Assembly (NCBI GenBank): GCA_031289755.1
Contig: JAITOU010000034.1
Location: forward strand, 1 to 63,302
Direction of reading: 5' to 3'
Length of the DNA stretch: 63,302 nt
Origin: Clostridiales bacterium
Lineage (GTDB): Bacteria; Bacillota; Clostridia; Christensenellales; JAISNN01
In this document: positions 1 through 63,302 of the stretch, one piece after another
Numbering within the stretch: the first letter of the stretch is position 1
Layout of the letters: each line of letters opens with the position of its first letter
Translations under genes and position numbers: made by a program
The notes under the pieces: model-generated
Told to the model about the DNA's origin: nothing
What the model saw: only the letters and a program-made list of their open reading frames with translations
Database searches by the model: none

Positions 1-13
1 TACCGCAGATTAA

Positions 14-42
14 TAGACAATCTTTAAAAAAAAATGTATAAT
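14..42 (+). promoter_or_regulatory. Predicted sigma-A promoter for hisZGD
   Basis: A TAGACA -35 box (14-19), a 17-base spacer and a perfect TATAAT -10 box (37-42) lie about 50 bases upstream of hisZ. The match is good, but transcription was not tested and no attenuator or T-box is visible in the short leader. Confidence 0.6.
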
Positions 43-92
43 AATAAAAATATACGTCATTTTATACGGCTAAAAGCGTTGTACGGAGTGAT

Positions 93-1256
93 ATGAGCAA
101 ATATAAAGTACCCAAAGGAATGTACGATTATCTGCCGGAAGAATGTTATATAAAAAACATCATAGAAGAAAAAATTCTCAAAGTATTCAAAAGCAGCGGT
201 TATGACCGAATCGAAACGCCGAGCATAGAATACCACAATGTTTTTGATTATAACGACGTTTTTCCGATAGAAAAAGCCTTTAAGCTGACGGACACGGACG
301 GCAGTCTGATTATTCTGCGTCCCGACATTACTATGCCGTTGTCGAGAATAGTTTCGACAAAAATGCAGCCGTCATTGCCGCTAAAATTATCTTATCTCGG
401 CAACTCCTTTTCTATGCTTGCAGACGATTACCGTTACAGAGAATTTACGCAGGCAGGGTTAGAGCTTATAGGCGAAAAGTCCTACACAGCCGACGCCGAA
501 GTCATAATTCTTGCGATAGAAGCGTTAAAGGCGTCGGGGCTTGATGATTTTCTCATCGAGATAGGCAATACGGAGTTTTTTAGGGGGCTTATAAAGGAAT
601 GCAGGCTTGACAAAAAGGACGAAGAAGAGCTGATAAAGAACGTAGACAAAAAGAATAATTTTGCCATTACCGAAGTGTTAAAAAATTCCGGTGTAGATAT
701 TTCTTTGACCGACGCGATAACCGAGCTGCCGACGCTTTTTGGCGAAGACGCGATAGAAAGAGCGTACAAGCTTGTCAAAAACAAAAAAAGCGTAGACGCT
801 CTCGACGAGCTTGTCAGGATATATACGCTTTTGAAGTCGCTCGGTTACGATAAATATTTGTCGATAGATTTGAGCCTTTTAAATTCTATGAATTTCTATA
901 CGGGCACGATATTTAAAGGTCTGTCGCGGCATTTCGGCGCGCATATATTGAGCGGCGGAAGGTATAACAATCTTTTTACCCTTCAAGGAACGGGAAATAT
1001 ACCCGCTACGGGCTTTGCCGTCGGCATAAAAAATCTCTTGACGGCATTGACCGCAAGCGGCAATACGGCTACGAAGCCGTCCTGCGACTATGTCATCGGC
1101 GCTAAGAAAAAATATATCGCCGACGCCTTCCGCTTAAAGGAGCGGCTAATTAAGGAAGGCTATACGGTCAACTACACCTTTATCGAAGAAGAAGAAGAAT
1201 TGAAAAAATTTGCGGCGGCTGTCAAGGCGCATAAATGCATTTTTATAGAAAAATAA
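93..1256 (+). CDS. hisZ: ATP phosphoribosyltransferase regulatory subunit HisZ
   Basis: This 387-residue protein is a histidyl-tRNA-synthetase paralogue that activates the short catalytic subunit HisG at the first step of histidine synthesis in the cytoplasm. The class II synthetase fold is visible from the RPDIT segment (about 76-80) and the motif-2-like stretch REFTQAG (about 116-122), followed by a short C-terminal region. It lacks the length and anticodon-binding domain expected of a full HisRS. The start is the ATG preceded by ACGGAGTG. The next gene encodes the short form of HisG, which is the form that needs HisZ, so the assignment is supported by context. An authentic HisRS would be longer and is not expected in a his operon. 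Confidence 0.93.
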   Translation: MSKYKVPKGMYDYLPEECYIKNIIEEKILKVFKSSGYDRIETPSIEYHNVFDYNDVFPIEKAFKLTDTDGSLIILRPDITMPLSRIVSTKMQPSLPLKLSYLGNSFSMLADDYRYREFTQAGLELIGEKSYTADAEVIILAIEALKASGLDDFLIEIGNTEFFRGLIKECRLDKKDEEELIKNVDKKNNFAITEVLKNSGVDISLTDAITELPTLFGEDAIERAYKLVKNKKSVDALDELVRIYTLLKSLGYDKYLSIDLSLLNSMNFYTGTIFKGLSRHFGAHILSGGRYNNLFTLQGTGNIPATGFAVGIKNLLTALTASGNTATKPSCDYVIGAKKKYIADAFRLKERLIKEGYTVNYTFIEEEEELKKFAAAVKAHKCIFIEK

Positions 1257-1326
1257 TACTATAAAGCGGCTTTGCCGCACAATATTTTAGAATAGATATC
1301 TTAGATTACCACAGGCAGGAGAATCC

Positions 1327-1968
1327 ATGATTACCATTGCGCTCGCAAAAGGCAGACTTGCCGAGCAAACTATCGAAATACTCGGAAAATGCGGAATAGA
1401 CATATCCGTTTTTTCCGAAAAAACCAGAAAGCTGGTTTTGACCGACCCGACCGAAAGCTTTCGGGTCATTTTTGTCAAGCCTGCCGACGTGCCGGTCTAT
1501 ATAGAGAACGGCATTGCCGACATAGGCGTATGCGGCAGCGACACACTGTTAGAAGAAGACAAAAAGCTCTATGAGCTTCTCGACTTAGGCTTTGCAAAAT
1601 GCCGTCTGTGCATAGCCGGCTATGCCGGCTTTGACGGCGCAAAGACCGGCGCGCCGCTTAGGGTCGCGTCAAAATACGAAAATATCACAAAGAATTATTA
1701 CCACGAAAAGGGAGAAAACGTACAGGTTATCAAGCTCAACGGTTCTGTCGAGCTTGGACCGGTAATGGGATTGAGCGACGTTATACTCGATATCGTCGAG
1801 AGCGGAAGCACGCTCCGTGAAAACGGCTTGGCGGTATTGCAGGAAATATGCCCCGTATCGGCGCGGCTTGTGGCTAATAAGGTCAGTTTAAAGACGAAAT
1901 CCGATGAGATAAAGCCGCTTGTGGCAAAGATAAAGAACGCTTTGGAGACGGTAAATGATAGAAATTAA
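1327..1968 (+). CDS. hisG: ATP phosphoribosyltransferase, short form HisG
   Basis: The product joins ATP and PRPP to make phosphoribosyl-ATP, the committed step of histidine synthesis. At 213 residues it is the short form lacking the C-terminal allosteric domain, so feedback control should come through HisZ, encoded just upstream. The N-terminus (LAKGRLAEQT) and the PRPP-binding loop DIVESGSTLRENGL (about 155-168) are typical. AGGAG-like sequence precedes the ATG. Its 3' end overlaps hisD by 14 bases, which suggests translational coupling. The 70-base gap from hisZ carries a GCGGC/GCCGC hairpin inside a degenerate copy of the palindromic repeat described elsewhere. Confidence 0.95.
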   Translation: MITIALAKGRLAEQTIEILGKCGIDISVFSEKTRKLVLTDPTESFRVIFVKPADVPVYIENGIADIGVCGSDTLLEEDKKLYELLDLGFAKCRLCIAGYAGFDGAKTGAPLRVASKYENITKNYYHEKGENVQVIKLNGSVELGPVMGLSDVILDIVESGSTLRENGLAVLQEICPVSARLVANKVSLKTKSDEIKPLVAKIKNALETVNDRN

Positions 1969-3190
1969 AAATGCTTACGAAAAAAAAGGTCGGATAAACG
2001 GCTTTGAAAGCCAATTGCGCGCCGTTGACGAAATAATAAAAAACGTGACGGAACGCGGCGACGAAGCATTGTTTGCTTACGCTAAACAGTTTGATAAGAC
2101 CGATATAAACAAGCATAATATAAGAGTATCGGATAACGAAATCAACGATGCCTACAATTCCGTTGCGCCGGAGCTTTTGAAAACGCTCATAAACTGCAAA
2201 ACCAATATCTTGAAATATCACGAGCGTCAGGTAAAAAACGATGATTTTGACGGCAAAACCGGTTGGAAATTTGTACCCGTCAGACGTGCGGGACTGTATG
2301 TTCCGGGCGGACTTGCGGCATATCCGTCGTCGGTTCTCATGTGCGCCTTACCGGCGGTCGCCGCAGGCGTGGGAGATATCTCAATCGCCACGCCGAACGT
2401 GAAAAATCCGCTCATACTCGCCGCCGCCAAGATATGCGGTATCAATAAGATATACAAAATCGGGGGCGCGCACGCCGTAGCGGCTCTGGCTTACGGTACG
2501 GAAAGCGTCGAAAGGGTAGACGTCATAGCTGGACCGGGCAATATATACGTGACGCTTGCAAAAAAGAGAGTCTTCGGCGACGTGGGCATAGATATGCTTG
2601 CGGGACCGAGCGAGATAACGATATTGGCGGACGAAACGTCCAAAGCCCGATATCTGATAGCCGATTTGATTTCTCAGGCGGAGCATGGACCGTTAGGCGC
2701 GTCTATACTTGTCACGACAAGCCGCGAGCTTGCCGAAAGCGTCAAGGTCGGACTTTTTGAAGCGGCGGAAGCGGCGGAGCGCAAGGATATAATATTAGAA
2801 TCTTTAGGGGCTAATTGCCAGATTATATCGGTTAAGAGCATCAAAAAAGCCGTCGCCGTCATCAACGAAATAGCCCCCGAGCATTTGGAGATATGCGCGT
2901 CAAACGCTTATGAGATTTCTAAGGAAATCTACAATGCCGGAGCGATATTTTTGGGGCAAAACACGCCTGTTGCCGTCGGGGATTACTATGCGGGGCCGTC
3001 GCACGTCTTGCCGACCAACGGAAACGCGAGATTTTCTTCCGTCCTGTCGGTCGATACCTTTTTAAAAAGGACGTCGCTTATAGGCTATAACAAAGAAGAA
3101 TTATCGGCAGGCGCGGAAGATATTATCAAAATGGCAGAAACGGAGGGCTTCGACGCTCATGCGGACTCCGTAAAAATAAGACTGAAATAA
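1955..3190 (+). CDS. hisD: Histidinol dehydrogenase
   Basis: HisD is a zinc- and NAD-dependent enzyme that oxidises L-histidinol to L-histidine in two steps, the last reactions of the pathway. The 411-residue length is normal (about 430 in the family). Conserved segments include GGAHAVAALAYGTE, the AGPSEI loop, the catalytic Glu-His pair in IAPEHLE and the GPSHVLPT metal-site segment near the C-terminus. The start ATG lies inside the hisG end. No further his genes follow, so hisZGD is a partial his cluster and the remaining enzymes must be encoded elsewhere in the genome (inference). Confidence 0.96.
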   Translation: MIEIKNAYEKKGRINGFESQLRAVDEIIKNVTERGDEALFAYAKQFDKTDINKHNIRVSDNEINDAYNSVAPELLKTLINCKTNILKYHERQVKNDDFDGKTGWKFVPVRRAGLYVPGGLAAYPSSVLMCALPAVAAGVGDISIATPNVKNPLILAAAKICGINKIYKIGGAHAVAALAYGTESVERVDVIAGPGNIYVTLAKKRVFGDVGIDMLAGPSEITILADETSKARYLIADLISQAEHGPLGASILVTTSRELAESVKVGLFEAAEAAERKDIILESLGANCQIISVKSIKKAVAVINEIAPEHLEICASNAYEISKEIYNAGAIFLGQNTPVAVGDYYAGPSHVLPTNGNARFSSVLSVDTFLKRTSLIGYNKEELSAGAEDIIKMAETEGFDAHADSVKIRLK

Positions 3191-3249
3191 GAAACGTAAG
3201 AAAAGAAAAAACACAACGCATGAATAAATATTTACGGAATATCGGATAA

Positions 3250-4329
3250 ATGAAGAAAAATAAAGCAAATATTATAATCGTCCTTATATGCGCCGTCTTT
3301 ACGATAGTCGGTGGTATACTTTTGACGCGAAGTCTTGCCGTAACGGGTTGGATTATCGCAGGCGTTGGAGGCGTGTTACTTTTAGTGTTTTATTTTTTAG
3401 TCAAAAAAAATAACGAACCTCTCATCAAGCTAATGCTGTCGTTATTTCTTTTGGGCGTTGTGATAATTGCCATTATGCTCGTTCTCTCTTATATGGGCAT
3501 TTTGGAGTACATCAAGGAAGTAGACCAAAACGATTTGGCGGAAATGGTCAAAAATTCCGATTCGTCAAAGCTCGTTTATATGCTCATTCAATTTTTGCAA
3601 GTGACATTTTTGCCTATACCTTCAAACATTTCGACTGCGGCAGGCGCGCTGATTTTTTCGCCGTGGGATACGATTTGGTATACCTTCGTCGGCGTTATGA
3701 TAGGCTCGCTGTTGGCGTTTATCATTGGGCGTCTTTTTGGAGTCCGCGTAGCCAGATGGATAGTCGGACAGGAAATGCTCGACAAATATTATAACTATGT
3801 CAAGGGCAAAGACAAGGTTTTGTTGTTTTTGATGTTCTTATTGCCGATGTTTCCCGACGACATACTTTGCATGATTTCCGGACTGACAAATATGAAATTC
3901 AGAACCTTTGTACTTATGATGTGCATATCGCGCCCGATACAGATTATTTCGACGGTATTCGGAGCTATTGCGCTCAAAAGCATACCGATACCCTTTAAAG
4001 GCTGGGGCATACTGTTTTGGGTCGGCATAGGGGCTGCGACGATAGCCTTGATAATACTTTTGTTAAAATTCGGACCGAGATTAGAAAAGAGAATGCTCAA
4101 AGTCCTTGAAAAACTCAACAAAATAAAAGCGGCTATTTTCGGCAAAATCACTCGGACGGCATTATATCAAAAATTCGATGCAAAAAGAACCGTCATAGTC
4201 GAAAAATTCAAACGCACAAGGTTATATAAAAGAGCGCATAAACACAAACAAGATATATTAAATAAATTGCAAGGGCCGGAAGAAAATCAACCGGAAGAAA
4301 ATCAAGATGAAAACAGAGAAGAATTGTAA
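3250..4329 (+). CDS. DedA/VTT (SNARE-associated) family membrane protein
   Basis: This is a 359-residue polytopic membrane protein. Two short hydrophobic hairpins occupy about residues 5-50 and 60-85. They are followed by a VTT-type domain (about 105-265) with the characteristic re-entrant region starting [15 protein letters not shown] and the glycine-rich [14 protein letters not shown] strongly basic cytoplasmic tail follows, ending in an acidic stretch made by a duplicated PEENQ unit. VTT/DedA proteins are linked to lipid (undecaprenyl-phosphate or phospholipid) translocation and membrane homeostasis, but the substrate of this one cannot be told. Its last 23 bases overlap trpS. No strong ribosome binding site precedes the start. 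Confidence 0.8.
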
Positions 4330-5374
4330 TACAAAAAAAATCATATTGACGGGCGACCGCCCGACGGGCAAGCTTCATTTGGGGCATTATGCAGGCTCGC
4401 TCAAAAGGCGCGCCGAATTGCAAGACGGCGGCGGCTTCGACGAGATTTACATTATGATTGCCGACGCGCAGGCTTTGACCGACAATGCCGACAATCCCGC
4501 CAAAATACGCGCCAACGTCACCGAAGTCGCGCTCGATTATCTGGCGTGCGGTCTAAATCCCGATATCGCTACGATATTTATCCAATCGCAAGTGCCGGAG
4601 CTTACCGAGCTGGCTTTTTATTATATGAATCTCGTGACGGTAGCAAGGCTTCAACGCAATCCGACCGTCAAATCCGAGATACAAACACGCGGCTTTGAAG
4701 CGAGTATACCGGTAGGTTTTTTTACTTATCCTATTAGCCAGACGGCGGATATAACGGCTTTTAACGCGACGACAGTGCCTGTCGGCGAAGACCAGCTTCC
4801 TATGCTCGAACAAGCCAGAGAGATTGTCAGAAGTTTCAATACCCTTTACGGAGATACCTTGACCGAGCCTAAGGAGCTTTTACCCGAAAAGGCGTCTTGC
4901 GGCAGACTCCCGGGCATTGACGGCAAGGCAAAAATGAGCAAATCACTCGGCAATTGTATCTATCTGTCCGACAGCGCGGACGAGATAAAGTCAAAGGTCA
5001 TGAATATGTACACCGACCCGAAGCATTTGAGAGTCGAGGACAAGGGCGATACAAAGGACAATCCTGTTTTTATCTATCTCGACGCTTTTTCGACCGACGG
5101 GCATTTCAAAAAATACTTGCCGGATTATCAAAATCTGGAAGCCTTAAAGGCGCATTACGAGCGCGGCGGACTCGGCGACGTAAAGGTCAAGAGATTTTTA
5201 AACAGCATTCTGCAAGAGATTTTAGAGCCTATAAGGACAAAGCGTGCAGAATGGGAGCAGCGTATTCCCGAAGTGTACGGTATCCTTCGCAAAGGCTGTA
5301 ATAAGGCGCGTGCCGTAGCGGCGGAGACGGCGGACAGAGTAAAAAAAGCTATGCAGATAGATTACTTCGGTTAG
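4307..5374 (+). CDS. trpS: Tryptophanyl-tRNA synthetase
   Basis: TrpRS charges tRNA-Trp with tryptophan. The class I signatures are plain: the HIGH-type segment [15 protein letters not shown] (16-30) and the KMSKS loop in [11 protein letters not shown] (about 207-217). Length is 355 residues, slightly above the roughly 330 usual for bacterial enzymes. The start ATG lies within the end of the VTT gene and is preceded by two tandem 15-base units, CCGGAAGAAAATCAA (4276-4305). The second unit supplies a GGAAGA that may act as the ribosome binding site, so translation is probably coupled to the upstream gene. Confidence 0.95.
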
Positions 5375-5416
5375 ACGCCGATTTAAGATGTAAAATAAAT
5401 TTATTAGGGTAAAAAA

Positions 5417-5896
5417 GTGAAAATATTGAGTTATTTCGGTCTGGACGACAACGCGTCCGCCGAAGCAATAGACGGAGTGTATAACGACAGACATACGCGG
5501 CTCTACGAAGCGGTTTTTTTAAAGGGAATCGAAGGCGAAAGAGCGGCTTGTGAGCTAAACGCGCTCGAAGAAGCCTACAAAGAAGCCAAAAACTACATCA
5601 ACAACCGTGACTTCGGCGAAAACAACCCGGAGATAGCAAAGCTTGTCAACGAAGCGGCGGCAAGCGGAAACCCCGAAAAGGTACAGGCGTATTTGGACGT
5701 CATATTGGACAAAACGGCATATTGGCATTATGTGCAATCGGTTGTCTATTATATAAAGCATCTTTATTTTGACAGCATTAAGCATCTCAAAACGGCACTT
5801 ACGCTCGACAAGCTAAATGAAAAATACTCAAAAGCCCTTTATCGTTTGGAAGAAAAGATATTACTCCAAAGCGGCTTCGTCGACGACGACAAATAA
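5417..5896 (+). CDS. Small protein with degenerate J-domain-like N-terminus and TPR-like C-terminus
   Basis: This is a 159-residue soluble protein with a GTG start preceded by TAGGG. The first 60 residues have the layout of a J-domain: a LSYFGLDDNASAEAID opening, a helix, then LNALEEAYKEA. The HPD tripeptide that activates Hsp70 is missing. Residues about 85-150 form paired amphipathic helices with an A.WHYVQS...YF.SIKHLKTAL pattern like a tetratricopeptide repeat. It follows trpS by 40 bases and is closed by a strong terminator. A role as a scaffold or degenerate co-chaperone is inference only. Confidence 0.6.
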   Translation: MKILSYFGLDDNASAEAIDGVYNDRHTRLYEAVFLKGIEGERAACELNALEEAYKEAKNYINNRDFGENNPEIAKLVNEAAASGNPEKVQAYLDVILDKTAYWHYVQSVVYYIKHLYFDSIKHLKTALTLDKLNEKYSKALYRLEEKILLQSGFVDDDK

Positions 5897-5927
5897 TACT
5901 AATATTTGTATAATAATCGAAGACAAC

Positions 5928-5964
5928 AAAAACACTCGTTTTAAAACCAAAACGAGTGTTTTTT
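5928..5964. terminator. Strong bidirectional intrinsic terminator
   Basis: The arms AAACACTCGTTTT and AAAACGAGTGTTT are complementary around a short loop and are flanked by A and T runs. It sits between the convergent genes 5417-5896 (+) and 5982-6959 (-) and can serve both. Confidence 0.85.
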
Positions 5965-5981
5965 ATTATTAAAATTATTTA

Positions 5982-6959
5982 TTACTTTACTTGATTATAA
6001 AAGTTTGCGATGGAAGTAAACTTGGAGGCTTTTACAAATATTACATATAAAGCATAAGAGACAAATGCGCCTGCCGCTGCGGCACTTGCGGCGACGTTAA
6101 CGGTCAGCCATGCAGGAAGTGCTGGAAGATTTTGCGGTATCAAGGAAGGCATGGCGGGAAGCTCGATAGGCAGATTAGCCAAAAACTCAAAGCCGAGAAT
6201 AGGAGCGACCGACGGCAAAGTGATGACTGTCAGAACGAGAGCCGCGCCCGTAAGTAAAAACGGCAGGAAGACTGCGATTTGCAATAAGAGCGGAATGATA
6301 TTTAGCTTGATATAATCAAGGATAGACGCGAAATCCATAGCTTTCCAGCTGGCTTTGAGAGTAGCGCGGAATTTCAGCGTATTGTCGTCGTCGTCGGCTA
6401 TATAAAAGCGGACAAGGGCGAATTTGAGATATATAAACAACGCATATATAAGCGCGAGAACCTGCAATACTTTGATAACCGTCAAGATAGCCGGAGCTAA
6501 ACCGACAACGGGAGCGACAAAGCCGACAACCAAAAGTAAAACCAAAGGTATCCAAGCAATAACGCCTATGACGATAGGATAAAGAAGTATCTTCATAGTC
6601 CTGTACGCTCTCAGATTTGCGCCGTAGATGACGGAAGAGATAGAAGCGTTGCCGTTATAAGCCAATTCGAGCGGGAATTTTGCGGTTATTCCGAAAAGGA
6701 ATATTTGAGCCGGTCCGTATACAAATAAGAAGACAAGCAGAAAAGCCGCCAAAATTATAAGTATCAGCTCGAAGATATAAGGACCGCTTCCGTCGGCATG
6801 GGTCAGTAAACCGCTGGAAGAAATGTAGCTGGTCAAAAAGTATGCGGCTACACCGACGATTGAGATTGCGAGTAAGACGATTATGTGACCGGCGATAAAT
6901 TTACCGCGGCTTTTTTCGACGTCTAACTTTGTTTGTTCTTTAATAAGATTGATATCCAT
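5982..6959 (-). CDS. DUF975-like polytopic membrane protein (first of a pair)
   Basis: This 325-residue integral membrane protein has a short soluble N-terminus and about six hydrophobic segments. The layout (N-terminal amphipathic stretch, TM pair, loop with GANLRAYRTMKI, long central hydrophobic hairpin, then a cytoplasmic SWKAMDF-type segment before further TMs) resembles DUF975 proteins of Bacillota, but I cannot confirm the family by eye. It is probably co-transcribed with the related gene at 7037-7921, from the consensus promoter at 7948-7976. Function is unknown. Proteins of this type are often discussed in membrane-stress or transport contexts, which is inference here. Confidence 0.65.
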   Translation of the reverse strand: MDINLIKEQTKLDVEKSRGKFIAGHIIVLLAISIVGVAAYFLTSYISSSGLLTHADGSGPYIFELILIILAAFLLVFLFVYGPAQIFLFGITAKFPLELAYNGNASISSVIYGANLRAYRTMKILLYPIVIGVIAWIPLVLLLVVGFVAPVVGLAPAILTVIKVLQVLALIYALFIYLKFALVRFYIADDDDNTLKFRATLKASWKAMDFASILDYIKLNIIPLLLQIAVFLPFLLTGAALVLTVITLPSVAPILGFEFLANLPIELPAMPSLIPQNLPALPAWLTVNVAASAAAAGAFVSYALYVIFVKASKFTSIANFYNQVK

Positions 6960-7036
6960 ACAAAAACTCCTTAATTCAAAGAAAAGTTTTCTTTATTATA
7001 TAATTATAAAATTATATTCAATATAAGATTGAGCGG

Positions 7037-7921
7037 TCAGACTTTACCGCCCGTAGCCGTAGGGTTAGCGACTTCATAATAAAACAAAGCGCGTGCGGTA
7101 TTCAAACGCGGAAAGACTGTAAAGGATAAAAGCACAGTCGCCGCAGAAACCAAACCGATAACGGCAAATATTACAAGCGGAACATCTCCGCTCAAATCGT
7201 AAGGCAAATAAGAAATAGCCGGCAAAGAAAGATATACGGTCTTGTCGCTAAGAAAATAGGTTGCTACTCCCGAAAGAACTCCGACCAATATATATATGAC
7301 GAGAATTTGGAAAGCATACAAAAGATGCAGTCTTATATATTTGAAGCAGTTTCCTTTCATTATAGACCAGCTTTCTTTTATCGAGTCAAAAATGTTTTTG
7401 TGTCGGTCGGCTATTATGTAGGGAACTAACGAGAGTTTTAGGGATACGACGATACAAGCAATCGACACGGCGATTAAAAGCACCGAAGATATGATGAAAG
7501 AAATCAACGCCGCCGTAGAATCGACCGAAAGCAGCGTCAGGAATGAGCTTGACTGAGATACGGTGGTCAGCGCGCCCGAAAGAAGCGAAATCAAAATGTA
7601 ATAGGCGATTGCGTTTAAAAACACTTTATTTTTAAAGACGCCGAAAACGGACGAAAGAGTACCTTTGCCGTCTTTTGCGATTTTTAAAAAGAAATTGTAA
7701 TTTAAACCGAAAGAAACCCCATAGAGCAACAATGAAGCTACCAGAGAAAACAGCAATAACGTTACCGCCATAATCCAAAGATTGCTAAAAAGTGCCGCTG
7801 CGATACCTATCGTCGGTAATACAAAAATAATAACGGGGGCAAGGAAAGTGTAAAAGAAAAATTTAAGCTTATTTCCCTTTACCAAAACCTTTGCCGCGGA
7901 ATTAATTTCGGATATACTCAT
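7037..7921 (-). CDS. DUF975-like polytopic membrane protein (second of a pair)
   Basis: This is a 294-residue membrane protein with six predicted hydrophobic segments and the same plan as its downstream neighbour, including a SIKESWSIMKG segment equivalent to the neighbour's TLKASWKAMDF. That points to an old duplication. The chosen start is the second ATG (MSISEINS): AAGGAG is about seven bases upstream of it, whereas the first in-frame ATG at 7927 abuts the AAGGAG. The gene is first in its operon and is transcribed from a perfect consensus promoter. Its function is not known. Confidence 0.65.
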   Translation of the reverse strand: MSISEINSAAKVLVKGNKLKFFFYTFLAPVIIFVLPTIGIAAALFSNLWIMAVTLLLFSLVASLLLYGVSFGLNYNFFLKIAKDGKGTLSSVFGVFKNKVFLNAIAYYILISLLSGALTTVSQSSSFLTLLSVDSTAALISFIISSVLLIAVSIACIVVSLKLSLVPYIIADRHKNIFDSIKESWSIMKGNCFKYIRLHLLYAFQILVIYILVGVLSGVATYFLSDKTVYLSLPAISYLPYDLSGDVPLVIFAVIGLVSAATVLLSFTVFPRLNTARALFYYEVANPTATGGKV

Positions 7922-7947
7922 TAGCATACTCCTTCATTTCAATATAC

Positions 7948-7976
7948 ATTATATAGTATATCTCATGGGTTGTCAA
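7948..7976 (-). promoter_or_regulatory. Perfect-consensus sigma-A promoter for the membrane-protein pair
   Basis: Read on the minus strand, TTGACA (7971-7976), a 17-base spacer and TATAAT (7948-7953) all match consensus. The -10 box ends about 27 bases from the start codon. Such a perfect promoter suggests either high basal expression or tight repression by an unseen factor. Confidence 0.8.
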
Positions 7977-7997
7977 TATGTATTTTAAAAAAAATTA

Positions 7998-8026
7998 TGC
8001 TATTTTTTATATTTCTCACATAAATT
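7998..8026 (+). promoter_or_regulatory. Possible sporulation sigma-E-type promoter for yqfC-yqfD
   Basis: GCTATTT, a 14-base gap and CATAAATT resemble the sigma-E -35 (CATATT) and -10 (CATAnnnT) pattern. In Bacillus yqfC-yqfD belong to the sigma-E regulon (established knowledge). The match is imperfect and no sigma-A pair is better placed, so this is only a candidate. The rest of 8027-8152 shows no gene. Confidence 0.3.
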
Positions 8027-8152
8027 TAATGTAGCGGAGAGTAAAAAGCCGCGTTTGGGGAGTGCCGAAGGTCAAAACCACTGCCGGTAGTATAAAACAG
8101 GTTTTTGAAAGCCTATAAATAAAGTGAGCTAAGGCGGCGGCAAGGAGAAAAG

Positions 8153-8404
8153 ATGATTTTTGCAGATGATTTAAAAGGTAAACTCGGCACGGGCGGTTTG
8201 GACGGCGGAAAAATAATAATTTTCGGCGGCGGCGTATATGTCGAAGGACACAAAGGACTTACGGAATTGAGCGAAGCTTGCGTCGTTTTTCGTTTTAAAA
8301 AGAAACGCTTGCGTTTGCAGGGTATAGGTTTTAGACTTACCTGTATATCGAACGACAGCGCGAGCGTCTCGGGGCGTCTGACGGCTCTTTCGTTTGAAGA
8401 GTAA
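8153..8404 (+). CDS. yqfC: Sporulation protein YqfC (YabP/YqfC family)
   Basis: This is an 83-residue protein of the YabP/YqfC family with the typical pattern of a hydrophobic strand followed by a short C-terminal beta-rich region (KIIIFGGGVYVEGHKGL, then LRLQGIGFRLTCIS). In spore-formers it is expressed in the mother cell and is needed with YqfD for normal spore development; its biochemical role is unsettled. AAGGAG precedes the ATG. It is followed after 112 bases by yqfD, the arrangement seen across Bacillota, which is the main support for the call. Its presence suggests an endospore-forming lineage. Confidence 0.85.
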   Translation: MIFADDLKGKLGTGGLDGGKIIIFGGGVYVEGHKGLTELSEACVVFRFKKKRLRLQGIGFRLTCISNDSASVSGRLTALSFEE

Positions 8405-8516
8405 ATGGCGGTAAGCCGTGATTTTTAAGAAATGCGGCATATAGCCTAAACTCTACATAACATTATACCATAATTACACAATAAACAGAGTTTTTTAAAA
8501 CGGCAAAGGTGAAAAA

Positions 8517-9638
8517 ATGTACTTATCCGAATACACAGGCTTCAAAATCCCGTCCATAAACGGACACAAAATGATTTCTTCTCTCATTCAAAAAAATATA
8601 ATACTCAAAGACGTCCGCGCAAAAGACGGCGAGATTACTTTTCGGGCAAAAAAAAATGAGAGTAAAAAGATAATTGCATTCTTCGGGGAAATATGCTATA
8701 CTTATAAAACAACCGGGGAGAGCGGGTTGCTTTTTTTGCTGAAATGTTTTTTGAAGAGAAAGGGGCTTATCGCCGGAATCCTCATACTTTGCACGGTTTT
8801 CGGGCTGATAAATTCCAGACTCAACGTCATCAAGGTCAACGGGTTAAAAACCGTCGATTACGCTTCTATCGTACGCATACTCGACGGCGCGGGCGTCAAA
8901 AAGGGCGTATATACCAAAAACATCGACAAAAAGCATTTGGAATATCTAATAACAAGCTCTATCGACAGAGTGGCTTTTGCGTCGGTCAAGATTTCCGGCA
9001 TGACGCTCATCGTCAATATTTACGAAGAATTGCCGCCGCCCGACCTGATAGATATGACCGACGACGTTCCGCTGACGGCGACAAAGGACGGCGTTGTCAC
9101 GCGTATAATTACCTTTCAGGGGACGCCCGTCGTCAAAATCGGCGAAGCGGTCAGAGCCGGAGATATGCTTATAGCCCCGATAGAGAATATCGGCGGAATA
9201 CCGATAGGACTCCGTGCCGTCGGCGACGTTTATGCAAAGGTATATTACAAGGGCGAAGTCGTCTTTTTTAAAGACAGGATAGTCACGGTCAGGACGGGCA
9301 ATTATAAGCTTGCGAGCGAAGTGCAAATATGCGGTCTGCGTATAGGCAACGCACCCGTTTCGCCTTATACAATCTACGACGAAGAGATTGAGCTTCAATA
9401 TCTTTCGCCGCTTCCCGTCAAGATAACGCGGCACCGCTATTACGAATTGAAAGCCGAAAAGATAAACTCGGTTTTTGAGGACGAGCTGCAAGACCTTATC
9501 AAAAGAGCCGCCGCTAAGGCAAGAGCGCAGCTTATGGACGGAGCGGAGATATCGGACGAATGGTACGTTATAAGAAATGACGCAGGCGGCGGCAAAACCG
9601 TTGAATATTATTATGAAACGGAGGAAAAAATATCATAA
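8517..9638 (+). CDS. yqfD: Sporulation protein YqfD
   Basis: This 373-residue protein has one transmembrane segment at about residues 82-100 (GLIAGILILCTVFGLINS) between an N-terminal cytoplasmic region and a large extracytoplasmic part. The part after the membrane segment contains a POTRA-like module, FNVIKV-type then VKKGVYTKN and VNIYEELPPP, as in YqfD/stage IV sporulation proteins. It acts at the forespore envelope in species where it was studied. It is the second gene of the yqfC-yqfD-phoH block and its end overlaps the region where phoH translation could begin. Confidence 0.88.
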   Translation: MYLSEYTGFKIPSINGHKMISSLIQKNIILKDVRAKDGEITFRAKKNESKKIIAFFGEICYTYKTTGESGLLFLLKCFLKRKGLIAGILILCTVFGLINSRLNVIKVNGLKTVDYASIVRILDGAGVKKGVYTKNIDKKHLEYLITSSIDRVAFASVKISGMTLIVNIYEELPPPDLIDMTDDVPLTATKDGVVTRIITFQGTPVVKIGEAVRAGDMLIAPIENIGGIPIGLRAVGDVYAKVYYKGEVVFFKDRIVTVRTGNYKLASEVQICGLRIGNAPVSPYTIYDEEIELQYLSPLPVKITRHRYYELKAEKINSVFEDELQDLIKRAAAKARAQLMDGAEISDEWYVIRNDAGGGKTVEYYYETEEKIS

Positions 9639-9660
9639 TACAGATTTATCGGGAGTAAGA

Positions 9661-10614
9661 TTGGATAACATTACGATACAATATCAGATTGACAATTTTG
9701 AGAATATAAAGACGCTGTTCGGCAATATCGACGAAAACATAAGGTTTTTGTCCGAATATTTTAACGTCAGCATATATTCCGGCGGCGATTCTTTCAAAAT
9801 TTCCGGCTCGAAGGAAAACGCGGAAAAAGCCGTCGAGGTCTTTAACGCTTTGACAAATTTTGTCCAACGCGGCGGACAGGCAAAAAAAAGCGACATAAAG
9901 ATGCTTATCGATATGTCGGACGACGGAACGCTTGACGAAATCGACAGTCTTTTTGAAGTCGTCGCGGTGACCGCTAAGGGCAAAAATATCAGATGCAAAA
10001 CCGTCGGTCAAAAAGCCTATATCCGCTCCGTCAAATACAATGACGTCTGTTTCGGGATAGGACCCGCCGGCACGGGCAAGACCTACCTTGCGGTCGCTTT
10101 GGCTGTAAAAGCCTACAAAAATAAAGAGGTCGAGAAGATTATTCTCACAAGACCGGCGGTGGAAGCGGGAGAAAAGCTCGGCTTTTTGCCGGGTGATTTG
10201 CAGGACAAGGTCGACCCTTATCTGATACCGCTTTTTGACGCCCTTCAAGAGATGTTCGGTTATGAGACCTATCAAAAGCTTTTGGAACGCGGCGCGATAG
10301 AGATAGCTCCGCTCGCATACATGAGAGGACGGACGCTTTCGGGAGCGTTTATCATACTCGACGAAGCGCAAAACGCGACGAGAGAACAGATGAAGATGTT
10401 TTTGACGAGAATGGGCGAGCATAGCAAGGTCATTGTGACGGGCGACGTCACCCAAACCGATTTGCCGCCCGAAAAATCCGGGCTTATCCACGCTATCGAG
10501 GTATTGCGCGGTATCGACAAAATCGGAATAGTCTATCTAACTCAAAAGGATGTCGTCAGACACGAATTGGTCAGAAAAATTATAAACGCATATGAGAATA
10601 ACGGCAAAAAGTAA
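9661..10614 (+). CDS. phoH: PhoH family ATPase (PhoH/YqfE-like)
   Basis: PhoH-like P-loop ATPases are related to helicase domains and are implicated in RNA metabolism; here the gene sits next to ybeY and era, as is usual. Visible motifs are an N-terminal region ending in SGGDSFKISGS, Walker A GPAGTGKTYLA, and Walker B FIILDEAQNATREQ, then GDVTQTDLP. I place the start at the TTG at 9661, six bases after GGGAG, which gives 317 residues and the usual N-terminus (NITIQYQIDNFEN). An ATG at 9616 in the same frame would overlap yqfD and lacks a ribosome binding site. An intrinsic terminator follows directly. Confidence 0.93.
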   Translation: MDNITIQYQIDNFENIKTLFGNIDENIRFLSEYFNVSIYSGGDSFKISGSKENAEKAVEVFNALTNFVQRGGQAKKSDIKMLIDMSDDGTLDEIDSLFEVVAVTAKGKNIRCKTVGQKAYIRSVKYNDVCFGIGPAGTGKTYLAVALAVKAYKNKEVEKIILTRPAVEAGEKLGFLPGDLQDKVDPYLIPLFDALQEMFGYETYQKLLERGAIEIAPLAYMRGRTLSGAFIILDEAQNATREQMKMFLTRMGEHSKVIVTGDVTQTDLPPEKSGLIHAIEVLRGIDKIGIVYLTQKDVVRHELVRKIINAYENNGKK

Positions 10615-10646
10615 CCGAAGCCGATTTTTGGGCTGTTCGGTTTTTT
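10613..10646 (+). terminator. Intrinsic terminator after phoH
   Basis: AACCGAAGCC pairs imperfectly with GGCTGTTCGGTT around a T-rich loop and is followed by a T run. It overlaps the phoH stop codon and separates phoH from pgpH. It may be leaky, since the same cluster continues downstream. Confidence 0.6.
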
Positions 10647-10685
10647 ACGGGGCTTAACGCCCGAATCGGAGGAAAAAAGATAAAA

Positions 10686-12134
10686 ATGGAAGCTAACAAT
10701 CTAAAAGACGAATATAAAACGAAATTCAAAAGCATAAAGACGGCAAACAAGAGTAAAAAGATAGCCTTAATTGTGCCGTATATGGGCGTAAGCCTTATTT
10801 TATCGTTTGCGTTTTGTTTGTTTTATTCGCTGTTTATACACAGGCAATTTTTTAACAAAAGCAATTATGTCGAAATAATCTCGATGTTTGCGGTGCTGGC
10901 GATAATGTTCGTGCTTTTGTTCGTCTACGAAAAATATGTGACGGGACAACGCGGCGACAAGCTCAAACCGCATTTGATATCCGCAGTCGTTTCTTTTGTC
11001 ACGCTTGCCTTATCGATATTTTTTATAAAGACCGTTTCGGAATTTTTTGTTCCGCTGATGTTTTTGTTTTTGGCGTGCGCGGCTCTCGTCAATACGCGAA
11101 GCGCGATGTTCAATCTCTTTGTCAACGCTTTCGCATTGTTTTTTATAATACTCAACAGCGGTATCTTTAACGAAAGCACGGCGTCTTACGGCGTTTTGTT
11201 CAACACGATAGCCGGCACGCTGACGGTTTTCGCGCTCAAATGGAATTATAAAAGGATAAATATCATCGTTTTAAATATCCTTTTAGGCTCGGTTGCGGCG
11301 GTTTTGGTCTATGTTTACGCCTTATTGACAAACGAGTTCGCCGAAAGCGAAGCTCTTTGGCTGCTCGTGTCGGTCGTATCGTCGGTCTTTCTCTTTATAT
11401 GTCTTTTGCCGCTCTTCGACAGAATGTTCGACGTTACGACGGATTTTAGAATAGCCGAATATCTGACCTTAAAAAATCCCGTTTTGAAGTATTTGAGAGA
11501 AAAAGCACCGGGGACGTACAACCATTCGCTCATTGTCGCCACCCTTGCCGAGAGCTGTGCCGAAGCGATAGGAGAAAATCCGCTCCTGGCGCGTGCCGCC
11601 GCCTATTATCATGACGTCGGCAAGACCAAAGCGCCGGAGTTTTTCAGCGAAAATCAATTTGACGGATACAATCCGCATGACGAGCTTATCCCCGAAGTCA
11701 GTGCGAGCAAGATAATCGCTCACACAAAAAACGGCGTGCAAATGCTCAAAGAAAAGCATTTCCCGGAAGAAATAATAAAAGCGGCAGAAGAACATCACGG
11801 CACTTCTCCCGTAAATTTCTTTTATAACAAGGCAAAAAACATGACGGAAGGCGGTCGTCTGTCGGCAGGCAACTATACTTACGACAACCAAAAACCGAGC
11901 AGCAAAATATCCGCGCTCATCATGATATGCGATACCGTCGAGTCGGCGGTCAGGGCAAATCAAAGCTCCGATATTCCCGAATTGATAAAAAAACTCGTAG
12001 ACGACAAAATCGCTCTCGGACAATTCTCCGAATGCGATATATCGCTCAAAGACATCGACATCATCGAACGCACGCTCTTGGATACGATACCGCAGGTCTT
12101 TCATTCCAGAGTGCGTTACGGAAGCTCCAAATAA
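10686..12134 (+). CDS. pgpH: Membrane HD-domain phosphodiesterase (PgpH-like), lacking the 7TMR-HDED domain
   Basis: The C-terminal half (about 255-470) is an HD domain with metal ligands visible as YNHSLIV (His280), HDVGK (309-313), His346 and EEHHG (369-372), matching PgpH/YqfF enzymes that hydrolyse c-di-AMP to pApA. The N-terminal half has about seven membrane segments from residue 27 to 245. At 482 residues it is much shorter than the roughly 700-residue family members, because the large extracytoplasmic 7TMR-HDED domain normally between TM1 and TM2 is absent. GGAGG precedes the ATG. The position between phoH and ybeY is the conserved one. c-di-AMP controls potassium uptake in Bacillota, which connects it to the Trk/Kdp genes further on (inference). 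Confidence 0.85.
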   Translation: MEANNLKDEYKTKFKSIKTANKSKKIALIVPYMGVSLILSFAFCLFYSLFIHRQFFNKSNYVEIISMFAVLAIMFVLLFVYEKYVTGQRGDKLKPHLISAVVSFVTLALSIFFIKTVSEFFVPLMFLFLACAALVNTRSAMFNLFVNAFALFFIILNSGIFNESTASYGVLFNTIAGTLTVFALKWNYKRINIIVLNILLGSVAAVLVYVYALLTNEFAESEALWLLVSVVSSVFLFICLLPLFDRMFDVTTDFRIAEYLTLKNPVLKYLREKAPGTYNHSLIVATLAESCAEAIGENPLLARAAAYYHDVGKTKAPEFFSENQFDGYNPHDELIPEVSASKIIAHTKNGVQMLKEKHFPEEIIKAAEEHHGTSPVNFFYNKAKNMTEGGRLSAGNYTYDNQKPSSKISALIMICDTVESAVRANQSSDIPELIKKLVDDKIALGQFSECDISLKDIDIIERTLLDTIPQVFHSRVRYGSSK

Positions 12135-12145
12135 TAAGGAAAGCT

Positions 12146-12616
12146 ATGGTTTTTTTAAATGATTTTCCGCCGGAATTTAGCGGCGATATAAATGACGTTT
12201 ATGCGGCTGCGCTCAAATATTTCAAACAGCGCGACGTATTAGAAGTGTATCTCGGCGGCGTCACGAAAAGCGGTATCAAAAAAATCAACAAAAAAACAAG
12301 GGGCGTAGACGCCGTGACCGACGTCTTGTCCTATCCGAATCTTTCCGCCGTAGAATTTCCTTTAAAAAAAAGCGACTACAAAAACGATATCAATATGGAA
12401 ACGGGCAAAGTTATGCTGGGCGAGATATTGATTTGTCTTGACAGGATGAAGGAGCAAGCGGAGCAATTCGGACACACGGCGCAAAGAGAATGCTGTTATC
12501 TTTTTTTGCACGGGCTTTTGCACCTTTTCGGCTTTGACCACGAAGACGATGCGGACAAGGATAGGATGCGCCGCGCCGAAGAAGATATCCTGTCGTCTTT
12601 AAACATCTTGCGCTGA
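12146..12616 (+). CDS. ybeY: Endoribonuclease / rRNA maturation factor YbeY
   Basis: YbeY is a zinc-dependent endoribonuclease involved in 16S rRNA 3'-end maturation and ribosome quality control. The metal motif HGLLHLFGFDH lies near the C-terminus, and DAVTDVLSYP forms the preceding conserved strand. At 156 residues it has normal length. The start is the ATG at 12146 preceded by AAGGAAAG. It follows pgpH by 11 bases and precedes era by 60, as in other Bacillota, except that dgkA and cdd, often found between ybeY and era, are missing here. Confidence 0.93.
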   Translation: MVFLNDFPPEFSGDINDVYAAALKYFKQRDVLEVYLGGVTKSGIKKINKKTRGVDAVTDVLSYPNLSAVEFPLKKSDYKNDINMETGKVMLGEILICLDRMKEQAEQFGHTAQRECCYLFLHGLLHLFGFDHEDDADKDRMRRAEEDILSSLNILR

Positions 12617-12676
12617 TTATGACCGCAAAATGCGGCAAAAAAATAACCGGTAATTCCGGCAATAAGGATTTTTAAA

Positions 12677-13570
12677 ATGTACAAATCTTGTTTTATCTCT
12701 ATTATAGGCAAACCGAACGCAGGCAAATCTACGCTTTTGAACGCTTTTGTAGGCGAGAAGGTATCGATTGTTTCTTGGCGTCCGCAGACCACGCGCAATA
12801 TTATCACCGGGATTATGCACGGAGACGATTATCAGATAGTTTTTCTCGACACGCCCGGCTTGCAGCAGGGCAAAAGTATGCTCAACGAATATATGTCCAA
12901 AAGCGTCAGGTCGGCGTCCGAAGATGCAGACGGCATAATCTATGTAGTTGACGGCTCTAAGCCTATCGGCGAAGACGAATACAGATTGATAAAAAAATAT
13001 TCCGAAGCCAAAACGCCCCTTATCGTCGTCGTCAACAAAACCGACGAAGCCGACAAGGAAAGGCTTGTCAATAATATGTTGAGATTTAACGATTTTGATA
13101 AACTCACCGCCGTCGTCCCCGTTTCGGCGCGAAACGGCAACAATGTAGACGCTTTAAAACAAGAGGTCAAAAAGCTTTTGAAGGAAGGCGAGAGATATTA
13201 TTCCGAAGATATGATAACCGACAAAACTCTCCGCTTTATGGCTCAGGAAATTATCAGAGAAAAGGCTCTCAAATACTTAGATAAAGAAATTCCGCACGGA
13301 ATCGGCGTATCGGTCACGCGTTACGAACTGAGAGAAAGCGGCTTAGCCGACATAGAAGTCGATATAATAGCGGTTAAACAGAGTCATAAGCCTATAATTA
13401 TAGGCAAAAACGGCGAAATGCTCAAAAAAATAGCCACCGCCGCCAGAGAAGACATCGAAAAACTGTCGGGAGAAAAGGTCTTTTTGAGAATTTGGGTAAA
13501 GGTCAGAGAGGATTGGCAGGACAATTATAATATCATCAAAGAATTAGGCTACGACAAGACGGAAATATAA
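12677..13570 (+). CDS. era: GTPase Era
   Basis: Era is a membrane-associated GTPase that binds the 3' end of 16S rRNA during 30S assembly. The 297-residue protein has G1 GKPNAGKSTLL, the switch region around RPQTTRN, G3 DTPGL, G4 NKTD and a C-terminal KH domain (IIIGKNGEMLKKI). Length and domain order are normal. The gene ends five bases before the stop of the convergent hydrolase gene, with no clear terminator between. recO, which commonly follows era, is not present. Confidence 0.96.
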   Translation: MYKSCFISIIGKPNAGKSTLLNAFVGEKVSIVSWRPQTTRNIITGIMHGDDYQIVFLDTPGLQQGKSMLNEYMSKSVRSASEDADGIIYVVDGSKPIGEDEYRLIKKYSEAKTPLIVVVNKTDEADKERLVNNMLRFNDFDKLTAVVPVSARNGNNVDALKQEVKKLLKEGERYYSEDMITDKTLRFMAQEIIREKALKYLDKEIPHGIGVSVTRYELRESGLADIEVDIIAVKQSHKPIIIGKNGEMLKKIATAAREDIEKLSGEKVFLRIWVKVREDWQDNYNIIKELGYDKTEI

Positions 13571-13575
13571 TAATA

Positions 13576-14487
13576 TCACGGCTTAACGTCGGTAATAAAA
13601 TCAAGAGCTTCTTTTATAGCTTCCTTTGCGACCTTCATACATTGACCTACGGGAAAGGCGTGTATAGCTGATTTGCCCTGACCGTGATAATGACCGTATT
13701 GTATTCCTAAGCCTTTGAGCTTTTCGATGAGCGCGAAGCTCTGAAAGCGCAAAGCGTCGCGTTCTCCCGTGATGACAAATGTCGGCGGCAAGTCGGAATC
13801 CAAAAATCTTATCGGTGAAAGATAGAGCGATTCGGCATCGTTTCTAAGGATTTCGGCAGGCAAATCGGCGTAAGCCGCGAGATATTCTCTTATATACGGA
13901 TAACCGCAATCGAGCGCGTCGCGAACGTCGAACAGACCGCATATCGGCATAATGCTTTTAAATTTTAAGTCTTTCGATTCTTCGGGAAGCGTGAAGTAGT
14001 CCTTGTAGCCGTCGTTTACCGATATCGCGCCGACGGTCAAGGCGAGAGTACCGCCTGCGGATTCGCCGCCTGTATGAATATTTTCCGTATCGATATTGTA
14101 TTTTTCGGCGTTTTGCTTCAAAAATGCCAGAGCCTTATAGATATTGACGACAGGCTCGGGGAAGCGGTAAGCCGGTGCAAGACCGTAAAATATTCCGACG
14201 GTAAAAAAGCCCCTTGCGGCGATATTTGACAGAATGGCTCTGCGGTAATCGGGCGCGCCCGATACAAAGCCGCCGCCGTGTATATAGAGAAAAACGGGCA
14301 GCTTTTCTCCCGTACGGTTCTTTGGCTCACAGGTATTTAAGTAGAGCTTAGGGTCTTGGCAATAACGTATTTTGTTTGTAAATTTTACGTTTGAAGAGCC
14401 GCCGAGCTTGTAGACCGTGTGACCGAATAAAAATTCGCTGACAACACAAAAGGTCTTAGAAAATAAATATGCCGCAGATTTTTTCAT
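13576..14487 (-). CDS. Alpha/beta hydrolase (HSL/Aes-like esterase)
   Basis: This is a 303-residue esterase of the hormone-sensitive-lipase group. The oxyanion motif HGGGF (about 70), nucleophile elbow GESAGG, acidic residue in ITGERDAL and histidine in SAIHAFP give a complete catalytic triad. Residues 1-22 are hydrophobic and may anchor it or act as a signal. GGAGA precedes the ATG and a good promoter lies upstream. It probably cleaves short acyl esters; the substrate cannot be inferred. It is a single gene inserted between era and the leu region. Confidence 0.85.
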   Translation of the reverse strand: MKKSAAYLFSKTFCVVSEFLFGHTVYKLGGSSNVKFTNKIRYCQDPKLYLNTCEPKNRTGEKLPVFLYIHGGGFVSGAPDYRRAILSNIAARGFFTVGIFYGLAPAYRFPEPVVNIYKALAFLKQNAEKYNIDTENIHTGGESAGGTLALTVGAISVNDGYKDYFTLPEESKDLKFKSIMPICGLFDVRDALDCGYPYIREYLAAYADLPAEILRNDAESLYLSPIRFLDSDLPPTFVITGERDALRFQSFALIEKLKGLGIQYGHYHGQGKSAIHAFPVGQCMKVAKEAIKEALDFITDVKP

Positions 14488-14522
14488 GTTTTCTCCGTAT
14501 TTATTGTACCGTTTTTTCTTTG

Positions 14523-14552
14523 ATTATATCTTAAAACATGAGAATTTGTCAA
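14523..14552 (-). promoter_or_regulatory. Predicted sigma-A promoter for the hydrolase gene
   Basis: On the minus strand TTGACA (14547-14552), an 18-base spacer and TATAAT (14523-14528) lie 35 bases ahead of the hydrolase start. Confidence 0.7.
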
Positions 14553-14634
14553 ATATTTATCAGACTTATCCTAAAACCGTAACCGCCATAATCAACTTAA
14601 CATTAAAAAATTTTAATATACAGAGGTAAAACAT

Positions 14635-15174
14635 ATGGAAGAAACCGAATTACTCGACCGTGCAAAATATTACATAGACAGCCTTGCACGCGGTATCGAC
14701 CCGATAAGCGGAAAGGAAATGCCCGACGACGAGCTGTTAAACAACGTCAAAATGTCGCGCTGCTTTTTTTATGTCTCGGATGTTTTGGGGCGCGTCATAG
14801 AGAGAGGCGGCGTGACACAAAAAGTTAAAAGAGCCGGTCTATGCGAATTTGCTCTCAGCGACGAGCAAAAGGCGCGCATAAAGCTTTCCGAAACGCCTTT
14901 GCCGATAACAAATTTTGTCAAAGAAATCAACGAAGTGATAAATCAAGAAGAATACAAGAAGCTTTCGTATAATACCGTTTTGGATTATCTCATCTCCGAA
15001 GGATATCTGGTCGTGCGCCAGGAATTTGGCGGCGATATCAAATGTCCCACCGAAAAGGGCGTCGCTCTCGGCATAATCAGAGAAAAGCGCGAATACCAAA
15101 ACAAAACGTCCTACGTCAACGTCTACAATGTCAACGCACAGAGATTTATAGTGGATAATTTAAATCAAATGTAG
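14635..15174 (+). CDS. Uncharacterised conserved-looking cytoplasmic protein
   Basis: This is a 179-residue soluble protein with no signal or membrane segments. The first 60 residues (AKYYIDSLARGIDPISG, then SRCFFYVSDVLGRVIE) have the look of a small domain I have seen in hypothetical proteins of Bacillota, sometimes attached to other modules. The second half (TVLDYLISEGYLV, then PTEKGVALGI) resembles a winged-helix segment. AGAGG precedes the ATG. It stands alone between a minus-strand hydrolase and the leucine operon leader. A DNA-binding role is a guess. Confidence 0.65.
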   Translation: MEETELLDRAKYYIDSLARGIDPISGKEMPDDELLNNVKMSRCFFYVSDVLGRVIERGGVTQKVKRAGLCEFALSDEQKARIKLSETPLPITNFVKEINEVINQEEYKKLSYNTVLDYLISEGYLVVRQEFGGDIKCPTEKGVALGIIREKREYQNKTSYVNVYNVNAQRFIVDNLNQM

Positions 15175-15235
15175 TGCGTTCTCATATGAATGCACCGCGC
15201 CGAAGCGGATATCTCTAAAATAATCTCAAAAACGT

Positions 15236-15264
15236 TTGACAATATTTTGAATTTAATGTATCAT
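15236..15264 (+). promoter_or_regulatory. Sigma-A promoter of the leucine operon
   Basis: TTGACA (15236-15241), a 17-base spacer and TATCAT (15259-15264) lie immediately before the T-box leader. Confidence 0.75.
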
Positions 15265-15490
15265 GTACACAATAAAGGCGCTTGAAACAGACTTTCTCAT
15301 CTGTTGAGCCGTCCGAAGAACGGCGATTTTTTGCTTATTAGAACGGACCGTTTGAACCCTTTGCGTAAATAAGGACTTTTAAAGAGGCATTTGTCTTATC
15401 GTTTTAAGATATCGGCAAATGCAATTTGAGTGGTACCGCGGAAATCTTTCGTCTCAAAGCCGATTATCGGCTTTGAGATTTTTTATTACA
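15265..15490 (+). promoter_or_regulatory. T-box leader, presumably responding to tRNA-Leu
   Basis: The leader contains the conserved T-box sequence GAGTGGTACCGCGG (15428-15441), which forms the antiterminator bulge pairing with the acceptor end of uncharged tRNA. A terminator hairpin with a T run follows. Upstream is a Stem I-like region with CATCTGTTGAGCCGTCC and AACGGACCG, and then a further stem. The amino-acid specificity is inferred from leuA downstream, because I could not place the specifier codon with confidence. Confidence 0.9.
15452..15486 (+). terminator. T-box terminator hairpin
   Basis: TCTCAAAGCCGAT pairs with ATCGGCTTTGAGA and is followed by TTTTTT. The 5' arm is alternatively available for the antiterminator, which is the regulatory switch. 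Confidence 0.88.
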
Positions 15491-15520
15491 GCAAATACCG
15501 CGCAAACCGCGGAAATCACC

Positions 15521-15555
15521 GCATAGTATTCTACCGAAACCGAAATACGGGAGTA
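15521..15555. repeat. Palindromic intergenic repeat, degenerate copy
   Basis: The left arm GCATAGTATTCT matches the family consensus. The right side is degraded (GAGTATTAC), as in the copy at 18569. It lies between the T-box terminator and leuA. Confidence 0.45.
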
Positions 15556-15591
15556 TTACATTCGGCAATACGTCATAAGGAGATTGTGAAT

Positions 15592-17097
15592 ATGAAGCAT
15601 TTAAAAATTTTTGATACGACCTTACGCGACGGCGAACAGTCGCCGGGTTGCAGTATGCACATCAACGAAAAAATCGAGCTTGCGCTGCAATTGGAAAAGC
15701 TTAAAGTCGATATTATAGAAGCCGGCTTTGCCGCCTCGTCGGAAGGCGATTTTAATTCCATAGCGACAATTGCCGAAAGGATAAAGGATTGTACGGTCGC
15801 AAGCCTTTCGCGTGCGTTAATCGCCGATATCGATAAGTCTTATCAGGCTATAAAGAAAGCCGTGTCGCCGAGGATACACATTTTTTTAGCGACAAGCCCT
15901 TTGCATATGCAATACAAGCTCAAAATGTCCGAGGAAGATGTATTGAAGCGGATAGAAGAAAGCGTCAAATACGCAAAAACAAAGGTGAGCGACGTGGAGT
16001 TTTCGGCGGAGGACGCGAGCCGAAGCGACAGGGCTTTTTTGGCAAAGGCTTTTGAGGCGGCGATAAGGAGCGGAGCGACGGTCATCAATATGCCCGATAC
16101 GGTCGGTTATTGTACGCCTAACGAGATGTATTCCTTAGCGCGTTTTATCAAGGAAAATGTCAAAGGTGCGGACAAGGTGGATTTGTCAGCGCATAACCAC
16201 AACGACCTTGGGTTAGGAGTCGCAAATACTTTGGCTATGATAGAAGCGGGTATTACGCAGGCGGAATGCACCGTGAACGGTATCGGCGAGCGCGCCGGAA
16301 ACGCTTCCTTAGAAGAGATTGTCATGGCGGTCAATACGCGCCCATATCTCTACAATGCCGAAACCCGTATAAAGACAAAGGAGATATATAAGACCTGCAA
16401 GCTCGTTTCTAATATTATCGGCGTCAATATACATCCGACAAAGCCGATAGTCGGCGCGAACGCTTTTGCGCACGAGTCGGGAATACATCAGCACGGCGTT
16501 TTGGCAAAGAAAGAAACCTATGAGATTTTATCGCCCGAAGCCGTAGGTATTCCCGAAAACAAAATCGTTCTCGGTAAGCACAGCGGAATGCACGCCTTTG
16601 CCGAGCATCTTGCGGATATGGGCTATCACGAGATAAGCGGTGAAAAATTGCAGGAATTATTCGGAGAGTTTAAGCGTCTTTGCGACGTCAAAAAAAGTGT
16701 CTCAAACAAGGACATCGAAGCTCTTTTGACAAATAAAAGTCTTGAAAAAAATCTCTTATATTCTCTCGAAAACTTTGTCATCAACTGCAAAAAAGGCAAT
16801 GCCTACGCCGCCGTCAGTATAAAATGCGGCGGAGATGCCGTCAAAACGGTCATACAGGACGGTGACGGACCTATCGACAGCGCGTTTCTCGCCGTAGACA
16901 GAATAGTCGGAAAAAGCTTTGTGCTGACCGATTACGGAGTGCAGTCGGTCACGGAAGGACAAGACGCTCTCGGTGAAAGCTATGTCAGGCTCGGCTTAGA
17001 GGGCGGCGAATCGGTCATCGGCAGGGGCGTGTCTACCGACGTGATAGAGAGCGGTATTTTGGCGTATATCGACGCCGTCAATAAGCTTCTCGCATAA
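15592..17097 (+). CDS. leuA: 2-isopropylmalate synthase
   Basis: LeuA condenses acetyl-CoA with 2-oxoisovalerate, the first committed step of leucine synthesis. The N-terminal TIM barrel begins with DTTLRDGEQSPG, and the metal ligands lie in SAHNHNDLGLG and NGIGERAGNA. Residues about 370-500 form the C-terminal leucine-binding regulatory domain, so feedback inhibition is expected. Length is 501 residues, normal for the family. The chosen ATG follows AAGGAG at 15578-15583. A longer reading with an upstream start would run through the T-box and is rejected. The T-box leader controls it. Confidence 0.95.
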   Translation: MKHLKIFDTTLRDGEQSPGCSMHINEKIELALQLEKLKVDIIEAGFAASSEGDFNSIATIAERIKDCTVASLSRALIADIDKSYQAIKKAVSPRIHIFLATSPLHMQYKLKMSEEDVLKRIEESVKYAKTKVSDVEFSAEDASRSDRAFLAKAFEAAIRSGATVINMPDTVGYCTPNEMYSLARFIKENVKGADKVDLSAHNHNDLGLGVANTLAMIEAGITQAECTVNGIGERAGNASLEEIVMAVNTRPYLYNAETRIKTKEIYKTCKLVSNIIGVNIHPTKPIVGANAFAHESGIHQHGVLAKKETYEILSPEAVGIPENKIVLGKHSGMHAFAEHLADMGYHEISGEKLQELFGEFKRLCDVKKSVSNKDIEALLTNKSLEKNLLYSLENFVINCKKGNAYAAVSIKCGGDAVKTVIQDGDGPIDSAFLAVDRIVGKSFVLTDYGVQSVTEGQDALGESYVRLGLEGGESVIGRGVSTDVIESGILAYIDAVNKLLA

Positions 17098-17130
17098 ATC
17101 GCCGCATTGCGGCAATACTCTTCCGCTTCA

Positions 17131-17163
17131 AGTATTCTCTAAAAGGTCTATTAATCGAATACT
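17131..17163. repeat. Palindromic intergenic repeat copy between leuA and leuC
   Basis: AGTATTCTCTAAAA and, in inverted orientation, GAATACT frame a short loop. Only the outer seven bases are perfectly paired, so this is a weak member of the family. Confidence 0.4.
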
Positions 17164-17191
17164 TTACACGGAAAAAGCATTTTTTTAACGG

Positions 17192-17215
17192 AATTTTCAA
17201 TCAAAATTGAAAATT
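17192..17215. repeat. Perfect inverted repeat upstream of leuC
   Basis: AATTTTCAAT and ATTGAAAATT are perfect 10-base arms around CAAA. There is no T run, so it is not a typical terminator. It lies about 90 bases ahead of leuC, inside the leuA-leuC gap, and could be an operator or an mRNA-stability hairpin. Confidence 0.5.
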
Positions 17216-17305
17216 ATATAAATAAACTTAACCTAAAACAATAATCGGGCGAAGCGTAAAAAATCTTTGCGTAACTATCGCCTTTAAAAAGCACGGAGAT
17301 ACATT

Positions 17306-18547
17306 ATGACTTTATCTCAAAAAATTTTAGCGGCAAAAGCCGGACTGAAAACCGTTGAGCCGGGACAGCTCATCAAGGCAAGGCTTGACCTTATGCTCGC
17401 AAACGACATTACCGCGCCTGTGTCTATAAAGGAATTTGACAAAGCCGGAATTACCGCCGTAGACGATAAGAGTAAGATAGCTCTCGTCATGGACCATTTC
17501 ACGCCCAACAAGGATATAAAAGCCGCCGAGCAGTGCAGCTGTGTCCGACAATTTGCAAGGCGGTTCGATATCGAAAACTTCTTTGACGTCGGCAGAATGG
17601 GAATAGAGCACGCTTTGCTGCCCGAAGCCGGACTTGTGCTTCCGGGCGACCTTGTGATAGGCGCGGACAGTCACACCTGTACCTACGGCGCGCTCGGCGC
17701 TTTTTCGACCGGTGTCGGAAGCACCGATATAGCGGCGGCAATGGCGACGGGCGAAGCGTGGTTTAAAGTTCCGTCGGCTATAAAATTTGTTTTAAAAAAC
17801 AAACCGGCAAAAAATATTTCCGGCAAGGATATCATATTACATATAATAGGCACAATCGGCGTTGACGGCGCTTTGTGTAAATCTATGGAGTTTTTTGGCG
17901 GCGGCTTGAAATATCTCGGCATAGACGACAGGTTTACGATAGCCAATATGGCGATAGAAGCCGGTGCAAAAAACGGTATATTTGAAGCGGACGCTATAAC
18001 TCTCGAATACATAAAGGGCAGAAGTGCGCGTAAACCGCAGTTTTTTGAAGCGGACATAGATGCGTCATATGAAGCCGTGTACGAAATAGATTTGAGCGCG
18101 CTTAAACCTACCGTCGCTTTTCCGCACCTTCCGAGCAATACGCGGACGACGGACGAAATAGGCGATATACAAATCGACCAGGTGATAATCGGCAGCTGCA
18201 CAAACGGACACATTTCAGATTTGAGAGCGGCGGCGGCGGTTTTAAAGGGCAAAAGGGTCAACGACAGAGTGAGAACGATAATTATTCCGGCGACAAACCG
18301 TATCTATCTCGATGCCTTAAAGGAAGGCTTGATAGAGATATTTATCAATGCCGGAGCGGTAGTTTCCACGCCGACCTGCGGACCGTGCCTTGGCGGACAT
18401 ATGGGAATACTCGCCGCGGGAGAACGCGCCGTATCGACGACCAATAGAAATTTTGTCGGCAGAATGGGACATCCCGAATCTGAGGTGTATCTCGCTTCGC
18501 CGTATGTGGCGGCAATGAGCGCGGTCGCCGGTAAAATATGCGGTTAA
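17306..18547 (+). CDS. leuC: 3-isopropylmalate dehydratase large subunit
   Basis: LeuC carries the [4Fe-4S] cluster of isopropylmalate isomerase and works with LeuD. Cluster ligands are visible as the cysteine in GSCTNGH and the pair in TCGPCLGG, and the active-site region [13 protein letters not shown] is intact. Its 413-residue length fits the shorter HacA/LeuC2 subfamily found in Clostridia and archaea, as against about 465 in the E. coli type. A homoaconitase assignment is unlikely because the gene sits between leuA and leuD. ACGGAG precedes the ATG. Confidence 0.94.
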
Positions 18548-18568
18548 TGAGCTGTATTTAAAGGCTCA

Positions 18569-18600
18569 CTATTCTATAAAAAGGCATTTTATAGAGTATT
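18569..18600. repeat. Palindromic intergenic repeat between leuC and leuD
   Basis: CTATTCTATAAAA is followed by the inverted arm TTTTATAGAGTAT around AGGCA. Eleven of twelve core positions pair. It lies in the 82-base gap between two genes of one operon, so it will be present in the mRNA. Confidence 0.65.
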
Positions 18601-18629
18601 ACACTTAAAAAACTTTAAGGAGAAAGACA

Positions 18630-19115
18630 ATGAAAGTAAAAGGCTTTGCTCATAAATACGGAAGCAACGTCGATACCGACGTCATTATTCCGGCACGGCA
18701 TTTAAATACGAGCGACCATACCGCGCTTGCCGCTCATTGTATGGAAGATATCGATAAGGCTTTTGTCAATAAAGTCAAAAATGGCGACATCATAGTTGCG
18801 GAAGCCAATTTCGGATGCGGAAGCAGCCGTGAACACGCGCCTATCGCTATCAAAGCAAGCGGCGTTTCGTGCGTGATAGCCAATACGTTTGCGAGAATTT
18901 TTTACAGAAATTCTATCAATATCGGTCTGCCTATCGTCGAATGCCCCGAAGCCGTCAAGGACATCAAAAGCGGTGATATAATCTCCGTCGACTTCGAGAA
19001 AGGCATAATCGCCAACGAAACGAGCGGCAACAATTTTAAAATATTGCCGTTGCCGGAATTTATACAGGAAATCGTCGACGCGGGCGGTCTTTTAAACCGT
19101 ATAAAAGCAAAATAA
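18630..19115 (+). CDS. leuD: 3-isopropylmalate dehydratase small subunit
   Basis: LeuD forms the swivelling small subunit of isopropylmalate isomerase and supplies the substrate-specificity loop. The 161-residue protein shows [13 protein letters not shown] near the N-terminus and the conserved [11 protein letters not shown] segment, and is the short LeuD2 type that pairs with the short LeuC upstream. AAGGAG precedes the ATG. leuB follows after 32 bases. Confidence 0.95.
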
Positions 19116-19147
19116 ACGCGCCGGTTAGGGCGCAATTCGGAGGAAAT

Positions 19148-20245
19148 ATGGAATATAAAATAGCCGTAATAGACGGCGACGGAATAGGTCCGGAGGTTTG
19201 CGCCGCCGCGCTTCAAGTTTTTGATGCGGTCGGCAAAAAATACCGTCATGATTTTCGCTTCGAGCACGTCTTGATGGGCGGAGCTGCCATAGACAAAACG
19301 GGCGTGCCGCTGCCGAAGACGACTGTGGATATATGCAAAAAAAGTAATTCCGTGTTGTTGGGAGCTGTCGGCGGCCCGAAATGGGATGGCTTGCCCGGTC
19401 ATTTGAGACCCGAAGCCGGACTTTTGGGTATCAGAAAGGCACTCAATCTCTATGCAAATATCCGACCGGCGGTATTATTGAACGCGCTCAAAAAAACCTG
19501 TCCGCTCAGAGCGGATATAAGGGATAACGGCATAAATATTATAGTCGTCAGAGAGCTTACGGGCGGTATTTACTTCGGCAAAAGAAAAACCGTCGATAAA
19601 TCGGGCGGCGCGGACGGAGACAAAACGTATGCCTACGATACCGAGAAATACAGCGTTGACGAGATAAAGAGAATAGCCGTAAAGGCGTATGAAATTGCCT
19701 CGAAAAGACAAAAGAAAATAATAAGCGTAGACAAGGCAAACGTCCTTGACAGCAGCCGTCTTTGGCGCAAAACGGTTCATGAATTAAACGCGGAATATCC
19801 CGATATAGAGGTCGTAGATATGCTCGTAGACAACGCGGCAATGCAATTAGTAAAAAATCCGTCGCAGTTTGACGTCGTCTTGACGAGCAATATGTTCGGC
19901 GATATACTTAGCGACGAAGCCGCAATGATTACGGGCAGTATAGGCATATTGGCTTCGGCAAGTCTTGGCGGCGGCAATCTCGGACTGTACGAGCCTATTC
20001 ACGGCAGTGCGCCCGATATAGCCGGTCAGGACAAGGCAAATCCCGTCGCGACAATTCTCTCCGCCGCAATGATGCTCGGAATGTCCTTCGGCCTTGACCG
20101 CGAGTCCGCCGCCGTCGAAGCCGCCGTCAACTCCGTCTTAGAAAAAAACATCCGCACCGCAGATATTAAGGAAGCCGGCAGCACGGTAGTCGGTTGCAAA
20201 GAAATGGGTACTCTAATCGCCGAAGAGATATTGAAAGCACATTAA
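19148..20245 (+). CDS. leuB: 3-isopropylmalate dehydrogenase
   Basis: LeuB oxidatively decarboxylates 3-isopropylmalate using NAD and divalent metal. At 365 residues it has family length, with VRELTGGIYFG and the metal/NAD segment MFGDILSDEAA, followed by GSAPDIAGQDKANP. CGGAGG precedes the ATG. It ends the leuA-C-D-B operon. A strong terminator lies about 80 bases downstream, after another palindromic repeat. Confidence 0.96.
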   Translation: MEYKIAVIDGDGIGPEVCAAALQVFDAVGKKYRHDFRFEHVLMGGAAIDKTGVPLPKTTVDICKKSNSVLLGAVGGPKWDGLPGHLRPEAGLLGIRKALNLYANIRPAVLLNALKKTCPLRADIRDNGINIIVVRELTGGIYFGKRKTVDKSGGADGDKTYAYDTEKYSVDEIKRIAVKAYEIASKRQKKIISVDKANVLDSSRLWRKTVHELNAEYPDIEVVDMLVDNAAMQLVKNPSQFDVVLTSNMFGDILSDEAAMITGSIGILASASLGGGNLGLYEPIHGSAPDIAGQDKANPVATILSAAMMLGMSFGLDRESAAVEAAVNSVLEKNIRTADIKEAGSTVVGCKEMGTLIAEEILKAH

Positions 20246-20266
20246 ATTCGGGTTAAAGAAATAGCG

Positions 20267-20299
20267 ACTATTCTGAAATAACGGCTTTTATGGAATACT
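20267..20299. repeat. Palindromic intergenic repeat after leuB
   Basis: ACTATTCTGAAATA and the inverted TTTTATGGAATACT frame ACGGC. About ten of fourteen positions pair. It precedes the leu operon terminator. Confidence 0.5.
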
Positions 20300-20324
20300 C
20301 CGCAAGGCTTGGAGAGACAAAAAA

Positions 20325-20361
20325 TAAAATTGCCCGAAAAATTATTTTTCGGGCAATTTTA
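20325..20361. terminator. Strong intrinsic terminator of the leu operon
   Basis: TAAAATTGCCCGAAAAA and TTTTTCGGGCAATTTTA are perfect arms of 17 bases around a three-base loop. The symmetry lets it stop transcription from both sides, including the convergent dinJ-like gene. Confidence 0.88.
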
Positions 20362-20453
20362 TGGTACTATTCCTTAATTTGTTTTTCAATATTCATGTGA
20401 CCGTATAAAATTCTATGGATAGTGGCTTTTTGTAGCAATTGATAGGAATAGGC

Positions 20454-20807
20454 TCATTTTACATATTTACAACTTAATTCCTTTTTAAATTCTTTAAAGA
20501 TGGCAAAACCGTCAAGCGGTTCAATATCGCTTAGAATTTCGTTTTCAGCTTCTTTTAGCTTTGCATCTACATAATCTTCGGTAAGGTAAGGAACAGGTTT
20601 TGCCGTGAGTTTGTCTATGGTTTCTTTTTTTGATTTTGTAGCTTTGAGCGAAAAGGGTAAACCGTTGGTATTGACTACCTTAGCGAAAAATATGTTTACG
20701 GCTTCGGCTGATGTCATTCCGATTTGTTCAAAAATATCTTCCGCTTCGGCTTTTAGCTTTGCATTTACTTTGATTGTGTCAAATTTTTTCGGACTTGTCT
20801 CGCTCAT
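20454..20807 (-). CDS. RelB/DinJ family antitoxin-like protein
   Basis: This 117-residue protein has the RelB/DinJ ribbon-helix-helix pattern in its first 50 residues (KVNAKLKAEAEDIFEQIG, then AVNIFFAKVVNTNGLPF). The C-terminal half is longer than in typical DinJ antitoxins and is acidic. AAGGAG precedes the ATG. No RelE/YafQ toxin gene is adjacent. Its upstream neighbour on the same strand, 65 bases away, encodes an unrelated 136-residue protein. It may be an orphan antitoxin, a repressor, or half of a non-canonical pair. Confidence 0.75.
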   Translation of the reverse strand: MSETSPKKFDTIKVNAKLKAEAEDIFEQIGMTSAEAVNIFFAKVVNTNGLPFSLKATKSKKETIDKLTAKPVPYLTEDYVDAKLKEAENEILSDIEPLDGFAIFKEFKKELSCKYVK

Positions 20808-20871
20808 GACGGTGTTCTCCTTGTATATGTATTATATTTACGGCTTGGCAAAGGTAAAAGTGAAGTTTGGA

Positions 20872-21282
20872 CTATCGATTATAGTGTTTATCGATAAATT
20901 CTTGCATTTCCGCCCAACATTTTTTGTAAGCCTTCTCATATTCATCCGTCGAAAAATAATCAATATAATTGATGTCGCCCAAAAAGCTTTTCTTTGAAAA
21001 AATGCGGCTGTATCTCGAAAGCTGACTTTCTAAAAACAGTCTGAGAATGCCGCAGTGCATGAAATAAAATAGCTTTGCTTTTTTAGTCATTTTGATATTC
21101 TTGTTTTCAACTTCCGCAAAGCCAAAAGCTACGAATCTGCTTAGTCCGTTGTTGATTTCATCAAGCGTAAAGACGGCATAATTAAAAGAGTCGCCTCTTG
21201 CAATAATGTCTTTGAGCGACGGATTTTTTAACCCGATTAGCGTTATGAACAGCCAACCGTCGGAAGGCTGAAATTTTACCAT
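20872..21282 (-). CDS. Hypothetical protein upstream of the DinJ-like gene
   Basis: This is a 136-residue protein, basic and aromatic-rich, with no signal peptide. I do not recognise a family. The middle is helical and rich in K/F (TKKAKLFYFMHCGILRLFLE), and the end (CWAEMQEFIDKHYNR) is amphipathic. AGGAG lies just before the ATG. It is transcribed toward the DinJ-like gene and may form an operon with it. The size would suit a toxin, but no RelE-fold motif is visible, so toxin status is speculation. Confidence 0.55.
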   Translation of the reverse strand: MVKFQPSDGWLFITLIGLKNPSLKDIIARGDSFNYAVFTLDEINNGLSRFVAFGFAEVENKNIKMTKKAKLFYFMHCGILRLFLESQLSRYSRIFSKKSFLGDINYIDYFSTDEYEKAYKKCWAEMQEFIDKHYNR

Positions 21283-21346
21283 AGCTACTCCTGTTTGATT
21301 TGAGTATATTTGTGTAAAATATGTTGCATTTGGATTGATACGGAAA

Positions 21347-21835
21347 CTAAAAATTTAAAGGGATTCCGCAATAGATAAGGACATTCTTATAATAAATACA
21401 AACGACCCCGATGCCTAAATAGTGAAAGTCTTCAAGCTCTACACGAACGTCAATAATTTTGTTATCGCTATAACCATTAAACACAATTGTATTGAAAAAT
21501 TGACGATTATCGAAATACAAGCCTTCGGCAAGACCTATAACATCAAAGTTTCTTGGCGTAGTATCGAATGTTTTATTGTAATTCTTATCATAGTTTTTAA
21601 CGGTATAGTTTTCACAAGTAAAATCTTCGACGAGAATCGAAGTTTCATCAAAGCCCGTATAATACACAAAAAAGCCGATTTCAGCAAAGGCCCCCTCGGT
21701 GTATTTTACAAAACGAAATTCGAGCTCGCCAACGGTTGACGTATCAAAAAAATCATTCGGCAATTTATCTCGATTGCCGTGTCTGCACCCGACGAGTACG
21801 ACTGTCAAGCCGACAATTAGTACAAGAATCATCAA
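21347..21835 (-). CDS. Small predicted lipoprotein with disrupted signal-peptide start
   Basis: From the ATG at 21835 the 162-residue product starts MMILVLIVGLTVVLVGC, a lipobox ending in cysteine 17 but without the usual basic n-region. A strong AAGGAG (21862-21867) instead precedes an ATG at 21852 whose frame reads MKKNIH and then stops. One more A in the A8 tract after that ATG would give MKKKYPLMILVLIVGLTVVL, an ideal lipoprotein signal. The stop and the ATG at 21835 overlap, so re-initiation is possible. The mature part is beta-rich with unknown function. A promoter precedes it. Confidence 0.6.
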   Translation of the reverse strand: MMILVLIVGLTVVLVGCRHGNRDKLPNDFFDTSTVGELEFRFVKYTEGAFAEIGFFVYYTGFDETSILVEDFTCENYTVKNYDKNYNKTFDTTPRNFDVIGLAEGLYFDNRQFFNTIVFNGYSDNKIIDVRVELEDFHYLGIGVVCIYYKNVLIYCGIPLNF

Positions 21836-21883
21836 TGGATATTTTTTTTCATATGAACACTCTCCTTATGCGTATGCTTTATA

Positions 21884-21912
21884 AGTATAATGGATATGAG
21901 ATACATTGCCAA
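21884..21912 (-). promoter_or_regulatory. Predicted promoter for the lipoprotein gene
   Basis: On the minus strand TTGGCA (21907-21912), a 17-base spacer and TATACT (21884-21889) lie 32 bases ahead of the ATG at 21852. Confidence 0.6.
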
Positions 21913-21937
21913 TTGTGTTTTACTTTCTTAAAGTAAA

Positions 21938-21959
21938 AAAGACCTTTTCAAAGGTCTTT
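21938..21959 (-). terminator. Terminator of the tRNA-Ala gene
   Basis: AAAGACCTTT and AAAGGTCTTT form a hairpin followed, on the minus strand, by a T run (TTTTTTAC). It lies eight bases past the tRNA 3' end. Confidence 0.75.
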
Positions 21960-21967
21960 CTTTGTTT

Positions 21968-22043
<76 letters not shown>

Positions 22044-22164
22044 GTGCGGTCGGATTTGACTTTCGGGCAATATTATATCATAAACGGAGAAATTATGCAA
22101 TTAAATTATATAATTTGATTTGGAATTTTATATAATCTTGATTTGAAATTTTACGTTAATTTCT

Positions 22165-22193
22165 TTGATTTTTTTATCCGTATATTGTATAAT
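22165..22193 (+). promoter_or_regulatory. Predicted promoter for the hexosamine-kinase-like gene
   Basis: TTGATT (22165-22170), a 17-base spacer and TATAAT (22188-22193) lie 28 bases ahead of the ATG at 22222. Confidence 0.6.
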
Positions 22194-22221
22194 TAATACA
22201 TATAGTCAATATGGAGCGTTC

Positions 22222-23346
22222 ATGTTTGAAAGAGACAAGATAACAGACGAAAATATTAAGCGTATTTTGGAGAGCTTTAACTTTGAAGGGAGCTTCGTGG
22301 GGCTTGCTCCGCACGGCTGCGGACATATTAACGATACGTTCTTGATGTCTTTTAGTGGCGCGGACGGCGGCGATATAAAATACATATTGCAGAGAATAAA
22401 CGGCGGAATTTTCAAAAACATACCTGCGCTTATGCGCAACTTCGAGCTTGTCACCGCATATCTGGCGGAAAAATCTCTTAAAGCGGGCGGTAATCCTATG
22501 CGCGACGTGCTTACGCTGATATTTACAAGGTCGGGGCAATCTTACTTAGAAACAAACGGCGAATATTTCAGAGCCTTTGTCTTTATAGACCGTGCGATAT
22601 CTTATCAGACCGTTGAAAAGCCGGAGCATTTTTTTGAAGCCGGTATTGCATTCGGAAGGTTTGCCGCATTGCTCGACGGCTTCGACGCGTCGCTTCTCTT
22701 TGAAGCTATTCCGAATTTTCATGACACCGCAAAAAGGTATGACAATTTTTTAAAGGCTCTCGAAGCCGATAAGCATAGCAGGGCGAAGGATGTCAAAGCC
22801 GAGATAGAGTTTACCAAGTCACGGCGCGGAATAACGAATGCGGTTATATCCTTACTCAACGACAACAAAATCCCCAAAAGAGTTACTCACAACGATACGA
22901 AGCTAAACAATGTCATGATAGACGATGTGACGGGGAAGGCCGTCGCCGTTATCGACCTTGACACGGTGATGCCGGGTTCGCTCCTGTACGACTTCGGGGA
23001 CTCGATACGTTCCGGCTGTAATACCGCCGCCGAAGACGAGAAAGATTTGTCAAAGGTCACTTTTGATTTGAAGCTTTTTGCCGCATATTCTAAGGGATAT
23101 ATAAAGGAAACAAAAAAATTAATCCGTGCCGAAGAAAAGAAGTTATTGGCGGCAGCACCCGTGCTTATGACCTTTGAGTGCGGTATGCGTTTTTTGACCG
23201 ATTATCTTGACGGCGACAATTATTTTAAAATAAAATATCCGTCGCATAATCTCGACCGAGCAAGAACGCAATACAAGCTTGTCGCCGACATGGAAAAAAA
23301 TGCTGACAAAATGGCAGAAATTCTCGATTCGGCTTTTGCCGAGTGA
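22222..23346 (+). CDS. N-acetylhexosamine 1-kinase-like phosphotransferase (NahK/APH fold)
   Basis: This 374-residue APH-fold kinase shows the catalytic loop VTHNDTKLNNVM, the metal-binding AVIDLDTVMPG and LYDFGDSIRSG. The C-terminal segment FECGMRFLTDYLDGDNYF is also strikingly like bifidobacterial NahK, which phosphorylates GalNAc/GlcNAc at C1 in the lacto-N-biose/galacto-N-biose pathway. The immediate neighbour is galE, matching the lnp/GNB clusters where nahK and galE sit together, although the phosphorylase (lnpA) and uridylyltransferase are not in this window. The start is the ATG at 22222, preceded by GGAG. A choline- or homoserine-kinase role is less likely. Confidence 0.82.
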   Translation: MFERDKITDENIKRILESFNFEGSFVGLAPHGCGHINDTFLMSFSGADGGDIKYILQRINGGIFKNIPALMRNFELVTAYLAEKSLKAGGNPMRDVLTLIFTRSGQSYLETNGEYFRAFVFIDRAISYQTVEKPEHFFEAGIAFGRFAALLDGFDASLLFEAIPNFHDTAKRYDNFLKALEADKHSRAKDVKAEIEFTKSRRGITNAVISLLNDNKIPKRVTHNDTKLNNVMIDDVTGKAVAVIDLDTVMPGSLLYDFGDSIRSGCNTAAEDEKDLSKVTFDLKLFAAYSKGYIKETKKLIRAEEKKLLAAAPVLMTFECGMRFLTDYLDGDNYFKIKYPSHNLDRARTQYKLVADMEKNADKMAEILDSAFAE

Positions 23347-23381
23347 AGCTTATCACTTAAATCATATATTCCATGCGGCGA

Positions 23382-23414
23382 AGTATTCTATAAAATATAC
23401 AATTTTAGAATACT
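23382..23414. repeat. Palindromic intergenic repeat ahead of galE
   Basis: AGTATTCTATAAAAT and ATTTTAGAATACT are near-perfect inverted arms around a short loop. It lies in the 138-base gap between the kinase-like gene and galE. Confidence 0.65.
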
Positions 23415-23484
23415 CTACCCATAGTATGTATTTTAATAAACAAATAATCAAAAAATAAATATCAATAATAAAGGCGGTCTTATC

Positions 23485-24537
23485 ATGAAAATTTTGGTGA
23501 CGGGCGGAACCGGCTACATAGGAAGCCACACCGTAGTGCGGCTTATCGAAAACAAATACGACGTTGTCATGCTCGACAATCTCTCCAACAGCAAAAAAGA
23601 CGTCGTGGACAAAATAGACGTCGTAATAGTCGACAATCTCTCCAACAGCAAGGAAGACGTCGTGGATAAAATACAAACGATTACAAAGGTGAAGCCGATT
23701 TTTTACAAAGCCGATTTACTTGACAAGGACGCTGTTTCAAAAATTGTAAAAAAAGAAAAGCCGGACGCAGTGATTCATTTTGCCGGACTCAAAGCCGTCG
23801 GCGAATCGGTCGAACAGCCTTTAAGATATTACCATAACAACATCACGGGTACGGTCAATCTCTTAGAAGTCATGGCGGAAAACGGCATAAAAGACTTTGT
23901 ATTCAGCTCGTCGGCTACGGTTTACGGAAACCCGAAAAGTGTTCCGATAAACGAAAATTTTCCGTTGTCGACTACAAATCCTTACGGCGCGACAAAGCTC
24001 ATGATAGAAAACATTTTGAGAGACCTGTATAACTCAGATACGTCTATGAATATAGCGATTTTGAGATATTTCAACCCTGTCGGCGCGCATAAGAGCGGAC
24101 TTATAGGCGAAAACCCTAACGGAATACCTAATAATCTCGTTCCGTATATGATGCAGGTCGCCGCGGGTAAGCTCGATTATCTAAGAGTTTTCGGCGACGA
24201 TTACAAGACAAAGGACGGAACGGGGGTCAGGGATTATATACACGTCGAGGACCTTGCCGAAGGTCATTTGCTTGCGCTCAAAAAGCTCAAAGAGAAGCCG
24301 GGCATCGTCACTTACAATCTCGGTACGGGCGTTGGGTACAGCGTTCTCGAAATGGTTAAGGAGTTTTCTTCCGTACTCGGACGCGACCTTCCGTACAAGA
24401 TAATAGCCAGACGTCCGGGAGATATCGATGCCTGCTACGCCGACACCGCTCTCGCAAAAAAAGAGATAGGCTTTGAGGCAAAAAGGGGCTTGCACGATAT
24501 GTTTAAGGACGGTTGGAATTTTCAAAAAAATTCTTAA
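23485..24537 (+). CDS. galE: UDP-glucose 4-epimerase with an internal 19-residue duplication
   Basis: GalE interconverts UDP-glucose and UDP-galactose (some also the N-acetyl forms) with bound NAD. The Rossmann motif GGTGYIGSHT (7-16), the catalytic SSSATVYG with Tyr-X3-Lys as YGATK, and the substrate-loop ADTALAKKE are intact. The length is 350 residues against about 330-338 in the family. The excess is a tandem unit of 19 residues, residues 26-44 repeated at 45-63, covering the second beta strand, the NAD-ribose-binding DNLSNS and the following helix. The repeat keeps frame. It follows the NahK-like gene, so the pair may serve hexosamine/galactose entry. Confidence 0.93.
   Translation: MKILVTGGTGYIGSHTVVRLIENKYDVVMLDNLSNSKKDVVDKIDVVIVDNLSNSKEDVVDKIQTITKVKPIFYKADLLDKDAVSKIVKKEKPDAVIHFAGLKAVGESVEQPLRYYHNNITGTVNLLEVMAENGIKDFVFSSSATVYGNPKSVPINENFPLSTTNPYGATKLMIENILRDLYNSDTSMNIAILRYFNPVGAHKSGLIGENPNGIPNNLVPYMMQVAAGKLDYLRVFGDDYKTKDGTGVRDYIHVEDLAEGHLLALKKLKEKPGIVTYNLGTGVGYSVLEMVKEFSSVLGRDLPYKIIARRPGDIDACYADTALAKKEIGFEAKRGLHDMFKDGWNFQKNS
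23560..23673 (+). repeat. 57-bp tandem duplication inside galE
   Basis: Units 23560-23616 and 23617-23673 are identical at 50 of 57 bases. The seven differences give three amino-acid changes (M/I, L/V, K/E) and four silent ones. Both units encode the NAD-binding core DNLSNS. The divergence argues against an assembly artefact. Confidence 0.9.
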
Positions 24538-24596
24538 CCGCATAGAATGGCAGATTGATTGAAAATCGCCTAAAAATGCTTATTGTCATCTTAACT

Positions 24597-24626
24597 ACTA
24601 TATAAACGGCTTGTTTATAGAATACT
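24597..24626. repeat. Palindromic intergenic repeat ahead of aroQ
   Basis: ACTATATAAAC and GTTTATAGAATACT are inverted arms; the left arm lacks three bases of the consensus. Confidence 0.5.
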
Positions 24627-24663
24627 TCGCGTATATTTGACGCGTAAGGAAGGAGAAAAACAT

Positions 24664-25107
24664 ATGAAAATTTTGGTACTCAACGGTCCGAACCTAAACA
24701 CTCTCGGCGACCGTGAACCGGGAATTTACGGAAATTTGGGCTACGACGAGCTTTGCGACGGAATCAAGTCTTTTTGCAAAACCTTTTCGGTAGATGTCGC
24801 GATATATCAGAGCAACAACGAAGGCGATATCGTCACCGAGCTTCAAAAGGCAAAAGACGGCTTTGACGGTATCGTAATCAATGCAGGCGCCCTCACGCAT
24901 TACAGCTATGCCGTATATGACGCGATAAAATACGCCGCGCTGCCTACCGTCGAAGTGCATATTTCAAATATCTTTAACAGGGAAGATTTTAGAAAAACTT
25001 CGGTCATCTCTTCCGCGTGCGACGGCGTGATATCCGGTCTCGGTACGGAAGGATATTATTACGCGATAGAATATCTGAAAAGTCTTTATCAACAAGACGG
25101 CGAATAA
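24664..25107 (+). CDS. aroQ: Type II 3-dehydroquinate dehydratase
   Basis: AroQ dehydrates 3-dehydroquinate in the shikimate pathway. The 147-residue protein begins with the family hallmark NGPNLNTLGDREPGIYG, containing the catalytic Arg and Tyr. It also has NAGALTHYSYA and the catalytic histidine segment VEVHISNIFNREDFR, so it is complete. The chosen ATG at 24664 follows AAGGAGAAA, and a start at 24637 is rejected because it would place that site inside the gene. The neighbours are not shikimate genes. Confidence 0.95.
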   Translation: MKILVLNGPNLNTLGDREPGIYGNLGYDELCDGIKSFCKTFSVDVAIYQSNNEGDIVTELQKAKDGFDGIVINAGALTHYSYAVYDAIKYAALPTVEVHISNIFNREDFRKTSVISSACDGVISGLGTEGYYYAIEYLKSLYQQDGE

Positions 25108-25221
25108 GCTTGTCCGATGACCGCACCCGTCGGCAAATTTTAGCGTCTTTTGTCATGCTGAAATTTGTTCGGCGTTTAGGTTTTGGGATAAGTCTAATAA
25201 AAAATTACGGAGTTATAGAGT

Positions 25222-25692
25222 ATGTCAAGGATAAGCTGGGATGAATATTTTATAGGAATCGCGTATCTCTGCGCCAAAAGGTCGACTTGTTTACGGCGGC
25301 AAATAGGCGCGGTCATCGCCGTTGACAATCAAATCATTTCGACGGGCTACAACGGTGCTTGCTCAAAGCTCGACGAATGCACCGACATCGGCTGTCTTAG
25401 AAACGAATTGAATATCCCGTCGGGCGAAAGACACGAGATATGCAGAGCTGTCCACGCCGAACAAAACGCTATCATTCAAGCTGCCGTCAGAGGCGTTTCG
25501 CTCAACGGCGGTACGCTCTATTGCACGCATTCTCCTTGCGTCCTTTGCGCCAAAATGATTATTAACGCCAAAATAAAAAGATGCGTCATATCGGAGCATT
25601 ATTCCGAAAACAAATACGTCGAATTATTTAAACAAGCCGGTATAGAGATTTTTTATATAGAAAAACCTAATGAAGAATCTAAGACGGTTTGA
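25222..25692 (+). CDS. Deoxycytidylate (dCMP) deaminase family protein
   Basis: This is a 156-residue zinc deaminase. The zinc ligands are in VHAEQNAI (His-Ala-Glu) and THSPCVLCAKMI (two cysteines), typical of ComEB/dCMP deaminase, which makes dUMP for dTMP synthesis. The N-terminal RISWDEYFIGIAYLCAKRSTC and the insertion with CTDIGCLRNEL fit the dCMP rather than the cytidine or tRNA-adenosine deaminases. It stands 114 bases after aroQ with a weak ribosome binding site. Confidence 0.9.
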   Translation: MSRISWDEYFIGIAYLCAKRSTCLRRQIGAVIAVDNQIISTGYNGACSKLDECTDIGCLRNELNIPSGERHEICRAVHAEQNAIIQAAVRGVSLNGGTLYCTHSPCVLCAKMIINAKIKRCVISEHYSENKYVELFKQAGIEIFYIEKPNEESKTV

Positions 25693-25722
25693 TTGCCTAA
25701 TTAATTCTATTAAAAGGGAAAT

Positions 25723-27231
25723 ATGATAAAACAGAGAAACAGCGTAAAATCGGTGTTTTGCCGTGCTTTACTTATGGTCGCACTGCTTACGGCGGCGACA
25801 TTGATAGGCTTTTTGTTTCGGCAAATAGGCTTGACGGAAACAAGTATCGTTATGGTTTATCTGTTGTCCGTGCTTTTGACGGCGTGGCTGACATCGGGCG
25901 TTGTGTTTTGCATTCTCGCATCGGTGGCGGCTACTTTTTTGTTCAACTACTTTTTTACCGAGCCGTATTTTTCTTTCGGTATCGACGACCCCGGTTATTT
26001 GATTACCTTTACCGTCATGACGATAACCGCGCTCATTACGAGTACGCTTACTTCGCACGCTAAGCGCAATGAGCGTTCCGCCGAAGAAAGAGAAGCGGAA
26101 ACAAAAGCCGTATACAATCTCACTAACCGTCTGACGGAAGCCAAGGATATTCACGAGATTGCCGATATCGCCGTAAACGCAATAGGCGACAGCTTCGGTT
26201 GCATGGTCGCCTGCCTTTGTTTTGACGAAAACGGCGCGCCGGAAAAGTTTTTTATACAACGCATATCCGAAGGAAAAACGATAAGACAGACCGCCGAAAA
26301 CGAAGATGAAATTATTCGGCACGTCAAAGAAATGCGGGACGGATATTATGACGGAACGGATTTCTTTGACCTGTCCGTATACGGCAAGGAAAGCCTTTTG
26401 GGAATGGTGCGGATATCAAAAAAAAATGCGGAGGATATACTCGAAGCAAAGAAACATCTTTTGCGTTCTATGGTAGAAAGTACGGCTCTTGCAATGGACA
26501 GATTCCGCGCGGCGGAGCAGCGCGCCAAATCACGCGAAGAAGCCCTGCAAGAACGCTATCGCGGCAATCTTTTGCGTGCCATTTCGCACGACCTGCGGAC
26601 GCCGTTGACCGGAATTTTGGGTGCAAGCTCCGCTATAATAGAGAATGAAAAATCATTGAATAAGGCTACGAGAATAAAGCTGCTGACAAATATCAAAGAG
26701 GATTCTCAATGGCTCATTCACATGGTGGAAAATCTGCTCTCCGTGACGCGCATCAATCAAGGCACTATGAAGGTGACAAAGACCCCCGAAGCCGTCGAAG
26801 AAATAGTCGCCGCCGCCGCCAATCAAATCCACAAAAGATTTCCCGACAGGAAATTTTCGCTCAAAACACCCGACGAGCTGCTTGTAGTGCCCATGGACGG
26901 AACGCTGATAATGCAGGTACTCATCAACCTTCTCGAAAACGCTATCAAGCATACGCCGACAGGTTCAAAGGTAAGCGCGGAGGTGAGAAGAGAGAACGAT
27001 ACCGCCGTCTTTGAAGTCGTGGATAACGGCAACGGAATTTCGGAGCAGGAGCTGCCTTATCTGTTTGAAGGCTATGCTTTGGGCGAAAAAAACAGCTCGG
27101 ATTCGTCAAGGGGTATGGGCATAGGTCTTTCCGTCTGCAATTCTATCATAAAAGCGCATGACGGCAAGCTGGAAGCCGCCAACGGCAAGGACGGCGGCGC
27201 GGTATTTCGCTTTGTCTTGCCGCTAAAATAA
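25723..27231 (+). CDS. KdpD-like sensor histidine kinase without the N-terminal KdpD/Usp domains
   Basis: This 502-residue sensor kinase has a four-helix DUF4118 membrane domain (about 12-110), a GAF-like region (about 125-265), a HisKA domain with phospho-acceptor His289 in RAISHDLRTPL, and an ATPase domain with NLLENAIKHT, DNGNGIS and GMGIGLSVC. Full KdpD has an extra N-terminal KdpD/Usp part of about 370 residues that binds second messengers such as c-di-AMP; it is missing here. The response-regulator gene follows. The next genes encode Trk potassium uptake, so it probably senses potassium or turgor (inference). Confidence 0.9.
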   Translation: MIKQRNSVKSVFCRALLMVALLTAATLIGFLFRQIGLTETSIVMVYLLSVLLTAWLTSGVVFCILASVAATFLFNYFFTEPYFSFGIDDPGYLITFTVMTITALITSTLTSHAKRNERSAEEREAETKAVYNLTNRLTEAKDIHEIADIAVNAIGDSFGCMVACLCFDENGAPEKFFIQRISEGKTIRQTAENEDEIIRHVKEMRDGYYDGTDFFDLSVYGKESLLGMVRISKKNAEDILEAKKHLLRSMVESTALAMDRFRAAEQRAKSREEALQERYRGNLLRAISHDLRTPLTGILGASSAIIENEKSLNKATRIKLLTNIKEDSQWLIHMVENLLSVTRINQGTMKVTKTPEAVEEIVAAAANQIHKRFPDRKFSLKTPDELLVVPMDGTLIMQVLINLLENAIKHTPTGSKVSAEVRRENDTAVFEVVDNGNGISEQELPYLFEGYALGEKNSSDSSRGMGIGLSVCNSIIKAHDGKLEAANGKDGGAVFRFVLPLK

Positions 27232-27333
27232 AGCCGTAGATTTTGTGCCATGTCGGCGGCGGCTTCAACCGCCAATCAAATGACGCCGCAGATTTTAAGC
27301 CGCGTCGAGCGGCTTTAAAGGAGAAGGATTATC

Positions 27334-28029
27334 ATGAATAATAAAGCGTTGGTTTTGGTCGTCGAGGACGACGAAACTATATGCAATTTTATTTCCGCTA
27401 TATTGACCTCTAACGGTTACGGAATCGTCAAGGTTTCAAAGGGTAACGACGCGCTTTCGGCGGCGGCATCTCATTGTCCGGACGTTATTTTATTGGATTT
27501 GGGCTTGCCCGATATTGACGGAACGGATGTTCTCAAAATTTTAAGACAATGGACGGGCATACCCGTCATCGTCGTATCGGCGCGCAGTCACGAACGTGAA
27601 AAGGTTGAAGCATTGGATTTGGGAGCGGACGATTATATAACGAAGCCCTTCGGAACGGCGGAATTGCTTGCGCGTGTCCGAGCCGCACTCAGGCGCGGTC
27701 AAAAAGATGCCGGTCACTTAGAGCCGGGCGAAATGTCGGTCGGCGACCTTGAAATCAATTATGAAAAAAGACTCATAAAGCTTGCCGGTAAGGTGATACA
27801 TTTCACGCCGATAGAATATAAAATCGTCGTATTGCTTTCGAGATACGCGGGCAAGGTCTTGACCCATGATTTTATCGTCAAGGAAATATGGGGACCGTAT
27901 ACCAACGAGGTTCAGGCTTTGCGTGTAAATATGGCTAATATCCGCAGAAAATTAGAGGAAAATCCCGCCGAACCTAAATATATAGTAACCGAATTAGGCG
28001 TCGGATATAAAATGGCGGAAGAGGTGTAA
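27334..28029 (+). CDS. KdpE-like OmpR-family response regulator
   Basis: This 231-residue regulator has a receiver domain with acidic pocket EDD (11-13), phospho-acceptor Asp55 in LLDLGLPDIDG, the conserved KPFG lysine and a C-terminal winged helix (about 130-228) ending ELGVGYKMAEEV. It is highly KdpE-like. GGAGAAGG precedes the ATG. It is the partner of the upstream kinase and the likely activator of the downstream Trk genes, though no binding site could be identified. Confidence 0.92.
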   Translation: MNNKALVLVVEDDETICNFISAILTSNGYGIVKVSKGNDALSAAASHCPDVILLDLGLPDIDGTDVLKILRQWTGIPVIVVSARSHEREKVEALDLGADDYITKPFGTAELLARVRAALRRGQKDAGHLEPGEMSVGDLEINYEKRLIKLAGKVIHFTPIEYKIVVLLSRYAGKVLTHDFIVKEIWGPYTNEVQALRVNMANIRRKLEENPAEPKYIVTELGVGYKMAEEV

Positions 28030-28113
28030 GTGATTTAAGACCGTAAGCCTAAAATTCCGCTTTAAGCAAAAAATCTTTCAAGTTAATTCCAATCACGCCG
28101 TCAAAATTTTCTT

Positions 28114-28479
28114 TTGCAAATCTGTGTTTCGGTTGACAACGTCTTTAAGAACGGCAGAAGAATTGATATCGATGACAACCTGTCTGATTTCTTCTTCGCC
28201 GAGCTTGATTACCGAAAGGAGCGGAAAGCCGCCGACGGCAATATAATCGTATATTTCTTTTTCAAGGTCGTTTGTTCCGAATCCGCTTTCTTTTCTGAAA
28301 TTTATAAATTCCGAGAAGGTCAGCGGTTGGACATTAAAGGCGACATACCGATAAAGTTTGTAATTTTAGGTAGCTTTACACGTCATACGCCGACAAAGCT
28401 GTCTTTTAAAGCCGTTTTACACGTCTACGCCGATAAAGTTATCTTTAACGGCGTTATTTTATTTGTCGAAAAATATTAG
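28114..28479 (+). CDS. Doubtful ORF after the response regulator
   Basis: A 121-residue reading frame begins at a TTG with no ribosome binding site and is open from 28087. The codon usage looks native (GCC, GAC, CTT, AAA) and the C-terminal part alternates beta-like strands (FKAVLHVYADKVIFNGVILFVEKY), so it may be the remnant of a gene that has lost its start. No family is recognised. The rest of 28030-28605 holds no other convincing gene. A TATAAT at 28549-28554 and a TACAAT at 28600-28605 could belong to promoters for the next gene. Confidence 0.3.
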   Translation: MQICVSVDNVFKNGRRIDIDDNLSDFFFAELDYRKERKAADGNIIVYFFFKVVCSESAFFSEIYKFREGQRLDIKGDIPIKFVILGSFTRHTPTKLSFKAVLHVYADKVIFNGVILFVEKY

Positions 28480-28623
28480 ACAGGTCTTTCTTTATGCAAT
28501 CTTTATCTCCGTTTTTTTTTCTTTACGCCCCTTTTATACAAAAATCGCTATAATGAAAGTGTAAATATTGACGGCGGTTTTTTTTAAATTTAAATATCGT
28601 ACAATGTGTTTACGGAGGTAAAA

Positions 28624-29004
28624 ATGAAACAGGACTCAACGGACAGCCGAAAAGAATTGGCTTTGCTTTGCTGTAAGGTCAGAACGCTCATGGAAAACAA
28701 TGAGAGCGGAGAATGCGAAGCGTTGATAAAGGATGCGATGAGCAAATATCCGCACGCGCCCGAGCCGCACAATCTGTTTGGATTGCTGCTCGAAGTACAA
28801 GGCGACCATTTGACGGCGATGAAGCATTTTCGTGCGGCATGGGCGTTAGACCCGACTTATATTCCTGCAAGGAAAAATCTCGAACACTTCGGGAATTTTT
28901 GTCCGAGCGGAAGCCGCTCGTACGGCGAAACAAAGGCGGTCGGCGAAGTCAAGGACGGTACGCGAAAAATCGAATACGACAAAAACGGCATCGGTCGTGT
29001 CTAA
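28624..29004 (+). CDS. Small tetratricopeptide-repeat protein
   Basis: This is a 126-residue soluble protein. Residues about 8-85 form two to three TPR-like helix pairs (ECEALIKDAMSKYPHAPEPH, then GDHLTAMKHFRAAWALDPTY, then IPARKNLE). The remainder is a polar tail. GGAGG lies ahead of the ATG. It sits between the Kdp-like regulator and the TrkA-type genes with 29 bases to the next gene, so it is probably co-expressed with the potassium transporter. A small TPR protein in this position is common in Clostridia, but its function is unknown to me. Confidence 0.75.
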   Translation: MKQDSTDSRKELALLCCKVRTLMENNESGECEALIKDAMSKYPHAPEPHNLFGLLLEVQGDHLTAMKHFRAAWALDPTYIPARKNLEHFGNFCPSGSRSYGETKAVGEVKDGTRKIEYDKNGIGRV

Positions 29005-29033
29005 ACGGCACGGCTGCAATGGAGAAGGTATAA

Positions 29034-29480
29034 ATGAAACTAATTTCTAATAAAAAAAAGGAAAACTATACGGTCATTATAGGCAGCGGACGTTTGGGGT
29101 CCGGACTTGCAAACGCCTTGTCCGACGACGGCGCAAACGTAATGATTATCGACAGCGACAAAAATTCTTTTCGCAAGCTTTCGCCGTCCTTCGGCGGCTT
29201 GACACTGCTCGGCGACGCTACCGACATAGACGTCTTACATGAAGCGCAAGCCGAAAAGGCGACGGCTATCGTCGCCGTCACCGACAACGACAATACAAAC
29301 ATCATGATTGCTCAAATGGTCAAGGAGCTTTTTAAAAAGGAACGCGTAATAATACGCCTTTACGACCCCGAACTCGAATGCGTTTACGGCGAACACGGTA
29401 TCGACACGATATGCCCGGCCGTCTTGTCGGCAAAAGAAATAAACAGATTGCTGATATCGGGCAATAAGGAGAAAAAATGA
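29034..29480 (+). CDS. TrkA-N (RCK N-domain) potassium-uptake regulatory subunit, short
   Basis: This 148-residue protein consists of a single Rossmann RCK-N domain with GSGRLGSGLA (about 17-26), an acidic residue ending the second strand (IIDSDK) and LLGDATD. It has no TrkA-C domain. It should bind NAD(H), ATP/ADP or a similar nucleotide and gate the TrkH pore. Its stop overlaps the start of the second TrkA-type gene by four bases, so the two are probably made in equal amounts and form a heteromeric ring, in contrast to the single fused TrkA of enterobacteria. Confidence 0.88.
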   Translation: MKLISNKKKENYTVIIGSGRLGSGLANALSDDGANVMIIDSDKNSFRKLSPSFGGLTLLGDATDIDVLHEAQAEKATAIVAVTDNDNTNIMIAQMVKELFKKERVIIRLYDPELECVYGEHGIDTICPAVLSAKEINRLLISGNKEKK

Positions 29481-30142
29481 AACGCGCATTATTAATCGGC
29501 AGCTTCAACAAAGCCCGTTCACTCGCCGTTTCGCTGATAAAAAAAGGGTACGCGGTGACGGCGATAAACAATAATTACAGAGATTGTCTGATATTGGCGG
29601 AGATAGATTCTCTCAACGTCATCAACGGCGACGGTTCGATACCCTTTGTCTTAGAGGAAGCCAACGCTACCGAAGCCGATATCGCCGTCGCGCTCACCCA
29701 AAGAGACGACGACAATTTGTTGATATGTGAGCTGTGCAAAAAGAAATTCCGTGTAAAAAAGACCGTCGCTCTCGTCAACGACCCCAAAAAGACCGAATTT
29801 TTTTATAAAATGGGTATAGATTCGGTAGTATGCGCCGTAAATGCCATCACAAACATCATCGAGCAGCAGGCATTTTTGGACGGAATAGCCGCATTGATTC
29901 CGATAGGCGAAGCGCGCGTCAGTATTGCTGAAGTGCCGATAACCGAATCCGCGCCGGTGGCAGGCAAACGGCTAAAAGAAATCAATTTGCCAAAGGAGGT
30001 TATTATCGGCTGTATTTTGCGCGGCGAAAAAAGCATGATACCGCGCGGCGACACGCGTATCTTAGCGGGAGATATGTTGGTTTTGATATCGTCGGATAAG
30101 CAAGAAATGGCGGCGATAAAGGAATTGACGGGACGTATATGA
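29477..30142 (+). CDS. TrkA-type potassium-uptake subunit (RCK-N plus RCK-C)
   Basis: This 221-residue protein has an N-terminal RCK-N domain and a C-terminal TrkA-C domain (about 140-221, ending LVLISSDKQEMAAIKELTG). The nucleotide-binding glycine motif is degenerate: IGSFNKARSLA replaces GxGxxG. This suggests that nucleotide sensing is left to the upstream partner, while this subunit supplies the C-domain, a known site for c-di-AMP in related proteins. AAGGAG precedes the ATG, and its stop overlaps trkH by four bases. Confidence 0.88.
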   Translation: MKRALLIGSFNKARSLAVSLIKKGYAVTAINNNYRDCLILAEIDSLNVINGDGSIPFVLEEANATEADIAVALTQRDDDNLLICELCKKKFRVKKTVALVNDPKKTEFFYKMGIDSVVCAVNAITNIIEQQAFLDGIAALIPIGEARVSIAEVPITESAPVAGKRLKEINLPKEVIIGCILRGEKSMIPRGDTRILAGDMLVLISSDKQEMAAIKELTGRI

Positions 30143-31617
30143 AGAATAAAATTTTTTTGCATTGCGGCGCAGGCGGCAAGCTTGTGATGATGATAGGAGT
30201 TTTACTCGCCGTTCCGATAGCGGTATTGCCGTTTTATCCGGCAGAAATCAAGTATGCTCCTTCCTTTCTTATTCCGTCCTTGATATCGGTTGCATTGGGC
30301 ATAATGATGTGTATGCTTTCTAAGCGCAGAAGCGGAAGCGAAGCGGCGCGAAGCGGCGGAAGGACGGTCTTATTGATATGGCTTTACAGCTTTTTTGCCG
30401 GAGCGTTTCCCTTTTTTATTTCGGGTCAGCTCGATTATGTGCGCGCTTTTTTTGAAGCGGTCAGCGGTTGGACGGCTACCGGCTTGACGGTCATCGACGT
30501 CGAAGCTACGCCGCACATCTTCCATTTTTATCGCGGCTTCATGCAGTTTTGCGGCGGCTTGGGCTTTGTCATGGTTATGGTCATGTTTATGGGCGGCAAG
30601 CAGTCGATGAGTCTTTACAGCGCGGAAGGGCATACCGACAAGCTCATGCCAAATTTAAAGAAAACCGCTCAAACTATTATAGTTATTTACTTAGTTTTGC
30701 TTGTCGTAGGGACGGTAGGATATATTATTATGGGTATGCCGCCCTTTGACGGCTTGATTCACGCTATGTGCGCTTTGGCTACCGGCGGTTTCTCGACGCA
30801 AGCGGACAATATAGGAGCTTACGGCAGCTTTGCGATAGAGGCGTGGACGGTGATTTTGATGATTATCGGAACGATAAATTTTGCCGTGCTGCTGCTCCTT
30901 GTCAAAAGGAAATTTAAAAGAGCCGGTCGCGTCAGCGAGATACGTTTTATGTCCGTGCTTCTGATAGTCTTTATCACGGTTACGGCGTTGTCCTTGTTTT
31001 ACGGAGTCTATATGAGCGTCGGCGAAAGCATACGCGCCGCGCTCTTCAATATCGTGTCCGCTTTGACTACGGCGGGATTTTCTACGGCATCGTATGAGAC
31101 ATGGCCGCCCTTTGTCATAGGAGTCCTGATACTGCTTATGATTATAGGGGGGGGATTAGGCTCTACGGCAGGCGGAATAAAGCTGACACGCGTCTATCTG
31201 CTCATGAGAGTTACGGGCGAAAATATCCGCAGGCGTTTTTTGCCGCCGCGAAAAATAATATCCCTTAACTATTACGGCGCGCAGGGCAAGACTCCGATAG
31301 ACGACAATTTAAAAGCCAATGTAATAGGCTTTGCTTCTTGTTATATTTTTATCTTCATCGTCGGCTCGTTGCTCATGACTCTGACGGCGGACTGCTCTCT
31401 GTCGGACGCGATGTTTGAATTTGCCTCCGCACTCGGCACCGTCGGCTTGTCGATAGGCTTAACGGGTCCCGAGACGGGAACGGCGACCCTTATAGTCGAG
31501 ATAATCGGAATGATATTAGGCAGATTAGAAATCTTTATCGTCTTAATCGGAATCGGCTCGGGAGCTTCGCTCATAAAGCGCGGTATTCAAAAAAAATTCG
31601 CAAAAAAAGCCGCTTAG
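30139..31617 (+). CDS. trkH: Trk/Ktr-type potassium uptake pore protein
   Basis: This 492-residue integral membrane protein of the SKT superfamily has four pore-loop repeats with filter-like glycines, seen as ATGLTV, ATGGFST, TTAGFST and the GTVGLSIG region, and a glycine-rich GGGLGSTAGGIKLTR gate region. Length matches TrkH. It imports potassium, probably with sodium or protons, under control of the two RCK subunits encoded just upstream. It is the last gene of the kdpDE-TPR-trkA-trkA-trkH unit. Confidence 0.93.
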   Translation: MKNKIFLHCGAGGKLVMMIGVLLAVPIAVLPFYPAEIKYAPSFLIPSLISVALGIMMCMLSKRRSGSEAARSGGRTVLLIWLYSFFAGAFPFFISGQLDYVRAFFEAVSGWTATGLTVIDVEATPHIFHFYRGFMQFCGGLGFVMVMVMFMGGKQSMSLYSAEGHTDKLMPNLKKTAQTIIVIYLVLLVVGTVGYIIMGMPPFDGLIHAMCALATGGFSTQADNIGAYGSFAIEAWTVILMIIGTINFAVLLLLVKRKFKRAGRVSEIRFMSVLLIVFITVTALSLFYGVYMSVGESIRAALFNIVSALTTAGFSTASYETWPPFVIGVLILLMIIGGGLGSTAGGIKLTRVYLLMRVTGENIRRRFLPPRKIISLNYYGAQGKTPIDDNLKANVIGFASCYIFIFIVGSLLMTLTADCSLSDAMFEFASALGTVGLSIGLTGPETGTATLIVEIIGMILGRLEIFIVLIGIGSGASLIKRGIQKKFAKKAA

Positions 31618-31671
31618 TCAAAAAGGTGCGGCAATTTAATTTACATTTTGTAATTAATATCCGTAAAATTA

Positions 31672-31700
31672 TTGACAAATAGCAAATTTTATAGTAAACT
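31672..31700 (+). promoter_or_regulatory. Predicted promoter of the small unit ahead of the ABC importer
   Basis: TTGACA (31672-31677), a 17-base spacer and TAAACT (31695-31700) lie 34 bases ahead of a 39-codon ORF. A second TATAAT follows at 31700-31705 with non-optimal spacing. Confidence 0.6.
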
Positions 31701-31734
31701 ATAATAATAAATAAAGACACAAAAGAGTTATATT

Positions 31735-31854
31735 ATGAAAAATGTAAAAAGCACTGCAATAATCAAAGAAAAACACGAAGGAAAACGCGATATAATATCA
31801 GCTATATCGGGGGGGGGTACACCTATTATATGGCCGTATTTTATAATGCGCTAA
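31735..31854 (+). CDS. 39-codon ORF containing a G9 tract
   Basis: The ORF begins MKNVKSTAIIKEKHEGKRD, continues IISAISGGG across nine consecutive G residues, and ends PYFIMR. The ribosome binding site is weak (AAAGAG). With ten or seven Gs the frame would continue for about 30 further codons (GGYTYYMAVFYNALKQF...) to a stop inside the following hairpin. A promoter and an intrinsic terminator bracket it, so it forms its own transcription unit of about 230 bases. It could be a leader peptide, a small peptide gene with phase variation, or a gene remnant. No family is recognised. Confidence 0.4.
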   Translation: MKNVKSTAIIKEKHEGKRDIISAISGGGTPIIWPYFIMR

Positions 31855-31881
31855 AACAATTTAATATATTATCAAAAAATC

Positions 31882-31930
31882 AAAACAATTCCGGTTTTTC
31901 GCTTAGGTGAGATAACGGAGTTGTTTTTTT
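31882..31930 (+). terminator. Hairpin and T run between the small ORF and the ABC importer
   Basis: AAACAATTCCG and CGGAGTTGTTT pair with a 22-base loop and are followed by seven T residues. It may be a plain terminator or an attenuator for the importer genes that start 100 bases later. Confidence 0.65.
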
Positions 31931-32028
31931 GTTATAAAAAATTTTTCATATTAGAGAGAGCATAACTTCAAGCAAAACAAATAAATAAATGAAAGGAGTA
32001 AACCATGAAACTAACGAAAGGAGTGGAA

Positions 32029-33108
32029 ATGAAAAACAAAGTTGTAATTTCAATTATTTGCGTTGTTGTGGTTATTGGTGCGTCAATCGGGTTGTATTTG
32101 GGTTTGCGAAATACAAACGATAAACCAGTGAATAGCGTTACAATAACCGATATGGTCGGCGATACTGTAACCGTCAAAAAGAATGCGTCAAAAGTTGCCG
32201 TTCTTGCTCGGTCTGCCGTTGATATGCTTGTTGCGTTTGGACTTGGCGAAAAAGTTGACGGCGTTTATTACACCGTTCTTAATAACGAATGGGCGAAAAC
32301 TATTTATCCGCATAGTGAAAATTATTTTGCTTATGATTATGACACAACGGTTGAAACATATCTTGCTCGTGGTGTTGATTTGGTTATTGCACCCGAAAAA
32401 TATATTGCCGATAATTTGCGTGAACACGGCATAACTGCTTTTACAGTCAGTCAATATGGCACCCCGAATTATGATGACAGCGTTTTTGCTTTTGCCGAAA
32501 TAATCAAAAAGATATGGGAAGGAAACGAAATTAAAACAAAAATAAATGAATGGGAAAATGAATTTACCGCAATAAAAGACGAAATTATTCTCAAATTAGC
32601 AACCATACAAACAACGCAAAGTTTATATTATGTGCGTGGCGATAAAAACAAAGGGATACGATATACCGAAAATAGCGAAAAGACAATACAAAATACAATC
32701 GCCAAATATCTCAAATTGAATTATGTAAGTAAAGATTTTACTTCAAGCGAACCCACCGCAGAAGTTTTATTATCCACAAACCCCGATTATATTTTTGTAG
32801 GTGGTGCTTTCCAAAACACAATAATAAACAATATAAGAACTGATAGCATTTGGTCGGGTCTGTCTGCTGTAACAAATGATAAAATTTTTAATATCGGTGT
32901 TGGCTTTGTAATGTTTGAGCAAAACGGCGTGGAACTTTCAATTTATTTAGCAGATATGGCAAATAAAATCTACCCCGACAAATTCAATTTTGATATTACG
33001 CAAATGTTAAAAGACAGTATGCAAAAATATTTTGGCAAAACAATAAGTGATAATGACGCAACAAATATGTTAAACGGAAAAAAAGCAAATGGCGAAAACT
33101 TGGCATAA
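32029..33108 (+). CDS. Iron/heme/cobalamin-type ABC importer, substrate-binding protein
   Basis: This protein of about 359 residues has an N-terminal membrane anchor (VVISIICVVVVIGASIGLYL) and a periplasmic-binding-protein fold of the FepB/BtuF class (ITDMVGDTVTV opening, then DLVIAP and NPDYIFVGG). It would deliver a ferric chelate, heme or corrinoid to the permease; the ligand cannot be told. Two start codons, at 32005 and 32029, each have their own AAAGGAGT-like site; I chose 32029 because it gives the compact signal. The end overlaps the permease start by 20 bases. Codon use is AT-rich and unlike the flanks. Confidence 0.85.
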   Translation: MKNKVVISIICVVVVIGASIGLYLGLRNTNDKPVNSVTITDMVGDTVTVKKNASKVAVLARSAVDMLVAFGLGEKVDGVYYTVLNNEWAKTIYPHSENYFAYDYDTTVETYLARGVDLVIAPEKYIADNLREHGITAFTVSQYGTPNYDDSVFAFAEIIKKIWEGNEIKTKINEWENEFTAIKDEIILKLATIQTTQSLYYVRGDKNKGIRYTENSEKTIQNTIAKYLKLNYVSKDFTSSEPTAEVLLSTNPDYIFVGGAFQNTIINNIRTDSIWSGLSAVTNDKIFNIGVGFVMFEQNGVELSIYLADMANKIYPDKFNFDITQMLKDSMQKYFGKTISDNDATNMLNGKKANGENLA

Positions 33109-34105
33109 ATACGGCTGGCTTTATTTGATTGTAGGCTTTATATTTATGGCTTTTGTTTTTGTGCTATCACTTTGTATGGGGCAATATCACTTGTCTTTTA
33201 GCGAAGTCATAAACGCATTATTTAATGGGGATAACGGCGAAACAGCAAACAATATAATATGGAAATTGCGGTTGCCACGCTTATTGTCGGCTTGTTTTAT
33301 TGGTGTTGCTCTTGCCGTTGCTGGCATAATTTATCAAAACACTTTTCAAAATGAATTAGCATCGCCCGATATAATCGGCGTTTCATCGGGTGCAAGTGTC
33401 GGTATTGCTTGGGGTATTTTAATTGGCTTGCCACTTATTGCAATATCATTTCTTGGGTTCGTTCTTGGTGTATTGGCAATGGGTCTAACTTTATTTATTG
33501 CACGGCTTTTCAAAAACAAATCAATGACGATTTTAATTATTTCGGGCGTTTTAGTTTCGGGATTTATGGGTGCGGTCGTAAGTTTAATTAAGTCAATGGC
33601 TGACGCAGACACGCAACTGCCAAATATCGTCTTTTGGCTCTTGGGTTCTTTTGCGTCCGTTACAATGGAGCAAACAATTATTATTATGATTGTCGTTTCA
33701 ATTTGCGTTACGTTTTTATATTGTATTAGCGGTAAAATCTTAAACAATATTGCACTCGGTGAAGAACAAGCACGCAGTAAAGGTGTGAATTACAAACTAT
33801 GGCGAATTATTATTCTCGGGTTTGCAACAATACTTACGGCGTTATCCGTTTCTATTGCTGGCGTTATTGGTTGGGTCGGTCTTGTAATCCCACATATTGC
33901 AAGATTACTTGCAGGACATACAACTCAAAAATCAATTCCACTTGCTATTCTCTTTGGCGGTTCGTTTATGATGATATGCGACACGCTGGCACGCACATTA
34001 ACGACAAGCGAAATTCCTGTCGGTGCGATTACGGGCTTTTTCGGTATTATTTTATTTATCGCAATCTTAACTTTCAAAAAGGGGCAAAAATATGGAATTG
34101 ACTGA
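33089..34105 (+). CDS. FecCD-family ABC importer permease
   Basis: This 338-residue membrane protein has about nine to ten hydrophobic segments and the FecCD hallmark LRLPRLLSACFIGVALAVAG, followed by NELASPDIIGVSSGA. The coupling region GVIGWVGLVIPHIARLL, which contacts the ATPase, is intact. It forms the transmembrane channel, normally as a homodimer. It overlaps the binding-protein gene by 20 bases and the ATPase gene by 14, a tight translationally coupled arrangement. Confidence 0.93.
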   Translation: MAKTWHKYGWLYLIVGFIFMAFVFVLSLCMGQYHLSFSEVINALFNGDNGETANNIIWKLRLPRLLSACFIGVALAVAGIIYQNTFQNELASPDIIGVSSGASVGIAWGILIGLPLIAISFLGFVLGVLAMGLTLFIARLFKNKSMTILIISGVLVSGFMGAVVSLIKSMADADTQLPNIVFWLLGSFASVTMEQTIIIMIVVSICVTFLYCISGKILNNIALGEEQARSKGVNYKLWRIIILGFATILTALSVSIAGVIGWVGLVIPHIARLLAGHTTQKSIPLAILFGGSFMMICDTLARTLTTSEIPVGAITGFFGIILFIAILTFKKGQKYGID

Positions 34106-34898
34106 CAAGGAAGATAATAATTGCCTTATTAAAATTGAAAATTTGTCTTTTGAATATCACAAAGGCGAACCCGTTTTACAAGATATAAACCTTGAAATAA
34201 ATGAAAATACTATAAATGTTTTTCTTGGCTTAAATGGCTGTGGCAAGACAACACTTATTAAATTGATTGCAGGGTTGCAACGCCAAACAAACGGCACAAT
34301 TTTATTAAACAACAAACCTATAAAAGAATATAGCGACACGGCACGCTCTAAATATATTGCGTATGTTCCGCAAAACACAAATAATAATATGGCTTTTACG
34401 GTTGAAGAGTTTTTATTATTGTCTTTTACGAATCAACGAAATTTGTTATGGCAACCAACAACGGACGACTTAAATAAAGTCAAACACTTTATAAAAAATC
34501 TTGACATTGATGAAGATAAATTACAAAAGAAAATGTGCGAACTATCCGGTGGCGAACGACAAATTGTAATAATCGCTGGGGCTTTATTGCAAGATGCAAA
34601 AATCATTATACTTGATGAACCGACTGCAAGCCTTGATATGAAAAATCAATATGCCGTTTTACACTTCTTAAAAAAATGCCAAAAAGAAAATGACAAAACG
34701 ATTATCTTTACTTGCCACGACCCGAACCACGCCTTGCGTCTTGGTGGTGATACAATCGCCATACATAACGGCAAGATACTTTTCAAAGGTCAAAGTAGAG
34801 ATATTATCAAAGCCAAAAACTTGAAAAAGATATACGGCGAAAGTGTAATCGATAGTAAATATAGTCAATACAATATCATTACATTGGAGGACTTTTAG
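34092..34898 (+). CDS. ABC importer ATPase (FecE/BtuD-like)
   Basis: This 268-residue nucleotide-binding subunit has Walker A GLNGCGKTTL, the Q-loop in YVPQNT, signature LSGGERQ, Walker B IIILDEPTAS and the switch histidine in TCHDPNH. It energises the upstream permease. It is the last gene of the three-gene importer. The whole operon (32.0-34.9 kb) is visibly richer in A/T at third positions than its neighbours, consistent with horizontal acquisition. It ends about 75 bases before the SRP RNA promoter. Confidence 0.93.
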   Translation: MELTDKEDNNCLIKIENLSFEYHKGEPVLQDINLEINENTINVFLGLNGCGKTTLIKLIAGLQRQTNGTILLNNKPIKEYSDTARSKYIAYVPQNTNNNMAFTVEEFLLLSFTNQRNLLWQPTTDDLNKVKHFIKNLDIDEDKLQKKMCELSGGERQIVIIAGALLQDAKIIILDEPTASLDMKNQYAVLHFLKKCQKENDKTIIFTCHDPNHALRLGGDTIAIHNGKILFKGQSRDIIKAKNLKKIYGESVIDSKYSQYNIITLEDF

Positions 34899-34974
34899 GT
34901 TTGAATATTTATTTAGACCATAAAGCCCCTTAACCCCGCATTCTCCAAAATTTTTTATCGCCCCTTGTTTTCGG

Positions 34975-35003
34975 TTGCAAAAATTTTGAAATGCTGATAT
35001 AAT
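34975..35003 (+). promoter_or_regulatory. Promoter of the SRP RNA gene
   Basis: TTGCAA (34975-34980), a 17-base spacer and TATAAT (34998-35003) end about six bases before the predicted RNA 5' end. Confidence 0.75.
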
Positions 35004-35008
35004 GTTAA

Positions 35009-35278
35009 GGCTGTGCTAAGTGGGGAGCTAGCGGTGCCCTGTGACCCGCAATCCGCTATAGCGGGACCGAATGCCCTTAGCGGCGGTTGTGTGGAAAGTC
35101 TGACTTTGATAAGGAATGTTGATATCAAGGTCCCATCCAATGTAAATCTGTGAACCATGTCAGGACCGTGAGGGAGCAGCATTAAGCAGACCATTATATG
35201 TGCCATGGGGAAGCTTTGAAGGAGTCACCTGTCAACAGTACCGTTTCGGCAGGACTGGTCAATAAGGGATGCACAGTT
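35009..35278 (+). ncRNA. ffs: Large signal recognition particle RNA (Bacillus/Clostridium type)
   Basis: About 270 bases align in order with the Bacillus scRNA: GCTAAGTGGGGAGCTAGCGG and TGCCCTGTGACCCGCAATCC in the Alu domain, then the S-domain core GAACCATGTCAGGACCG with GAGGGAGCAGCATTAAGC, then TGTGCCATGGGG. The ends pair (CTGTGC with GCACAG). It is the scaffold for Ffh in co-translational membrane targeting. A promoter precedes it and a terminator follows. Exact ends are approximate by a few bases. Open frames on this stretch are spurious. Confidence 0.95.
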
Positions 35279-35295
35279 AATTTGATTTTATGCTT

Positions 35296-35330
35296 AAAGC
35301 GGCGATGCGGATTGTACGCCGCTTTTTGTT
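35296..35330 (+). terminator. Intrinsic terminator of the SRP RNA gene
   Basis: AAGCGGCG and CGCCGCTT pair around a 12-base loop and are followed by a T-rich run. Confidence 0.85.
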
Positions 35331-35408
35331 TTTTGCACAATATAATACCTTTTAGCCTTTACCTAAACGACAAAATGTCAAAAAACAACAAAAAGACATT
35401 GAAATTTC

Positions 35409-35437
35409 TTGACACAAGGCTTCTTTTATGTTAATAT
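35409..35437 (+). promoter_or_regulatory. Promoter of rplU-prp-rpmA
   Basis: TTGACA (35409-35414), a 17-base spacer and TAATAT (35432-35437) lie about 80 bases ahead of rplU. The leader (35445-35522), with paired CCGTTTAACGG and a GGAGGAGG site, sits where Bacillota have an L21-type autoregulatory leader. I cannot confirm that motif by eye. Confidence 0.65.
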
Positions 35438-35522
35438 GTCAAAAGCCGCGTAAAAAAGGCTCTTTAAGTACCGTTTAACGGTCGCCTTATTAGCGAGATT
35501 AGTCGGAGGAGGAAAACCATTC

Positions 35523-35831
35523 ATGTATGCTATCATTGTTTCCGGCGGCAAACAGTACAAAGCCGAAAAAGACCTTATCATCAAAGTAGAAAAACTACAA
35601 CTCAACGAAGGTGATAAAGTCAAATTCGACGTGCTATTGCTTGCTGACGACGGTAAGATAACGACGGGAAATCCCGTTGTCGAAGGCGCATATTGCGAGG
35701 CCGAAGTTATCGGTCAGGGCAAAGGCGACAAGCTTGTCATTTATCGTTACAAAGCAAAGAAAAACGTAAGAAAGAAACAGGGACACAGACAGCCGTTTAC
35801 GGCGGTCAAAGTTCTCGACATCGTAAAATAA
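35523..35831 (+). CDS. rplU: Ribosomal protein bL21
   Basis: bL21 binds 23S rRNA domain I in the large subunit. The 102-residue protein starts MYAIIVSGGKQYKAEKDL and ends with the basic KKNVRKKQGHRQPFTAVKV typical of the family. GGAGGAGG precedes the ATG. Its stop codon overlaps the start of prp by one base (TAATG), so translation is coupled. The order rplU-prp-rpmA is the standard Bacillota arrangement. Confidence 0.97.
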   Translation: MYAIIVSGGKQYKAEKDLIIKVEKLQLNEGDKVKFDVLLLADDGKITTGNPVVEGAYCEAEVIGQGKGDKLVIYRYKAKKNVRKKQGHRQPFTAVKVLDIVK

Positions 35832-36160
35832 TGACTATCGTTAGATTTTTTAAAAAAGGCTTGGACTTTTATCAAATAGAATGCGACGGACACACCGATT
35901 ACGGCGTCAGCGGAGAGGATATCGTATGCGCCGCCTTGTCGTCGATAGTCCAGACGGCGGTTCTCGGCATATTGCAAATAGCCGGAGTCAACGCCGACTT
36001 TGAAAAAAACGACGAAAAAGCCTATCTCAAAATGACTCTTCCCGATAAGATTACGGACAGACAAAAACACGATGCGGACGTTATTTTAAAAACGCTGTAT
36101 TTGGGGGTCTCCGACCTTTATCTGGGATATTCAGATTTCATTCAGTTGGAGGTAATTTAA
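35831..36160 (+). CDS. prp: Ribosomal-processing cysteine protease Prp
   Basis: Prp removes the N-terminal extension of bL27 in Bacillota lacking the short-form rpmA. The 109-residue protein shows the catalytic histidine in GHTDYG and catalytic cysteine in [13 protein letters not shown] at the usual spacing. It starts at the ATG overlapping the rplU stop. An earlier in-frame start would overlap most of the rplU end and is rejected. Its substrate is encoded two bases downstream. Confidence 0.93.
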
Positions 36161-36161
36161 A

Positions 36162-36446
36162 ATGTTTATTAATATTCAGCTTTTTGCTCATAAAAAAGGC
36201 GTAGGAAGCTCCCGTAACGGTCGTGACAGCGCGTCAAAAAGACTCGGACCTAAAAGGTCTGACGGGCAGTTTGTTCTTGCCGGTAATATTCTCGTCAGAC
36301 AGCGCGGAACAAGAGTTCATCCGGGCAACAACGTCGGCATAGGCAAGGACGACACTCTCTTTGCGCTTGTAGACGGCATTGTAAAATTTGAGAGAAAGGG
36401 CAAGACCGATAAGCAGGTAAGCGTTTACGGAAAGGTCGCGGAATAA
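36162..36446 (+). CDS. rpmA: Ribosomal protein bL27 with Prp-cleaved N-terminal extension
   Basis: bL27 reaches the peptidyl-transferase centre with its N-terminus. The 94-residue protein begins [20 protein letters not shown]. The first nine residues form the hydrophobic Prp recognition leader (consensus N-x-Q-x-F-A, then HKKG), so cleavage is expected between Ala9 and His10. The rest ([17 protein letters not shown], then [15 protein letters not shown]) is canonical. Confidence 0.97.
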
Positions 36447-36495
36447 TCACGCGAAGCTTATTTGATAGGAACGCCCGCGCGGTGTTTCAAAAAAA

Positions 36496-36546
36496 AATAA
36501 AACGGCTGTTTTCGGCGATAAATATACGGAAACGGCTTTTATTTTT
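36496..36546 (+). terminator. Possible terminator after rpmA
   Basis: ATAAAACGGCTGTTTTCGG and CGGAAACGGCTTTTAT are imperfectly complementary and followed by TTTTT. The pairing has bulges, so this is a moderate candidate. Confidence 0.4.
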
Positions 36547-36634
36547 GTCCGTTTTTGCGTATAGATAACCTAAATCATTGTCGACAAAAGTTAAGCTTTC
36601 TTTTGCTTTACTTTTTTATTATTTTTTTATATAA

Positions 36635-36798
36635 TAGATTAGTCCTATAACCTATATGACGAACAGATTGTAGCGGATTTTTGCCTTATACAAGGCGCAT
36701 TTGACGCCGTGTAGCGTAAGCTACACAAGGAAAAGGCAACGCTGTATAAGGCAAAAAGACGCAAAATATGTCGGCAGATAGGTTATAGGACTAATCTA
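36635..36798. mobile_element. MITE-like foldback element with 21-bp perfect terminal inverted repeats
   Basis: The ends TAGATTAGTCCTATAACCTAT (20 of the 21 bases: AGATTAGTCCTATAACCTAT) and their exact complement bound a 164-bp element flanked by ATAA on both sides (36631-36634, 36799-36802), a likely 4-bp target duplication. Inside are the inverted pair TTTTTGCCTTATACA / TGTATAAGGCAAAAA and a tip hairpin GTGTAGC-GTAA-GCTACAC (36709-36726). There is no coding capacity. A partial relative lies at 60861-60957. A weak promoter (TTTACT-17-TATAAT, to 36635) abuts its left end, so the hairpin may be carried in the ileS leader. Confidence 0.75.
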
Positions 36799-36878
36799 AT
36801 AAAGGCAATATTTGTATTGTTTTTATGCAATATTTTGTAATAACGATTTATATCTTCATAAAAAACGAGGTTTTTATA

Positions 36879-39800
36879 ATGTACAAAAAAGTAACCGCCG
36901 ATATGAATTTTTGCGAGAGAGAAAAAGAAGTTTTAGAATTTTGGAAAAGCAACGGTATTTTTAAAAAAACCGTCGAGCACGGCGAAGGAAAGCCGGCGTT
37001 TACCTTTTATGACGGACCGCCGACTGCAAACGGCAAGCCGCATATCGGACATATTTTGACAAGGGTTATCAAGGACATTATTCCGCGCTATAAGAGCATG
37101 AAGGGCTATGACGTATTGAGAAAAGCCGGCTGGGATACTCACGGCTTGCCTGTGGAGATAGAGGTCGAAAAGTCACTCGGACTTGACGGAAAAGCCGATA
37201 TCGAACGCTACGGCGTCGAGCCATTTATCAAAAAATGCAAAGAAAGCGTTTGGAAATATAAAGCCGAATGGGAAAAAATGAGCGAACGCGTCGGTTTTTT
37301 TATGGACATGGACGACCCTTATATCACTTATCAGGACGGCTATATCGAGTCGGTATGGTGGTCCTTGAAGCGGATTTTTGACAAAGGACTGATATACAAG
37401 GGGCATAAGATAGTGCCTTATTGTCCGCGTTGCGGCACTGCGCTTTCTTCGCACGAGATAGCGCAAGGCTACAAAAACGTCAAAGAAAAATCCATATACG
37501 TCAAATTTAAACTCAAAAATAAGACGGACGAGTACTTTATCGCATGGACGACTACGCCGTGGACGCTTCCGTCTAACGTCGCGCTTTGCGTAAATCCAAA
37601 GGAAAAGTATTCCAAGATACGCGTCAATCAAGAATATTATATACTCGCGGACGCGCTTATTCCTTCGCTTTTTGAAGAAGGCTCTTACAGTGTAATAGAT
37701 ACAAGGACAGGAAAGGACTACGAATATACCGAATACGAGCGGCTCTTCGCTTATGATACAAAAGCCAAGGAAAAGGCATATTACATTACCTGCGGCAGTT
37801 TTGTCACCCTTACGGACGGCACGGGAATAGTCCATATCGCGCCCGCATTCGGTCAGGACGACTATGAGGTCGGCAAGGCTTACAAGCTGCCGTTCGTCCA
37901 AATGGTCAACGACAGGGGTAATTTTACCGACGAAGCAACCGATGTCAAGGGTATGTTTGCAAAGGACGCCGACAAGCTCATCATATCGCTTTTAAAGGGC
38001 AGGAAGCTGCTTTTTAAGGAGCTGCTCTACGAGCATAGCTATCCGTTTTGTTGGAGATGCGACACGCCGATTCTGTATTATGCGCGGTCGAGCTGGTTTA
38101 TCAAAATGACTGCGGTCAGAGAAGCACTGCTCAAAAACAACGCTTCGATTAATTGGATGCCTCCGGCTATCGGCACGGGCAGAATGGGAAACTTTCTCGA
38201 CGAAGTACAGGATTGGAGTCTGTCGAGAGAGAGATATTGGGGAACGCCGCTGCCTATCTGGGTGTGCGACAAATGCGGCAAGCTTCACGCCGTCGGCAGT
38301 AAGGCGGAGCTTATCGGGCTATCGGGCAAAAAAGACGACATAGAGCTTCATAAGCCGTATGTCGATGCAGTGACCTTTAAATGCTCTTGCGGCGGCACTT
38401 TTAAACGGACAAAGGAAGTAATAGATTGCTGGTACGACAGCGGCTCGATGCCCTTTGCACAGTGGAATTATCCTTTTTCAAATAAGGAGATATTTGAAAA
38501 ACGCTATCCGGCGGATTTTATCAGCGAAGCCGTCGACCAGACACGCGGTTGGTTTTATACCTTGATAGCCATATCGACATTGCTTTTTGACAAGCCTTCC
38601 TTCAAAAACTGTATCGTTCTCGGACATATCAACGACAAGGACGGCGTAAAAATGAGCAAGCACAAGGGCAACGTCGTAGACCCTTGGAGCGTTCTCGATA
38701 AGCAGGGTGCGGATGCTGTAAGGTGGTATTTTTATACCGTCAGTCCGCCGTGGATACCGTCGAATTTTTACGGAGAAGCCGTGAGCGAATCTCAGAGAAA
38801 ATTTTTGGGAACGCTTTGGAACGTCTACGCTTTTTATGTTCTGTACGCCGACATCGACAAATTCGACCCGTCGAAATACAAATTAAAGGATTGTAACCTT
38901 TCGCTTCTCGACAAGTGGATACTTGCCAATCTCAATTCGCTCATAAAGGACGTCGACGACGGTCTTAACGAATATAAAATCACGGAAAGTGCCAGACGCA
39001 TACAAGAATTTACCGACAAATTGAGTAATTGGTATATAAGGCGTTCGAGAGAAAGATATTGGGGCAGCGAGATGACGGACGACAAAAAGGCGGCATACAT
39101 GACGCTTTATACCGTTTTGAGCCAATTATCTAAGCTCATCGCGCCGTTTACTCCTTTTATTGCCGAGCAAATCTATCAAAACATCGTCGTCAATTTTTAT
39201 AAAGACGCGCCTATAAGCGTGCATTTGTGCGATTATCCGTCCTGCGACAAGAAGTATGCAGACAAAGCCTTAGAGGACGGCATGGATTATGTCTTAGAAA
39301 CCGTCGAGCTTGCCAGAATTTGCAGAAGTAAGGCGAATATCAAAAACAGACAGCCTTTGAGCCGTTTGTATTTAAAGGACACGGCACAGCGTGCGCTCTT
39401 CGGCAAGGAGCTTCAAGACCTTATAAAGGACGAAATCAACGTCAAGGAAATATCGGCTATCGTCAACGACGAGAAGTTTTTGACTTACGACATCAAACCG
39501 CAGTTAAAGGTCTTAGGACCAAAATTCGGAAGCCGTATCAAAGAAGTCAGAGAATATCTTGCGTCGGTGAATTGCTACGACGTTGTGAGCGCGCTCAAAG
39601 CAAACGGCGTTTTCATAGGAAATTTGAACGGCGAAACGGTCGAATTTAAAGAAGGCGACCTGCTCATATCTCCCGTAAACAAGGAAGGCTTTGTCGCGGA
39701 ATCGGGTGAGGCTCTTACCGTAGTTTTGGACACAAATCTCACAGACGCGCTCATCGAAGAGGGTAACGCGAGAGAAATAGTCAGCAAAATACAATCGATG

Positions 39801-40022
39801 AGAAAGGAAGCCGGCTTTAACGTCACGGACCATATCTTTATAGGCTTCAAGACGGACAAAAAGGAATATGCGGAGATATTTTTGAGCGGAAAAATCAGCG
39901 GCGACGTTCTCGCCGACAAGACGACCGAAGGGCTATTTGACGACGGCTACAAAAAGACGTGGGACATCAACGGAACGGACGTCGAGCTTACGCTTAAAGT
40001 CGCCGCGTCAAGGAAATTATGA
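36879..40022 (+). CDS. ileS: Isoleucyl-tRNA synthetase, long (IleS2-like) type
   Basis: This 1047-residue class I synthetase has the HIGH motif in GPPTANGKPHIGHIL, the CP1 editing domain with AWTTTPWTLPSN, WDTHGLPVE and the KMSKS equivalent GVKMSKHKGN. Length and HIGH-region sequence fit the eukaryote-like IleS2 class (about 1040 residues) rather than IleS1 (about 920), and the IleS1 C-terminal zinc finger is absent. A cysteine cluster (CDKCGKLH, then KCSCGG) lies mid-protein. The start is the ATG at 36879 after CGAGG. No T-box is visible in the leader. IleS2 enzymes are generally poorly inhibited by mupirocin (known of the class). Confidence 0.93.
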   Translation: MYKKVTADMNFCEREKEVLEFWKSNGIFKKTVEHGEGKPAFTFYDGPPTANGKPHIGHILTRVIKDIIPRYKSMKGYDVLRKAGWDTHGLPVEIEVEKSLGLDGKADIERYGVEPFIKKCKESVWKYKAEWEKMSERVGFFMDMDDPYITYQDGYIESVWWSLKRIFDKGLIYKGHKIVPYCPRCGTALSSHEIAQGYKNVKEKSIYVKFKLKNKTDEYFIAWTTTPWTLPSNVALCVNPKEKYSKIRVNQEYYILADALIPSLFEEGSYSVIDTRTGKDYEYTEYERLFAYDTKAKEKAYYITCGSFVTLTDGTGIVHIAPAFGQDDYEVGKAYKLPFVQMVNDRGNFTDEATDVKGMFAKDADKLIISLLKGRKLLFKELLYEHSYPFCWRCDTPILYYARSSWFIKMTAVREALLKNNASINWMPPAIGTGRMGNFLDEVQDWSLSRERYWGTPLPIWVCDKCGKLHAVGSKAELIGLSGKKDDIELHKPYVDAVTFKCSCGGTFKRTKEVIDCWYDSGSMPFAQWNYPFSNKEIFEKRYPADFISEAVDQTRGWFYTLIAISTLLFDKPSFKNCIVLGHINDKDGVKMSKHKGNVVDPWSVLDKQGADAVRWYFYTVSPPWIPSNFYGEAVSESQRKFLGTLWNVYAFYVLYADIDKFDPSKYKLKDCNLSLLDKWILANLNSLIKDVDDGLNEYKITESARRIQEFTDKLSNWYIRRSRERYWGSEMTDDKKAAYMTLYTVLSQLSKLIAPFTPFIAEQIYQNIVVNFYKDAPISVHLCDYPSCDKKYADKALEDGMDYVLETVELARICRSKANIKNRQPLSRLYLKDTAQRALFGKELQDLIKDEINVKEISAIVNDEKFLTYDIKPQLKVLGPKFGSRIKEVREYLASVNCYDVVSALKANGVFIGNLNGETVEFKEGDLLISPVNKEGFVAESGEALTVVLDTNLTDALIEEGNAREIVSKIQSMRKEAGFNVTDHIFIGFKTDKKEYAEIFLSGKISGDVLADKTTEGLFDDGYKKTWDINGTDVELTLKVAASRKL

Positions 40023-40879
40023 AGATAAATACCGAATGGAAGGATTACAAAATCATAGCGACCGGCGACGGTATGAAGCTTGAAAAATGGGGTAAATTTA
40101 TCCTTCTTCGTCCCGACCCCCAGATAATATGGCCGGCAAGGATAAATATGCGCGACTATAAGGGGCTTGCCGCCGTTTATAACCGCGATACTACGGGCGG
40201 CGGCAAGTGGGAGTTTTTGAAGAGCATTCCCGACGGCTTCAACGTTTCGTGGCGAAATTTGACCTTTTCGCTCAAATTGATGGGCTTTAAACATACGGGA
40301 TTATTTCCCGAACAAGCCGTTAATTGGAATACTATGACCGAGCTGATAAAGTCCGCCGGACGCGGTATAAACGTACTCAATCTCTTTGCATATACCGGCG
40401 GTGCGACGGCGGCTTGTCTTTCGGCAGGGGCGAGCGTCTGCCATGTGGATGCGGCTAAGTCTATGGTAGACCGTGCAAAGGAAAATGTTTCACTGAGCGG
40501 ACAGGACGGCGCGGACGTCAGATACATCATCGACGATTGCCTAAAATTTGTCAACAGAGAAATAAAACGCGGCAAAAAATACGACGCGGTCATTATGGAC
40601 CCGCCGAGCTTCGGAAGAGGTCCTAATAACGAGGTTTGGAGAATAGAAGACGGCATTTATGAGCTTGTCAAGCTGACGGGCAAGGTGATGAGCGACAATC
40701 CGCTTTTTCATCTGATAAATTCTTATACTACCGGCTTGCAACCCGGCGTGCTAAAAAATATACAGCAACTGATTTTTGGAAGCGGCGCGCTTTATGACGC
40801 ATACGAATTGGGCTTGCCGACGGAAGAAAAAATCGCTTTACCTTGCGGAGCAAGCGGCTTGACGGTTTTTTCACGGTAA
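40019..40879 (+). CDS. Class I SAM-dependent methyltransferase (RlmI/RlmK-like)
   Basis: This 286-residue protein shows the SAM-binding core VLNLFAYTGGATAACLSAGA (motif I) and catalytic DPPSFGRGP. That combination places it with the S-adenosylmethionine-dependent methyltransferases related to 23S rRNA m5C or m7G methylases. The N-terminal PUA domain of RlmI is absent, although residues 1-60 form a short beta region. The start overlaps the ileS stop by four bases (ATGA), so the two are co-translated. The rRNA target is inference. Confidence 0.85.
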   Translation: MKINTEWKDYKIIATGDGMKLEKWGKFILLRPDPQIIWPARINMRDYKGLAAVYNRDTTGGGKWEFLKSIPDGFNVSWRNLTFSLKLMGFKHTGLFPEQAVNWNTMTELIKSAGRGINVLNLFAYTGGATAACLSAGASVCHVDAAKSMVDRAKENVSLSGQDGADVRYIIDDCLKFVNREIKRGKKYDAVIMDPPSFGRGPNNEVWRIEDGIYELVKLTGKVMSDNPLFHLINSYTTGLQPGVLKNIQQLIFGSGALYDAYELGLPTEEKIALPCGASGLTVFSR

Positions 40880-40915
40880 TAGCATATCGTTCATTTACAA
40901 AAAGTAAGGTGATTT

Positions 40916-41638
40916 ATGAATATAAAAAAAGAAGATATACAAATAATGTTTGAGGACAACCACCTTTTGGTTGCCGTAAAACCCCAGAACGTGCCGTCGC
41001 AAGAGGACGAAACAAAAGACCCCGATATGCTCACTCTTTTAAAGGAATATTTAAAGGAAAAGTATTTAAAGGAAGGCAACGCTTTTTTGGGGCTTGTACA
41101 TAGACTTGACCGCCCGACGGGCGGAGTTATGGTCTTTGCAAAGACGAGCAAGGCGGCGGCGCGGCTCTCCGAAAGCATAAAGGACGGCGATTTTGAAAAG
41201 ACGTATTTTGCCGTCGTAGACGGCGTGCCGAGAGAAAAAAATGCGCGCCTGACCCATTATCTTTTAAAAAACGAAGAACAAAATGTCGTGCGTATCGTTC
41301 CGCAGGCTACCGCAGGAGCAAAAAAAGCCGAGTTAAATTACAAGGTTCTCGAAACGCTCCATGAAAGGACGCTTTCGCTATTGAATATAAACCTTTTGAC
41401 GGGGAGAGGACATCAGGCGAGAGTGCAGACCTCCGCTATCGGAACGCCTATCTACGGCGACCACCGCTACGGAAAAGCCCGTCCCGGCTCAAATCTTGCG
41501 CTTTGGGCGGCGGTGTTAAAATTTCCGCATCCCGTCACGGGCAAGACTATGGTTTTTATAGCGTATCCGCCCGAAAACGAAGTGCCTTGGAACAAATTCG
41601 ATATATCTAAGTATTTGAATATCAATAAAGAAATATAA
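40916..41638 (+). CDS. RluA-family pseudouridine synthase
   Basis: This 240-residue enzyme converts uridine to pseudouridine in rRNA or tRNA. The catalytic aspartate is in LVHRLDRPTGGVMVF, followed by KTYFAVVDG and RGHQARVQ. It lacks the N-terminal S4 domain, so it is a compact RluA/RluC-like member, and the target site cannot be inferred. AAGGTG precedes the ATG. It follows the methyltransferase closely and may form an RNA-modification unit with it. Confidence 0.9.
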   Translation: MNIKKEDIQIMFEDNHLLVAVKPQNVPSQEDETKDPDMLTLLKEYLKEKYLKEGNAFLGLVHRLDRPTGGVMVFAKTSKAAARLSESIKDGDFEKTYFAVVDGVPREKNARLTHYLLKNEEQNVVRIVPQATAGAKKAELNYKVLETLHERTLSLLNINLLTGRGHQARVQTSAIGTPIYGDHRYGKARPGSNLALWAAVLKFPHPVTGKTMVFIAYPPENEVPWNKFDISKYLNINKEI

Positions 41639-41727
41639 TTTTAATGTCAACCATATAGAGTTATACGGTTGACAATATGCCGTTTCTATGATAAAATAAT
41701 CGAGCAAACGGTTTGAAGGAAACAAAG

Positions 41728-41946
41728 ATGAAAACTGATTTTGACAAGAGCATTGCCGAGCTTGAAGATTTGACAAAAAAACTCGAAAACCCGAACATGA
41801 GTCTGACCGAAAGCATCGAGCTTTTTAACAAAGGCGTAACGCTTTCCAAGAAATGTTTGGAAGTTTTAGAAGAAAGCAAGGGCAAAATATCTCTTTTAAC
41901 GGATGAAATCAACAACATATCCAAGCCGTTTGACATAATCGAATAA
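41728..41946 (+). CDS. xseB: Exodeoxyribonuclease VII small subunit
   Basis: This is a 72-residue protein with the XseB pattern of two antiparallel helices (FDKSIAELEDLTKKLEN, then SLTESIELFNKGVTL). Several XseB chains coat the long helix of XseA to form an enzyme that degrades single-stranded DNA. The start is the ATG at 41728 with AAGGAAA. The xseA gene, normally directly upstream, is not in the window; an RluA-type gene occupies its place. Confidence 0.9.
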   Translation: MKTDFDKSIAELEDLTKKLENPNMSLTESIELFNKGVTLSKKCLEVLEESKGKISLLTDEINNISKPFDIIE

Positions 41947-41953
41947 GAAATGT

Positions 41954-41990
41954 ATAGTATTCCACAAAACGACGTTTTATAGAATACTAT
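41954..41990. repeat. Palindromic intergenic repeat between xseB and bioY
   Basis: ATAGTATTCCACAAAAC and GTTTTATAGAATACTAT are inverted arms of 17 bases around GAC, paired at 15 of 17 positions. This is the clearest full-length copy of the family. Confidence 0.8.
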
Positions 41991-42020
41991 GCGGTCTAAA
42001 AAAAGGATGCGGCAGCGGCA

Positions 42021-42659
42021 ATGAAAAAAAATACTACTCATGCGATAGCAATCTATGCGCTTTTTGCGGCGTTGACGGCGATATGCGCCCAAATCAACAT
42101 TCCTATTCAACCCGTGCAGATAACCTTCGGCGTCTTTGCCGTGCTTTGCGCAGGAGCTTTACTCGGACCGAAGCACGGTACAATTTCCATTGCAGTCTAT
42201 GTGCTTTTGGGGCTTGTAGGCGTGCCTGTCTTCGGGTATTTTAAAGGCGGCATAACGGTTTTGCTCGGCAGCACGGGCGGATATATCGTCGGATATATCG
42301 CTATGGCGTGGGTTACGGGCTTTTTTGTCGGCTTGTTCAGGAAGAAATTCGGAGAAAAGCTTTGGATTTATTTTCTCCCGATGATACTCGGCGTGTTGGC
42401 TTGTTACGTTTTTGGCGTAGCGTGGCTCATGATATCTTTGAATATGAAATTTAAAGCGGCTCTTATATCCGGCTTTGTTCCTTTCTTGCCGGGTGACGCG
42501 TTAAAAATCGCACTTTCTGCGGTTTTTGTCTACAAGATAAAACCTCGTCTTAATAAATATCTTGCGTCGCTTCAACCGACCGAAAAAATTATCCTTGCCG
42601 ATAAAACGGTTGCGTCCGAGCCGCCGACGGGCGAAGCGACGGAAACGCAAGCGGATTAA
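42021..42659 (+). CDS. bioY: Biotin transporter BioY (ECF S-component)
   Basis: This 212-residue membrane protein has six hydrophobic segments and the BioY pattern INIPIQPVQITFGVFAVL, then GPKHGTISIAVYVLLGLVGVPVF, then GGITVLLGSTGGYIVGY. It captures biotin for uptake, normally with a shared ECF energy module, which is not encoded nearby. It suggests biotin scavenging. No BirA-type operator could be identified. A strong terminator follows. Confidence 0.92.
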   Translation: MKKNTTHAIAIYALFAALTAICAQINIPIQPVQITFGVFAVLCAGALLGPKHGTISIAVYVLLGLVGVPVFGYFKGGITVLLGSTGGYIVGYIAMAWVTGFFVGLFRKKFGEKLWIYFLPMILGVLACYVFGVAWLMISLNMKFKAALISGFVPFLPGDALKIALSAVFVYKIKPRLNKYLASLQPTEKIILADKTVASEPPTGEATETQAD

Positions 42660-42682
42660 ATATTACTACTATGATACATAAC

Positions 42683-42715
42683 AAAAAAAAACCGAACGCC
42701 GTTCGGTTTTTTTTT
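42683..42715. terminator. Bidirectional terminator between bioY and argH
   Basis: AAAAACCGAAC and GTTCGGTTTTT pair around GCC, with A and T runs on the two sides. It can serve bioY (+) and argGH (-). Confidence 0.9.
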
Positions 42716-42752
42716 ATGTCTTAAAATTTATATCCTTTGTACGGAGCTTGCT

Positions 42753-44189
42753 TTATAAAGCTTCAAGTCTTTTACGCAGATTTAATATGGATTTTTTGAC
42801 GGCTTCTTCCGCCGGTCCGCCATCGGAGGTCAGGGTATCGAGAATGTTTTGTATATTGATTTTTTGATAGATATCCGCTGCAAAGAGCGGCTTTTCTTTG
42901 TTTAGACGATTAAATTCTTTGATTAAGTCCTTTTTGTCGCCGTTAATATGGCAGGTATTAAATTCTTCTAAGGTCAAAACGTCGAGCGGCGTGTTATTTT
43001 TTGATACGGCGTAGCCTACGAGCGCGCTGATTATGCCGTATGCCGTGCGGAAAGGTATGCCCCTTAGAGTGACAAGGTAGTCGGCGGCGTCGGTGGCGTT
43101 GATATATCCGAAAGCGCAAGCGTAGAACATGGTTTCTTTGTTGTATTTTAGCGTCGTCACCATTCCCGTAAAGACATTCAAACAGCTTGACAAGGTGTCG
43201 TCGGCATCAAAAAATATTTCCTTGTCCTCCTGCATATCCTTATTGTAGGCGAGCGGAAGTGCCTTCATTGTCGTGAGCATAGCCGTCAGCGCGCCGAAGA
43301 CTCTGCCCGTTTTGCCCCTGATAAGCTCGGCTATGTCGGGGTTTCGCTTTTGGGGCATTACGCTCGAACCTGTGGAATAGGCTTCGTCAACGGTTATATA
43401 TCCGTAATCGGACGATGAAAATATGATAATTTCTTCGGCAAAGCGCGACAAATGGGTCATTGTATTGGCGGCGCAATAGAGATATTCAGTGACAAAATCT
43501 CTGTCGGCAACGCCGTCGATAGAGTTATTGGATATGCTGTCAAATTGAAGCAGCTCCTTAACGTAATCTCTGTCTATCGGATAGGGCGTTCCGGCAAGGG
43601 CGCGGCTGCCCAAAGGCAGAGAATTGAGCCTTTTGCGGCAATCCTTAAATCTCGTCAGGTCTCTAAAAAACATTTCCGCATACGCCATGAGATGATGCGC
43701 CGCCGTTACGGGCTGAGCTTTTTGGAGATGGGTAAAGCCGGGCATGACTGCATCGGTGTTTTTTTCGGCAAGCTCAGTGAGCTTAAAAATCAGATTTGAC
43801 AAAAGCTCTGCGGTAATATCGCAGGATTTTCGGACATACAGCTTAAAGTCGGTCGCTACTTGGTCGTTGCGGCTTCTCGCGGTGTGAAGGGCTTTTCCGG
43901 CATCGCCGATTTTTTTTGTCAATTCCGATTCGACAAACATATGAATGTCTTCGGCATTTTTGACTTTTAGCGCGCCGCTTTCGATATCGGCTTTGATGCC
44001 GGTGAGTCCGGCAATGATAGCGTCCGCGTCGCCGCTTGCGATAATGCGGCATTTTTGCAGCATTTTTGCGTGCGCTATACTCGCGTCTATGTCCTCGCGG
44101 AAAAGACGCTTATCTACGGACAGAGAAGAATTGAATTCTTTTGCAAGCTTGTCCATATCTTTATTAAAATTTCCGGTGCGGTATTCCAT
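42753..44189 (-). CDS. argH: Argininosuccinate lyase
   Basis: ArgH splits argininosuccinate into arginine and fumarate. The 478-residue protein has HTARSRNDQVATDF, the catalytic segment TAAHHLMAYAEM and the fumarase-superfamily signature GSSVMPQKRNPD. I chose the ATG at 44189 (MEYRTGNFNK), preceded by AAGGAAA. An ATG at 44222 lacks a ribosome binding site and would run into the palindromic repeat. It follows argG on the minus strand. Confidence 0.95.
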   Translation of the reverse strand: MEYRTGNFNKDMDKLAKEFNSSLSVDKRLFREDIDASIAHAKMLQKCRIIASGDADAIIAGLTGIKADIESGALKVKNAEDIHMFVESELTKKIGDAGKALHTARSRNDQVATDFKLYVRKSCDITAELLSNLIFKLTELAEKNTDAVMPGFTHLQKAQPVTAAHHLMAYAEMFFRDLTRFKDCRKRLNSLPLGSRALAGTPYPIDRDYVKELLQFDSISNNSIDGVADRDFVTEYLYCAANTMTHLSRFAEEIIIFSSSDYGYITVDEAYSTGSSVMPQKRNPDIAELIRGKTGRVFGALTAMLTTMKALPLAYNKDMQEDKEIFFDADDTLSSCLNVFTGMVTTLKYNKETMFYACAFGYINATDAADYLVTLRGIPFRTAYGIISALVGYAVSKNNTPLDVLTLEEFNTCHINGDKKDLIKEFNRLNKEKPLFAADIYQKINIQNILDTLTSDGGPAEEAVKKSILNLRKRLEAL

Positions 44190-44218
44190 AGTTAAGCTTT
44201 TCCTTATCGGTTTATCGT

Positions 44219-44259
44219 GCATAGTATTATGCTTTAACGCAAAACGGAGAATACTATGC
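44219..44259. repeat. Palindromic intergenic repeat between argG and argH
   Basis: Perfect 10-base arms GCATAGTATT and AATACTATGC flank a 21-base centre. It lies in the mRNA gap between argG and argH, as for the copy between leuC and leuD. Confidence 0.65.
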
Positions 44260-44268
44260 GGATTGCAA

Positions 44269-45486
<1,218 letters not shown>

Positions 45487-45495
45487 ATTTCCTCC

Positions 45496-45513
45496 GTTGA
45501 ATAAAAATTTTGA
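45496..45513 (-). promoter_or_regulatory. Candidate ARG box (ArgR/AhrC operator) of argGH
   Basis: GTTGAATAAAAATTTTGA matches the core GAATAAAAATT of the Bacillus ARG box (CATGAATAAAAATKCAAK) and sits just upstream of the argG ribosome binding site. The repressor gene is not in the window. A single half-operator in AT-rich DNA could occur by chance. Confidence 0.45.
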
Positions 45514-45531
45514 TGATGAGAGATTAATAAA

Positions 45532-45560
45532 TTGACTTTATTTAAAATTATCTTTATTAT
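45532..45560 (+). promoter_or_regulatory. Predicted promoter of ruvC-ruvA-ligA
   Basis: TTGACT (45532-45537), a 17-base spacer and TATTAT (45555-45560) lie about 44 bases before the ruvC start, with an overlapping TATAAT at 45560-45565. Confidence 0.55.
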
Positions 45561-45603
45561 ATAATATAAGGCGAATTTTAGCAATAAAAAAAGAGGTGTT
45601 TGT

Positions 45604-46116
45604 TTGATTATTTTGGGAATAGACCCCGGAATCGCGATAGTGGGATACGGGATAATAAGGTCGGAACGCGGCTTGCATACAGTCGTCGATTACGGCGTCA
45701 TCGAGACTCCTAAGGAGGAAATGACGGCGGTCAGATTGGCTATGGTGGCTGAAAGCATGGAAAAAATAATAAATAAATACAAGCCGGACGACGTGGCGAT
45801 AGAGGATTTGTATTTTAACAACAATCAAAAGACCATTATAAGGGTGGCGGAAGCACGCGGAGTGCTGATGCTGACCGCCATTAGAGAATGCGGAAGGCTC
45901 TATGAATATACGCCCCTTCAAGTCAAGCAGTCGGTGACCGGCTACGGCAGGGCGGACAAACATCAAATGCAGCAAATGGTAAAAACTCTCTTGAAGCTCG
46001 ACAAGATTCCAAAGCCAGACGACGCCGCAGACGCGCTCGCGATAGCTCTCTGCCACGCGCAGTATTGCCGTTCGCCGCAAATGAAAGCGTCTTACGGAGA
46101 AACAAAATTCAAATAA
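45604..46116 (+). CDS. ruvC: Holliday junction resolvase RuvC
   Basis: RuvC cleaves Holliday junctions. The 170-residue protein has catalytic acids in GIDPG (Asp7), VAIEDLYF and the C-terminal DDAADALAIAL, with the DNA-contact segment QVKQSVTGYGRADKHQM. The start is a TTG with AGAGGTG upstream; there is no nearby in-frame ATG. It precedes ruvA by 45 bases. RuvB, the branch-migration ATPase, is not adjacent. Confidence 0.95.
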   Translation: MIILGIDPGIAIVGYGIIRSERGLHTVVDYGVIETPKEEMTAVRLAMVAESMEKIINKYKPDDVAIEDLYFNNNQKTIIRVAEARGVLMLTAIRECGRLYEYTPLQVKQSVTGYGRADKHQMQQMVKTLLKLDKIPKPDDAADALAIALCHAQYCRSPQMKASYGETKFK

Positions 46117-46161
46117 AACTGCTGCGGCGGCAAAAATAATATGAAATAAAAAGGGGTAAAT

Positions 46162-46755
46162 ATGTATTCGTATATAAAAGGAAAAATCACCGACAAAGAA
46201 AGCGACCGTCTTATAGTCGACAACAACGGCATAGGCTATGAAATCCTCGTATCAAATAATATGCTGGCGCTGCTAAACGCAGGCGACGACGCGCTTGTCT
46301 ATACTTATTTTCATGTCAAGCAGGACGGTGTCGCGATATTGGGTTTTCAGAGCAAGGAAGAAAAAACTATGTTTTTGCGGCTCATAACCGTTTCGGGGAT
46401 AGGACCTAAGGGCGCGCTCGCCATTCTCAACGAAATCAATCCTTACGATTTGGCTTACGCAATAGCAAGAAACGATTCGGCGCGTCTTTCGTCCGTCAAG
46501 GGCATAGGCAAAAAAACCGCCGCGAGAATAATCTTGGAGTTGAAGGAAAAAATAGAGCTGTCGGAAGGGTTGGAAGCCGTCTCTAAGGATAACATTAAAG
46601 AAGAGATGAGCCGAGACGTAGACGACGCCGCAGTCGCGCTTCAAGCGTTGGGCTTTTCCAAAAACGATTCGGTCAAGGCGGCGGCAAAGGCGGCGGAAAG
46701 CGTGTCGGGGGCGGAAAATATTATCAAAACGGCTTTGAAAATAATAAGAAGATAA
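46162..46755 (+). CDS. ruvA: Holliday junction DNA helicase subunit RuvA
   Basis: RuvA tetramers hold the Holliday junction and recruit RuvB. The 197-residue protein has an N-terminal OB domain (MYSYIKGKITDKES), two helix-hairpin-helix motifs (VSGIGPKGALAIL and VKGIGKKTAARII) and a C-terminal RuvB-binding domain after a flexible linker. AAGGGG precedes the ATG. The next gene is ligA instead of the usual ruvB. Confidence 0.95.
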   Translation: MYSYIKGKITDKESDRLIVDNNGIGYEILVSNNMLALLNAGDDALVYTYFHVKQDGVAILGFQSKEEKTMFLRLITVSGIGPKGALAILNEINPYDLAYAIARNDSARLSSVKGIGKKTAARIILELKEKIELSEGLEAVSKDNIKEEMSRDVDDAAVALQALGFSKNDSVKAAAKAAESVSGAENIIKTALKIIRR

Positions 46756-48738
<1,983 letters not shown>

Positions 48739-48873
48739 TAACGGCTTGCCGAAATGCGGAGTGGTTATGCAAGATTTTTTTGTATAAATATTCATTTTAG
48801 CCTTATAAGTATCGCCGTGTACGCCAAAACGGCAAAATTTCCGTTAATTCTTTTTAAATAATAGCGTCTGCGC

Positions 48874-48902
48874 TTGAAATAATTTCCGAGATATGTTATA
48901 AT
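48874..48902 (+). promoter_or_regulatory. Predicted sigma-A promoter for the PurM-like gene and downstream cluster
   Basis: TTGAAA (48874-48879), a 17-base spacer and TATAAT (48897-48902) lie about 70 bases before the start at 48975. The remaining 48739-48873 holds no gene or clear terminator. Confidence 0.65.
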
Positions 48903-48974
48903 AATAAGAAAAGATTATCTACTTTAAGCTTTTTGTTGTGCGCGGCATGACAAAAGGATATTTTCGGCGGCATT

Positions 48975-49934
48975 ATGCGGATAGGAAAACTCACAAACGA
49001 CGAACTCACAAACAACGTCATAGACGTCATCGGGACGAAACGTCCCGAAGTTTTATCGTCCGCCGGAATCTCTAAGGATTGCGCCGCCGTCAAATGCGGC
49101 GACATCATCTTGCTCACCTCCGACCCGATTACCGCCGCATCGCATATTGCCGGACGTCTGGCGATAATAGTTTCGTCTAACGATATCGCCGCAGGCGGCG
49201 GAGAACCTTTTTGCTGTCTGCTGACGATAATTGCACCGACCGACGCGACCCCCGACGACATAAGGGCGGTCATGACCGAAGCGCAAAGCCAAGCCGCCGC
49301 GCTCGATATCGATATCGTGGGCGGACATACCGAATTTTCACCTTCGGTCAACAGAACGATTGTATCCTGCACAATGCTCGGACGCACCGTAAAGCCTGCG
49401 GCAAGGAAGCTGCAAGGCGGCGACAGTATAATCATGACAAAATACGCCGGACTCGAAGGAACGATTATCGCCGCTAACGACAAGGGCGAAAAGCTGTCTT
49501 TGAGCGATAGCGACCGTCTGTTTGTAGACGGACTTGCCGAAAACCTAAGCGTTTTAAAAGAGAGCAAGGCGGTGTCGGGTTATGACGTTTTGATGCACGA
49601 CATAACGGAAGGCGGCGTTTTCGGAGCGATATACGAGGTTTGCCTGTCACAAAATTCCGGCGCGGATATTTATACTTCCGATATTCCCGTTTTGCCCGTG
49701 ACAAATAAGATTTGCAATACGCTCGGACTCGACCCTTACAGATTGATATCCAGCGGCAGTATGCTGATATTTACCGACAAGCCGCAAGAAATTCTCTCGG
49801 CGTTGCATTCGGACAATATAAAAGCCGCCAAAATCGGCGAAATCAACGACACTGGAACGGTAAGGGCGTTTTTTGATAGCGGCGATACCGTGATAATCGA
49901 TTCGGGAGAAGACGAGATTTGTAAGCTTCTCTGA
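48975..49934 (+). CDS. AIR-synthase (PurM/HypE-like) superfamily protein
   Basis: This 319-residue protein has the PurM fold order: an N-terminal ATP/metal-binding half with SSNDIAAGGGEPFCCLLT and IDIVGGHTEFS, and a C-terminal half with MHDITEGGVFGAIYEVC and SSGSMLIF. These motifs match the HypE/AIR-synthase-related group rather than true PurM, and no hydrogenase or purine genes are nearby. In Clostridia such proteins are often annotated as AIR synthase-related with unknown reaction. A ribosome binding site is not obvious. Confidence 0.85.
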   Translation: MRIGKLTNDELTNNVIDVIGTKRPEVLSSAGISKDCAAVKCGDIILLTSDPITAASHIAGRLAIIVSSNDIAAGGGEPFCCLLTIIAPTDATPDDIRAVMTEAQSQAAALDIDIVGGHTEFSPSVNRTIVSCTMLGRTVKPAARKLQGGDSIIMTKYAGLEGTIIAANDKGEKLSLSDSDRLFVDGLAENLSVLKESKAVSGYDVLMHDITEGGVFGAIYEVCLSQNSGADIYTSDIPVLPVTNKICNTLGLDPYRLISSGSMLIFTDKPQEILSALHSDNIKAAKIGEINDTGTVRAFFDSGDTVIIDSGEDEICKLL

Positions 49935-50018
49935 TACTCCGAAAAGTCTATTTTGCCTTTTGGCATTGCAGAAGACTACGCATGAAATACTTTGATATAC
50001 AAAACGTGAGGAAATAAT

Positions 50019-50894
50019 ATGAAAAGTATGACCGGTTACGGCAGAAGCACGGTAAGCTCCGGCGGACGGACGCTTACGATAGAAATCAAGTCGGTAAATC
50101 ACAGGTTTTTGGACATTGCCTTTAAAAATTTTAAGACCTTTGCTTTTGCGGAGGACACGGTAAAAAAGCTTGTCGAAAATCACGCGGCAAGGGGGCATAT
50201 CGAAATATCGGTAAATTATTCCGACAACCGCGACGACGCCGTCGCGCTCGATATCAACTACAATCTGATAAACGAATACATAAGCAGCGCGGAACAAATA
50301 CAAGAAACCTTCGGAATCGAAAACGATATAAAATTCAGCTCGCTTATGAGAAACGGCGACATCTTCAAGCAAGTATTTAACGCGGACGACGAAGAAGTAT
50401 TATTGTCGCTTATAACGGAATGCGCCTTGCAGGCACTAAAAGAACTCAATGCAAGCAGAGAGCGCGAAGGCAATCTTATAAAAGCCGACCTTGCGGAAAA
50501 ATTAAGAGGAATCCGCGAAAACGTCGCCGCTATCGAAAAAAGGTCTCCGTCGGTTTTTGCCGAATACAAAGAAAAGCTCACGGCGCGTATAAAGGAGTCA
50601 TTGGGTGAAATAGCCGTCGACGAAGCAAAGCTTTTGAACGAAGTGGCTTTTTTTACCGACAGAGCCGGTATCGACGAGGAAATCGAAAGACTAAAAATCC
50701 ACATAAGCCATTTTTTCGGCATAATCGAGTCGTATGAGCCGGTCGGCAGAAAAATGGATTTTACCCTTCAAGAAATGAACCGTGAAATCAATACCACCGG
50801 CAGCAAGTCAAACGACATGGAGCTGTCGCGCATAGTTATAAACGTCAAGACCGAATTGGAAAAAATAAGAGAGCAATGTCAAAATATAGAATGA
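50019..50894 (+). CDS. yicC: YicC/YloC family endoribonuclease
   Basis: This 291-residue protein begins with the family signature MKSMTGYGR and ends with MDFTLQEMNREINTTGSKS and VKTELEKIREQCQN, the diagnostic C-terminal YicC block. YicC/YloC proteins are RNA endonucleases (established in E. coli and Bacillus) linked to small-RNA turnover. GAGGAAA precedes the ATG. It opens the conserved yicC-remA-rpoZ cluster. Confidence 0.94.
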   Translation: MKSMTGYGRSTVSSGGRTLTIEIKSVNHRFLDIAFKNFKTFAFAEDTVKKLVENHAARGHIEISVNYSDNRDDAVALDINYNLINEYISSAEQIQETFGIENDIKFSSLMRNGDIFKQVFNADDEEVLLSLITECALQALKELNASREREGNLIKADLAEKLRGIRENVAAIEKRSPSVFAEYKEKLTARIKESLGEIAVDEAKLLNEVAFFTDRAGIDEEIERLKIHISHFFGIIESYEPVGRKMDFTLQEMNREINTTGSKSNDMELSRIVINVKTELEKIREQCQNIE

Positions 50895-50965
50895 CGGCTA
50901 AATGCCAAAATGCGAAAACGCAGAGCTTCATACGGACACCGTTTTTGGATATAGGATAAGCAAAA

Positions 50966-51280
50966 ATGAACATCGGCAATCAAAGCAGCAGCAATTATCA
51001 AAACCAGACCAAATTTGTCAGCATAGGCTTCGGCAATATCGTCAACCGCGACAGGGTGATAGGGGTCATTTCTCCCGACACTCTCCCGAGCAAAAGACTG
51101 ATAAACGACGCGAGAGACAACAACAAATTGCTCGACGCGACCTGCGGCAGAAAGACGAGAGCTATAATAGTCTTGGATTGCGGAAATATAATTTTGTGCG
51201 GCTTGCATACTGAAACGATATCTGGACGTCTGAACCTAAGACCGGAGGACGAAAAATCTTCCGAAGACGAGCTGGACTAA
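50966..51280 (+). CDS. remA: RemA/YlzA-like (DUF370) DNA-binding regulator
   Basis: This 104-residue protein contains the RemA core VSIGFGNIVNRDRVIGVISP, then LLDATCGRKTRAIIVLDCGN. RemA forms ring oligomers that wrap DNA and control matrix and osmoprotection genes in Bacillus. Here it has a polar N-terminal extension of about 16 residues and an acidic tail, both unusual against the roughly 90-residue family. Position between yicC and rpoZ is conserved, but gmk, usually next, is missing. Confidence 0.88.
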   Translation: MNIGNQSSSNYQNQTKFVSIGFGNIVNRDRVIGVISPDTLPSKRLINDARDNNKLLDATCGRKTRAIIVLDCGNIILCGLHTETISGRLNLRPEDEKSSEDELD

Positions 51281-51366
51281 AAAACCGCCGATAAAATCGG
51301 CATTAAAAAAGGTATTAATTTAAAGAAAAATATATATAATTTGGATTGTACAAGGAGAACACTATT

Positions 51367-51564
51367 ATGATGATTGACCCGCCTATCGATAAGCTTATCG
51401 AAAAAGCAGATTGCAGATATGCGCTTGTTTGCGCCATATCCAAGAGAGTCAGCGCAATTATTACCCAAGAACCCGAATATCTCAAAGAATCGGGTGACAA
51501 GCCGGTAACCTTAGCGGCAAAAGAAATCTATTATGACAAAATAAGGATAGCCGAAGAAGAATGA
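51367..51564 (+). CDS. rpoZ: RNA polymerase omega subunit
   Basis: This 65-residue omega subunit has DKLIEKADCRYALVCAISKR and KPVTLAAKEIYYDKI as conserved blocks that wrap the beta-prime C-terminus. The start at 51367 is preceded by AAGGAGA at the right distance; an upstream start (51346) would overlap that site. The stop overlaps the coaBC start by four bases. A hairpin GCCGAT/ATCGGC lies upstream in the remA-rpoZ gap without a T run. Confidence 0.93.
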   Translation: MMIDPPIDKLIEKADCRYALVCAISKRVSAIITQEPEYLKESGDKPVTLAAKEIYYDKIRIAEEE

Positions 51565-52742
51565 AGAATGTTGTTTTGGGCGTTACGGGCTGTATAGCCG
51601 CGTATAAAGCGTGCGAAATAATCGGATTGTTAAAAAAATCCGGCTGCACAGTCGACGTTATATTGACATCTAACGCCGAGCGTTTTGTCAGCCGTTTGAC
51701 CTTCGAGACGCTGTCGGGCAATGCCGCCGCCGTCGACACCTTCGAGCGGCCGTTAAAGCGTGAAATAGAACATATCGCGTTGGCAAAAAAAGCCGACATC
51801 TTTGTCATAGCTCCGGCAACCGCCAACCTCATCGGCAAAATCGCAAACGGCATTGCCGACGATATGCTCACTACGACGGTTATGGCGTCAAAAGCCGTAA
51901 AGGTCTTGTGTCCGGCTATGAATACCGCCATGTACGAGAATGCCGCAGTGCGTGACAACATCGAAAGGTTAAAGGGCTACGGCTATATTATTATCGAACC
52001 GGAAGACGGCTTACTTGCCTGCGGCGATATCGGCAAAGGACGGCTTGCAGACGTCGGAGTGATAACAAAAGAGATTCTGCGCCTTTTGAACGTAAAACAA
52101 GACTATAAAGGCAAAAGAATACTCGTGACCGCCGGAGCGACACGCGAAAACATCGACGGCGTAAGATACATTTCAAATAACAGCAGCGGCAAAATGGGCG
52201 TTGCCTTAGCCGATGCCGCCGCAGAGCGCGGCGCAGAAGTGACCCTTATCGAAGCTTATGTCAAAGAAGCCCCGTCCGCCGTTTTAAAAAAAATCGTGAC
52301 AGTCGGGACGACCGCCGAGATGTACGACGCAGTTATAGGCGGTCTCAATCAAAACGATATTATCATCAAAGCCGCCGCGCCGTCGGACTACAAGGTCAAA
52401 GGCACATATAGCGGTAAGATAAAAAGCCCTACCTTGACTCTCGAATTGGAAAAAAACAAGGACATTGCCGCCGCCGTCGGACGGTTAAAGACTAACGGTC
52501 AAAGGCTTGTTATTTTTAGCGCGGAGACGGAGGATTTAATCAAAAATGCAGAAAAAAAGTTAAAGAGCAAGTATGCGGATATGGTTGTTGCCAACGACGT
52601 TACGATAGAGGGCGCAGGCTTCGATACGGATACGAATATCGTTACTATCATAACAAGCGAAGGCAAAAAATACGAATATCCAAAAATGCAAAAAAGAACG
52701 CTTGCCGATATCATACTTGACCGAATACTCGAATTGCCTTAA
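51561..52742 (+). CDS. coaBC: Bifunctional phosphopantothenoylcysteine decarboxylase / phosphopantothenate-cysteine ligase
   Basis: CoaBC makes phosphopantetheine from phosphopantothenate in coenzyme A synthesis. The N-terminal flavoprotein half (1-180) has GVTGCIAAYKA, CPAMNTAMYEN and the catalytic cysteine in LACGDIGKGRLAD. The C-terminal ligase half starts VTAGATRENIDGVRYISN and carries SGKMG and AAPSDYKV. The 393-residue length is normal. It overlaps rpoZ and precedes priA, the standard arrangement. Confidence 0.95.
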   Translation: MKNVVLGVTGCIAAYKACEIIGLLKKSGCTVDVILTSNAERFVSRLTFETLSGNAAAVDTFERPLKREIEHIALAKKADIFVIAPATANLIGKIANGIADDMLTTTVMASKAVKVLCPAMNTAMYENAAVRDNIERLKGYGYIIIEPEDGLLACGDIGKGRLADVGVITKEILRLLNVKQDYKGKRILVTAGATRENIDGVRYISNNSSGKMGVALADAAAERGAEVTLIEAYVKEAPSAVLKKIVTVGTTAEMYDAVIGGLNQNDIIIKAAAPSDYKVKGTYSGKIKSPTLTLELEKNKDIAAAVGRLKTNGQRLVIFSAETEDLIKNAEKKLKSKYADMVVANDVTIEGAGFDTDTNIVTIITSEGKKYEYPKMQKRTLADIILDRILELP

Positions 52743-52749
52743 AAATCTA

Positions 52750-52799
52750 AGAGCTTGTATTGACGATAAGACATCGTTCAGTATCTCCATACAAGCTCT
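52750..52799 (+). repeat. Nested inverted repeat between coaBC and priA
   Basis: AGAGCTTGTAT and ATACAAGCTCT are perfect 11-base arms, 28 bases apart, that enclose a smaller hairpin ACGAT-AAGAC-ATCGT. There is no T run. It fills almost the whole 72-base gap, so the mRNA there folds strongly, ending about 15 bases before priA. A regulatory or stability role is inference. Confidence 0.6.
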
Positions 52800-52814
52800 A
52801 TAAGCGGAGCGCAA

Positions 52815-54998
52815 ATGATAGCGGAAGTAATTATCGACATATCTAACGACGAGGTTGACAGGGTATTTGACTATAATGCCGCGCCCGACATCAAAACGGG
52901 CAGCCGTGTTATAGTCCCTTTTTTAAACAGAGCCGTGCAAGGGTATGTCATAAAGCTCAAAGAATCTTCTGAATTTGCGGGGAAGTTAAAGGACATCGGC
53001 GAGGTTTTGGACGAATCGGTCATAAGCGGCGGACTAATCGCGCTTATGGATTTTATGACGTACAAATACAATCTCAGGCGTATCGACGTGCTTCATCTCT
53101 ATCTGCCGCCCGATATGCGCGGCGGTAGGGTCAAGGAGCTAAAAAGAAAATTTGTGATACTCAATCCCGAAATGCCTTACGAAACTATTTTGAGCGGAAT
53201 AAGAAAAACACAACCGAGACAGACGGAGCTTGTAGAGTCCTTAGAGAGCGGCGGCGAATATCTCTCCGCACTAACGACCTTGTACGGTTCGACGGTAAAC
53301 ACGCTTATCAAGAAGAATTTTCTCACCGTCACAGATATGCCCGTTCGCCGCGAGCCGCGCGGCGATTCTCATGAAGACCGTGTTTTTGAGCTTTCGGACG
53401 ACCAAAAAAAATGTGTCGGAGATATTATATCGGGCAAGGGCAAATTTCTTTTGCACGGCGTCACGGGCAGCGGCAAAACCGAAGTCTATATGCGCGTCAT
53501 AGAAGATGCGGTCAAAAAGGGCAAGACGGCTATCATGCTCGTTCCCGAGATTTCTCTGACGGCTCAGTTTTATAAGCTTTTTAAGGGTCGTTTTTTTGAC
53601 GACGTAGCTATCATTCACAGCGGCTTGTCCGCCGGAGAACGCTTTGACGAATGGACGAGAATACTCAACAAGGAAGCGTCGATAGTCATCGGAGCGCGTT
53701 CGGCGATTTTTGCGCCGCTTGAAAATATCGGCGTCGTCATTATTGACGAAGAACACGACGGCAGCTATATCAGCGAAAGCAATCCCAGATACGACGCGAA
53801 GGAAGTCGCCGCATTCCGTGCGGAGCACGACGGCGCGGTACTCATACTCGGAAGCGCAACGCCGTCGGTCGATACCTATTACGCTGTCAAAAAAGGCGTT
53901 TATAAGCTGTTAAGGATGCCCAACCGAATCAACAAAAAATGCTTGCCGGATATAGAGATAGTCGATATGTGCCGCGAAGTCAGGAACGGCAATACGGGAT
54001 TGTTATCGCACCGCTTAGAAGAGGCATTGTCGCAAACGCTAAAAGACGGCAATCAAGCCATGATATATCTCAACCGCAGGGGGTATTCTTCCTTTGTCAT
54101 GTGCAGAGCCTGCGGATATGTCGCCAAATGTTCGGAATGCGATATTTCACTCACTTACCACATAGAAGAAGACAAGCTCAAATGCCATTATTGCGGCAAG
54201 AAATTTTATATGATAGATACCTGTCCCGAATGTTCGAGCAAAAACCTTAGATACGGCAAAATCGGTACTGAAAAGGTCGTCAAGGAATTAAATACAATTT
54301 TTCCGAAAGCCGTAATACTGCGCATGGACAACGACACGACGAGCCAAAAGGACGGTCACGACAAAATTCTCAGCGCATTTTACAAAAAGCAAGCGGATAT
54401 TCTCGTCGGCACTCAAATGATAGCCAAGGGGCATGACTTTTCCGACGTTACGCTTGTCGGAATACTCGATGCGGATATGAGCCTGTATTTTTCGGATTAC
54501 AGGAGCAACGAGAGAACCTTTCAGCTCATGACGCAGGTCGCCGGACGCGCAGGGCGCGAAAAAAAAGGCGGAGCGGTCGTCTTGCAGACATATGTTCCTT
54601 CTCATTATGTTTTTCGTTTGGCAAAACGATATGATTATGAAGGCTTTTATGACAAGGAAGTCAACGGTCGCGAAGTCACAAAGTATCCGCCCTTTACCGT
54701 CATAGTCAGAGTTTTGGTGACGGGAAGCGAAGACGCGGCTGCTATGAATGCCGCAAGGGCAATATATAACGATATCAAGGCGTTTGCCGCCAAAAATCCG
54801 GCGTATTTTGTCTATCTCAACGCCATGCGGTCGCCTGTGACTCGTATTCAAAGCAAATACCGATACCAAATCCTTATGCGCATCAAAAACGATGCCGAAA
54901 AGGACGATATAATACAAAATATTTACATACTTGCCGGAAAGGATAAGCTAAAAGACGTCACGGTTTTTACTGAAATCAATCCCCAAAGTCTTGTATAA
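52815..54998 (+). CDS. priA: Primosomal helicase PriA
   Basis: PriA restarts stalled replication forks. The 727-residue protein has an N-terminal 3' DNA-binding domain, Walker A GVTGSGKTEVY, DEEH box (IIDEEHDGSY), a zinc-binding region with four CxxC pairs (CRACGYVAKCSEC, CHYCGKKF, CPECSSKN), and helicase motifs V-VI (GTQMIAKGHDF, QVAGRAGR). GGAG precedes the ATG. It lies between coaBC and def as in other Bacillota. Confidence 0.96.
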   Translation: MIAEVIIDISNDEVDRVFDYNAAPDIKTGSRVIVPFLNRAVQGYVIKLKESSEFAGKLKDIGEVLDESVISGGLIALMDFMTYKYNLRRIDVLHLYLPPDMRGGRVKELKRKFVILNPEMPYETILSGIRKTQPRQTELVESLESGGEYLSALTTLYGSTVNTLIKKNFLTVTDMPVRREPRGDSHEDRVFELSDDQKKCVGDIISGKGKFLLHGVTGSGKTEVYMRVIEDAVKKGKTAIMLVPEISLTAQFYKLFKGRFFDDVAIIHSGLSAGERFDEWTRILNKEASIVIGARSAIFAPLENIGVVIIDEEHDGSYISESNPRYDAKEVAAFRAEHDGAVLILGSATPSVDTYYAVKKGVYKLLRMPNRINKKCLPDIEIVDMCREVRNGNTGLLSHRLEEALSQTLKDGNQAMIYLNRRGYSSFVMCRACGYVAKCSECDISLTYHIEEDKLKCHYCGKKFYMIDTCPECSSKNLRYGKIGTEKVVKELNTIFPKAVILRMDNDTTSQKDGHDKILSAFYKKQADILVGTQMIAKGHDFSDVTLVGILDADMSLYFSDYRSNERTFQLMTQVAGRAGREKKGGAVVLQTYVPSHYVFRLAKRYDYEGFYDKEVNGREVTKYPPFTVIVRVLVTGSEDAAAMNAARAIYNDIKAFAAKNPAYFVYLNAMRSPVTRIQSKYRYQILMRIKNDAEKDDIIQNIYILAGKDKLKDVTVFTEINPQSLV

Positions 54999-55013
54999 AA
55001 CAGGAGCAAATAT

Positions 55014-55481
55014 ATGGCTTTAAGAAAAATATTAACGGTATCCGCAGACGAAAAGCGTTTGAGATGCGTAAGCAAGCCCGTCGCGGAATTTAACTCAAAA
55101 CTCTTCGATTTGATAGACGACCTGCATGACACCTTAAAAAAAGCCGACGGCTTGGGCTTGGCCGCGCCGCAGGTCGGCATATTGAAACGCGTCGCAATAG
55201 TTATCGACGCCGACAGCGGCAAGTCTTATGAGCTTATCAATCCCGTCATTATCGGTCAGGAAGGCGAGGCGTATGCGGACGAAGGGTGTTTGAGTATCCC
55301 GAAGTATTTTGTCAAGACAAAAAGACCCGCAAAGGTCACCGTCAGAACGCATTTGCGCAACGGCACGGTCACGGAATATACGGGCGAAGGTATGCTTGCC
55401 AGAGCCTTTTGCCATGAGCTTGACCACTTGGACGGCAAATTGTTTACGGACATAAACGGCGGACAGCCGGAAAAGAAATAA
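55014..55481 (+). CDS. def: Peptide deformylase
   Basis: Def removes the formyl group from nascent peptides. The 155-residue protein has all three motifs: GLGLAAPQVG, EGCLSIP and CHELDHLDG, in which cysteine and two histidines bind the metal. Length is typical of type 1. It lies between priA and fmt, so the enzyme that adds and the one that removes the formyl group are adjacent. AGGAGC precedes the ATG. Confidence 0.96.
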   Translation: MALRKILTVSADEKRLRCVSKPVAEFNSKLFDLIDDLHDTLKKADGLGLAAPQVGILKRVAIVIDADSGKSYELINPVIIGQEGEAYADEGCLSIPKYFVKTKRPAKVTVRTHLRNGTVTEYTGEGMLARAFCHELDHLDGKLFTDINGGQPEKK

Positions 55482-55541
55482 ACGATTCTCAAAAACAGAT
55501 TAACCGTAAAACCTAAAAGACGCAAAATTTAAAGGAAGTAG

Positions 55542-56456
55542 ATGAAGATAGTCTTTATGGGAACGCCGGCTTTTGCCGTGCCTTCTCTTGAAATCCTTAT
55601 AAAAAACCGTTATGACATAGCCGCAGCCGTCACTCAGCCCGACAGACCGAAGGGGCGCGGCGGAGCTTTGAGCGCGTCGCCCGTCAAGGAATTTGCCGTT
55701 AAGCACGGAATACAGGTCTTGCAGTTTGAAAAAATCGGCAAGGAAGGAGCGGAAATTTTAAAAAAGCTTGCGCCCGACCTCGTTGTCACGGCGGCTTACG
55801 GACAGCTTTTGACGCAGGAGCTTATAGATATTCCAAAATACGGAATAATAAACGTCCACGCTTCGCTCTTGCCCAAATATCGCGGCGCAGCGCCTATACA
55901 GCGCGCTATCATCAACGGCGAAAAAATCACAGGGGTGACTATTATGAAGACGGAATTATCTCTCGACAGCGGAGATATCTTGCTTCAAAAAACCACTCCG
56001 ATAGGCGCGGACGAAACGTCGGGAGAGCTTTTTGAGCGGCTTTCGCATATAGGCGCGGAAGCGTTATATTCAGCCGTCGAGTCTATCAAAAACGGCACGG
56101 CGGTATATACAAAGCAAGACTCTTCGGCGGCAACGTATTTTAAGTCGATAAAAAAAGACGATGCGGCGATAGACTTCAATAGAAAAGCCGATGAAATCGT
56201 CGATTTTGTCAGGGGAATGAATCCTAATCCTACCGCCTTTACCCAAATCAACGGAAGCAATGTCAAGGTATACAAAGCCGCCGCAAGGTACGGTGATTAT
56301 TCCGTATACAATATCGGAGATATAGTCTTTGCGGACAAAAAGAACGGACTTATCATAGCCGTCGGACACGGAGCCGTAAGGCTCGAAGAAATTCAATTTC
56401 CGAACGGAAAAAAAATGAGCGACACGGCGTACCTTGCCGGACACAGTATTCTATAA
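55542..56456 (+). CDS. fmt: Methionyl-tRNA formyltransferase
   Basis: Fmt formylates initiator Met-tRNA using 10-formyl-THF. The 304-residue protein has FMGTPAFAVP, the catalytic segment INVHASLLPKYRGAAPIQRA and LSLDSGDIL, then a C-terminal OB domain. AAGGAAG precedes the ATG. Its last codons and stop (AGTATTCTATAA) coincide with the left arm of a palindromic repeat, so the repeat supplies the C-terminal Ser-Ile-Leu and the stop. Confidence 0.96.
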   Translation: MKIVFMGTPAFAVPSLEILIKNRYDIAAAVTQPDRPKGRGGALSASPVKEFAVKHGIQVLQFEKIGKEGAEILKKLAPDLVVTAAYGQLLTQELIDIPKYGIINVHASLLPKYRGAAPIQRAIINGEKITGVTIMKTELSLDSGDILLQKTTPIGADETSGELFERLSHIGAEALYSAVESIKNGTAVYTKQDSSAATYFKSIKKDDAAIDFNRKADEIVDFVRGMNPNPTAFTQINGSNVKVYKAAARYGDYSVYNIGDIVFADKKNGLIIAVGHGAVRLEEIQFPNGKKMSDTAYLAGHSIL

Positions 56457-56519
56457 AAGAAGATTAAAGGCGTAGATTTGCCTTAATCGCGAATACTTCG
56501 CCGCGCATAGTATTCTATA
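56441..56519. repeat. Compound palindromic repeat between fmt and rlmN
   Basis: It contains ACAGTATTCTATAAAA, an internal hairpin GATTAAAGGC / GCCTTAATC, GCGAATACTTCGC and a second left-type arm GCATAGTATTCTATAA in direct orientation. It looks like two family members in tandem or one expanded copy. Its left end overlaps the fmt stop codon. Confidence 0.6.
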
Positions 56520-56546
56520 ATGACGCAAAAAGATAAAGTGAGAATA

Positions 56547-57593
56547 ATGAAAACAAGCTTATTAGAATTTGACAAAGAAAATATGACGGCGCTTATGCTG
56601 TCGCTCTCTCAGCCGGCATTCCGTGCCGGACAGCTTATACTAAACCTATACGACGGAAAAACCTTGACCGAGATGACGAATATCCCGTCGTCCTTAAAGG
56701 ACGTTTTAAAAGAAGAATATTCGGATATACCCGTCGTCATAGAAAAAAAGTTTTTGTCAAAGGACGGAACGGTCAAATACCTTTTTCGCTTAGAGGACGG
56801 CGAGCTGATAGAAGGCGTCCTGATGACATATTCTTTCGGCAAAACGCTGTGTATTTCCACACAGATTGGGTGCAGAATGGGTTGCACCTTTTGCGCATCG
56901 GGGCTGGACGGACTTAAAAGAAATCTGACGCCGGCGGAAATGCTCGGCGAGGCCGTCGTCGTCAACCGCGACAATCAAATCGGAAAAAACGGCAGGGCTG
57001 TCACAAACGTCGTGCTTATGGGAAGCGGCGAGCCTTTGGACAATTATGACAATGTGACAAAATTTTTGCGGCTCATATCCGCGCCTTACACGCTCAATAT
57101 CAGCGAAAGGAATATTTCTCTCTCTACCGCCGGATTTGCCGACGGTATAAGAAAGATTGCCGACGAAGGTCACCGTTTCAATCTCACGATATCACTGCAC
57201 GCGCCTAACGACACCGTGAGAAACATGATTATGCCGATAAACAAAAAATACGGCATCGAAAGCGTCGTTTCGGCGGCAAGATATTACTTTGAAAAGACAA
57301 GGCGCAGACTGATATTCGAGTATTCTCTGATAAGGGGCGTAAACGACGGCAGAGAAAACGCCGAAGAATTGAGCCGTTTGCTTAAAGGTATGCCGTGCCA
57401 CGTCAACCTCATAAGGCTAAACCCTGTCAAGGAAAAGAATCTGAAAGCTACCGACGCCGCCGGCGTAAAGGAGTTTTTGAGTATTCTCGAAAAGAACGGT
57501 ATTTCAAGTACTCTGCGCCGCGTAATGGGCGCGGATATCGACGGAGCTTGCGGACAGTTACGGCGAAGGTTTATCGTAGATGAAAAAGCGTGA
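56547..57593 (+). CDS. rlmN: Dual-specificity RNA methyltransferase RlmN
   Basis: RlmN is a radical SAM enzyme that methylates A2503 of 23S rRNA and A37 of some tRNAs. The 349-residue protein has the cluster motif STQIGCRMGCTFCASG (CxxxCxxC), LMGSGEPLDNY, and the C-terminal cysteine-containing segment RRVMGADIDGACGQL. I chose the ATG at 56547 (MKTSLLEFD), with GTGAGAA upstream. The ATG at 56520 sits inside the repeat and has no ribosome binding site. rsmB, usually between fmt and rlmN in Bacillota, is missing. Confidence 0.95.
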   Translation: MKTSLLEFDKENMTALMLSLSQPAFRAGQLILNLYDGKTLTEMTNIPSSLKDVLKEEYSDIPVVIEKKFLSKDGTVKYLFRLEDGELIEGVLMTYSFGKTLCISTQIGCRMGCTFCASGLDGLKRNLTPAEMLGEAVVVNRDNQIGKNGRAVTNVVLMGSGEPLDNYDNVTKFLRLISAPYTLNISERNISLSTAGFADGIRKIADEGHRFNLTISLHAPNDTVRNMIMPINKKYGIESVVSAARYYFEKTRRRLIFEYSLIRGVNDGRENAEELSRLLKGMPCHVNLIRLNPVKEKNLKATDAAGVKEFLSILEKNGISSTLRRVMGADIDGACGQLRRRFIVDEKA

Positions 57594-57599
57594 ATAAAT

Positions 57600-58142
57600 A
57601 TGGAAATTAAAATAGCAACGGCAAGACAAAAAGATGCGGAAGCATTCCTAAAAGTAGGAATAGTTACACGGCGCAATGCGTACGCGCATATTTTTTCTAA
57701 GGAAGTTTTTGAGCGGCAAGATACAAATTTTCAGCAGGATATAAAAACTATGTCCGAAAGATTTACAAGAGAGAATGAGTATTATTATGTCGCAACAGCA
57801 GATGCGAAAGTCGTCGGGATTCTTGCCGTTATGCTTTTATCCAATTATGAACGATATCGAGCTTTGGGTTATGCCGATTTGGAATCGCTTCATGTTCTCC
57901 CCGAATATCAAGGTATCGGAATAGGCAGAAAGCTTTTCGACACCGCAATAAAAATTCTTTTAAAAAACGGTGCGGACAAAATGATTATCGGGGTGTTAAA
58001 AGACAATCATAAAGCGCGTGCCGTTTATCAAAAATGGGGCGGCGTCTTAGATGATTATCGGCAACTCTATATAAAATTCGGAGAAAGCTACGGCGAAGTT
58101 TTTTATAAGTTCGAGCCGTTAGAAGAATTTCTGTCAAAATGA
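57600..58142 (+). CDS. GNAT-family N-acetyltransferase
   Basis: This 180-residue protein has the GNAT core: the strand DLESLHVLPEYQGIGIGRKL with the acetyl-CoA pyrophosphate loop QGIGIGRK, then GADKMIIGVLKDNHKARAVYQKWG. N-terminal residues 1-60 carry the substrate-side helices. The substrate is not identifiable. It starts six bases after the rlmN stop with a weak ribosome binding site, so it is probably co-transcribed. It sits where the phosphatase/kinase pair prpC-prkC is found in many Bacillota. Confidence 0.88.
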   Translation: MEIKIATARQKDAEAFLKVGIVTRRNAYAHIFSKEVFERQDTNFQQDIKTMSERFTRENEYYYVATADAKVVGILAVMLLSNYERYRALGYADLESLHVLPEYQGIGIGRKLFDTAIKILLKNGADKMIIGVLKDNHKARAVYQKWGGVLDDYRQLYIKFGESYGEVFYKFEPLEEFLSK

Positions 58143-58170
58143 TAATTCAACAACGCTATTATGACCCTTC

Positions 58171-58250
58171 ACTTTGCAAACCGACGAGTTTTGCACTGTT
58201 TGCAAAATAGACTTTGCAAACTGACGAGTTTCGTACTGTTTGCAAAATAG
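58171..58250. repeat. Tandem 40-bp direct repeat upstream of the unknown gene
   Basis: Two adjacent 40-base units, 58171-58210 and 58211-58250, differ at three positions. Each contains two copies of the palindrome TTTGCAAA around CGACGAGTTT or a variant, and a further half unit (ATTTTGCAGTTTGC) follows. This is an iteron-like array of possible protein-binding sites about 60 bases ahead of the next start codon. Confidence 0.8.
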
Positions 58251-58306
58251 ATTTTGCAGTTTGCTTGAAGCGTGGTATAAAATTTAGATAAATAAGGAGT
58301 AGCATA

Positions 58307-58930
58307 ATGGAATATTTTGAAACGATATTGTTATCTTTGGAAAAAGAAATCGTTATGTGGGAGTCGATGAAGTCAAAAAGCAAGCTGCCGTACGGATTGA
58401 CTGCCGAAGCAATCGATGAAAAGATTAACTCTATAAAGTCAAATGCAGAAGAGATAAAAAACAAAAACGGAAAATTTTACGATGCGATAATAGAAATGCA
58501 AAGCAAGAGCTTTTTAACGCCCGAGCTAAGTCGGCAAATCGAGGAAAGTAAAGCAAAAATTAAAGAACGGGAATGCAAATCCGAAGAGCTTGTCATAGAC
58601 GAAACGCAGACATACACGGCGGTTATAGAATGGGGCGGCAGCTATGCAAGCCTGTCGTTTAAAGATAAGGAAGGTTGGCTTGTTCAAGGCGAGGTGGATA
58701 ACACCTTAGAGCCGCAAAACTATGACGGCTACGGGTATGATATTGCAACGGGAATCGGAGAGCTGACAATATTTCCCGACGACGGCTATTTTATAATAAG
58801 CTTAGAAGATTATCCCGTCGATAAAATTTTTAGAGATAAACAAAAAATTATCGACTGTTTGAAGAATGTTTATTTTGACAATAAAGAAAAATTCAGGCTT
58901 AACATAGAAAGCGATTTGGGTAGTTATTAA
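58307..58930 (+). CDS. Unknown protein with helical N-terminus
   Basis: This is a 207-residue soluble protein. Residues 1-90 are charged helices with coiled-coil character (KINSIKSNAEEIKNK, then LSRQIEESKAKIKEREC). Residues about 95-207 are beta-rich and acidic (YTAVIEWGGSYASLSF, then GIGELTIFPDDGYFIISLEDYP). No family is recognised. AAGGAG precedes the ATG. It follows the tandem repeat array and is next to another unknown gene, and the size and acidity would suit an immunity-type or stress protein, which is speculation. Confidence 0.65.
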   Translation: MEYFETILLSLEKEIVMWESMKSKSKLPYGLTAEAIDEKINSIKSNAEEIKNKNGKFYDAIIEMQSKSFLTPELSRQIEESKAKIKERECKSEELVIDETQTYTAVIEWGGSYASLSFKDKEGWLVQGEVDNTLEPQNYDGYGYDIATGIGELTIFPDDGYFIISLEDYPVDKIFRDKQKIIDCLKNVYFDNKEKFRLNIESDLGSY

Positions 58931-59000
58931 AACCCTTAAAACAGATATTGCAAATAATGGAACAAGCAAAATAACCGAAATGCAATAGGCGGCAAAAATA

Positions 59001-59885
59001 ATGTATAATTTTGAGCATGAAATCGATAAACCGCAAGATGAAAAAATTGCTTACTATTTGTATAGCGATTATTTTCACGACGGCGTCATTTTTGATATCA
59101 AACGCAGTCTTGACGGCGTCATTATTTTTATACGGTGTGTGAGAGAAGAAGAAGAGTGGTACAAGGCTAACAAAGGTACGTATGACGAAAAAACAGCCAA
59201 GCTCAAAGAATCGGAACAGATTCATACTTATCAAATTATTTTTAAAAAGTATAAGTATTTTAATCACGAACACGGACAATATTATGGATTTGCAAACGGC
59301 GAATATCTTAACGGTCGGTTTAAGCGCAGTGCATTGTGTCTGAAAATTGAAGACAAAACAAAAAGACTGCACTATCATTTTCGCATTCAGACATCTTGCG
59401 GCTATATCGATATTATCTGTGAAAAAATTTGCATCAAAAAACAAATCGGCAGAGTAAAAAATGTCACTTTACAATTTGACCCCTTTATGTCGAGATGGTT
59501 AAATAGAAACGAATTAACTAACAATGACGGCGAACCCGACATGGATAAGATTTTTGAGCTGGCAGAGAGTCAAGACGATATCGACCGATATTTGGCACTG
59601 ACTTATTTGGGGATAACGAGAAATGAAAGAGCTATTTTTTACGCAAGAAATTGTATGAAATCGGACGATACCAAAACGGACAGCAGAGTAACTTCTATAT
59701 GGATACTCGGGGAATTTGGCGACGAAAGCGACATTGCAATTTTGATGAAAGAGCTTTTAAATATTGAAACGGAATATTTAAGTTATAAATCTTACCATTC
59801 ACCGATAATGGAAAAAAGAAACATTATTGACGCCATAGAAAAAATCCAATACAGAATGCTAAAAAATAACGAAATGAAATCGTAA
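59001..59885 (+). CDS. Unknown protein with C-terminal HEAT-like repeats
   Basis: This is a 294-residue soluble protein. Residues 1-165 form an unrecognised beta-rich domain rich in Tyr, Phe and His (YLYSDYFHDGVIFDIKRS, then RLHYHFRIQTSCGYIDIICE). Residues about 185-285 contain short helical repeats of the HEAT type (DRYLALTYLGITRNERAIFY, then VTSIWILGEFGDESDIAIL). The ribosome binding site is weak. It ends 14 bases before rsgA and is probably in the same transcript. No function can be assigned. Confidence 0.65.
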   Translation: MYNFEHEIDKPQDEKIAYYLYSDYFHDGVIFDIKRSLDGVIIFIRCVREEEEWYKANKGTYDEKTAKLKESEQIHTYQIIFKKYKYFNHEHGQYYGFANGEYLNGRFKRSALCLKIEDKTKRLHYHFRIQTSCGYIDIICEKICIKKQIGRVKNVTLQFDPFMSRWLNRNELTNNDGEPDMDKIFELAESQDDIDRYLALTYLGITRNERAIFYARNCMKSDDTKTDSRVTSIWILGEFGDESDIAILMKELLNIETEYLSYKSYHSPIMEKRNIIDAIEKIQYRMLKNNEMKS

Positions 59886-59899
59886 CAAGGGGTGTGTTT

Positions 59900-60754
59900 T
59901 TGACAGGCAGAGTAGAAAAGGGAATTGCGGGAAAGTTTACCGTTTGCGGCGGCGGACATACCTACCTATGCGCCGCTAAGGGCAAGCTCAAAGCCGACGG
60001 TGAAATATACATCGGCGACATTGTCGCGTTCGACGAAAAGGAAAGGATTGTCACTAAGGTTTTTAAACGAAAAAATTATCTCGTCAGACCTTATGTCGCT
60101 AACATAGATTTAATTGTAATAGTTCTCGCGCCCGTTCCCGAGCCGGATTTTTTGCTCTCGGACAAGATGATTATCAACGCTATAATGATGGATATCGAGC
60201 CGATTATCTGTGTCAACAAGAGCGATTTGGGCGACGGCGCGCTTGCTCTCCGCGCCGAAAAAAACTACGCCGAAACGGTGAAAATCATACATACGTCGGC
60301 GACAAACGGCGACATTGCCGAATTGACGGCAATTCTCGGCAACAAAACCGTTTGCCTTGCCGGACAATCCGCCGTCGGCAAAACCTCCGTCATAAACGCT
60401 CTCTTAAACAAAGAGATAGGCAAGGTCGGCGCATTGAGCGAGAAGCTCCAACGCGGTAAGCATACGACAAGACACAGCGAGATATTTACCTTTGAAGGTG
60501 CGCTGATAATCGATACGTCGGGTTTTTCCGAATTTAAAATGCCGCTCATCAATCCTTCCGAGCTTACGGAATATTACGCGGATTTTACCGAATACGGCGA
60601 GCGTTGCAGGTACAAGGGCTGTTCGCATATATCGGAGGACGATTGCGCCGTCAAGGACGCCGTTTCGTCGGGCGCAATATTTAAGGAAAGATACGACCGC
60701 TACGTCGAATTGTATCGGCAAATGAAAGAAGATTGGAAAAATAGATTTGATTAA
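59900..60754 (+). CDS. rsgA: Ribosome small-subunit-dependent GTPase RsgA
   Basis: RsgA is a circularly permuted GTPase that checks late 30S assembly. The roughly 284-residue protein has an OB fold (1-65), G4 NKSD before G1 (GQSAVGKTSVINALL), G3 DTSGF, and a C-terminal zinc finger (CRYKGCSHISEDDCAVK). I place the start at the TTG at 59900, seven bases after AAGGGG; a GTG at 59894 is too close to that site. A terminator follows. Confidence 0.94.
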   Translation: MTGRVEKGIAGKFTVCGGGHTYLCAAKGKLKADGEIYIGDIVAFDEKERIVTKVFKRKNYLVRPYVANIDLIVIVLAPVPEPDFLLSDKMIINAIMMDIEPIICVNKSDLGDGALALRAEKNYAETVKIIHTSATNGDIAELTAILGNKTVCLAGQSAVGKTSVINALLNKEIGKVGALSEKLQRGKHTTRHSEIFTFEGALIIDTSGFSEFKMPLINPSELTEYYADFTEYGERCRYKGCSHISEDDCAVKDAVSSGAIFKERYDRYVELYRQMKEDWKNRFD

Positions 60755-60788
60755 GCTTATGCCGTCTTAAACGGTTTAAGCCGATTAC

Positions 60789-60822
60789 AACACCGTTACA
60801 TCCTTATATTCGGTGTTTTTTT
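60789..60822 (+). terminator. Intrinsic terminator after rsgA
   Basis: AACACCG and CGGTGTT pair around a 15-base loop and are followed by a T run. Confidence 0.8.
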
Positions 60823-60860
60823 GCATAAAATTTATCTAATTTGCACGCTATTTATTTAAT

Positions 60861-60957
60861 TTTTCCTTGCGTAGTGTCCGCACGCCCTAAATGCAACGCC
60901 GTATAAGGCAAAAAGACACAAAAAAATGTCGGCAGATTAGGTTATATGACTAATCTA
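60861..60957. mobile_element. Partial second copy of the MITE-like element
   Basis: The right half (60893-60957) matches about 60 of 66 positions of the right half of the 36635-36798 element, including GTATAAGGCAAAAAGAC, ATGTCGGCAGA and the terminal GACTAATCTA. The left half is missing or degraded; TTTTCCTTGCGTAG at its start resembles the inverted internal segment. It ends four bases before the rpe promoter. Confidence 0.7.
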
Positions 60958-60960
60958 ATA

Positions 60961-60989
60961 TTGACATGAGCCGATTTATCGGCTATAAT
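60961..60989 (+). promoter_or_regulatory. Perfect-consensus promoter of rpe with palindromic spacer
   Basis: TTGACA (60961-60966), 17 bases and TATAAT (60984-60989) are fully consensus. The spacer contains the palindrome GCCGATTTATCGGC (60970-60983), which could bind a repressor between the two boxes. The upstream edge touches the partial MITE. Confidence 0.8.
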
Positions 60990-61027
60990 GATTACAAAGA
61001 TTAGAAAGTATTTAAACGGGGGCGGAT

Positions 61028-61678
61028 ATGATAAAAATCGCACCGTCGATATTGTCGGCGGATTTCTCAAAAATCGGCGAAGAAGTGCGTCTGTTAGAGC
61101 GGAGCGGAGCGGATATCATACATTGCGACGTCATGGACGGCGTATTTGTTCCGAATATCTCTTTTGGTATGCCCGTAGTCGGCGCGGTAAAAAAGAATAC
61201 GTCGCTTCCTTTGGACGTTCATCTCATGATAATAAATCCCGATAGATATATAGACGCCTTTATCGACGCCGGAGCTTCTTATATAACCTTTCACGACGTG
61301 GCGGTCCAAGACAAGTCGATTATCGGAATATTAGAGAAGCTAAAAAGCAAAGGCATTATCGGCGGAATAGCCCTAAATCCCGATATCTCCTTAACGCATA
61401 TCGAGCGCTATATAGAATGCTTAGATATGCTGCTCATCATGAGCGTATACGCGGGCTTCGGCGGTCAAAAATTCATTCCCGAAAGCCTAAAAAAGATTGA
61501 AGAAGCCGCGAAGCTCAAAAATAAATACAACAAAAATCTCATCATCGAGGTCGACGGCGGCATAAATACCGAAAATATCAGAGCCGTCGAAAATTCCGGC
61601 GCGGACATTGCCGTCGCCGGAAGCGGCGTCTTCGGCGCAAAGGACAAGAAGGATTGCATAAAAACTTTGAGAGGTTAA
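61028..61678 (+). CDS. rpe: Ribulose-phosphate 3-epimerase
   Basis: Rpe interconverts ribulose-5-phosphate and xylulose-5-phosphate in the pentose-phosphate pathway. The 216-residue TIM barrel has APSILSADFSKI, the metal and catalytic segment HCDVMDGVFVPNISFG, PLDVHLMI and the phosphate loop EVDGGINTENI. AAACGGGGGCGG with its GGGGG precedes the ATG. It follows rsgA, the usual arrangement, but has its own strong promoter. Confidence 0.96.
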   Translation: MIKIAPSILSADFSKIGEEVRLLERSGADIIHCDVMDGVFVPNISFGMPVVGAVKKNTSLPLDVHLMIINPDRYIDAFIDAGASYITFHDVAVQDKSIIGILEKLKSKGIIGGIALNPDISLTHIERYIECLDMLLIMSVYAGFGGQKFIPESLKKIEEAAKLKNKYNKNLIIEVDGGINTENIRAVENSGADIAVAGSGVFGAKDKKDCIKTLRG

Positions 61679-61714
61679 GCCTAAGGATATATAACTCTAA
61701 AATGAGAAAAGACA

Positions 61715-62587
61715 ATGAAACAAACCAAAGTAAAAGCTATACTCATCTTTGCGATAGTCTGTTTGACTTCGGTATTTGTGTTATCGGCGTGTAAGCTCAA
61801 ATATTACGATGTGGTATTTATGAATGACGGCGAAGTCTATAAAACGATTACGGTCAGAGAAAACAGAACGATTAGCGCATATCATATGCCGCGCCCCCCC
61901 GTAAAAGACGGCTATTTCTTTGGCGGTTGGGTCTATTATGACGACGAAGATGTCGCCTTTGATAGGAGTACAAAAATTACCGCCGATATCGTTCTCACGG
62001 CGAAGTGGTATATTCCGGAGCTTCTCTTTACTCCGATAGTCGGCGGCTATGATGTTGGTGTCGGAACGATGACAAAGGCAACCGAGATAGTCATTCCACA
62101 GGAATACAACGGAGAACCCGTACTTTCTATTGACGACAGCTTTGGGGCTTGCACGCAACTCGTCAAACTGACAATTCCTTTTATCGGGGCGACCTTAGAC
62201 GGTACAATTAATACGCATTTCGGATATATCTTCGGAGCAAGCCGTAAAAATTCAAGTGTTTATCAGCCCAGAGAGCTGGTTATAACAGGCGGAACGAGTG
62301 TCGGGGATTATGCTTTCTACGGTTATAACAACCTAAGGTCAATTACTATTCCTGATAATGTGACAAATATCGGAGATTATGCTTTCTATGGTTGTAACAA
62401 CCTAAGGTCAATTACTATTCCTGATAATGTGATAAGTATCGGAGATTATGCTTTCTATAATTGTAACGAACTAACAGAAATCACAATACCGAATGGCGTG
62501 CCTAATATTGGGAATTATGTTTTCTACTATTGCAGCAAACTGACCGAGATCATAATCCCGGATAGCGTTTTAAGTATCGGAGTATAA
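61715..62587 (+). CDS. BspA-like leucine-rich-repeat lipoprotein, probably truncated
   Basis: The 290-residue product has a lipoprotein signal (about 1-26, ending VLSAC). It continues with a Listeria/Bacteroides-type beta-grasp repeat (about 28-100, VVFMNDGEVYKTITV ... GWVYYDD), then BspA-type LRR_5 repeats. Four 23-residue units from 62309 follow the pattern YAFYGCNNLRSITIPDNV. The frame stops (GGAGTATAA) inside the fifth repeat where TATGCTTTC would continue, so the protein ends mid-repeat. The usual anchor is absent. Such proteins bind host or bacterial surfaces, which is inference for this one. Confidence 0.75.
   Translation: MKQTKVKAILIFAIVCLTSVFVLSACKLKYYDVVFMNDGEVYKTITVRENRTISAYHMPRPPVKDGYFFGGWVYYDDEDVAFDRSTKITADIVLTAKWYIPELLFTPIVGGYDVGVGTMTKATEIVIPQEYNGEPVLSIDDSFGACTQLVKLTIPFIGATLDGTINTHFGYIFGASRKNSSVYQPRELVITGGTSVGDYAFYGYNNLRSITIPDNVTNIGDYAFYGCNNLRSITIPDNVISIGDYAFYNCNELTEITIPNGVPNIGNYVFYYCSKLTEIIIPDSVLSIGV
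62309..62584 (+). repeat. 69-bp tandem repeats encoding LRR units
   Basis: Units begin at 62309, 62378, 62447 and 62516. The first two are almost identical (only a few bases differ), whereas the third and fourth have diverged. The near-identity suggests a recent duplication or gene conversion and makes unit number prone to change. Confidence 0.85.
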
Positions 62588-62747
62588 AGGGTACACCGAC
62601 AAAAAGAATAAAAATTATGGACAGAATCAGCTGTGTTAGGGATAATCGTAGTGCGTCCTGAAAAACGCAATAAACATAGCGAGTGGAAATCTTGTCATAA
62701 ACAAAATAAATCATCTAATTGACCCCAAATAAACTATAAATAATATT

Positions 62748-62783
62748 AACGACAGCCAAAATTCAAGGGCTGTCGTTTTTTTT
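62748..62783 (+). terminator. Intrinsic terminator after the LRR gene
   Basis: AACGACAGCC and GGCTGTCGTT pair around a short loop and are followed by TTTTTTTT. Confidence 0.88.
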
Positions 62784-63011
62784 GTGCGCTATCTTTTATA
62801 TATCAAATAGCGATATGCAATAATACTAAACTATCGCACGAAGCCGAAAGAGATAAAAGGCATTGCCGCCCTACTTGACAGAGTCGAAACAACCGTGAGA
62901 GAATCTCAATATGACGATTAAAAACGACCACGGGGCAAATAAACGGCAAAGACGGAGTGTGCCGAGTGAGCAAGAGATAAACTAAACACTAACGATTATA
63001 TAAGCAAAGGC

Positions 63012-63038
63012 AATTCCGACAAGTGGAATCGTTTTTTG
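63012..63038 (+). terminator. Probable intrinsic terminator
   Basis: AATTCC and GGAAT(C) form a short stem around GACAAGT, followed by GTTTTTTG. It is a weak to moderate candidate that would insulate the next gene. Confidence 0.5.
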
Positions 63039-63082
63039 TTATATTCAGATTGTATTAGATTCCGCGAACGAGTATTTAATGA

Positions 63083-63111
63083 TTGCAAAAATCCTTAATT
63101 TATGTTAAGAT
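63083..63111 (+). promoter_or_regulatory. Predicted promoter of the XRE-type gene
   Basis: TTGCAA (63083-63088), a 17-base spacer and TAAGAT (63106-63111) lie about 30 bases before the ATG. An overlapping TAGTAT is less well spaced. Confidence 0.5.
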
Positions 63112-63141
63112 AGTATAAACACATGGTGGGGGTATAAACAA

Positions 63142-63302
63142 ATGGTAAGTTACAAGAAACTTTGGAAACTTCTAATCGACAAGGATATGAAAAAGCGTGA
63201 TTTAATGGCGGTGGCAAAATTAAGTCCTACTACGGTTTCCAAACTAAACAGAGGTGAAAATATCAACATAGACGTGTTAGTTAGAATTTGCAACGCACTT
63301 CA
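63142..63302 (+). CDS. XRE-family helix-turn-helix regulator, truncated by the window end
   Basis: The first 53 codons are present. They encode a Cro/C1-type HTH: YKKLWKLLIDKDMKKRDLMA, then the recognition helix region SPTTVSKLNRGENINIDVLVRICNAL. GGTGGGGGT precedes the ATG. This resembles short Xre regulators of about 70 residues common in Clostridia, but the end is outside the window. Target and partner genes cannot be seen. Confidence 0.85.
   Translation, partial: MVSYKKLWKLLIDKDMKKRDLMAVAKLSPTTVSKLNRGENINIDVLVRICNAL

Follow-up and report, generated by a model that had tools for sequence, protein, structure and literature searches.

Short repeats of several bacteria and one group of insertion sequences (ISs) are the closest described systems. 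BrickBuilt and MITE464 of Porphyromonas gingivalis are IS5-derived MITEs that are non-coding, intergenic and present in tens of copies (PMC4596501), while RUP and BOX of Streptococcus pneumoniae are small intergenic Firmicute repeats, some of which form hairpins (PMC3049150). One Correia element of Neisseria is reported to have inserted just past the mtrCDE promoter, with the transcript being cleaved by RNase III at the repeats (PMC10969869). Here, we describe a 162-bp foldback element ahead of ileS in a Clostridiales bacterium, found in a stretch of 63,302 nt (the window). Like BrickBuilt and MITE464, it is non-coding, intergenic and belongs to a family of tens of copies, but it has no internal minisatellite such as that of BrickBuilt, and its long foldback spans the whole element. 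Its ends differ from those of RUP and BOX. The likeness to Correia elements is one of form, both being short foldback elements, and no relation in sequence is claimed; Correia elements duplicate TA, whereas this family has TATAAT-like targets with an A-W-T duplication. With the ISL2 group of the IS5 family (DDE_Tnp_4/HTH_Tnp_4), for which a 3-bp A-N-T duplication is the general rule, the element shares that type of duplication (measured here in related ISs) and AGA ends, but no IS with the ends of the MITE was found in its own genome. We consider the element very probably a gene-less short DNA transposon (MITE) that depends on a DDE transposase acting in trans, the ISL2 group being its most likely source, and that sits behind an intact −10 box, where it would give ileS a hairpin leader. 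It represents a real MITE family, ordinary in kind and, as far as our searches go, apparently undescribed. The kind of element is already known; what looks new is the family itself, its three-base target rule and the fact that it has landed repeatedly on promoter TATAAT boxes.

The sequence-only reading had placed a foldback at 36635–36798, with perfect 21-bp ends, a nested second inverted pair and a tip hairpin. Direct reading and an inverted-repeat search reproduced the architecture, with outer arms at 36632–36662/36771–36801, nested arms at 36673–36692/36743–36762 and the hairpin at the tip, but moved the bounds to 36636–36797 on the (+) strand (subfamily T1). The terminal repeats match perfectly over 20 bp, with the left copy (AGATTAGTCCTATAACCTAT) at 36636–36655 on the (+) strand and the right copy at 36778–36797 on the (−) strand; base 21, a T/A pair, belongs to the target duplication instead. 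When the element and its flanks (36600–36830) were folded as single-stranded DNA, the free energy was −56.3 kcal/mol, compared with −20.5 ± 3.3 for shuffled sequences (z = −11). The end sequence AGATTAGTCCTATAACCT matched three times in the window against 0.02 matches expected.

We searched the genome of origin (1.98 Mb, 46 contigs, 93% complete) for the element and found 67 matches, a count to which the same palindromes also contribute matches on the opposite strand, along with 58 matches to a second subfamily with ends AGACTTGTATCCTAACTTAGACGGC. The end sequence thus recurs throughout the genome, a search that the earlier reading had proposed. Curation yielded 27 two-ended copies in two subfamilies on 17 contigs, plus many fragments. 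Most copies were 150–163 bp long, with one of 267 bp and five internally deleted ones (44–108 bp), and the best were 97–98% identical to the window copy. Copies occurred in both orientations, between tandem (n = 17), divergent (n = 6) or convergent (n = 3) gene pairs, with one copy having no right neighbor in its stretch, and none of the 27 overlapped a long ORF. One end of contig C45 falls within an element, as expected of a repeat that breaks assembly. The window itself holds a second, truncated copy, which had been noted as a partial relative at 60861–60957 and proved real: its right part matches the window copy at 90% over 60889–60960, the element portion spanning 60889–60956 on the (+) strand with one mismatch in the end and AAT following at 60957–60959. 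Fused to this copy is a second short repeat end, AGGGCGTGCNNACACTAC (60870–60888, (−) strand), which is also joined to a MITE interior in G120, a genome from another family of the order (C102:3764–3782, L153), and which makes a tiny palindrome of its own, AGGGCGTG...CACGCCCT, at C42:39975–39993 (L155); it may represent a further MITE family, or else a mosaic.

With the boundary set at AGA...TCT, the three flanking bases were identical on both sides in 20 of the 27 copies and were then always AAT or ATT. Shuffling the flanks among copies gave a mean of 10.3 equal pairs, and 20 was reached in none of 20,000 shuffles. Since the middle flank base agrees directly and not by complement, these bases are duplicated and do not extend the inverted repeat. 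At the window copy, the duplicated AAT lies at 36633–36635 and 36798–36800 on the (+) strand. The ATAA duplication suggested previously was coincidental, given that a 4-bp duplication in that register occurred in only 2 of the 27 copies as opposed to 20 for the 3-bp one. Turned to read AAT, the targets were part of TATAAT in 8 of 20 cases, compared with 27 of 442 (6%) for a background made up of the AAT sites of intergenic DNA in this window only (p = 1.3e-5). This preference may simply be one for AT-rich sequence of this type; several of the remaining copies follow T tracts resembling terminator ends, or lie in other AT-rich DNA, and not at promoters.

The transposition products of this family show AGA...TCT ends and a 3-bp A-W-T duplication, with copies placed only between genes and TATAAT favored, and we infer mobilization in trans by an ISL2-type transposase. 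MITEs are commonly accompanied by an autonomous partner, although their classification does not depend on it. In the own genome, an assembly 93% complete, searches with DDE_Tnp_1 (IS5/IS4-type transposases) and DDE_Tnp_4 gave no match, and no autonomous partner with matching ends was found there, the only relatives with partly similar ends lying elsewhere. Single ends and end pairs (e.g., in regions of contigs C22, C26, C2, C7 and C30) were also considered as brackets of an autonomous element and were rejected, as they flank ordinary genes with no transposase visible by eye. DDE_Tnp_4 transposases are carried by congeners G003 and G005, with pieces that score against HTH_Tnp_4, DDE_Tnp_4 and the NCBI IS5 model NF033581 (below the cut-off of the last). 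In G005, a broken element of ~900 bp (L107) with HTH_Tnp_4 and DDE_Tnp_4 has the ends AGACCTATACGGAAACTGA and AGATCTATACGGAAACTGA and AAT on both sides, while the right end of a multicopy IS reads ...GGGTTATTGAATAAGTCT (reverse complement AGACTTATTCAATAACCC) and is followed by AAT, ATT, ATT and AAA. The end of this multicopy IS, the closer of the ISs compared, was identical to the MITE ends at 12–15 of 20 positions, a modest similarity (p = 0.0006 to 0.03, several comparisons). A further relative in G244 has AGCCCTC...GAGGGCT with AGT on both sides. Among the ISL2-type elements, L107 and L114 show the A-N-T duplication, the MITE family's own being A-W-T. The multicopy ISL2-type IS of G005 breaks several contigs (L110, L112, L121, L122 and L124) and may therefore be active.

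The transposase with matching ends that the earlier reading had proposed looking for did not turn up in the own genome, but the genus does contain related transposases that obey the same target rule. Because they share the A-N-T target and have related ends, the ISL2-type IS5-family elements (DDE_Tnp_4) of congeners are the best candidate mobilizers, and the A-N-T rule together with the AGA-like start fits the ISL2 group. A MITE moved by a transposase from outside ISL2/IS5, which would follow the A-W-T rule merely by chance, would agree with the lack of an ISL2-type match in the own genome and with the modest end similarity; we nonetheless regard it as rather unlikely, as ISL2-type elements of the genus and of the order share both AGA...TCT ends and the A-N-T duplication.

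Alignment of the 21 full-length copies revealed an interior core (36690–36736, (+) strand) that consists of a nearly invariant GGCGCATTTGACG strand, the tip hairpin GTGTAGCGTAAGCTACAC and an AGGAAAA strand. A 10-base block, GCGCATTTGA, was 99% conserved, compared with 71–77% for the outer repeats. Of 45 consensus pairs, 20 had changed on both sides, including pairs in the tip hairpin; end pairs must co-vary if one transposase meets both ends. The family offers a case in which to ask how the inner part of a transposon without genes comes to outdo its ends in conservation; possible reasons include a recent common master copy, a requirement of transposition and a host function. Among 396 genomes of the order, clear relatives were found only in G120, where copies have the ends AGACTRGTCCTATAACCGAA and, at L135 and L137, AAT on the right, a pattern that suggests horizontal spread or patchy loss. 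G120 also holds a MITE subfamily (L136, L137 and L139) whose ends are similar but whose interior hairpin is another one, GGCAATAGTGTCGCTATTGCC; a copy of this subfamily lies directly behind TATATAAT. No match to the element was obtained in phages, plasmids or viral contigs; one viral contig (L152) matched the interior pattern, apparently by chance, with no element around it, and a Phascolarctobacterium match (L048), in apparent coding sequence without element context, was taken as chance as well. A 25-base match in congener G001 (L031) may also be due to chance.

The conservation of the interior above the ends, and the related interior in G120, a bacterium of another family, would suit a domesticated repeat of the REP/BIME kind, its interior kept for a function such as protein binding or mRNA processing and transposition being only its history. 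Full terminal repeats, matching duplications and copies up to 97–98% identical point to recent transposition, however, and G120 has copies with a different interior too, which makes such a repeat very unlikely.

The window copy lies directly behind a promoter. A promoter scan placed TTTACT-17-TATAAT (10 of 12 consensus matches) at 36607–36635 on the (+) strand, with the −10 box (36630–36635) abutting the element, ahead of ileS (36879–40022, (+) strand), whose first 200 residues are 90–93% identical to the IleS loci of four congeners. The same promoter is kept, empty of the element, in congeners G002, G003 and G004; of the empty-site comparison proposed earlier, the promoter part held, but the divergence of the flanks precludes defining the empty site to the base. 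A second copy, at C29:144839, lies directly behind TTGTAA-17-TATAAT ahead of a gene read as a putative YlqF-like GTPase, ahead of which G002 has TTGTCT-17-TATAAT and no element; here again, sequence past the promoter has diverged too far for the empty site to be placed to the exact base. These two, at ileS and the YlqF-like gene, are clearly promoter insertions, and at both the element has entered directly behind an intact −10 box. The non-autonomous (MITE) reading is well supported by recurrence, target duplications and promoters without the element in congeners. The element has 20-bp perfect terminal repeats and is short (162 bp) with no transposase gene, and its family combines many dispersed copies, the AAT/ATT duplication and empty promoters in relatives.

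A riboswitch-like or otherwise structured regulatory RNA, kept ahead of ileS for its function, would explain the very stable fold, the 99% conserved internal block and the paired changes that extend into the tip hairpin, but it is extremely unlikely, and the empty sites already refute most of it: relatives were examined for a conserved structure at the ileS site and none was seen, congeners having the promoter with no such leader, and the element occurs at 26 other intergenic sites, in both orientations and in some cases between convergent genes, with no Rfam family matching it.

For the MITE, the position just behind TATAAT offers a simple way of being tolerated, since the promoter stays complete there; a selfish element can in this manner enter even the promoter of an essential gene. 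Because the element lies directly behind the intact ileS promoter, the ileS mRNA should start within it; judged from the position of the promoter only, the old promoter would still drive ileS from a start ~7 bases into the element, and the 5′ end of the mRNA would be a stable hairpin of ~150 nt. Correia elements provide an analogy, on which a leader of this kind may affect the decay of the mRNA, for instance if RNase III cleaves it, and the family offers a tractable case for whether repeated hairpin leaders alter mRNA stability. A bolder version, which we hold to be distinctly unlikely, is that the transposase prefers to open and cut −10 boxes, that the AAT duplication saves the host promoter, that a standard hairpin leader comes with every insertion of this type and that the conserved interior acts on the transcripts of many genes.

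In two loci from other families (L086 and L087), the ileS leader, read by eye, appears to be a T-box (GGTGGTACCGCGGAA-like); by the same kind of reading, a T-box leader of ileS is not apparent in the genus of the window. The Rfam search of the window, which returned no family at the element, matched only a tRNA and an SRP RNA, the latter being a large bacterial SRP RNA gene at 35011–35276, ~1.3 kb upstream of the element.
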